The translations under genes were made by a program, and so were the position numbers. DNA of 33,842 nt from Gammaproteobacteria bacterium. GTDB lineage: Bacteria > Pseudomonadota > Gammaproteobacteria > SZUA-229. How positions within the stretch are numbered: position 1 is the first letter of the stretch; each line of letters starts with the position of its first letter. This document shows, piece after piece, positions 1 to 33,842 of the stretch. The notes beneath the pieces were generated by a model. It was not told the DNA's origin, did no database searches, and was given only the letters and a program-made list of their open reading frames with translations. The DNA lies in contig JAUVDN010000013.1 in the NCBI GenBank assembly GCA_030595325.1, positions 1 to 33,842 of the forward strand. The letters are read 5' to 3'.

Positions 1-916
1 CATCAATTGATGCGAAGGTAATATGCGGCAGGAATTTTCCAAAACGGTAACCTAGTGTCGCATAAAATGCTTCCTGATCACCAAATGGGCGGGACAATTC
101 ATCTGTTGTGGTACGCTCAGTCCACTCACCATATACCACGATATTAGCTAAATCCAGATTAAAACCGACAGCAGTCACATCACAGTCACCTGTGCCATTT
201 AAATCAACTACGATGTTAGTTGATGGATCAGTAAATCCACCAATTGTCTTAACTTCACATTGGAAGTTACTGGCATGCACTGTATAACCACGTCCAGAGT
301 ACTTGATATCCATACCATAAATATTTTCGGCTTCAAAATATGCACCCTGTGCATTAGGTATATCTTCACGATTCGAACCAATGTAAGGCTGGAATGATAG
401 AGTGCCCGGGCCAACAGAGAACTGCAGCAATAATTCAAGACCATTAACGGTATTTAACGGGTTGACAGAATGATATACTTCAGAAGGCGGGCGAATCCAT
501 GGATAGGCGTATCCGACCTCAACATAATCGTTCACCAGAAACACCGGCTGTTTAATTTTACCGACATGGATACTGGCTGTATCAGCTATCTCGTAGTCGA
601 TGTATGCCCACTCGATGATGGCGTTAAAGTTTCCATTATCACCAGTTCCCAGAATCTGTGCAACCACCGACATGTTTTCTGACACATCAGAACTAATCTG
701 CAGACCGAAACGGGTATCTTTTTCAAAAGTCAGGTCTTCGGTAATACCACGATCACCCAGGCCACCAATATAGATATTGCCTTTGTCAGCATCATCTATG
801 CTAACAATCTTAGCAGCACCTGCAGTCATGAAACCGTCAAACTGGATTGCTTGTGCTGATGTACTGGCAAGTGCTGCCACGATAGCAACACTAAGTACGT
901 TAAACTGTTTTTTCAT
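1..916 (-). CDS. Porin-like outer membrane beta-barrel protein, 5' part (runs off left edge)
   Basis: The reading frame starts with ATG at 914-916 and stays open for 305 codons to the window edge, so the C-terminus is missing. The start is supported by a purine-rich GGGGAG about 8 bases upstream. The N-terminus (MKKQFNVLSVAIVAALASTS followed by AQA) is a classic Sec signal peptide, probably cleaved after about residue 23. The mature part is rich in alternating polar and aromatic strands: 'FGLQISSDVSENMSVVAQI', 'WAYIDYEIADTASIHVGKI', and near the edge 'FYATLGYRFGKFLPHITF'. This is the style of Gram-negative porins of the OprO/OmpC-like type and of uncharacterised porin-like proteins. Substrate cannot be told. 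It is transcribed separately from der. What is seen is the signal peptide and barrel-like pattern; the porin role is inferred. Confidence 0.75.
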   Translation of the reverse strand, partial: MKKQFNVLSVAIVAALASTSAQAIQFDGFMTAGAAKIVSIDDADKGNIYIGGLGDRGITEDLTFEKDTRFGLQISSDVSENMSVVAQILGTGDNGNFNAIIEWAYIDYEIADTASIHVGKIKQPVFLVNDYVEVGYAYPWIRPPSEVYHSVNPLNTVNGLELLLQFSVGPGTLSFQPYIGSNREDIPNAQGAYFEAENIYGMDIKYSGRGYTVHASNFQCEVKTIGGFTDPSTNIVVDLNGTGDCDVTAVGFNLDLANIVVYGEWTERTTTDELSRPFGDQEAFYATLGYRFGKFLPHITFASID

Positions 917-951
917 CTGAGGAACTCCCCGTTTATTGTTGTAATAATTTG

Positions 952-979
952 AAGATAGTTCAAATAAATGTCTTGGCAA
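952..979 (-). promoter_or_regulatory. Candidate sigma-70 promoter of the porin-like gene
   Basis: On the minus strand, TTGCCA (974-979) and TATCTT (952-957) are separated by 16 bases, about 36 bases upstream of the start codon. The spacing and the TTG are right, but both boxes are imperfect, so this is a weak call. Confidence 0.3.
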
Positions 980-992
980 GCAATACTGCCAA
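973..992. promoter_or_regulatory. Palindromic operator-like site upstream of the porin-like gene
   Basis: TTGGCA-N8-TGCCAA is a perfect 6-bp dyad over 20 bases, overlapping the candidate -35 box and 57-76 bases upstream of the ATG. Its shape and place fit a dimeric transcription factor, but no regulator can be named from the sequence. Confidence 0.35.
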
Positions 993-1290
993 AACGGCAC
1001 TATTTATTTACAAAACTGAGCTTCTTCTCAAGTAACATCGCTATCACACTGAAAGTGTTATGGATTCAGTACAGCTGTTTTAGTGTGAAACTTTGTTGTT
1101 GTAAATTAAATATAGACGATAAATAGAAGTTGTGAAGTAAATATGGTTTTGTTTCATAGGAGATGTATGAAACTGGAGAAGTGTGAAACAGGGGGAATGT
1201 AAAACAAATGTGTAGCAGATATATTTGTACGTTGCGTCTCTACGTTGCATCAGTACTTTAAAGACCATTCATTGCGAACGACCTATAAGT

Positions 1291-2760
1291 TTACTTTCGC
1301 TTATAAATGGTAGGCTTTTTCTTTTTACTGCTTTCGAATGGATTAGCATCCCCGCCTTTAAACTCAATCATTATTGGCGTACCAACTGATTTAAGCTCTT
1401 TTCTAAAGAAGTTGGTTAAGTAGCGCTTATACACAGCAGGAACTTTTGTGATCTGATTGCCATGCACGATTATTCGAGGTGGATTCATTCCGCCCTGATG
1501 TGCATAACGTAATTTTATTCTTCGACCATTAACCAACGGCGGCTGATGCGACTGCACTGCTTTTTCTAATAATCGCGTCAGATCAGAAGTTGAGTATTTT
1601 TGCGTGGCCGAATCGTAGGCTTTGTCGATTGCTTCATAAAGCTTGCCCACACCCGATCCGTGCAGAGCCGATATAAAAAATGTTTCCGCGAAACGAACAA
1701 AGGGTAATTGTTTATCAAGACCTTTATGTATTAATTCTTTTGCGTAATCATCCATGCCATCCCATTTGTTAATGGTAAGCACTAACGCACGCCCCGCTTC
1801 AAGTACGTAACCGATGAGATGCAAATCTTGATCAGAGATTTCTGTTCTGGCGTCGATCATCATGATGACTACATTGGCGCGTTCAATCGCCTGCATGGAT
1901 TTAATGACACTGAATTTTTCAATCACCTCGTGTACCGAACGTTTACGACGCACACCGGCAGTATCAATGAAAGTATATTTTTTTCCATCACGATCGAACG
2001 GAATAAAGACACTATCCCGGGTTGTACCCGGCATATCATAAACAACCACACGTTCCTCACCAAGAAAACGATTTACCAACGTGGATTTGCCTACATTTGG
2101 CCGACCGATGATTGCGACTTTAACTCTACCGTCACCCGGTCGTTTGAAACCATCTTCTTGCCAGTCTTCGTCAGTAAATTCATCGCTTTCTATACTACCG
2201 TCTTCTGATAGTTCAGCTTCATCAGCAACAATGTCATCTTTGTTATCTGCATCATAGGTTTCTATCACACACGATAACATTACCTGTATGCCACGATTTT
2301 GTGAGGCAGCAATGGAGATAGGGTCACCGAGACCTAATGAATAAAATTCATTAGCGACCGACCTAACATCAAGACCATCGGTTTTATTAACGATCAATTT
2401 CACGTGTTTACCGGTTCGCCTTAATGACTCAGCAATCACCTCGTCTGCAGGTGTTAAACCATCACGCGCATCGACCATGAATAAAATAATGTCACTTTCG
2501 ACGACTGCAAGACGTGTCTGTTTTTCCATGTGCGAATCAAGCTCTTCACTCTCACCACTTAGACCACCTGTATCGATAACAATAAACTCAGATGATTCAA
2601 AATGAAAACGACCGTATTTTCGATCACGTGTAAGACCAGGATAATCTGCAACCAATGCGTCACGAGATTTTGTCAGCACATTAAACAAGGTCGACTTACC
2701 AACATTGGGGCGTCCGACAAGTGCGATGACAACTTCAGTGATTGCGCTTTCAAGATTCAT
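1291..2760 (-). CDS. der: Ribosome assembly GTPase Der (EngA)
   Basis: Der is an essential double-GTPase that acts in maturation of the 50S ribosomal subunit. Both G domains are visible. Domain 1 has GRPNVGKS at residues 16-23, DTGG at 63-66 and NKTD at 125-128. Domain 2 has GRPNVGKS at 219-226, DTAG at 266-269 and NKWD at 331-334. A KH-like C-terminal domain follows. An acidic linker (about 170-210) joins the two domains, as in gammaproteobacteria, and the tail ends in a basic KKKKPTIYKRK. Length 489 is normal. The frame has an in-frame TGA four codons above the ATG, so the start is fixed, but the start region is a 13-bp tandem duplication and shows no clear Shine-Dalgarno sequence. Der is the last gene of the minus-strand run, after bamB. 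Confidence 0.97.
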   Translation of the reverse strand: MNLESAITEVVIALVGRPNVGKSTLFNVLTKSRDALVADYPGLTRDRKYGRFHFESSEFIVIDTGGLSGESEELDSHMEKQTRLAVVESDIILFMVDARDGLTPADEVIAESLRRTGKHVKLIVNKTDGLDVRSVANEFYSLGLGDPISIAASQNRGIQVMLSCVIETYDADNKDDIVADEAELSEDGSIESDEFTDEDWQEDGFKRPGDGRVKVAIIGRPNVGKSTLVNRFLGEERVVVYDMPGTTRDSVFIPFDRDGKKYTFIDTAGVRRKRSVHEVIEKFSVIKSMQAIERANVVIMMIDARTEISDQDLHLIGYVLEAGRALVLTINKWDGMDDYAKELIHKGLDKQLPFVRFAETFFISALHGSGVGKLYEAIDKAYDSATQKYSTSDLTRLLEKAVQSHQPPLVNGRRIKLRYAHQGGMNPPRIIVHGNQITKVPAVYKRYLTNFFRKELKSVGTPIMIEFKGGDANPFESSKKKKPTIYKRK

Positions 2761-2779
2761 TGGCAGGATTCATTGGCAG
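2754..2779 (-). repeat. Perfect 13-bp tandem duplication over the der start codon
   Basis: On the minus strand CTGCCAATGAATC occurs twice in direct tandem (2767-2779, then 2754-2766). Each copy carries an ATG. The downstream ATG (2758-2760) is the der start. The upstream one (2771-2773) is out of frame and opens an 8-codon mini-ORF ending in TGA at 2750-2752, overlapping the der start. Confidence 0.9.
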
Positions 2780-2812
2780 TGATATGACAGAGAAGAAATT
2801 GGATTAATAATT

Positions 2813-4024
2813 CTAAAAATCGTCGTCGCGTTCACGCAACGCCAATACGTAGAGGATACCGCCTCGTGTTACCACAACCACCCTGTCTTCTCCTTTGATG
2901 ATTGGCGGCACTATAATGCCAGTACCAAGCTCCCAGCCCAGATCATCAAACTGGCCTAACTGGAAACGCGCCACGAAATGACCATCGTACCTTGAAAGCA
3001 AATGAACAAAGCCTTCAAAGTCACCTACTGCCAGATAATCACCGATGATTGTCGGGCGAGTCAGTTTACGGTACGCCAGTTTTTCCTGTTTCCATACTGT
3101 CGCGCCATTGAGCCTGTCCAGTGCCCAGATATTTCCTTTTTCATCGCTGCTATAAAGCGTCTTCTCATCAAGCGTTACACCGGTGTGCGTCGAGAAGTCT
3201 CGCGCCCACAAAAATTGCCCTCTTTCCACGTCGATGGCAGCGACTCGACCTTGAAAACTGGCTGCATACAATACTCGGCCATACAGTTCTGCATCACCAT
3301 CAATATCAACCAATCGCTGAATCTCAGAACGGCCCGCTGGTACAGACAAAGCGATGTCCCAGATAACACTACCATCATCAGGTGACAGAGCTATTAATCG
3401 GCCATCGGCAAGGCCGGCAAAAATTTTGCCTCTTGCAACTATCGGCTCACTGGTACCACGTAAGGTTAAATCTGGAATGGCACGCTGGTACTGCCAGCGA
3501 ATCTTGCCATCATCGAGGTTCAGACTAAGTATTTTTCCATCTACCGTTCTGACCACGACATTGCCTTCATGAATGATAGGACGCGCCAGAACTTCACTGG
3601 AAACACGAGTTCGCCACATCTCTCTGCGTTTTTGTGCGTCGATGGCAATTACATGAGCATCACGCGTTGCGACTAACCAGACATCTTCGTTACCACTGAC
3701 ACCGGCACTAATGACAGTATCAAGCTCAATATCAGGGTCGAAATCACCGGTAGTAAGACTGATGATATTCAATACACCATCACGACTGACAGTAACTGCT
3801 ATCTTTTCAAGGATTAGCGGTTGCAGGAATACGTACTGATTTTCTGTACCCTCACCCGTTGATTTATGCCAGGTAACATCAAGATAGTATTCGCTATAAA
3901 AAGGCACCAGTTCCGTAGGCTGATCAAGGTTGTCATCATCAGCACAGGCGCTGAGCAACAGTATTGCAAAGAGCAGAAAGAAATAACGAGAAAAGTAGGA
4001 AACGTTGATGTTCACAAAGAGCAA
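2813..4024 (-). CDS. bamB: Outer membrane assembly lipoprotein BamB
   Basis: BamB is the beta-propeller lipoprotein of the BAM complex, which inserts beta-barrel proteins into the outer membrane. The N-terminus is a lipoprotein signal with the lipobox LLSAC, lipidated Cys at residue 27. The rest consists of repeated PQQ/WD-like blades with the characteristic AxD..GxxxW pattern, for example 'VIAIDAQKRREMW', 'LLSLNLDDGKIRW'-type segments, 'IALSPDDGSVIW', 'AAIDVERGQFLW' and 'WALDRLNGATVW'. Length 403 is typical. It lies 52 bases upstream of der and 67 bases downstream of yfgM, the standard yfgM-bamB-der order, so co-transcription is likely. The neighbours support the family call. Confidence 0.96.
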   Translation of the reverse strand: MLFVNINVSYFSRYFFLLFAILLLSACADDDNLDQPTELVPFYSEYYLDVTWHKSTGEGTENQYVFLQPLILEKIAVTVSRDGVLNIISLTTGDFDPDIELDTVISAGVSGNEDVWLVATRDAHVIAIDAQKRREMWRTRVSSEVLARPIIHEGNVVVRTVDGKILSLNLDDGKIRWQYQRAIPDLTLRGTSEPIVARGKIFAGLADGRLIALSPDDGSVIWDIALSVPAGRSEIQRLVDIDGDAELYGRVLYAASFQGRVAAIDVERGQFLWARDFSTHTGVTLDEKTLYSSDEKGNIWALDRLNGATVWKQEKLAYRKLTRPTIIGDYLAVGDFEGFVHLLSRYDGHFVARFQLGQFDDLGWELGTGIIVPPIIKGEDRVVVVTRGGILYVLALRERDDDF

Positions 4025-4091
4025 CTTATAGTGTTTTAATTAGAAGTAAAATTGAATTTATTGGGCAGAAATAAAAGCGATTAGTTCATTA

Positions 4092-4781
4092 TCAGGCAAT
4101 GTCGATGCGTAAATTTGCATCCGCTTTTAAGTCCACACCTAAGCTAACATCTAAATCAGAGCCTAAGTTTTCACGTTTTAAACGCAACCACTTGCCTGCT
4201 GACAGCCCTTGCAGACTTATCGCTTTATCATAAGCCATTCTAGCCTGCGCAGTTTCACCTGTTGCATTGTAAACATCACCTTTAAGTTCTTCATACTGCG
4301 CATCATAGACTGCGTCATGCTTCGACTTCAATATCGCTAAAGCCGCAGCATAATTTTTTTGTTCTATATAGACACGAACCAAACGTAAGCTTGCTATCTG
4401 TTTTATCACATCATCGCTTGCATGTTTTACGGCTAGTTCAAGCTGGGTCACTGCTAAATCGATATTACCTTTTTCATATTCCGCTTTAGCAAGCACAAGT
4501 GATGACAGCGCAGCATATGGCGTATCAGAGAAATCATTGATTAAAGCATTATTGATGTTAATCGTTTTATCATCAATTGTTTTCAGCGCTGCACTCTGCA
4601 TAACTTGCATGTACATATCACTTGCCTGAACTGCGTGTATATTATTTTGATCATCATAATAGCGATAGCCGAATAACGCTGACACGCCAATCAATAGACC
4701 AGCCATTATTGAGGTACCATTTTCCTTCCACCATTTTTTTAAAGCTTCGACTTGCTGCTCTTCTGTTTCATATTCGTTCAT
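4092..4781 (-). CDS. yfgM: YfgM-like tetratricopeptide membrane protein
   Basis: YfgM is an inner-membrane protein with a periplasmic TPR domain that associates with the SecYEG translocon and the periplasmic chaperone PpiD. The cytoplasmic N-terminus 'YETEEQQVEALKKWWKENG' is the family hallmark, followed by one transmembrane helix (about residues 23-40) and a helical repeat region. Alanine-rich TPR helices are visible at about 90-190 ('AKAEYEKGNIDLAVTQLELA', 'YNATGETAQARMAYDKAI'). Length 229 is close to the E. coli protein. It sits between hisS and bamB as in most gammaproteobacteria, and the gaps (75 and 67 bases) allow one transcript. Confidence 0.93.
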   Translation of the reverse strand: MNEYETEEQQVEALKKWWKENGTSIMAGLLIGVSALFGYRYYDDQNNIHAVQASDMYMQVMQSAALKTIDDKTININNALINDFSDTPYAALSSLVLAKAEYEKGNIDLAVTQLELAVKHASDDVIKQIASLRLVRVYIEQKNYAAALAILKSKHDAVYDAQYEELKGDVYNATGETAQARMAYDKAISLQGLSAGKWLRLKRENLGSDLDVSLGVDLKADANLRIDIA

Positions 4782-4856
4782 TCAAATATCTCAACCTGTA
4801 GAAATAATTTTTAAATTTTAATTGTCGTCTATCGACCCGCGTCAACTAAGTGACAT

Positions 4857-6116
4857 TCAAGCAGCAATAAAAGTTGCTAGCTCATTGAAACCAACTGTTT
4901 TTTGATCTTTCCTTTCACGCAGATACTTAATCGTTACCTGTTTATTATTCAGTTCATCTTCACCAAGTATGACAGCGATATTCGCACCGCTCTTATCTGC
5001 TTTTTTCAGCTGGCTTTTCATCGAACCGCCACCACAATGTGTAATCATCTTAACTTCCGGCATCTGCTCTCTAATTCCTTCAGCTAGCTGCAACCCTTTC
5101 AGCTCACAGGCTTCACCCAGTAGTACCAGATAAACATCAACACTGTCTGCTTTTTGTTCCTGCTGCGCTTCCAGCAGAGACAGAATACGCTCCATACCCA
5201 AAGCAAAACCAATCGCCGGTGTTGCCTTACCGCCTAACTGTTCGACCAGACCATCGTACCGCCCGCCTGCACATATTGTACCTTGCGCACCCAGATCATC
5301 TGTAACCCACTCAAAAACCGTCTTGCAGTAATAATCCAGACCTCGTACCAGACGTGGATTAATTGTATATTCCACACCGGTCGCTTCAAGACTGGTCTTT
5401 AGTTTATCAAATTGCTGACGAGATTCTTCATCAAGATGATCAAATAAAGTCGGTGCATTATCCAGCATTTCACTCATTGCTGGATTTTTACTGTCCAGAA
5501 CACGCAACGGATTTGTCGTTAAGCGGCGCAAGCTGTCTTCATCCAACAGCTCTTTATGCTGATTGAGGTAATCAACCAGCACTTTCTTATATTCAGTTCT
5601 GGCCTCGTTTGAACCCAGTGTATTCAGCTCAAGTCGAATGCCCTTAAGGCCCAGCTGCTTCCATAATCGGGCGCCAATCAGAATCAATTCGGCATCAATA
5701 TCAGGCGTCGCGATACCATAGGTTTCCACCCCGAACTGATGGAACTGACGATAACGACCCTTCTGTGGCCGCTCATGGCGAAACATCGGACCGCTGTACC
5801 ACAGGCGCTGTACCTGATTATATAACAGGCCATGCTGCACACCGGCACGAACACAGCTGGCAGTACCTTCAGGTCGCAGGGTTAACTTATCACCGTTGCG
5901 ATCCTCAAAGGTGTACATCTCTTTTTCGACAATATCAGTAACTTCACCGATAGAGCGACAGAACAGATCCGTTGATTCGACCAATGGCATACGAATCTCT
6001 TTGTAACCATAGGTCGCCATTAACTGACGAATAATCGCTTCAAATGCCTGCCAGCGATGACTATCGTCAGGTAATACATCATGCATACCGCGAATGGATT
6101 GGATTAGTTTAGCCAT
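4857..6116 (-). CDS. hisS: Histidyl-tRNA synthetase
   Basis: This class II aminoacyl-tRNA synthetase charges tRNA-His. Motif 2 lies at residues 112-131 ([16 protein letters not shown] and following), the histidine-specific motif LVRGLDYY at 256-263, AGGRYDGL at 283-290 and motif 3 GFALGMER at 303-310. The C-terminal anticodon-binding domain follows. Length 419 matches the E. coli enzyme (about 424). In related genomes ispG sits directly upstream (between rodZ and hisS). Here the 143 bases between them (6117-6259) hold no gene, so hisS follows rodZ directly. Confidence 0.97.
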
Positions 6117-6259
6117 TTACTATTGTTCTTTTTTAATCTGTTATTTTTATCTACTAAAGAGCCTATCTACCGGCTTCGGCTTAGTGATTTATGTTTGAAC
6201 CAGCCAGACTGGAATAACCCGGCAGTTTACCGTGCTATCGCTACGACAACAAGAAACAC

Positions 6260-7360
6260 CTAGTGAAATACGATATTTCGCCCTTGTGTTGATACTTTAA
6301 AATGCGCAATATTATTTGGGCGAATATATGCTGAGACATCAACATCAACATTGTTCACGACCACACGCGTTGAATCAGCATTGCCCATAGAAACACTAAA
6401 TGGCGCATGACCGACAAGCACCTTACGGCCTCCAACTGGTACCGTATTATAAAGTAAACGCTTATTAGTGGCATCTATAACTTTCACCCATGATCCCTGT
6501 TCAGCGATTATTTCGATAATATCGCTTTCATTATCAATAACTGCCGGTCTATCATCCGTTTCGACGACATCTGTAGCGACGTCGACAGGTTTAGGGTTGA
6601 TTTTATTGGCCGATTTTGCAGTTACAGCTTTGATTTTGGCTGGTTTAGTTACAACAGCTTCGGATTCAGTTACAGCAGGCTCTGCTGTAACTAATATTTC
6701 TCCTTCAACAACCGTTTCCTCGACATCATCAGCTACGCCTGACATCGATTCAAACGGGTCTGACTCTGACTGCTCGACGATTAGTTCACCATCGTCACTT
6801 AGTCGTGCATTTTGCCTGATTTCCAGCGGCTGCTCCGTATCTGATTGAGCGCCTGACTGAGTACCTGACTGATTACCAGGCGAGTCTAAAGAATGACCAG
6901 TAAAACGTTTCTGCATTGATTCGCGTTCACTCTCCATCACCCCCGCTTTTTCCTGATAATACTGGTAGCTGCCAACGACCATTGCCGTTAAACCGGCAAG
7001 GATGAGTAACATGGTTATTATTTTTACAATGAGTGACTGACTGCTAGCCTCGCCGGGCAGATTGGAGCGTGGCTTTAAATCGCTGACCTGGTCATGCGGT
7101 ACTGCACGATTATAAATCTCCAGCACACTGTCTTCTGATATCTCCAGATATTTTGCATACGCTCTGATATAACCCTGAGTAAAGGTTGGTGGAGGCAACG
7201 CATCAAGATCATTTGCTTCGATTTCTTTAAGTACATGCAGAGGAATCTTTAAATGTTCGCATATATCATCTAAAGTAAGATTATTAGCCTTCCGTGCACT
7301 CGCCAGTACCGCACCAAAATCTACGTTTCTTTGTACTACGTCAGTTTCTGGACTACTCAT
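6260..7360 (-). CDS. rodZ: Cytoskeletal protein RodZ
   Basis: RodZ links the MreB cytoskeleton to the elongasome and keeps rod shape. The N-terminal helix-turn-helix of the RodZ type is seen at residues 14-85 ('GAVLASARKANNLTLDDICE', 'LKIPLHVLKEIEANDLDALP', 'TFTQGYIRAYAKYL'). One transmembrane helix follows at about 110-131, then a long low-complexity Ser/Gln/Glu-rich periplasmic linker (about 150-270) and a C-terminal DUF4115 beta domain ('EQGSWVKVIDATNKRLLYNT', 'GHAPFSVSMGNAD'). Length 366 is typical. The start overlaps the end of pilW by 4 bases (ATGA), a sign of translational coupling. Confidence 0.93.
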   Translation of the reverse strand: MSSPETDVVQRNVDFGAVLASARKANNLTLDDICEHLKIPLHVLKEIEANDLDALPPPTFTQGYIRAYAKYLEISEDSVLEIYNRAVPHDQVSDLKPRSNLPGEASSQSLIVKIITMLLILAGLTAMVVGSYQYYQEKAGVMESERESMQKRFTGHSLDSPGNQSGTQSGAQSDTEQPLEIRQNARLSDDGELIVEQSESDPFESMSGVADDVEETVVEGEILVTAEPAVTESEAVVTKPAKIKAVTAKSANKINPKPVDVATDVVETDDRPAVIDNESDIIEIIAEQGSWVKVIDATNKRLLYNTVPVGGRKVLVGHAPFSVSMGNADSTRVVVNNVDVDVSAYIRPNNIAHFKVSTQGRNIVFH

Positions 7361-8181
7361 TTTCTAAACTGTGCATTTCGTGCATCTGCCTCAACCCAGC
7401 CAGCTTCATCCGAATCTGGAAAATCACTGATTAACTGCCTTGCGTATTTCATATAATGCTTTTCATCACCCAACGCTTTTTCTGCTTGAATCTGAATCCA
7501 TAGACTTTCGGCTGATGGCGCTCTGACCGCATGATAACGCTGAATATAAGCTCGCGCCATTAGATATCTTTCAGTCTTAACACCGAGCTCTGCCATTGAA
7601 ATTAACGAACCAGGTAACGTAGACTGAATACGTAAAGATTGCCTTAACAATGGCTCAGCTTTTTTATATTCCTGCTGTTTCATATAACAGCTACCGGCAT
7701 TACTCTGCGCCAGGTAAACGCCCTCATAAAAAGGATCTGTGTAAGCAATCTTTAAGCTTTTTTGCGCTTTATCATATTCTCCCCGACTGCACATAAAGGC
7801 ACCATAACTATTCGCCAAATCTGAATCGTCCGGATTTATATCCAGAGCCTCTTCATACTGTGCCTGTGCTTTATCAGGAAGACCTAGCAGAGCATACAGA
7901 TAAGCAAAGGTTTTATAAGCGTCTAGATTCTCATCATTTTGTTCGATGGCTTTTTCAAGCTTCTCTTTGGCAGCTTTGTATTGTTTGCGCTGTATATAAC
8001 CCACAGCCAGTTTAGTATTTAGCTCAGAGGCATCTATAAGGTTAGGCCCGGTACTCGATTTGGTTTTTTTTGTAGTTATCGCTGATTGATCAGAAGTTGT
8101 CGTACAGGAAGCTAATACCGATGATAACAACACTGCAATGAATACTCTTTTTATAATTATTATTGTATTTTTTATTGGCAT
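7357..8181 (-). CDS. pilW: Type IV pilus biogenesis lipoprotein PilW/PilF
   Basis: This TPR lipoprotein (PilF in Pseudomonas, PilW elsewhere) is the pilotin that helps PilQ secretin multimers form in the outer membrane. The lipoprotein signal ends in VLASC with Cys at residue 26. Tandem TPR helices fill the rest: 'LAVGYIQRKQYKAAKEKLEK', 'AYLYALLGLPDKAQAQYEEA', 'YGAFMCSRGEYDKAQKSLKI' and 'CYMKQQEYKKAEPLLRQSLR'. Its place between rlmN and rodZ is the conserved one. It starts 3 bases after rlmN ends, so the two are almost surely co-transcribed. It implies that the organism makes, or descends from makers of, type IV pili. Only this pilus gene is in the window. Confidence 0.92.
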   Translation of the reverse strand: MPIKNTIIIIKRVFIAVLLSSVLASCTTTSDQSAITTKKTKSSTGPNLIDASELNTKLAVGYIQRKQYKAAKEKLEKAIEQNDENLDAYKTFAYLYALLGLPDKAQAQYEEALDINPDDSDLANSYGAFMCSRGEYDKAQKSLKIAYTDPFYEGVYLAQSNAGSCYMKQQEYKKAEPLLRQSLRIQSTLPGSLISMAELGVKTERYLMARAYIQRYHAVRAPSAESLWIQIQAEKALGDEKHYMKYARQLISDFPDSDEAGWVEADARNAQFRK

Positions 8182-8184
8182 TAA

Positions 8185-9354
8185 TTATTCCATCCCGAAT
8201 CTGGGCTCTTCAAATCGTCGGTGTCGACGACTCTTATCTTCTATCTTACCTGCTAATTGACCGCAAGCGGCATCGATATCATCACCACGCGTCTTTCGTA
8301 CAACTGTTGTCATACCTGACTCATGCAGTATTTCACTAAACCGCCTGACTGCATTTTTTGATGATGTACGATATCCCGAGCCTTCGAATGGATTAAACGG
8401 AATAAGGTTCATCAATGTAGGAATACCTTTTAGAAGCTTTATCAGTTCATGCGCATGTTCAGGCTGATCATTAATACCATCTAACATTACGTATTCAAAG
8501 GTTATTCTAGAACGTGAATTCTGTTTATCAATAAAACGTCGACAAGCAGCCATTAATTCTTTTAGCGGATATTTTTTATTGACTGGTACCAGTTCATTTC
8601 GCAGCTCATCATTTGTTGCGTGCAATGACACCGCCAGACGCATATCTACAACATCACCGAGCCTGTCCATCGCTGGTACAACACCTGCAGTACTCACCGT
8701 TACCCGGCGTTTACTTAAGCCATAGGCAAAATCATCCATCATGATGCGTACAGCACTGACTACCGCATCAAAATTTAGCAGCGGCTCACCCATGCCCATC
8801 ATCACGACATTGGTAATTTTACGTCCCGGTTTCTTTTCTTCGTCCAGCAGCTGAGATGCCAGCCAGACCTGAGATATTATTTCAGCCGTAGTAAGGTTTC
8901 GATTAAAGCCCTGCCGCCCGGTCGAGCAGAAACTGCAGTCGAGTGCACAGCCGACCTGTGATGAAACACATAAAGTTCCACGCTCATCTTCAGGGATAAA
9001 TACCGCTTCGATATAATTGCCATCATGCAGACGCAGTAACCACTTACGGGTACCGTCTGTTGAGATTAGATCTTCAGCAACTTCAAGGTTTTGAACACAG
9101 CTGATTTCAGATAACTGGTTACGCAGATCTTTAGACAGATTATTCATCTGCTGAAAGTCAGTAATGCCCAGCTGGTGCATCCACTTCATGACTTGAGTGG
9201 CACGGAATTTTTTCTCGCCGATAGTGGCAAAAAACGCCTCGAGTGCATCTCGATCCAGACCCAACAAGTTTATTACCTTAGTCGCCGCAACCTTAGTATC
9301 AAAAGATACTTGCTGTGTTGAATCAGCCGCTAATTGTGTCTGAACTTCGCTCAT
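8185..9354 (-). CDS. rlmN: Dual-specificity 23S rRNA A2503 / tRNA A37 C2-methyltransferase RlmN
   Basis: RlmN is a radical-SAM enzyme that methylates C2 of A2503 in 23S rRNA and A37 in some tRNAs. The 4Fe-4S motif CxxxCxxC is at residues 136-143 (CALDCSFC). The SAM-binding '[12 protein letters not shown]', the 'VSLHATND' segment and the C-terminal catalytic Cys in '[14 protein letters not shown]' (about residue 364) are all present. Length 389 is close to the E. coli protein; the first ~20 residues are a poorly conserved extension. It is the first gene after the repeat-filled gap that follows iscX, and probably heads an rlmN-pilW-rodZ unit. Confidence 0.97.
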
Positions 9355-9409
9355 TAGGAAATATTACATGATTATTGTAGATAGAACCTGCTTTTTATAC
9401 ACAGGCTAT

Positions 9410-9659
9410 AGGTCGGTTAATGGCCAATACTGTTGAAAAACTCTAAAATCATATAAAGCCAATTTCTCATCTAATTTGAATTTTCACAAAAACATAACTT
9501 GAATATTGCTTATAAGTTAGTGTGCGGATTTCTGCTGTGAGATCGACTTCGTGTTGTACCTGCCCGTACCTAAAAACATAAAACCTATTAAAGAAGCTTA
9601 AATATTTTTTACAGCTACTAAAAAAGAGTTTTTCAACAGTATCGGCCAATAAGAGACCT
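9410..9659. mobile_element. MITE-like element with 35-bp terminal inverted repeats
   Basis: The left end (9410-9444) and right end (9625-9659) are inverted repeats of 35 bases with four mismatches. The inner core ATACTGTTGAAAAACTCT is identical on both sides. The whole is 250 bp. The interior is AT-rich and codes for no transposase, so it would be a non-autonomous element moved in trans. I see no convincing target-site duplication: the flanks are CTAT and TTAG. The parent family cannot be named from the sequence. Confidence 0.75.
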
Positions 9660-9705
9660 TTAGAGTATTTGTCACTTTAGCTTTATTCGTTAAATTTAGG
9701 TTATG

Positions 9706-9779
9706 TTCGCGGAATGACAAAAATCCGCTCCTACAAAATAGCGCCTACCTGTAGGAGCGGATTTTTGTCATTCCGCGAA
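9706..9779. repeat. REPIN-like doublet: two inverted REP sequences
   Basis: A perfect 30-bp inverted repeat (9706-9735 and 9750-9779) encloses a 14-base spacer. Each arm, read outward from its GTAG, starts GTAGGAGCGGA and contains its own GCGGA-N10-TCCGC hairpin. This is the build of REP sequences: a GTAG head and an imperfect palindrome, paired head to head as in REPINs/BIMEs, which are mobilised by TnpA-REP (RAYT) transposases. No RAYT gene is in the window. Confidence 0.8.
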
Positions 9780-9850
9780 TTTTTAAAGGTGTTAAAAAAA
9801 CGTCATTGCTATGAACATCATAGATGTCAGCTAAAACACAACAACAGACC

Positions 9851-10054
9851 TTAATCTTCCTTCTCTTCTATCCATGCCAGCTGGACAGCTTCCAGAATAC
9901 GCTCGCCGGAATGCTCAGGATCATCATCAAAGTCTTCCAGGTCCAGTATCCACTGTCGTAGATCGACGAAATTAAGTTGTTTTGGATCCACGTCAGGATA
10001 TGTCTCATCCAGTTCGATGGCAATTTCCAGACTGTCTACCCATTTTAATATCAT
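9851..10054 (-). CDS. iscX: Fe-S assembly protein IscX
   Basis: IscX is a small acidic protein that binds IscS and iron and modulates Fe-S cluster assembly. The 67-residue sequence shows the family core 'VDLRQWILDLEDFDDDPEHS' and the end 'ILEAVQLAWIEEKED', nearly the same pattern as E. coli IscX. It begins 25 bases after fdx ends and is the last gene of the isc operon. Length is normal for the family (66-67). Nothing is unusual in it. Confidence 0.96.
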   Translation of the reverse strand: MILKWVDSLEIAIELDETYPDVDPKQLNFVDLRQWILDLEDFDDDPEHSGERILEAVQLAWIEEKED

Positions 10055-10079
10055 CGCTACTACCTAATCTTGTATGAAT

Positions 10080-10418
10080 CTAATGATTCTCTGAAACCAT
10101 GTTAATGGTATATTTTGGTATTTCCACCACCAGATTTTCATCACCGATAATCGTCTGACAACTCAAACGGGAATCCGGGTCTAGCCCCCATGCTTTATCG
10201 AGCATGTCATCTTCATCTTCGGTATTTTCATTTAACGAGTCCATACCTTCGCGTATGTAGACATGGCATGTCGTACAGGCACATGATTTCTCACAGGCAT
10301 GTTCAATTTCCACATGACTTTGCAATGCTGCATCACAAATCGTCATTCCAGATTCAGCCTCGATAACTAGACCTTCAGGACACAATACTTCATGTGGTAA
10401 AAAAATAATTTGTGGCAC
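10080..10418 (-). CDS. fdx: ISC-type 2Fe-2S ferredoxin
   Basis: Fdx delivers electrons for cluster assembly on IscU. The adrenodoxin-type 2Fe-2S ligands are in 'EHACEKSCACTTCHVYIREG' with a distal Cys in 'DPDSRLSCQ', and the conserved end 'VVEIPKYTINM' is present. I chose the GTG at 10416-10418, giving 112 residues starting (M)PQIIFLPHEVLCPEG, because it aligns with the 111-residue E. coli protein, has AGAGGA 8 bases upstream and begins 1 base after the hscA stop. The longer frame up to 10466 would overlap hscA by 47 bases and add residues foreign to the family. The hscA end supplies the ribosome-binding site, so translation is probably coupled. Confidence 0.95.
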   Translation of the reverse strand: MPQIIFLPHEVLCPEGLVIEAESGMTICDAALQSHVEIEHACEKSCACTTCHVYIREGMDSLNENTEDEDDMLDKAWGLDPDSRLSCQTIIGDENLVVEIPKYTINMVSENH

Positions 10419-10419
10419 T

Positions 10420-12318
10420 TTACGATTCCTCTTCTTTTGACATTGCGTCTGAAGAATACTCTTCAATTAAATGCCCCTGCATTGCAGATTTAATGTTTGA
10501 ATTCATTCTGCGTGCAACATAATCTTCGCACGCCTTTTCTAACTGTTTAATACTTTGTTCAATCTTTGCGATATCGGCATCATTTTTCACATCGACCAAT
10601 ACCTGTTGCACTGTTTTAATCTGATCCAATTCCTGTTGCGACAATAATTGCTCACCATCCGTGGCAAGTGCTGAATCCAGCGCTTCTAAAACACGGTCTG
10701 CTTCAACCTGCTGCTCACGCAGACTACGTGCATGCATGTCATCTTCAGCATGTTCCATTGAATCACGCAGCATGTTCTCTATTTCATTATCACTCAGACC
10801 ATATGATGGTTTGACATCTACACTGGCCTCTACACCACTGTTTTCTTCGCGTGCACTGACAATCAACAGACCATCTGCATCCACCTGAAAAGTAACCCGT
10901 ATCCGTGCAGCCCCTGCAACCTGAGGAGGAAAACCTCTCAGCTCAAAGCGCGCTAAAGAACGGCAGTCTGTTACAAGTTCACGGTCGCCCTGTAATACGT
11001 GAACAGCCATAGCAGTCTGGCCATCCTTATATGTTGTAAAGTCTTGCGCCTTAGCGACAGGTATTGCGGTATTGCGATGAATAACTTTCTCAACCAGACC
11101 GCCCATGGTTTCTATTCCCAATGACAAAGGAATAACATCGAGCAATAACATCTCATCATCAGGTTTATTGCCTACCAGCACATCTGCCTGTAAAGCCGCA
11201 CCTGTGGCAACAACCGTATCCGGGTTGATGCTGGTCAATGGCTGACATTCAAAAAACTCTGCCACCATCTCGCGCACGATAAGGGTTCGTGTTGAACCGC
11301 CCACCATGACGACTTCATTAATACTTTCATTTTCCACTTCTGCATCGCGTAATGCACGGCGGCACGACATCAAGGTTTTCTTTACTAACGGCGTAAGCAA
11401 TTCAGTCAGTTGTTCTCTATCAAGTGTTCCAAGCCATGAATCGGCATCAGTATTAATCGAGATTTCAACACTGTTTTTTTCTGCCAGCGATTCTTTAGCT
11501 ATTCTCGCCTGCTGCATAAGCAAACGTTTAACCGCAGGTTCATCCGCATTAGTAATTCCTGACTGAGCAATTATCCATTGCGATATCTCATAGTCAAAAT
11601 CATCACCACCGAGCGAACTATTACCACCGGTAGCCAGTACTTCGAAAATACCTTTGTTCAAACGCAAGATCGAAATATCAAAGGTGCCACCACCTAGATC
11701 ATAAACCGCGATGATGCCTTCATTGCCCGTATCCAGGCCGTAAGCTACCGCCGCTGCCGTCGGCTCATTCAACAAACGCAATACTTTAATATTTGCTAAC
11801 TTTGCGGCATCCTTTGTCGCCTGCCTTTGTGCATCATCAAAATAAGCCGGCACGGTTATGACGGCACCCTCGAACTCATCGCCCAATGTTTCTATCGCAC
11901 GTTTTTTTAATGTCTTTAAAATTTCTGCCGATACTTGGACAGCACTGACATCACCTGAACGTGTTTTAATCTTTGGTACGCTGGATTCTGATTCAGCGAA
12001 CACATACGAATAATGCGCATCTTCTATAGAGACATCTTCTACGCCGTGCCCCATAAGACGCTTTACAGAGATGATGGTATTTAATGGATCCGATACACTG
12101 TACTGCTGCGCTGATAATCCTACATGTACATCAGTTTCCGCATAATGCACTATCGATGGCAAAAGGTGGTTACCATCAGAATCCGGCAAAGTACTTACTT
12201 CACCACTTCTAACAGACGCAACCAAAGAGTTAGTCGTGCCCAGATCAATGCCCACTGCAAGCCGATGCTGGTGTGCAGTTGTTGATTCTCCAGGTTCTGC
12301 TATTTGTATAAGTGCCAT
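10420..12318 (-). CDS. hscA: Fe-S cluster chaperone HscA (Hsp66)
   Basis: HscA is the DnaK-family chaperone that, with HscB, drives release of the cluster from IscU by recognising its LPPVK motif. The ATPase domain shows IDLGTTNS (residues 24-31), '[20 protein letters not shown]', '[14 protein letters not shown]', '[14 protein letters not shown]' and 'VVMVGGSTR'. The substrate-binding domain follows, with '[13 protein letters not shown]' and a helical lid. Length 632 is slightly above E. coli (616). It is separated from hscB by 89 bases filled with 13-bp tandem repeats, and the nearest Shine-Dalgarno-like AAAGG lies in the last repeat, 12 bases from the ATG. Confidence 0.97.
10427..10432 (-). 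promoter_or_regulatory. Shine-Dalgarno sequence deciding the fdx GTG start
   Basis: AGAGGA lies inside the last codons of hscA, 8 bases before the GTG at 10416-10418. It favours this start over the longer ATG frame. Confidence 0.7.
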
Positions 12319-12327
12319 ATCTGTTTT

Positions 12328-12402
12328 TAACCTTTACCGCTAACCTTTGTCGCTAACCTTTACCGCTAACCCTTACTGCTAACCCTTACTGCTAACCGCT
12401 GC
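12328..12402 (-). repeat. 13-bp tandem repeat array (five full units and a partial one) between hscB and hscA
   Basis: On the plus strand the units are TAACCTTTACCGC (12328-12340), TAACCTTTGTCGC (12341-12353), TAACCTTTACCGC (12354-12366) and TAACCCTTACTGC twice (12367-12379, 12380-12392), then a partial unit to 12402. In the transcript each unit contains AAAGG or AAGGG, which resembles a Shine-Dalgarno core. A 10-codon mini-ORF (12379-12411) starts with an ATG that overlaps the hscB stop (ATGA) and ends within the array. Confidence 0.92.
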
Positions 12403-12407
12403 TAATA

Positions 12408-12953
12408 TCATAACAACTCGTCTTCGATATCTGCAGTCAGCGCATTGATTTCGTTACTTGCTTTTTGCATGAACTGTAATTTGCGTATCAATTCACGTGC
12501 ATCGTCAATCTGATCACTCTCATAACATGCTGAAAAGCTTTCCATCATTTCTTTAGTCGAGATTTTGATTTCTTTGGCCATCACATCAAGCACTGCAAGC
12601 GGATCACTTTCCTGCTTAATATTTTCGAGTCGCTCACGCATCTCAAGCTGCTGCATCAAAAAAGCAGCATCCATGGTTGTTTCATTTTCCAGATTGAAAT
12701 CAATGCCTTTTAATTTCAATAAATAGGTTGCTCGTAGCACAGGACTCTTTAACGTCGTCTGTGCTTCGTTAACCCATGAAGTCTGCTGCATCGATAAGCG
12801 TTTTTCCTGATCTGATGCATTTGCAAATTTGTCCGGATGCACCTGTTTCTGCAACTCCATATATTGCTGGCGAACCTGATCAAGATCCACCGCATAAGAA
12901 ACAGGAAGTTCAAACAACTCGAAAAAGTTGCTGTTTAGAATATCTTTAGACAC
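12408..12953 (-). CDS. hscB: Fe-S co-chaperone HscB (Hsc20)
   Basis: HscB is the J-domain partner of HscA and brings it to IscU. The J-domain is at residues 8-80 with the HPD tripeptide at 39-41 (VHPDKF), followed by the conserved 'NEAQTTLKSPVLRATYLLKL' and the C-terminal three-helix domain that binds IscU. Length 181 is normal (E. coli 171). It follows iscA after a 208-base gap rich in short repeats, so it may have its own regulation. Downstream it is linked to hscA through a repeat array. Confidence 0.96.
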   Translation of the reverse strand: MSKDILNSNFFELFELPVSYAVDLDQVRQQYMELQKQVHPDKFANASDQEKRLSMQQTSWVNEAQTTLKSPVLRATYLLKLKGIDFNLENETTMDAAFLMQQLEMRERLENIKQESDPLAVLDVMAKEIKISTKEMMESFSACYESDQIDDARELIRKLQFMQKASNEINALTADIEDELL

Positions 12954-12989
12954 AAAAAATTAATTTTCAGTAATTATTAAAAATTCGAA

Positions 12990-13107
12990 ACACTGTTTAC
13001 AATCTATTTACACAGTGTGCTATCTGTCGTTGCTCAGCCTGTCGTTGCTCAGTCTAGGCCTAAACATGTCAATTCAAGGCAGAAAATGTGAGTTTACAAG
13101 TGTAAAC
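12990..13107. repeat. Cluster of short repeats in the iscA-hscB gap
   Basis: Three elements lie in this gap. At 12990-13018 a 7-bp inverted repeat ACACTGT/ACAGTGT has a 15-base loop. At 13024-13053 a 15-bp unit CTGTCGTTGCTCAGY is duplicated in tandem. At 13092-13107 GTTTACA-AG-TGTAAAC is a perfect dyad. None has a U-tract typical of an intrinsic terminator in the operon's direction. They could act in transcript processing or attenuation, but this is inference. Confidence 0.7.
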
Positions 13108-13161
13108 GTCCATTTTTTAACGCTGAAATGGCGTGTTTAGGAATGCGCTGGGTGACTACAG

Positions 13162-13485
13162 TTAAACAGTGAAGCTTTCACCACAACCACAAGCTGCTTT
13201 TTCTTTTGGGTTATTGAACTTAAAGCCTTCGTTCAATCCCTCTTTTGTATAATCGAGCTCTGTTCCATCGAGATAAACCAGACTCTTAGGATCAACGATA
13301 ACTTTTACACCCGCATGTTCAAACACTTCATCTTCTGGATTTATATCATCGACAAATTCAAGAACATAAGACATGCCGGAACACCCCATGGTTTTCACAC
13401 CAAGACGCAGACCCACACCCTTACCACGACTCTCAAGGAATGCTTTAACACGTTCTGCCGCAGGTTCAGTTAATGTAATAGCCAT
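13162..13485 (-). CDS. iscA: Fe-S assembly A-type protein IscA
   Basis: IscA is an A-type carrier that binds iron or Fe-S clusters and hands them to apoproteins. The three conserved cysteines are at residue 35 (MGCSGMSY) and at 99 and 101 near the end (ACGCGESF). Length 107 equals that of E. coli IscA. It begins 54 bases after iscU. Its downstream neighbour hscB is separated by a repeat-rich spacer. ErpA is an alternative A-type protein, but the position between iscU and hscB points to IscA. Confidence 0.95.
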
Positions 13486-13539
13486 GCTCTTATCTCTTCT
13501 TATGTCTCTACTATTAATCTTTACTAATAACGCTCTTAC

Positions 13540-13917
13540 TTAAGCTTTCTTCTGTTTATAATCTGCAATTGCAGCATTGATTGCATCTTCCGCTAATACA
13601 GAACAATGAATCTTAACAGGTGGCAAAGCAAGTTCTTCTGCTATCTGTGTATTTTTGATCGCCTGCGCTTCGTCCAGTGTTTTACCTTTAACCCACTCAG
13701 TTAAAAGTGAGCTGGAAGCGATAGCACTGCCACAACCATAAGTTTTAAATACTGCATCTTCGATAATACCCTCATCACTTACTTTTATCTGAAGTTTCAT
13801 TACATCTCCACACGCGGGAGCACCAACCATACCGGTACCTACATTGTCAGTATTTTCAAAACTGCCAACATTACGTGGGTTTTCATAATGATCTAAAACT
13901 TTTTCGCCGTACGCCAT
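13540..13917 (-). CDS. iscU: Fe-S cluster scaffold IscU
   Basis: IscU is the scaffold on which Fe-S clusters are built from IscS-derived sulfur. The start at 13915-13917 gives the family N-terminus 'MAYGEKVLDHYENPRNVGSF' and 125 residues, with AGGTG a few bases upstream. The ATG at 13951-13953 would add 12 foreign residues. Cluster ligands Cys36, Cys62 and Cys105 and Asp38 (ACGD) are present, as is the HscA-recognition motif LPPVK just before Cys105. The sequence is very close to the E. coli protein. It lies between iscS and iscA. Confidence 0.97.
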   Translation of the reverse strand: MAYGEKVLDHYENPRNVGSFENTDNVGTGMVGAPACGDVMKLQIKVSDEGIIEDAVFKTYGCGSAIASSSLLTEWVKGKTLDEAQAIKNTQIAEELALPPVKIHCSVLAEDAINAAIADYKQKKA

Positions 13918-14042
13918 AATTACACCTAATTCTCTTATCTTCATCTGCATCAATTTAGATGCATATATTATCTATTTGTTCGTTATTTACTTCATTAAAA
14001 ATATTTATAAACCAATCTTATAAAAGATGCTTATAAACAACT

Positions 14043-15296
14043 TTAATGAGCGGCCCACTCGATACTATCTATATCGATACCATCTTTATACATATCCCAC
14101 AGTGGTGATAAATCACGTAGTTTTTCTACTGCGGTACGAACGTATTTAATCGTGCGATCAATCTCTTCTTCGGTGGTATAACGGCCCATAGTGAAACGAA
14201 TCGAACTATGCGCCAATTCATCGTTACGGCCTAATGCACGTAATACATAGCTAGGTTCAAGACTTGCTGATGTACATGCACTGCCGCTTGATATCGCTAA
14301 CTCTTTTAACGCCATCAATAAACTTTCACCTTCAACATAGTTGAAACTGATATTGATATTACCAGCAATACGTTGATCGATATCACCATTTACGTAGACT
14401 TCTTCCATATCACTAACACCGTCATACAACTTATTTCTAAGTTTTAATAAACGTGCATTTTCTTCAACCATCTCTTCTTTAGCGATGCGGAATGCTTCAC
14501 CCATGCCAACAATCTGATGCGTTGCCAATGTACCAGAACGCATACCGCGCTCATGACCACCGCCATGCATCTGCGCTTCTAAACGAACGCGAGGTTTTCT
14601 TTGTACATATAATGCACCGATACCTTTAGGACCATAGATCTTATGACCAGAAAAACTCATTAAATCGACAGGCAATTCTTCAAGGTTGATCTCAACCTTA
14701 CCGGCACTCTGTGCGGCGTCGACGTGAAATATGATTTTTCTTGCACGACAGATGTTACCGATTGCTTCGATATCCTGAATTACACCGATCTCATTATTGA
14801 CGTGCATAATTGAAACTAAAATGGTGTCATCACGTAATGCATCTTCCAGTACTTTAAGATCGACCAGACCATTTTGCATCGGATCAAGGTAGGTAACTTC
14901 ATAACCTTCACGTTCTAACTGACGGCAGCTATCAAGCACGGCTTTATGTTCTGTTTTACAAGTAACGATATGTTTGCCACGTTTGTGGTTAAAGTGAGCC
15001 ACACCTTTGATGGCAAGGTTGTCTGATTCAGTCGCACCCGACGTAAATATTATTTCTTTTGGATTGGCACCAACCAGGTCGGCAACATTTTTTCTTGCTG
15101 TTTCAACAGCGGCTTCAGCAGTCCAGCCAAAACTGTGACTACGTGACGCAGGGTTACCAAAACTACTTTCTGGCCCCATGTACTTAAGCATTTCTGCAAC
15201 AACACGCTCATCCATCGGCGTCGTTGCCGAGTAATCCAAATAGATTGGACGTTCTGTAGAAATTATATCGGTTGCCTGCTCACTCACTTCATTCAC
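14043..15296 (-). CDS. iscS: Cysteine desulfurase IscS
   Basis: IscS is the PLP enzyme that converts cysteine to alanine and passes persulfide sulfur to IscU and other acceptors. The PLP lysine is Lys219 ([12 protein letters not shown]) and the catalytic Cys341 lies in the flexible loop '[20 protein letters not shown]'. The IscS-specific C-terminal tail '[20 protein letters not shown]', which contacts IscU, is complete. Length 417 is slightly above E. coli (404) through an N-terminal extension. It lies between a second desulfurase gene and iscU, and the tail marks it as the housekeeping IscS. Confidence 0.97.
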
Positions 15297-15336
15297 CTTG
15301 CTTATCGCCTTAACTGTTATTAATCACTGTTCTTAA

Positions 15337-16542
15337 TCAAACACTGGCCGCCATCATCACTGCCGAGTGTCGGTTTATTTCGATAATGTCGTTTAATGCT
15401 GTAATAAAAGCATCTACATCCGACATCGTATTATTTTTTCCAAAACTCACCCGGATTGCTGAATTTGCCAACTCGTCCGGAATATTCATCGCCTTTAACA
15501 CATGACTAGGCTCTGTTTTTTCGCTGGTACATGCTGAACCGCTTGATACAGCAATGGCTTTTCTATCCAGCTGCATCAATAATGTTTCACCGCTAAAACC
15601 AGCAACACCAAATTGCACGGTGTTAGGTAGACGATTCGTTGTTTGTGCAAACACGGTTACTGCGCTAAATTCTTTTAAGCCTCTTTCAAGCGCATCGCGC
15701 AATCCAAGACTATGAGAACTTCTATCTCGTAAATTTGAAAGCGCTAACTCAGCCGCCTTTCCAAATCCAACAATTGCAGGTACATTTTCTGTGCCGGCAC
15801 GTAAATTATTTTCCTGCGAACCACCAAACTGTAACTTTGTTATCGGTAGCTGCTTATCTAATATCAATGCACCTGCACCAACAGGCCCATACAGCTTATG
15901 CGCTGAGAATGTCATTGCGTGTACACCACTAGCCGTGAAATCCAGTGGTATTTTTCCTGCCGCCTGCGATGCATCGGTATGAAAAAAACAATTATTCTCT
16001 TTGGCTAAAGTTATCAGTGGTGATAAATCCTGTATCACTCCTGTTTCATTATTTGCAGACATCACCGATATCAGCGAGGTCTGTTCAGTCATTACCTGTG
16101 TAACAGCCGATGATGTTATATAACCTGCTTCATCAACAGCAATCACATCAACGTCAAATGCTGTTTTCTGCATTATGTGCTGCGCCGGCTCCAGTAACGA
16201 CATATGTTCGATTGCACTTATCGCAATGCGGGTATCGCCGCCCTGCTTATCAATTTGTCGCCTCATGTCGTTACTGAGGTCATTACTGAGACTATTACAA
16301 AAGCCATGAAGCAATAAATTATTCGACTCCGTGCCGCCACTGGTAAATATCACCTGATCTGCTCTGGCACCGGCTAACTGCGCTACTGATTCACGCGCCT
16401 GTTCGATAGCACTTTTCTGTAACCGTCCAAAGCGATGCACGCTTGATGGATTGCCTGCCACCTGACCCATGTAGGGCAACATGGCCTCTAACACTTCCTC
16501 GTCCAAAGCTGTTGTCGCGTTATTATCTAGATACACAGCCAT
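15337..16542 (-). CDS. Second, NifS-like cysteine desulfurase
   Basis: This is a second class V PLP aminotransferase of the NifS/IscS group, directly upstream of iscS (gap 40 bases). PLP lysine Lys216 (FSAHKLYGPVG) and catalytic Cys338 ([20 protein letters not shown]) are present, so it should be active. It differs from the neighbouring IscS throughout, lacks the IscS C-terminal IscU-contact tail, and begins 'MAVYLDNNATTALDEEV' as in NifS-type enzymes. A 12-bp tandem duplication (16267-16290) adds a repeated LSND in a loop at about residues 85-92. Its position after iscR suggests that it is co-regulated with the ISC system. Whether it feeds IscU or another acceptor is unknown. Confidence 0.93.
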   Translation of the reverse strand: MAVYLDNNATTALDEEVLEAMLPYMGQVAGNPSSVHRFGRLQKSAIEQARESVAQLAGARADQVIFTSGGTESNNLLLHGFCNSLSNDLSNDMRRQIDKQGGDTRIAISAIEHMSLLEPAQHIMQKTAFDVDVIAVDEAGYITSSAVTQVMTEQTSLISVMSANNETGVIQDLSPLITLAKENNCFFHTDASQAAGKIPLDFTASGVHAMTFSAHKLYGPVGAGALILDKQLPITKLQFGGSQENNLRAGTENVPAIVGFGKAAELALSNLRDRSSHSLGLRDALERGLKEFSAVTVFAQTTNRLPNTVQFGVAGFSGETLLMQLDRKAIAVSSGSACTSEKTEPSHVLKAMNIPDELANSAIRVSFGKNNTMSDVDAFITALNDIIEINRHSAVMMAASV

Positions 16543-16572
16543 GATGTCGTTTAATTATATCCAGTTAAAACT

Positions 16573-17019
16573 TTACAAATTTACAGCATTGTCCTGACGC
16601 ACTTTCACACTGGCCACAGATTCCTGTGACATGATTTCAGAAAGTGTTATTCCATCCAGGAAGGTACGAATCTCGTTACTTAACTCTTGCCACAGATCGT
16701 GTGTTAAACACTGATACTCACCACAATCGCTGTCACCATCATTACAGTCAACGACCTGACAGCTTTCATCAACAGCCAGGATGATATCTGAGATACTAAT
16801 CTCATCAATACCACTACTCAGCTTGTAACCGCCACCCGGGCCGCGCGTACTGCTTACGATGTTATTGCGACGTAATTTGGCAAATAACTGCTCTAGATAA
16901 GATAGAGAAATACACTGCCGCTCAGAAATTGCCGCTAATGAAACCGGTCCATTCTCTTGATGCAGCGCCAGATCCAGCACCGCTGTTACTGCATAACGCC
17001 CTTTCGTGGTTAAACGCAT
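16573..17019 (-). CDS. iscR: Fe-S cluster-sensing regulator IscR
   Basis: IscR is an Rrf2-family repressor/activator that senses Fe-S status. The N-terminal winged helix is typical ('MRLTTKGRYAVTAVLDLAL', 'GPVSLAAISERQCISLSYLE', 'STRGPGGGYKLS'). The cluster ligands are Cys92, Cys99, Cys104 and His107 (CNDGDSDCGEYQCLTH), compared with Cys92/98/104/His107 in E. coli, so the middle spacing is shifted by one residue. The end 'FLDGITLSEIMSQ' also fits. Length 148 is slightly shorter than E. coli (162). It heads the isc operon, with two type-1-like boxes upstream that imply autoregulation. Confidence 0.96.
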   Translation of the reverse strand: MRLTTKGRYAVTAVLDLALHQENGPVSLAAISERQCISLSYLEQLFAKLRRNNIVSSTRGPGGGYKLSSGIDEISISDIILAVDESCQVVDCNDGDSDCGEYQCLTHDLWQELSNEIRTFLDGITLSEIMSQESVASVKVRQDNAVNL

Positions 17020-17062
17020 ATTAAACTCCCTACAAATTAGGGTAAATAATTGGAATAAGTGA

Positions 17063-17092
17063 ATTTTACTTAATTCCGACTAATTTAGTCAA
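17063..17092 (-). promoter_or_regulatory. Sigma-70 promoter of the isc operon
   Basis: On the minus strand TTGACT (-35, 17087-17092) and TAAAAT (-10, 17063-17068) are 18 bases apart, each one mismatch from consensus. Transcription would start near 17056, about 37 bases before the iscR ATG. The -35 box lies inside an IscR-box match. Confidence 0.65.
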
Positions 17093-17096
17093 GTAT
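17073..17096 (-). promoter_or_regulatory. IscR type-1-like binding site overlapping the -35 box
   Basis: Minus strand ATACTTGACTAAATTAGTCG with following GAAT fits the type 1 IscR consensus (ATAxxYGACTRWWWYAGTCRR). It covers the -35 box, which fits repression by holo-IscR. Confidence 0.7.
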
Positions 17097-17099
17097 AAA

Positions 17100-17121
17100 A
17101 CCAAGTAATTTAGTCAGGTAT
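17100..17121 (-). promoter_or_regulatory. Second IscR type-1-like site upstream of iscR
   Basis: Minus strand ATACCTGACTAAATTACTTG matches the type 1 IscR half-site strongly on the left (ATACCTGACT) and weakly on the right. It ends 3 bases upstream of the first box. Paired IscR sites at the iscR promoter are also known in E. coli. Confidence 0.6.
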
Positions 17122-17165
17122 TACTTAATGAATAGAAATTCCACTAAGTCATTGAATTTATTAGC

Positions 17166-17193
17166 GTAGAGCCAGAAAAAAGATTGCTCCTAC
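17166..17193 (-). repeat. Imperfect hairpin with a REP-like head between cysE and iscR
   Basis: Minus strand GTAGGAGC (17186-17193) pairs with GCTCTAC (17166-17172) with one bulge, around a T-rich loop. GTAGGAGC is the same head as in the REP doublet at 9706-9779, so this may be a relic REP. It could also serve as a weak terminator for cysE, but no U-tract follows. Confidence 0.4.
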
Positions 17194-17205
17194 TTACTTA
17201 GCACA

Positions 17206-17961
17206 CTAATTTGTTTCTATTTTTTCAGCATCATCCGAGTCTTCGTCTGCACTAGTGGAAATACTGCACGAACCAAGATCAGGTAAATTAGTGACATCTA
17301 TTTCCGCACCAAACTGTTTCAGTGCGCCACACATGGTCTCCATTTTTTCATCCATAGCGTGGATATGCTCCAGCATTCTGTTAATTGCGGTTGCCACAGG
17401 ATCTGGTGCGTCACGTGTTGCGCCATAAGCATCGAAGCCTAGTTTTTCTGCTATCTCATCACGTTTTTTCTGGTTCTCATCATGTTGGTGAATAACACGT
17501 CCAGGCACACCTACAACGGTCGAATTTTTCTCAACGTCTTTTGTTACCACCGCGTTTGAACCAATACGCACACCTTCTGATAAAACTATAGGCCCCAGTA
17601 CCTTTGCACCGGCACCGACAACCACATTATTAGCCAGTGTTGGGTGACGCTTACCCGCACTCCAACTGGTACCACCTAAGGTCACCCCATGATACAGGGT
17701 ACAGTCATCACCAATTTCAGCCGTCTCACCGATTACAACACCCATTCCATGGTCGATAAAAAATCGATGCCCGATAGTTGCACCTGGATGAATTTCGATA
17801 CCGGTAAACCAGCGCGAAAAATGCGAGAACCATCGAGCCAGCCAGTTAAAGCCCAATTTCCACAAAATATGATTAAAGCGATGCATGACCACCGCGTGCA
17901 AACCCGGGTAGCAGGTAATTACTTCCCATGTATTTCTAGCGGCCGGATCACGGTCAAACAC
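17206..17961 (-). CDS. cysE: Serine O-acetyltransferase CysE, start region disturbed
   Basis: CysE makes O-acetylserine, the first step of cysteine synthesis. The left-handed beta-helix with hexapeptide repeats is clear ('[20 protein letters not shown]', '[17 protein letters not shown]', '[10 protein letters not shown]', '[13 protein letters not shown]', 'VVGVPGRVI'). The only canonical start in this frame is the GTG at 17959-17961, giving 251 residues, but it has no Shine-Dalgarno. The codons just upstream still encode the family N-terminus ([11 protein letters not shown] before VFDRDPAA), with TAA at 18016-18018 above them. The nearest ATG (17994-17996) is out of frame by one base across a T5 run. 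As in Azotobacter and Pseudomonas, cysE precedes iscR, so it may supply cysteine for the desulfurases. Confidence 0.88.
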
Positions 17962-18074
17962 ACATCTTATGTCGTCACGAATACTGATAAAAACATCCTC
18001 AATTAGTTTACGGCCTTAATAGTTCGTAGCCTCAAATGCAACAATAACACTTACAATCTTATGTATTGCCTATG

Positions 18075-18935
18075 TTATATGAAATCGACCTGTATGTTAT
18101 ACCCGGAAAATTTACGGATATTTAGTACACCGGTATCAAGAATTAAATACTGCCCCTTTATACCCATGAAGACACCTTCGATATCCGCCTGTTTGTCAAA
18201 ATTAAGTGACTTAATTTTTTCAGGGTACTCAGATACTGGAAATTTTATGTCTACAACATTCTCATCCAGCAATTGAATTGCTTCAGCTCCCTGTTCTTGT
18301 TGAATCGTTTCGATTTCAGCCGCACTCTGTGACAGCAGATCATCACGTATCGCTTTCATATCCAACGGCTCTGCATCAGCTTTTAACATTTTTCGCCAAT
18401 CTGTACGATCAGAAACATGCTGCTTTAATACCACTTCCAACAATCCTGATTGTAGCCGATTAGCGACTTTGAATATCGGTAACGCCTGCCCCGCACCCTG
18501 ATCTATCCAACGTGTTGGTATCTGCGTACCGCGTGTGATGCCAACTTTAATACCGGATGAATTCGCCAGATAAACATAATGCGGCTGAAAACAATGTGCC
18601 TCACCCCACTCAGGCTCACGACAGGTTCCTTCCGCATAATGGCAAGTCTCTGGCTTCATTATGCACATATCACAGGAAGCCAGACTACGGAAACAGGGGT
18701 AGCAATGTCCCTGCGCAAAACTCTTTTTAGTTTTTCGGCCACAAGCAACGCAATTAATTTCACCCTCATAACTCAACTTGATGGCCTCACCAATGTGCCC
18801 GTTCATTGGCAACAGTTCATCACCGATGGGCAGTTGATATTGCACCGGTTCATTTTTATTAACGTCACCCCTGTTAACATCACCTTGGCTCATATCACTG
18901 AGGGCGCCCTGCATTTTTAAAATATTACCTTTCAT
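18075..18935 (-). CDS. DUF2797-type protein with zinc-cluster cysteines and a GIY-YIG-like motif
   Basis: This looks like the uncharacterised DUF2797 family. A cysteine-rich region spans residues 62-115 with pairs CVAC (62-65), CYPC (78-81) and CDMC (88-91) and further Cys at 98, 105 and 115, which should bind zinc. Directly after it, 'HYVYLANSSGIKVGITR' (119-135) and 'RWIDQGA' resemble the core of GIY-YIG nuclease domains (YxY..x..KxGxT..R). Whether it cuts nucleic acid cannot be told. No signal peptide or membrane helix is seen, so it is probably cytoplasmic. The N-terminus holds a small repeat, GDVNR/GDVNK (DNA 18859-18888). The start may be Met1 or Met8. It lies 33 bases downstream of the aminotransferase gene. 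Confidence 0.75.
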   Translation of the reverse strand: MKGNILKMQGALSDMSQGDVNRGDVNKNEPVQYQLPIGDELLPMNGHIGEAIKLSYEGEINCVACGRKTKKSFAQGHCYPCFRSLASCDMCIMKPETCHYAEGTCREPEWGEAHCFQPHYVYLANSSGIKVGITRGTQIPTRWIDQGAGQALPIFKVANRLQSGLLEVVLKQHVSDRTDWRKMLKADAEPLDMKAIRDDLLSQSAAEIETIQQEQGAEAIQLLDENVVDIKFPVSEYPEKIKSLNFDKQADIEGVFMGIKGQYLILDTGVLNIRKFSGYNIQVDFI

Positions 18936-18967
18936 AGATCTTTGCTTTATATTTTGTTGTGTATTTA

Positions 18968-20146
18968 TTATGAAGATTGAATAAAAGTCGCAATCTTATC
19001 AACTGCCTGCTCTAATTTCTCTAGTGATTGGGTATATGCAAAACGACAGTGCTTAGCTGCGTCATGCTCACCAAAATCTATTCCCGGCGTTAAAGCAACG
19101 CCCTGCTCTAACAACAGTTTCTTTACCCAGTTAAAACTGTCATCAGTAAAACGCTCACAGTTTGCGTAAATATAAAAAGCGCCTTGTGGTTTCACTGCAA
19201 TACCAAAGCCTAACTGCTTTAATGCAGGCAACAGATAATCCCGTCGCTGTTTAAACACATCCCGTCGTGAATCCAGAATTTCTTGCGTCTCGGCTTTTAG
19301 CGCGGTTAATGCCGCATATTGTGAAACAGTTGCTGGCGCCAAAAAAATATTTTGTGCAATCCTGTCAATCGCCTCGACATAATCTTCTGGTACAACCATC
19401 CAACCCAGTCGCCAGCCAGTCATGCCAAAGTATTTAGAAAAACTATTAATAACAAAACAATCGTCTGAAATATTAAGCGCAGTGTAGTCTTTTACGTCAT
19501 AGACCAAACCCTGGTAGATCTCATCAACAATTAAGCTGCCATTTCTGCTCTCTACCAAGCGGCATAACGCACGCAACTGCTCTTCAGGTAAGATGGTACC
19601 CGTCGGATTCGACGGTGTTGCCACCATAGCTGCTCGAGTTTTACTATTCCAATACTTTGCCACCGTTTCAGCATCAAGCTGATAAAAACTGCCCGCATCA
19701 ACAGGCACCGCAACCGTTTCTATCGCGAGTACCTGCGCAATATTTCTATTACAGGGATAACCAGGATCAGCTAACAACACATTATCACCAGCGTCTAATA
19801 AACAGGTAAGCGCTAATTGCAATGCACCCGATGCGCCCGGTGTGATTATTATTCGCTGAGCATCTATATTCAGTGAAAATTTTCGCTGGTAATATTCAGC
19901 GACTGCTTGGCGTAATTCCGGCAACCCCAGAGCCGGCGTATAATGCGTTTTACATTGCTTTAAAGCTTCAATACCAGAATCGATTATTACTTCAGCGGTC
20001 GAAAAATCCGGCTCACCGATTTCAAGATGGCAGATTGTTTTTCCCTGCTTCTCTAAAATTTTAGCTTGCGCCAGAATATCCATCACATGGAAAGGACTCA
20101 GGTTTTTTGCACGCTTAGAAATTGATGACATGAGTTGCACAGACAC
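18968..20146 (-). CDS. Class I PLP-dependent aminotransferase
   Basis: This is a fold-type I, class I/II aminotransferase of the AspB/AlaA-like group. Typical features are 'LEIGEPDFSTAEVIIDSG' (41-58), 'YTPALGLPELRQAVAEYY' (69-86), 'TPSNPTGTILP' (177-187), 'IVDEIYQGL' (206-214), the PLP lysine Lys238 in 'INSFSKYFGMTGWRLGWM' and the substrate-carboxylate Arg in 'CRFAYTQS'. Length 392 is normal. Amino donor and acceptor cannot be decided from the sequence; aspartate, alanine or an aromatic substrate are possible. It is the first gene of the long minus-strand run, and its upstream region is shared with the divergent peptidase gene. Confidence 0.92.
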   Translation of the reverse strand: MSVQLMSSISKRAKNLSPFHVMDILAQAKILEKQGKTICHLEIGEPDFSTAEVIIDSGIEALKQCKTHYTPALGLPELRQAVAEYYQRKFSLNIDAQRIIITPGASGALQLALTCLLDAGDNVLLADPGYPCNRNIAQVLAIETVAVPVDAGSFYQLDAETVAKYWNSKTRAAMVATPSNPTGTILPEEQLRALCRLVESRNGSLIVDEIYQGLVYDVKDYTALNISDDCFVINSFSKYFGMTGWRLGWMVVPEDYVEAIDRIAQNIFLAPATVSQYAALTALKAETQEILDSRRDVFKQRRDYLLPALKQLGFGIAVKPQGAFYIYANCERFTDDSFNWVKKLLLEQGVALTPGIDFGEHDAAKHCRFAYTQSLEKLEQAVDKIATFIQSS

Positions 20147-20343
20147 CGAAAAACGGATGATGATTGATAATTAATGATTGAACGCTAATAGCTAATAATC
20201 AAGCTGGTAGCCAAGAAAACTAGCATAACAGTATTGCATTCCTTTAAATCGCATCTTACACTGAGAGCCTGACTGCAATCTCTTTTTTATGTTAGATACT
20301 TTTACTGGTTTAATCACCTCACCTTCACAAAAATCACTACCCA

Positions 20344-21243
20344 ATGCAACTATCACACGCTTTTATAAATAGATTAATCTATCGAATCACTTTATTGCCT
20401 TTTGCGCTAATTATCAGCACCAGCGTTCACGCACTTCCTGAACAAGCACTAGTGCCCGGTGGTATCGCTTTATTAAAACTTCCTGACTACACAGAAGGCA
20501 CGGAAGTTACCTTTAAAAACAAACGAATTGCCGTCTTCCCATACAAAGACACCTGGATTGCTATGGCTGGCATCAGCCTGTCGACTAAACCTGGGGATTA
20601 TGAATTTTTAATCAAACAGACAGGTAAACAAAACGTTAAAACAAAGTTTACAGTCGAATATAAAAAATATGACGAGCAGCACCTGACCATCAAAAATAAA
20701 CGTAAGGTCAACCCAAACAAACAAGACAATGAGCGCATAGCCTCTGAAAGTACGCGCAAAAGAAACGCCAGACAGCTATACAGCAATAGTGAATCTAAGG
20801 TTGATTTCATCTGGCCGGTAACAGGTCGAATCAGCAGTATATTCGGTTTGCGCCGCTTTTTTAACGAACAGGAACGACGCCCGCACAGTGGCTTGGATAT
20901 CGCTGCAAAAGAAGGCACACCAATAAGAGCAGTAGCAAACGGCACGGTTATCGACACTGGTGATTTTTTCTTCAGCGGGAACATGATCTACCTCGATCAT
21001 GGTCAGGGCATCGTAAGCTTGTACGCACACTTGAGCAAAATCTCGACAAAACCCGGTGATGTAATAAAACAGGGTGACATTATCGGTAACGTTGGGCAAA
21101 CAGGACGCGTCACCGGTCCACACCTGCACTTTGCCATCTATGCTAACCAGACGCTCATCGACCCAGTCTTCATGTTACCTAAAGATGGCAACCCGCCAAT
21201 TCCCCTTTCTTCGGAAAATACCGCTGACTCACAAGACAATTAA
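20344..21243 (+). CDS. LytM/M23-family peptidoglycan endopeptidase, periplasmic
   Basis: M23 zinc peptidases cut peptide cross-links in peptidoglycan or act as amidase activators. The protein has a signal peptide ending in SVHA (about residue 30), a beta-rich N-terminal part that starts 'LVPGGIALLKLP', a basic linker (about 105-150) and a C-terminal M23 domain (155-275). The zinc ligands are His181 and Asp185 (HSGLD) and His262 (GPHLHF); His229 (YAHL) is the expected catalytic partner. An intact active site suggests a true endopeptidase, not only an EnvC/NlpD-type activator. Length is 299. There is no strong Shine-Dalgarno before the ATG. It is divergent from the aminotransferase gene and upstream of infA. 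Confidence 0.9.
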   Translation: MQLSHAFINRLIYRITLLPFALIISTSVHALPEQALVPGGIALLKLPDYTEGTEVTFKNKRIAVFPYKDTWIAMAGISLSTKPGDYEFLIKQTGKQNVKTKFTVEYKKYDEQHLTIKNKRKVNPNKQDNERIASESTRKRNARQLYSNSESKVDFIWPVTGRISSIFGLRRFFNEQERRPHSGLDIAAKEGTPIRAVANGTVIDTGDFFFSGNMIYLDHGQGIVSLYAHLSKISTKPGDVIKQGDIIGNVGQTGRVTGPHLHFAIYANQTLIDPVFMLPKDGNPPIPLSSENTADSQDN

Positions 21244-21290
21244 GAGATAAATCTGCATTAAATTGATAAATAACTTGCGATTCATCTCAA

Positions 21291-21316
21291 AATAACGATA
21301 ATTGCGCATCGTTATT
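21291..21316 (+). terminator. Stem-loop downstream of the M23 peptidase gene
   Basis: A perfect 9-bp stem AATAACGAT/ATCGTTATT encloses an 8-base loop, 47 bases after the stop codon. The stem is AT-rich and is not followed by a U-tract, so termination is possible but not shown. Confidence 0.35.
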
Positions 21317-21330
21317 AAAAGTCTGTTGCT

Positions 21331-21360
21331 TGAATACTAGAAAAAACTTTCTAGTATTCA
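21331..21360. promoter_or_regulatory. Perfect 13-bp inverted repeat upstream of infA
   Basis: TGAATACTAGAAA and TTTCTAGTATTCA pair perfectly around AAAC, 39 bases before the infA ATG. As RNA this gives a stable hairpin in or near the infA leader; as DNA it is a candidate protein-binding dyad. Neither use can be decided from the sequence. Confidence 0.5.
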
Positions 21361-21399
21361 CCTGAACGACTTTATTTTCACTTAAAAGATTATTTATTT

Positions 21400-21618
21400 A
21401 TGGCTAAAGAAGAAGCAATTCAAATGGAAGGCACGGTAACTGAAACCTTGCCTAATACTATGTTCCGCGTAGAGCTGGAAAACGGTCATACTGTGATCGC
21501 TCACATCTCTGGAAAAATGCGTAAGCACTATATCCGTATCATGACAGGCGATGCGGTTACTGTTGAACTGACGCCATATGACCTTGAAAAAGGCCGGATT
21601 ATTTACCGGGCTAAATAA
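21400..21618 (+). CDS. infA: Translation initiation factor IF-1
   Basis: IF-1 binds the ribosomal A site during initiation. The 72-residue S1/OB-fold protein is near identical in pattern to E. coli IF-1: '[20 protein letters not shown]', '[20 protein letters not shown]', '[19 protein letters not shown]' and 'GRIIYRAK'. A 13-bp inverted repeat lies just upstream and a strong bidirectional terminator follows. It is convergent with clpA, the same neighbourhood as in many gammaproteobacteria. Confidence 0.98.
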
Positions 21619-21678
21619 TATTCATTCGTCACAGCGACGGCCATGGTAGTTTGTGGCATAGCGTCCATCAATGGACAT

Positions 21679-21706
21679 AAAAAAGGCCGCTAATGCGGCC
21701 TTTTTT
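21679..21706. terminator. Bidirectional intrinsic terminator between infA and clpA
   Basis: AAAAAAGGCCGC-TAAT-GCGGCCTTTTTT is a GC-rich stem flanked by A and T runs on both sides, so it should stop transcripts from infA (plus) and clpA (minus). Confidence 0.93.
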
Positions 21707-21772
21707 AATTAGTTTATTTATTAACGATTAAGTCGCAATCAATCAAGCTGTAAATGATTAAACGACAAACAA

Positions 21773-24034
21773 TCAAGCCTTTGCCGTTTCAGAAAGTATC
21801 TCGATAGCTATTTCGTTATCTTCCGATACAGATACATTGACATGACCACCCTTGTTCAAGTCACCAAATAACAGATCATTAGCCAGTGGTTTCTTAAGCA
21901 GGTTCTGAATGACTCGGGCCATCGGTCTTGCACCCATTTTTGGATCATAGCCTTTTTCAGCAAGTAACTGCCGTGCTGTCTTATCTACATTAATGGTCAC
22001 TTTCTTCTCGTTAAGCTGTAACTCCAGCGCAACGAGGAACTTATCAACCACGTTAGACAGTGTATGTGCATCCAAAGGACCAAAATTAACAATTGAATCC
22101 AGACGGTTTCTGAATTCAGGGGTAAACATTTTCTTGATCTCTTCCATGCCATCCAGTTCGTTCTGTTGCTCAGTAAAGCCCATAGAACGACGAGACATCA
22201 ATTGTGCACCCGCATTACTGGTCATCACCAATATGACGTTTCTGAAATCAGCCTTGCGACCGTTACTGTCAGTTAATGTGCCGTGGTCCATTATCTGCAA
22301 TAGAATATTAAACACTTCAGGATGCGCTTTTTCAATTTCATCAAGCAACAACACACAATGTGGATGTTTATTTACGGCTTCTGTTAACAGGCCACCATCA
22401 TCAAAACCCACATAACCTGGAGGTGCACCAATCAAACGTGAGACGGTGTGACGCTCCATATACTCTGACATATCAAAACGTAATAACTCAACACCCAATA
22501 TATTGCTCAGCTGCTTACTCACTTCTGTCTTACCAACACCCGTTGGACCGGCAAACAGGAATGAACCAATCGGCTTTTCAGGATCGCCCAGACCAGAACG
22601 GGCCATACGTATCGCTGTAGCCAAGGTGCTGATTGCATCATCCTGACCAAACACAACCATTTTCAGATCGCGCTCAATATTTTTCAATGCATCAGTATCC
22701 GATGTTGAAACGGTTTTAGCTGGAATACGCGCAATCTTTGCCACAATGTTTTCGATATCGTGAACATTGATTGATGTTTTATTCGGTTTGCCACTACTCG
22801 CCTGTAACTGTCGACTAGCACCCGCTTCATCAATCACATCAATCGCTTTATCCGGCAGGAAACGGTCCATGATGTAGCGTTGTGACAACTCAACCGCTGC
22901 GCGTAAAGCATTATTACTGTATTTCACGTCATGATGTTCTTCAAAACGTGTTTTGAGACCTTTCAAGATATCAACGGTTTCGTCGATATTAGGCTCTTCA
23001 ATATCTATCTTCTGAAAACGACGCGCTAGTGCATGATCTTTTTCAAACACACTTCTAAATTCAGCGTAAGTGGTTGATCCAATACACTTCAAGTCTCCAT
23101 TAGCTAACATCGGCTTAATCAGGTTAGACGCATCCATAACGCCACCAGAGGCTGAACCTGCACCGATGATGGTATGAATTTCATCAATAAATAAAACCGC
23201 ACCAGGTTGTTGTTTTAGCTGTTTCAAAACACCTTTTAGGCGTTTTTCGAAATCACCACGGTATTTTGTGCCCGCCACCAGTGAACCAAGGTCCAGCGAG
23301 AAAATAGTGCTATCAGATAATACATCCGGGACTTCTTTATCAACGATGCGTTTAGCCAGGCCCTCAGCCATTGCCGTTTTACCTACACCTGCCTCACCGA
23401 CCAATAAAGGATTATTCTTACGACGGCGGCACAGAATCTGCACTGTACGCTCCACCTCAGCATCACGACCGATTAGCGGGTCAATCAGACCCTGCATGGC
23501 ACGCTGATTTAAATTGACTGTGTAATTTTCAAGTGGCTGTGATTCTGCATCTTGTGTAGATGTCTGCTCAGAATGATCTTCGAGCTTTTCAGTTTCATTT
23601 GATACTTTGGTAATGCCATGTGAAATGTAATTAACCACATCGAGACGGTTAACATTTTGCTGATTTAGTAGATAAACGGCTTGAGATTCTTGCTCACCAA
23701 ACATTGCAACCAGCACATTAGCGCCGACCACTTCTTTTTTACCGGATGACTGCACATGAAAAACCGCACGTTGCAGTACGCGTTGAAACCCCAGCGTTGG
23801 CTGTACTTCTCCACCAACGATATCACCAAATATAGGGGTGTTATTTTCAAGGTATTCTTTTAGCTCGATACCGAGCAAGCCAAGATCGGTGCCACAGGCC
23901 TGTAATACCACGTTGGCACTGCTGTTTTCCAGTAACGCGAGCAACAGATGCTCTACTGTAATATATTCGTGCCTTTTCTCTCGTGCATCATTAAAAGCAT
24001 TGTTTAATGAAGATTCAAGTTCTTTACTCAACAT
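21773..24034 (-). CDS. clpA: ATP-dependent Clp protease ATP-binding subunit ClpA
   Basis: ClpA is the AAA+ unfoldase that feeds substrates to ClpP. The N-terminal Clp repeat domain (1-145) is followed by two AAA+ modules. The first has Walker A GEAGVGKT (213-220) and Walker B '[10 protein letters not shown]'. The second has Walker [10 protein letters not shown] (about 490) and Walker B '[19 protein letters not shown]'. The conserved '...[20 protein letters not shown]' and the C-terminal D2-small domain are complete. Length 753 matches E. coli (758). It follows the adaptor gene clpS by 47 bases and very likely shares its transcript. Confidence 0.97.
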
Positions 24035-24081
24035 GGCGCTACCTTATAAGTTTACCTAAACAAAAAAACCACTAACTGGTA

Positions 24082-24471
24082 TCAGGCTTCTTCCATGGTA
24101 CACATTAATGGGTGTTGGTTCATTCGTGAAAATTCATTCACCTGGTCCACTTTAGTCTCAGCAATCTCGTGACTAAATATCCCACAGATACCTTTACCCT
24201 TCGTGTGCACTGACATCATTACACGTGTTGCTTTTGCGTTATCCATCGCAAAAAACATCGTCAACACCTGTACTACAAATTCCATCGGCGTGAAATCATC
24301 GTTATTCACAACAACCTTGTATTGCTTGGGCGGCTTCAGCTTCGGCTTTTCTTCCTCGACCGCCAGTCCACTGTCATAATCATGATCCCACTCATCATCA
24401 TCTGCGCTGCAAATAACATGATGGGAAAAATCAAAGCCTACCAGCTGATCATAACTACTATGATTACTCAT
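24082..24471 (-). CDS. clpS: ClpA adaptor ClpS
   Basis: ClpS delivers N-end-rule substrates to ClpAP. The conserved core begins at 'KPPKQYKVVVNNDDFTPMEF' with the N-degron-binding NDD...M residues, followed by 'KGKGICGIFSHEIAETKVDQ' and the end 'HPLMCTMEEA'. The N-terminal tail is longer than in E. coli (129 against 106 residues) and very acidic (DDDEWDHDYDSG), which may be natural or reflect a later start, though no other Met lies before the core. It is followed by clpA, the usual order. Confidence 0.95.
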   Translation of the reverse strand: MSNHSSYDQLVGFDFSHHVICSADDDEWDHDYDSGLAVEEEKPKLKPPKQYKVVVNNDDFTPMEFVVQVLTMFFAMDNAKATRVMMSVHTKGKGICGIFSHEIAETKVDQVNEFSRMNQHPLMCTMEEA

Positions 24472-24811
24472 GCCTCACCTTCAGTGTAGGACAAACTTAT
24501 ATGTTTTACTAAATCACGTATCATTTTTATCAATATATATTTTACTTAGATTATATTTACAAAGTTTGAAAAACCCGCTACCCAAAACAGCTGCCATTGA
24601 GAAGATACCAGTTAATATCTGACCCATTTTTGACGCCGCTGTTCCACGCACAGTAATAATTTTACATTAGAAACGCCTAATGCTACAACTTTCAGGGAAA
24701 TTACTAAGAAAATCATCCACCAGACATAGCTATAGAAATACGAATGCAACTGATAAGTGGGCGTTAGCAAGGGCTTAGAAGACAGGACTCAGCCATTTTG
24801 AGCGCATCAAA
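24472..24811. other. Intergenic region upstream of clpS
   Basis: This 340-base gap carries the likely clpS promoter, with a perfect TATAAT on the minus strand at 24550-24555 but no good -35 box. A possible 52-codon membrane ORF lies at 24612-24770. No other structure is convincing. The 3' end of the gap follows the truncated GGDEF gene. Confidence 0.5.
24612..24770 (-). CDS. Possible small membrane protein (52 codons), uncertain
   Basis: A frame open from TTG at 24768-24770 to TAA at 24612-24614 encodes one hydrophobic stretch ('YSYVWWMIFLVISLKVVAL') followed by a basic end (VEQRRQKWVRY), a layout like small single-pass membrane proteins. There is no ATG start and no Shine-Dalgarno, and such an open frame could arise by chance. 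It could also be a gene remnant in this decaying patch. Confidence 0.2.
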   Translation of the reverse strand: MLTPTYQLHSYFYSYVWWMIFLVISLKVVALGVSNVKLLLCVEQRRQKWVRY

Positions 24812-25333
24812 CTATTTAACGGTATGCAGATGAATCTGATTGCGCCCCTTCTGCTTTGCAATGTAGCAGCTGGTATCTGCCTGCTCTATCAAACTTTGAA
24901 TTGAATTAGCAGATTGCGTGATAGCAACAATACCGATACTGACGCCAAGTTTGTAGCTACGCTGCTCCCATTCAAAGATGAAATTATCTATATCTTGACG
25001 CATTTTCTCACCCACGGCCTGTGCACTCTTCATATCACCATACTGCTCAAGTACATCACCTTGCGCATTTTCAATGACGACAAAAGCAACATCAGGGTCG
25101 GCGATGAGTGAAATATTATAGAGTTGAATATCCGCGATGCTATTATTAGCAACCGGCTCGGCGAGTAACAAAGAATATGTTGAGGTTAGATTATCGAGCT
25201 TTTTTGCTAAGCCTTTTTCATCTTCAGCATAATTCACCCACTCGTAGAGACTGATTAGCGCAATAAAAACGAATACGATAAGCGGCACGATGATGCGTAA
25301 GAAGTGCCAATATAAGCTTTTCTTTGCATTCAT
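24812..25333 (-). pseudogene. Membrane sensor-GGDEF protein with the catalytic core deleted
   Basis: The product (173 codons, no internal stop) has a transmembrane helix at about residues 12-30 and a sensor-like extracytoplasmic segment to about residue 100. It then joins abruptly to the last part of a diguanylate cyclase domain: 'GEKMRQDIDNFIFEWEQRSY', 'KLGVSIGIVAITQ', 'LIEQADTSCYIAKQKGRNQ'. In intact family members this tail comes after the (G/E)G(D/E)EF active-site motif. Here the motif, the whole N-terminal half of the GGDEF domain and any second membrane helix are missing. The reading frame is kept, so this is an in-frame deletion; the junction lies near 25015-25035. It cannot make c-di-GMP. 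Confidence 0.8.
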
Positions 25334-25362
25334 AATGCTTGCTCGCTAAAAGTAGTAGTACC

Positions 25363-25833
25363 CTAGTTTAAAGAATCGATAGCTTTGGTTTGTATCTGTG
25401 GCCACAACATATCGAAAAACTGAATATTTTTATTCCATATCCTGCTTCCACATTTTATCCGTGGCCCGGTTTAACAGAACATACAGGCGATCGTCTATAA
25501 TTTCATAGGCAAGCGAATCAATATTTAATTTTTTCCCATCCTCATGCCGTATGCACAGTAACCACCATACATAGCTACATACTGCTCGGGCATAGTTTTA
25601 AATTTGTCTTTATTTTTTTGTGAAGAGAAATAATATTCGGCGTTCGCATGCACAGAATTGATGGAGGGGTCACCTTTGACTGGTTTATTATTAAAATAAG
25701 AAACAGGGTCATAGCCCTGTAGTGCCAGCTGGTCTACAGCATTAATGTCATCAACCGCCAACGTTATTGCTGGATAAAGAAATAAAAGTAATAGCTACGC
25801 CAGATGTCTAACATTAAATTTATAAATCATCAT
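25363..25833 (-). pseudogene. YHS-domain protein pseudogene (premature TAG and frameshifts)
   Basis: The intact ancestor was a secreted YHS-domain protein, a small family of unclear role often linked to metal handling. The start ATG (25831-25833, GGGG just upstream) is followed by a signal peptide that is interrupted by TAG at 25795-25797 and then goes on LLLLFLYPAITLA. The YHS core follows ('ALQGYDPVSYFNNKPVKGDP', 'YGGYCAYGMRMGK'). At the A6 run 25529-25534 the frame shifts by one base and the family sequence goes on (LNIDSLAYEIIDDRLYVLL...), up to a stop at 25430. A further shift near 25435 would add WNKNIQFFDMLWPQI..., which fits the family end, to 25363. At least two lesions make this a real pseudogene. 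Confidence 0.85.
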
Positions 25834-26007
25834 AACCCCTTAGAGTCAGTCTATTTTATAGTAGATAAATTGCAGATAAATTAGATACTTGTGAATTCGC
25901 ACGTTATAAACGTTGAGCCGTGCATTAATAGCCATTAATTAATGATAATGATATAGATTTAGGTTGCAATCTAAGATTGTCGATATAGGCGCGAGCCAAT
26001 AAGCACA

Positions 26008-27024
26008 TTAAATAGAGAATTCAAGCATGCTGTTGAGCAATTCTTGCTTTAGCTTTTTATCTGCTTCTTTGCTCATACGAGCATCCAATTGAGATGGGTT
26101 GCTGGCCGACACTTTAAGCGGCCATGATTTGTAACCGATAACTGTAGCGCCATCCTGCGCAATCAATTCAATTTTTAACGTAGCTCGCAACCAGTGCCAG
26201 TCTCCCTGATCGATTGGCACCTGAGATTCCAGGCTGGCTGATAATGCGTAACCCGTACTGCCAACATTAAATCCAGCTTTTGATACAGCTCCCTGCAACA
26301 TATTTTTGAGCCCGCCGATGTCATCACGTTTAACTGTCGTCTGTAACGGCAGACTTCTTAAAGCACGCTGCAACTGTTCATTTAGATCGGCCAAATTCCA
26401 GCGTGAAGATGCACCTTTACCCTTCACATCAATTATCTTTAGTGTTTTCTGTAGCGTTTGCCTGTCTGACTGCAGTAAATTTGCTTTATGAAGGTCAGAT
26501 ATCTTCAACAAAGCATCACTGCGCTTATTGTGCTGGTCCAGCGCATGCTGTGTCTCTTCATCTAGCCGTCTCATCTCACCACGAATATTATTGCCCGCCT
26601 GGGTACGATCCAAAACCGCCAAGGCATGGTAGGTAAGATCAGCGCTGCTCTGCCACTGCTCTGCAATACGAGCACCTTGCACCATCTTGTCTGTTTTCAA
26701 ATTGACGGTACTGGCTATTCTTGCATTTGATTCGACGGTTTCTACGCCGTCTTTTTTATGCGTTTGAGTATCTTGTGACGTGGTCGAAACTTCCCTAATC
26801 TGCACCTCAAATATTTTTGCTAGATTTGACAGCGCACGTGCTTTTGCCTGTTCAGCTTTTGAAGCAGAGCCCGTCGCAGACATATATTTAAAGTTAGGGT
26901 ACATATCAGGTTCACTACGCACCCACTCTGGCGCATCACCGGTACTCATGACCGCCGTTGATTGCATACAGGCAGTGACCAATAATGTGCACATTATAAT
27001 TTTAAATTTAAAAAGTGATTTCAT
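26008..27024 (-). CDS. LPP20-family lipoprotein
   Basis: The best start is the ATG at 27022-27024, giving a lipoprotein signal (MKSLFKFKIIMCTLLVTAC) with lipidated Cys19. A GTG at 27066 would only lengthen the N-terminus. After it come 'APEWVRSEPDMYPNFKYMSA' and 'SKAEQAKARALSNLAKIFEV', the sign of the LPP20 lipoprotein family, whose role is unknown. The C-terminal half (about 240-330) is a second alpha/beta domain. It is the last gene of a three-lipoprotein run, 73 bases after the COG3014-like gene, so the three probably form one operon. What is seen supports an envelope protein; its function is open. Confidence 0.75.
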   Translation of the reverse strand: MKSLFKFKIIMCTLLVTACMQSTAVMSTGDAPEWVRSEPDMYPNFKYMSATGSASKAEQAKARALSNLAKIFEVQIREVSTTSQDTQTHKKDGVETVESNARIASTVNLKTDKMVQGARIAEQWQSSADLTYHALAVLDRTQAGNNIRGEMRRLDEETQHALDQHNKRSDALLKISDLHKANLLQSDRQTLQKTLKIIDVKGKGASSRWNLADLNEQLQRALRSLPLQTTVKRDDIGGLKNMLQGAVSKAGFNVGSTGYALSASLESQVPIDQGDWHWLRATLKIELIAQDGATVIGYKSWPLKVSASNPSQLDARMSKEADKKLKQELLNSMLEFSI

Positions 27025-27097
27025 ACTGCTTTGATTCCTTGCCTTGCGTAAAACGAGCTTGTTCACTCGCTGCTTCGACTATAGTGATTTTACGGTT

Positions 27098-28465
27098 CTA
27101 CTTAGCCTGTGCCAGTGGAATATTTTTCGGTACTGGTGTGTTCCAGTGTTTAACAACAAAGCTTGATTGCTTAGGTTTGATGACAACTGTCTCATTTATT
27201 TCATCAACAACACGTCCCGCAACATTAACCATTTGAACCTTTATCTGATGCTCACCAACAGGTAACAAAATTCTCTGCAAACGAATTTCCTGAGGTAACG
27301 TTGTCCAGCTTCTGGTGTCCGCACGTTCGGTAACGATATTGGTTACCGTCATCAACAGACCGGCAAGTGAACCTTGGTCGGATGCTGTTTGCTGCGTGTT
27401 GTACTTAACAACTGCACGTGCCGTTGCCCTCACCATAATGCCAGGCATATCCTGCGCCAGAGAATAACGCGCTAAATCATCAATATCCTCCACTTTATCC
27501 ATTGCATACTGTTTATTATTCACACTAACGCGTGGCAAAAATAATGACTGCTTGGGGTGATCATAAACCGGGAAAGCAACACGCAGGTTTGATTCCACTT
27601 CTGATGAAAAAATATGTATCGCCTTTTCACCACGAATTGGTGCCAAGCCATTATTCAACAATACAATCAGCTCGCCGTATTTATTGCTTGCCTTTGCCGG
27701 TTTGTAATCATTAAATTTAAATTCTTTTTTGTAGGTTTTGTACTCGCTCCATAAACCGTTCCATGCCAGCAAACGCAACAGGTCTTTCTTGATCGCATCG
27801 GGTGCAATCGGGTATTGTTTACCGCCTTTTTCTTTATAGATGATATAGGCTTTACGATACGAGATAAGCGCGGAATCTATCTCCCCCATATTTTCATATA
27901 TCATGCCTTCAAGATATCTTAGGAAGGCATCTTCTTCTGGTTCATCTCCCCACTCCATCATCTTGACATTCGCCTGCAGCATCTCAACACGGCCACCATC
28001 GATTTGACCTAACTCGATGTAGTTTAATGCCATGTATGCGTGCAGCAGCAACTGCTCGTAGTGGTCACCTTCATAACCACGCAAGGTTTCATTAATAGCA
28101 ACTGAGGCCAGATTTTCTGTGATACTGAAGCCGTGAAGATTTTCAATCTCCTGTTTTGCCACTTCGAGAATTTGATTACTGCCGATGTAATCGTCATTCA
28201 TACGTCGCAACATACCCTTATCAAGCGAGGCAACGACCTCTTCCTGATCAGAATCTTTTAATTCTGCCACCGCCAATGATGCTTTTGGATCGCCATGCAA
28301 TAGACCTTCTCGCATGGTGACTGCGTGACTGCCGTAACTGGCACAGGACTGAAGTGAAATACTGATGCATAAAACTGCAACCAGTTTTATGGTATTCAAA
28401 TTTATAGCGCAACTTCCAGATAGAAAATCAGGGGAAAACTTTTTCTGTGTATTCAACATAAGCAC
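27098..28465 (-). CDS. Large COG3014-like lipoprotein
   Basis: This 455-residue protein has a lipoprotein signal ending in ISLQSC with Cys41 (a somewhat long leader; the true start may be further in). A helical, TPR-like region lies at about 115-260 ('HAYMALNYIELGQIDGGRVE', 'LEGMIYENMGEIDSALISYR'), and a beta-rich C-terminal part with 'NNGLAPIRGEKAIHI' and 'RILLPVGEHQIKVQMVN' follows. This matches uncharacterised lipoproteins of the COG3014 type that often sit beside LpoB-like and LPP20-like genes. It lies 137 bases after lpoB. A role in the envelope or peptidoglycan control is inference from context. Confidence 0.75.
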   Translation of the reverse strand: MLMLNTQKKFSPDFLSGSCAINLNTIKLVAVLCISISLQSCASYGSHAVTMREGLLHGDPKASLAVAELKDSDQEEVVASLDKGMLRRMNDDYIGSNQILEVAKQEIENLHGFSITENLASVAINETLRGYEGDHYEQLLLHAYMALNYIELGQIDGGRVEMLQANVKMMEWGDEPEEDAFLRYLEGMIYENMGEIDSALISYRKAYIIYKEKGGKQYPIAPDAIKKDLLRLLAWNGLWSEYKTYKKEFKFNDYKPAKASNKYGELIVLLNNGLAPIRGEKAIHIFSSEVESNLRVAFPVYDHPKQSLFLPRVSVNNKQYAMDKVEDIDDLARYSLAQDMPGIMVRATARAVVKYNTQQTASDQGSLAGLLMTVTNIVTERADTRSWTTLPQEIRLQRILLPVGEHQIKVQMVNVAGRVVDEINETVVIKPKQSSFVVKHWNTPVPKNIPLAQAK

Positions 28466-28544
28466 CCATCACGAATAACAGTTATCGGTTTAATTAGCAT
28501 AGTAAATCCTTTTACTCAGCTTATTTTTATATATATTTTAAAAC

Positions 28545-28584
28545 CATGATTATTTGTAACCGTGATTATTTGCAATCATGATCC
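28545..28584 (-). repeat. 16-bp tandem repeat (2.5 copies) between lpoB-like and COG3014-like genes
   Basis: On the plus strand CATGATTATTTGTAAC (28545-28560), CGTGATTATTTGCAAT (28561-28576) and the partial CATGATCC (28577-28584) are in tandem. CATGATT and AATCATG at the outer ends also form a dyad. The array ends 18 bases after the lpoB-like stop. Confidence 0.75.
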
Positions 28585-28602
28585 TTTTATAGCCGTGAAG
28601 AA

Positions 28603-29214
28603 CTATAAACGGAAGCCACCTTTCTCAACTGTTTTCTTGATTTTCTTTTGTCCTACCCAGACTTTTCGGTTGGTACCCAGCTCGATCAAGGTTAGATCGA
28701 TCTGGTAGAAACGTGCCTGCTCGCCACTGACTGCATCAACGATGGTATTGATAGAACCCTGCAACATAAAATCAGCACCAATCTCATTACCCATAGATTT
28801 ACGGCTAGCTTCTGTTGCATTTAAATCTTGATCTTTTACTTCACTGCGAATTTCTTCACGGTCTTTTGCTGAAGCAACAAATTCTACTTCGCCAGAATTA
28901 ATCAGTTCACGTTCCATATCGGCAATAAATGTTCTTGTGTTGATATGCTCGTGACTAAGATTTCTCACCGTACCTACGATGACTGTTGGCGCTTTGCCTT
29001 TTGCACGATTAAATTTGCTTAACCAGCCGCGAGAAAGAACGTCTTGAATCATCTCTTCTGCAACCAGGCGTGAATCAGTATCATTCCACTTACCGCTTAG
29101 ATCAGTAACTGAATCAGAATCAACACGGGTAACAGTCGGGTTACAAGCCGTTAATAAGAATAACGAACTAAACAGTGAAACTAATAGGGTTGATTTTAGG
29201 GCTTGTAACTTCAT
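28603..29214 (-). CDS. lpoB: LpoB-like penicillin-binding protein activator lipoprotein
   Basis: LpoB is an outer-membrane lipoprotein that crosses the periplasm and activates the peptidoglycan synthase PBP1B. The lipobox LLTAC gives lipidated Cys24. The conserved domain reads 'DLSGKWNDTDSRLVAEEMIQ', 'TVIVGTVRNLSHEHINTRTF' and 'GADFMLQGSINTIVDAVSGE', ending in a basic tail. Length 203 is close to E. coli LpoB (213). A strong Shine-Dalgarno (AAGGAG, about 8 bases before the ATG) is present. It is the first gene of the lipoprotein run. Identity as an LpoB-family protein is firm; that it activates a PBP here is inferred. Confidence 0.87.
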   Translation of the reverse strand: MKLQALKSTLLVSLFSSLFLLTACNPTVTRVDSDSVTDLSGKWNDTDSRLVAEEMIQDVLSRGWLSKFNRAKGKAPTVIVGTVRNLSHEHINTRTFIADMERELINSGEVEFVASAKDREEIRSEVKDQDLNATEASRKSMGNEIGADFMLQGSINTIVDAVSGEQARFYQIDLTLIELGTNRKVWVGQKKIKKTVEKGGFRL

Positions 29215-29294
29215 CTTTATGCTCCTTTTTAAGCGTGTCTTTAATTATTTGTTATATTTAAACCAGTTTTGAATAAAACTATTTAATTGAGGGA

Positions 29295-29323
29295 TTTATA
29301 ACACTAAGTCCGCAAAGTGACTA
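29295..29323 (-). promoter_or_regulatory. Candidate promoter of the lipoprotein run
   Basis: Minus strand TAGTCA (29318-29323) and TATAAA (29295-29300) are 17 bases apart, about 80 bases before the lpoB-like ATG. The -10 box is good and the -35 box fair (four of six). Confidence 0.35.
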
Positions 29324-29461
29324 GTTAATCTTTAATATTAATTACAATTTATACGTTATTCTACCTAATCACCCATCCACTGTTAAGCATCACTGACGAT
29401 ACTTTAATGATAAGAATCGCTAGCAGTTGCACTCACACTACGCAACAGGTATGGTCGCGAC

Positions 29462-30781
29462 ATGAAAAATATTGATACTTTGCTGCATGCTCGCTGGATT
29501 GTTCCTGTTGATAATAAAAATCGATATCTGGAAAATCATTGCATTGCTATCAATGAAGGCAAAATTCTCGAAATTTTAAGCACAAAATCAGCATTAGAAA
29601 AATACCACGCTGATGTTAATAGGCACTACGAAAATCATGTTTTAATGCCTGGCCTGATTAACAGCCACACACATGCTGCGATGAATTTATTTCGTGGCCT
29701 GGCGGATGACTTAAGCCTGATGGACTGGCTGGAAAACCACATCTGGCCTGCAGAAGCCAAGCACGTCAACGAAGCATTTGTTCATACCGGCACTGAACTT
29801 GCCATCGCAGAGATGATAAGAAGTGGTACTACCTGCTTTAATGATATGTATTTTTTTCCCGATGTTACCGCTCGTATTGCTGCTGATATCGGCATGCGCG
29901 CTTCGGTTGGGCTGATACTGATTGACTTTCCAACCGTGTGGGCGAATAACAGTGAAGAATACATCGATAAAGGCTTAGCTGTATTTGACCACTATAAAGG
30001 TCATGAACTCATCAAAACAGCTTTCGCACCGCATGCTCCCTACACCGTATCAGACGATCCGCTAAAACACATAGCAACCTTAGCCAACGAGCTTGAGTTA
30101 GGTGTTCACATGCACATTCATGAAACTGCGTTTGAAGTCAGTGAAGCTGAAAAAAATAATGGTGCCAGACCACTGGCACGTTTAAACGATATAGGACTGC
30201 TTACGCCCTCTCTGCAAGCAGTGCACATGACCCAGCTAATGGATGAAGAAATAAGCTTGCTTGCCGATAACGGCTGTCATGTCATCCATTGCCCCGAATC
30301 AAACATGAAACTGGCTAGCGGTATCTGTCCGGTAAATAAACTGCTTGAAGCCGGTGTAAACGTGGCCTTAGGTACAGACAGCAGCTCAAGCAATAACGAT
30401 CTCGATATGTTCGGTGAAATGCGTTCAGCTGCAATGTTAGCTAAAATCAGCACCATGGATGCTACCGCAGTATCAGCAGAACAGATACTGAAGATGGCGA
30501 CTATTAACGGCGCACGCGCACTCGGCTTAGAAAGCATAACCGGATCACTGGAGGCAGGAAAATCAGCTGATATTGTAGCGGTAAATTTCGATACAATAGA
30601 GACCATACCGGTTTATGATCCGATATCTCATCTGGTGTACTGTAGCTCAAGAGATCACGTTACTGATGTATGGATTGCGGGTGAACAGCGCTTAACCGAT
30701 AGAGTTTTAAACACCATTGATGAGGCTCGCCTAAAACAGGAATGTATAAAAATTAGCAAATCTATCAAACAATTTCATTAA
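29462..30781 (+). CDS. mtaD: 5-methylthioadenosine / S-adenosylhomocysteine deaminase-type amidohydrolase
   Basis: This TRZ/ATZ-family amidohydrolase deaminates 5'-methylthioadenosine and/or S-adenosylhomocysteine or a related adenosine compound. The metal-binding residues are in 'PGLINSHTHAAMNLFRG' (HxH, about 69-71), 'HMHIHET' (about 220-226), the His of 'QAVHMTQL' and the Asp of 'VALGTDSSSSNNDLDMF'. Length 439 matches. The order deaminase-ubiG-HAD phosphatase is the same as PA3170-PA3172 in Pseudomonas aeruginosa, where the first enzyme is a methylthioadenosine deaminase. The substrate here is inferred from that. The gene is divergent from the lipoprotein run, and the Shine-Dalgarno is weak. 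Confidence 0.85.
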   Translation: MKNIDTLLHARWIVPVDNKNRYLENHCIAINEGKILEILSTKSALEKYHADVNRHYENHVLMPGLINSHTHAAMNLFRGLADDLSLMDWLENHIWPAEAKHVNEAFVHTGTELAIAEMIRSGTTCFNDMYFFPDVTARIAADIGMRASVGLILIDFPTVWANNSEEYIDKGLAVFDHYKGHELIKTAFAPHAPYTVSDDPLKHIATLANELELGVHMHIHETAFEVSEAEKNNGARPLARLNDIGLLTPSLQAVHMTQLMDEEISLLADNGCHVIHCPESNMKLASGICPVNKLLEAGVNVALGTDSSSSNNDLDMFGEMRSAAMLAKISTMDATAVSAEQILKMATINGARALGLESITGSLEAGKSADIVAVNFDTIETIPVYDPISHLVYCSSRDHVTDVWIAGEQRLTDRVLNTIDEARLKQECIKISKSIKQFH

Positions 30782-30832
30782 GTTACAATATATATTTAAA
30801 GTAAATCATCACTAAAACAAAGACACGTAAGC

Positions 30833-31540
30833 ATGACCAAATCAGAAAACATTGATCCAGCAGAAATAAAAAAATTCGAAGATCTCGCCTCACGTTGGTG
30901 GGATGAATTGGGCGAGTTCAAACCACTGCACGAGATGAACCCGTTAAGACTCAACTTTATCAATACCGGTTCACCTTTAGATAAAAAACTGGTTGCCGAC
31001 ATTGGTTGTGGCGGTGGCATCCTCAGCGAAAGCATGGCGAAATGTGGCGCCACAGTTACCGGTTTGGATATGGGCAAAGCCCCGTTATCCGTGGCACGCT
31101 TACACGCCATGGAAAGTGAACTGGAAATAGACTATCAGCAGATTACTACCGAAGCGTTTGCCGATGAAAATGCTGAGAAATACGATGTTGTCACCTGTAT
31201 GGAGATGCTGGAACACGTACCAGACCCCTCATCAGTCATCAATGCCTGCTGTCAACTGGCAAAACCCGGCGGTTCGGTTTACTTCTCCACCATCAACCGA
31301 AACCCGAAGTCTTACCTATTCGCCATCGTTGGCGCTGAGTATGTAATGAAAATGCTGCCCCGTGGCACCCATGACTATGCACGTTTCATCAAACCTTCCG
31401 AACTGGACAGCTGGGCAAGAGCTGCCGGGCTGGAACTGAAAGATCTGAAGGGTATCACCTATAACGCATTCACCGGCTTATTTAGCCAGTCGCAAGATGT
31501 TGAGGTGAATTACATGGTGCAATACACCCGCCCTCTATAA
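30833..31540 (+). CDS. ubiG: Ubiquinone biosynthesis O-methyltransferase UbiG
   Basis: UbiG carries out both O-methylations of ubiquinone synthesis with SAM. The N-terminal '[20 protein letters not shown]' and '[12 protein letters not shown]', the SAM-binding VADIGCGGG (54-62), '[10 protein letters not shown]', '[20 protein letters not shown]' and '[17 protein letters not shown]' are all hallmarks. Length 235 is near E. coli (240). It lies 51 bases after the deaminase gene and 33 before the phosphatase gene, so the three are likely one unit. SAM by-products are the deaminase's type of substrate, which gives a loose functional link. Confidence 0.97.
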
Positions 31541-31573
31541 TATTTCGGCACCAGGCTAAAGAATCTATCTGCT

Positions 31574-32257
31574 GTGACAACTGAAAATAAAAACCATAAA
31601 GTTAACCCTAAAATCAGTACTGTCCTGTTTGATCTTGACGGCACCTTAATTGATACAGCACCGGACATGGCTTTAGCGTTAGATCTACTCTGTGACGAGG
31701 AACAGCAGAGCCGTCTACCCTACTCTAAGGTTCGCCCCATCGTTTCCAACGGCAGTGTCGCATTAGTCACACTGGCTTTTGGTGAAGAGCTGGAAGAACA
31801 AACTCTGGAGCGACTAAAAAAACGCTATCTTGAAATCTATCAGGATAATCTTTCGGTGCATTCAAAACTGTTTGACGAGATGGATCAGCTTTTGCGTCAG
31901 CTCGAACTAAATAATATTAAATGGGGCGTGGTTACCAACAAACCCGGCTGGTTAACAGAGCCATTAATGGAATCACTTGGTTTAACCAGGCGTGCAGCCT
32001 GCATCGTCAGCTCTGATTCCACCGTAAACCGAAAACCCCATCCGGAACCCATGTATTACGCCTGCGAACTGACTAATGCAAAACCACATGAATGCATTTA
32101 TATTGGTGATGCCCGCCGCGACATCGAAGCCGGGAAAAATGCCGGCATGAGAACAATCATTGCCGAATACGGCTATATAGAAGACAGCGAAGACACCAGT
32201 GACTGGCAGGCTGACCACCATATACAAAGCCCTTCACAGATCTTTGCATTAATCTAA
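31574..32257 (+). CDS. HAD-family phosphatase, Gph/MupP-like
   Basis: This is a HAD hydrolase of the phosphoglycolate phosphatase type. The nucleophile motif is 'VLFDLDGTLIDTAPDM' (Asp20, Asp22), motif II is in 'WGVVTNKPGW', motif III is the Lys of 'NRKPHPEPMYYACE' and motif IV is 'YIGDARRDIEAGKNAGM'. The GTG at 31574 is the start used. Length 227 is normal. In Pseudomonas the gene at this place after ubiG encodes MupP, an N-acetylmuramic acid 6-phosphate phosphatase of cell wall recycling, while in other bacteria it is annotated gph. The two cannot be told apart by reading alone; position favours MupP. Confidence 0.85.
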   Translation: MTTENKNHKVNPKISTVLFDLDGTLIDTAPDMALALDLLCDEEQQSRLPYSKVRPIVSNGSVALVTLAFGEELEEQTLERLKKRYLEIYQDNLSVHSKLFDEMDQLLRQLELNNIKWGVVTNKPGWLTEPLMESLGLTRRAACIVSSDSTVNRKPHPEPMYYACELTNAKPHECIYIGDARRDIEAGKNAGMRTIIAEYGYIEDSEDTSDWQADHHIQSPSQIFALI

Positions 32258-32298
32258 AGGACCTCACACAAACCGTTTAAAGATCAATAAAAACAACT

Positions 32299-33723
32299 AT
32301 GAAAAATTTGAATACCATTGGCTTTTTTATTCTTACGCTATTCACGCCGAGCCTGCTGTTAGCAGCTACAGACGCAGCTCACCAACCAATCGACTTAACC
32401 GACAGTGCGATAGGATTTACTGCGATAGCCATATTTGTCTTTGCCTATCTGCTGGTCATGGGCGAAGAATATATTCATCTACGAAAGTCAAAACCCGTTA
32501 TTATTGCTGCCGGTCTAATCTGGGGAATGATCGGTTTTTACTACATGCAGCACGGCATGCCTGAACTGGCGGAACACGCGGTTCGCGAAAACTTTTTAGA
32601 ATACACCGAATTAATGCTTTTTCTGTTAGTGGCAATGACCTACGTTAATGCTATGGAAGAAAGGCTTGTATTCGACAGTCTGCGCTCATGGTTAATAAAC
32701 AAAGGGTTCAGTTTTCGCCAATTATTCTGGTTAACAGGCATCCTGGCATTTTTTATCTCGCCGGTAGCCGACAACCTGACTACTGCATTGCTGATGTGTG
32801 CTGTGGTACTTGCTGTTGGCGGTGATAACACAAAATTTATTTCCCTCGCCTGTATCAATATCGTGGTTGCGGCTAATGCCGGCGGTGCCTTCTCGCCGTT
32901 CGGTGATATTACAACTTTAATGGTATGGCAAAAAGGTATCGTTGATTTCTGGACATTTTTTGCCTTATTTGTGCCATCAGTTGTTAACTTTGTAATCCCT
33001 GCTGCCATCATGCATTTTGCTATTCCTAATGAAAACCCACATGCAAAAGATGAAACCGTAGTAATGAAACGTGGTGCAAAACGAATCATTATCTTATTCC
33101 TACTAACGATTGCCTCCGCCGTATGTTTCCATAATTTCCTCGGCTTACCTCCTGTCATCGGCATGATGACAGGTCTTGGTTACCTGAAGTTTATGGGTTT
33201 TTACCTGAAGAAATCACATTTCAAATTCCATCCTGAAGACATTAAAGAAGGACAGAACAAAGGTAATGTGGGTAGTGTCGTGCCCTATGATATTTTTTCC
33301 CGTGTTGCACGCGCCGAGTGGGACACACTGTTTTTCTTCTATGGCGTAGTTCTCTGTGTTGGCGGTCTTGGTTTTATCGGTTACCTTTCCGTGATATCCG
33401 AGGTAATGTACACAGACTGGGGGGCAACTAACGCAAACATTGCAGTAGGCGCTCTCTCAGCCATTGTCGATAATATTCCGGTAATGTTTGCTGTACTGAC
33501 AATGAACCCAGACATGTCCATGGGACAATGGTTACTGGTAACCCTGACAGCAGGTGTTGGCGGCTCAATGTTATCAATCGGGTCTGCAGCCGGGGTCGCC
33601 TTAATGGGTCAGGCTCGTGGCATGTACACTTTTTTTGGTCACCTAAAATGGACACCAGTTATTGCGGTGGGATATGGCGCTAGCATTGCTACACACATGT
33701 GGATCAATGCGAATTATTTTTAA
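32299..33723 (+). CDS. nhaD: Na+/H+ antiporter NhaD
   Basis: NhaD exports Na+ (or Li+) in exchange for protons and is common in marine and halophilic bacteria. The protein starts with a signal-like segment (FFILTLFTPSLLLAATDAA), followed by about 11-12 hydrophobic helices. Typical segments are 'LLVMGEEYIHLRKSKPVI', 'ISPVADNLTTALLMCAVVLA', 'VAANAGGAFSPFGDITTLMV', 'GALSAIVDNIPVMFAVLTM' and 'SIGSAAGVALMGQARGMYTF'. Length 474 is normal. It follows the phosphatase gene by 41 bases on the same strand. Its stop codon overlaps the end of the convergent gene at the right edge. Confidence 0.95.
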   Translation: MKNLNTIGFFILTLFTPSLLLAATDAAHQPIDLTDSAIGFTAIAIFVFAYLLVMGEEYIHLRKSKPVIIAAGLIWGMIGFYYMQHGMPELAEHAVRENFLEYTELMLFLLVAMTYVNAMEERLVFDSLRSWLINKGFSFRQLFWLTGILAFFISPVADNLTTALLMCAVVLAVGGDNTKFISLACINIVVAANAGGAFSPFGDITTLMVWQKGIVDFWTFFALFVPSVVNFVIPAAIMHFAIPNENPHAKDETVVMKRGAKRIIILFLLTIASAVCFHNFLGLPPVIGMMTGLGYLKFMGFYLKKSHFKFHPEDIKEGQNKGNVGSVVPYDIFSRVARAEWDTLFFFYGVVLCVGGLGFIGYLSVISEVMYTDWGATNANIAVGALSAIVDNIPVMFAVLTMNPDMSMGQWLLVTLTAGVGGSMLSIGSAAGVALMGQARGMYTFFGHLKWTPVIAVGYGASIATHMWINANYF

Positions 33724-33842
33724 TTTACTACCGGCTCTTTATTTACTAACTTAAGGTAACGTTGGTAATCTTTCATTGTATCGACATCCCAACAAGGGGC
33801 AAGCTCAGTAAATGAAACATTGTTTTCTTTAAGACGATCTTT
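33720..33842 (-). CDS. C-terminal end of a GT-A/DUF2064-like protein (partial)
   Basis: The frame is open from the right window edge to TAA at 33720-33722 (40 residues). It contains 'ELAPCWDVDTMKDYQRYLKL', which resembles the C-terminal (L)PxxxDVDTxxDLxxL of the DUF2064 / TIGR04282 family, small glycosyltransferase-A-fold proteins. The gene starts outside the window. Its last 4 bases overlap the end of nhaD on the other strand. The family call rests on this short tail only. Confidence 0.6.
   Translation of the reverse strand, partial: KDRLKENNVSFTELAPCWDVDTMKDYQRYLKLVNKEPVVN

Follow-up and report, generated by a model that had tools for sequence, protein, structure and literature searches.

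A 218-bp non-coding MITE, very probably of IS1182 type, at the centre of a palindrome between iscX and rlmN in a gammaproteobacterial genome

We identified a 218-bp MITE in the gap between iscX and rlmN of a Gammaproteobacteria bacterium (the window, by which we mean the whole stretch of 33,842 nucleotides analyzed). We are highly confident that the element is of IS1182 type, is moved by an IS1182 transposase and was inserted at the centre of a palindrome. The original prediction described a non-autonomous MITE-like element and assigned neither family nor host range, both of which are now largely known. Its features are listed in Table 1; the genes were named from that prediction and from within-genus sequence similarity.

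Table 1. Features of the element and its surroundings in the window
Feature	Position	Strand	Basis or remark
MITE, 218-bp, non-autonomous, non-coding	9426..9643	.	Copies in own genome, 4-bp duplication and empty-target comparison
Left terminal inverted repeat AATACTGTTGAAAAACTC, 18 bp, one mismatch to consensus GATACTGTTGAAAAACTC	9426..9443	+	
Right terminal inverted repeat, 18 bp, perfect consensus GATACTGTTGAAAAACTC	9626..9643	-	
C-rich interior block, best-conserved interior part across 23 dereplicated relatives	9557..9571	+	~Model positions 132-144
Left 4-bp target duplication, GGCC	9422..9425	.	
Right 4-bp target duplication, GGCC	9644..9647	.	
Left palindromic target half (GTC..G.....GGCC type), including duplication	9409..9425	+	Flank profile, reconstituted targets
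Right palindromic target half, including duplication; runs on into ~210-bp repeat	9644..9660	-	Flank profile, reconstituted targets
iscX	9851-10054	minus	
rlmN	8185-9354	minus	

The genome (G000; 2.3 Mb in 122 contigs, assembly 82.8% complete) encodes five copies of the element at unrelated places, one in the window and the others on contigs C116, C94, C80 and C76, the last interrupted by the contig end. The window copy is 96-99% identical to the three other complete copies over 217-218 bp. The copies are alike only between the GATACTGTTGAAAAACTC ends, and thus the mobile unit is 218 bp long (9426-9643). The original prediction had placed a 250-bp element at 9410-9659, with 35-base inverted ends that differ at four positions. 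These arms (9410-9444 and 9625-9659) are real, with 89% identity and the 18-base identical core ATACTGTTGAAAAACTCT that had been reported, but the outer ~16 bases of each are a palindromic target half and not transposon end. Thus, arms of 35-39 bases consist of transposon ends plus target halves. In its longer form (39 nt, 87%; 9406-9444 and 9625-9663), the pair is the sole inverted repeat within 9300-9760. It is not due to chance, since none of 200 dinucleotide shuffles on either strand folds as well as the segment 9426-9643 (z -4.9 and -3.7); the fold stability is due to the end-to-end stem. The longest stop-free frame has 58 codons in the window copy and 57 in another, and is interrupted in two other complete copies (30 codons or fewer each). 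A coding interior is therefore ruled out, and comparison of stop-free frames across copies identified no transposase gene within the 218 bp, as predicted.

An exact 4-bp duplication flanks the window and C116 copies, whereas the C80 copy has one mismatch and the C94 copy has none. Among the matches listed, 30 of 40 elements have identical flanking 4-mers (compared to 9% with shuffled partners) and 10 lack an exact 4-bp duplication; exact duplications were found for 16 of 22 elements of the 218-bp class, 9 of 12 of a shorter class and 5 of 6 IS. When 78 flanks of 40 elements, again among the matches listed, are combined in a profile, GTC..G.....GGCC and its mirror form a palindrome centred on the duplication (one of 41 elements lacks one flank; targets were reconstituted from the 38 of 41 with both 17-base flanks). 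The consensus of this ~30-bp intergenic target is AAnGTCnGCTTTGGGCCCAAAGCnGACnTT. Scanning 513 kb around carriers (L047-L126), after masking the elements and 60 bases of flank, identified 43 palindrome sites of at least 14 bits, compared to a mean of 3.5 (maximum 10) in 40 permuted profiles. Since these sites are away from elements, the AAnGTCnGCTTTGGGCCCAAAGCnGACnTT palindrome is itself dispersed in carrier genomes.

We recovered the iscX-rlmN gap of 13 congeners, none of which has the element there (L198, which lacks rlmN, was left out, and G008, G015 and G016 have no iscX hit). One congener, G002, has an empty palindrome in the same gap (26 bits, two bases N), 61 bp from the rlmN start compared to 67 bp in the window. 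No element-size match was found in 53 other genomes of the order; G002 and G035 have 30-37 base matches only, and these gave no hit with a 23-member sequence model of the element. Element-free targets also occur within the genome itself, as the ~210-bp repeat to the right of the element is present without it on C49, C101 and, in part, C2. The C49 and C2 sequences read straight through the insertion point and are paralogous empty targets; C101 is less alike there and less clear. The prediction would have been contradicted by a single copy with the same sequence in all relatives; the genome has five copies and the congener gaps are element-free.

The gap also contains, at 9706-9779, a REPIN-like inverted doublet with arms containing GTAGGAGCGG, like GTAG-tagged REPs, which has 84 matches in the genome. 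The doublet lies within the ~210-bp repeat found at C49, C101 and partly C33 and C2. REP and REPIN sequences are palindromes of 20-40 bp that occur in high copy number, singly or as inverted doublets, and the doublet, a repeat distinct from the 218-bp element, fits this description. The element resembles REP/REPIN in being intergenic, repeated and palindromic, but differs in being a 218-bp unit in five copies, with transposon ends and a duplication. The gaps of the congeners (L194-L207) range from 39 to 507 bp and several hold other inverted repeats. Thus, intergenic repeats seem to land often in this gap.

At least 112 stretches of genome contigs contain the 18-base end, and 80 of them became loci. 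Among the matches listed, inward partner ends for 93 exact ends lie at 120-200 bp (14 times), 200-235 bp (26), 1500-1600 bp (8) and elsewhere (3), with up to four mismatches in the partner and an element with two exact ends counted twice; a reversed-end control gave no partner at any distance. The long class, among the matches listed, comprises pairs 1517-1584 bp apart that enclose a ~460-aa transposase, in alpha- and gammaproteobacteria. Translation of eight full-length 1500-1600-bp pairs and the truncated L063 gave, by eye, the same kind of transposase (L068 is a second copy of the L079 sequence, and both are frame-shifted or incomplete). One of these proteins matches the IS1182 family of NCBIfam (NF033551) with 415 bits, where the cut-off is 270, and two proteins searched against Pfam have DUF772 plus DDE domains. 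The same transposase also narrowly passes one IS5 model (145.5 vs a cut-off of 140), indicating that the boundaries between related families are gradual.

In at least two other genomes, a full IS occurs together with a ~218-bp element that has the same ends. G435 encodes a 1555-bp IS (L059) and a 221-bp element (L216), and in G421 a 1591-bp IS (L281; GATTCTG/GATACTG ends, target duplication TGCC) coexists with elements L055 and L221. In G626, the IS and the ~218-bp element both have variant ends, GATTGTGTTGAAAAACTC. Among named IS1182 elements, ISPsp5 resembles the element in its ends and has a GGTC/GGTC duplication and the same type of palindromic target. Such IS (NF033551; ISPsp5) thus have the same or similar ends, the 4-bp duplication and the palindromic target of the element, but are 1.5-1.6 kb long, with a transposase gene and an interior unrelated to the 218-bp element. 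Of 17 carrier genomes searched, 11 have IS1182 matches above the cut-off, compared to 1 of 14 control genomes. None was found in three MITE-bearing genomes (G431, G427 and G430), the assemblies of which may be incomplete. Common MITE and IS ends were not found in the large genomes G642 and G711, where IS ends differ, in a comparison in which inverted ends were undetected for 8 of 20 transposase loci and some listed pairs are possibly due to chance.

The element has the features of an IS1182 MITE, including ends in common with full-length IS of other genomes, a 4-bp duplication equal to that of the IS, no transposase gene, and several dispersed copies as well as empty sites. Copies, empty sites and IS with the same ends were what the original prediction looked to for support of its MITE reading, which is borne out, although the IS were found in other genomes only. 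In the 82.8% complete assembly of G000 there is no intact partner IS: no IS1182 transposase reaches the family cut-off and no relative of the L125 transposase was found, but there are two degenerate IS1182 transposase fragments (L243, C50:7200-7835, and L244, C68:2253-2510). An intact partner IS in the same genome is usual for a MITE but not strictly required. The partner probably lies in the unassembled 17% of the genome or has been lost.

We predict that an IS1182-type DDE transposase, from a full-length IS present here or formerly in the lineage, would bind the 18-bp ends and move the 218-bp unit in trans. It would join the unit to the centre of the ~30-bp intergenic palindrome AAnGTCnGCTTTGGGCCCAAAGCnGACnTT, and a 4-bp stagger would leave GGCC on both sides.

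We identified at least 24 distinct elements of 215-221 bp. Their hosts are Thalassobius, Sulfitobacter, Marivita, Rhodoblastus and Methylocapsa, as well as alpha- and gammaproteobacterial MAGs. A Phaeobacter plasmid bears a 216-bp element and two plasmids carry relatives of the Thalassobius copy; a plasmid search with the window copy gave only a 27-base match, and one scan of viral contigs gave no paired-end match. The exact paired-end pattern occurs in 2 of 369 genomes of the class, so the family is widespread but rare. The 23-member model has matches in 8 of 398 genomes of the phylum at E <= 0.001, including G000; six have full-length matches, and those in G508 (an IS end) and G688 are partial. 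Model members score 68-114 bits on one strand and 24-41 on the wrong strand. Outside the model set, G709 (54 vs 28 bits) and G514 (four copies of 71-94 bits and one of 49) are clear members, whereas G626, G642 and G711 (31-49 bits, with one hit of 25) are doubtful as to interior; their hits of 30-35 bits do not exceed the wrong-strand scores of true members and thus support length and ends but not interior homology. Most newly found elements have 217-219 bp between their ends, a figure biased by the model, which is of that length and so detects such elements preferentially. A length peak is supported without this bias by the partner-end distance survey.

The interiors are weakly conserved. With 22 bases removed from each end, 11 of 14 clusters match a profile of the other clusters better than any of 300 shuffles and three are indistinguishable from shuffles (one member per cluster was scored). 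Above-null conservation was found for 118 of 178 interior columns, in an alignment fitted to the model, which accounts for part of the conservation; the best block is C-rich (~132-144) and is also visible in a free alignment. Derivation from known IS interiors was rejected, as the interior has no match in 19 IS and short elements. A conserved RNA structure in the interior was likewise rejected: RNAalifold, applied to sets of 16 and 23 dereplicated members, found nothing beyond the ends, the interior fold is weak on both strands (z -0.6 and -0.4), and Rfam gives no family at gathering score for the window. At E up to 5, a search of 15 loci against Rfam gave a tRNA and three sub-threshold hits in L213.

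A second group with the same ends but lengths of 128-190 bp (L054, L085, L096, L118 and others) occurs in Rhizobium, Pseudooceanicola, Rhodovulum and other hosts. This group has no interior match to the 218-bp class; the 23-bit full-length model hit of L054 is within the range of ends alone. Some genomes have element pairs, 1.5 kb apart in L064 and ~50 bp apart and in opposite orientation in L252, which could act as composite pairs.

Alternatives to movement by an IS1182 transposase have to be considered. A transposase of another family with similar ends could move the element, as the assembly has no intact IS1182 and the transposase also passes the IS5 model. This is very unlikely, given that the long pairs translated all encode the same kind of transposase by eye (two were scanned) and that IS and element share the 4-bp duplication and the target. 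Even less credible is a static host feature resembling a MITE, such as a terminator or an rlmN regulatory leader. The position 67 bp upstream of the rlmN start codon and the stable stem formed by the ends would suit such a feature, but the element contains no terminator-like sites and three promoter-like sites compared to 1.5 expected. As a full account it is refuted by the five copies at unrelated places, the absence from 13 of 13 congener gaps, the 4-bp duplication and the empty targets. It is possible that the element acquired a host role later.

The ~218-bp elements might be an old, separately inherited lineage with an interior kept for a function (binding by the transposase or a host factor, or production of a transcript), and not mere deletion derivatives. 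This is conceivable but somewhat doubtful. The length of 215-221 bp in many genera, the 11 clusters above all shuffles, the conserved columns and the interior without counterpart in other elements point toward it, but common descent with slow decay yields the same picture, three clusters are at shuffle level, conservation comes partly from the model-fitted alignment, and there is neither a consensus RNA structure nor an Rfam family. Somewhat more plausible, although still tentative, is that the 215-221-bp elements form a single old MITE lineage that has spread horizontally, has a conserved interior of its own and is of near-constant length. This lineage would be parasitic on many IS1182 and, with those IS, would use the dispersed ~30-bp intergenic palindrome as a landing site.

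The closest described element is MITEPye1 of Paracoccus yeei. It is non-coding and intergenic, with 18-bp ends similar to those of ISPye18 (IS1182) and 4-bp direct repeats, and is thought to be moved by the IS1182 transposase (PMC11578231). Its copies are 96-100% identical and number 1-3 per chromosome. MITEPye1 has 159 bp compared to 218 bp here, and the available part of the description reports no target motif, whereas the target here is palindromic. In Staphylococcus aureus, the IS1182-family element IS1272 inserts at palindromic (stem-loop) sequences, and some members of the family target palindromes (Siguier et al., cited in PMC5678879). The proposal for IS1272 is that it replaces the stem-loop and causes no duplication (PMC5678879), whereas our element interrupts the palindrome at its centre and is flanked by a 4-bp duplication. 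We found no description of a ~218-bp IS1182 MITE in the literature searched, the coverage of which excludes most subscription journals. MITEs derived from IS1182 and palindrome targeting by IS1182 are already known, and this MITE is a new member. Less expected is the near-constant length of 215-221 bp with a weakly conserved non-coding interior across many genera.

The previously unnamed element now has a family, borders, a partner family and a target. Inverted arms read from one sequence can mix transposon ends and target halves, and work on IS1182 transposition gains a defined landing site in the palindrome. Provided that the lineage of constant length is real, MITEs of bacteria can be maintained across classes as stable lineages and do not have to arise repeatedly by deletion.
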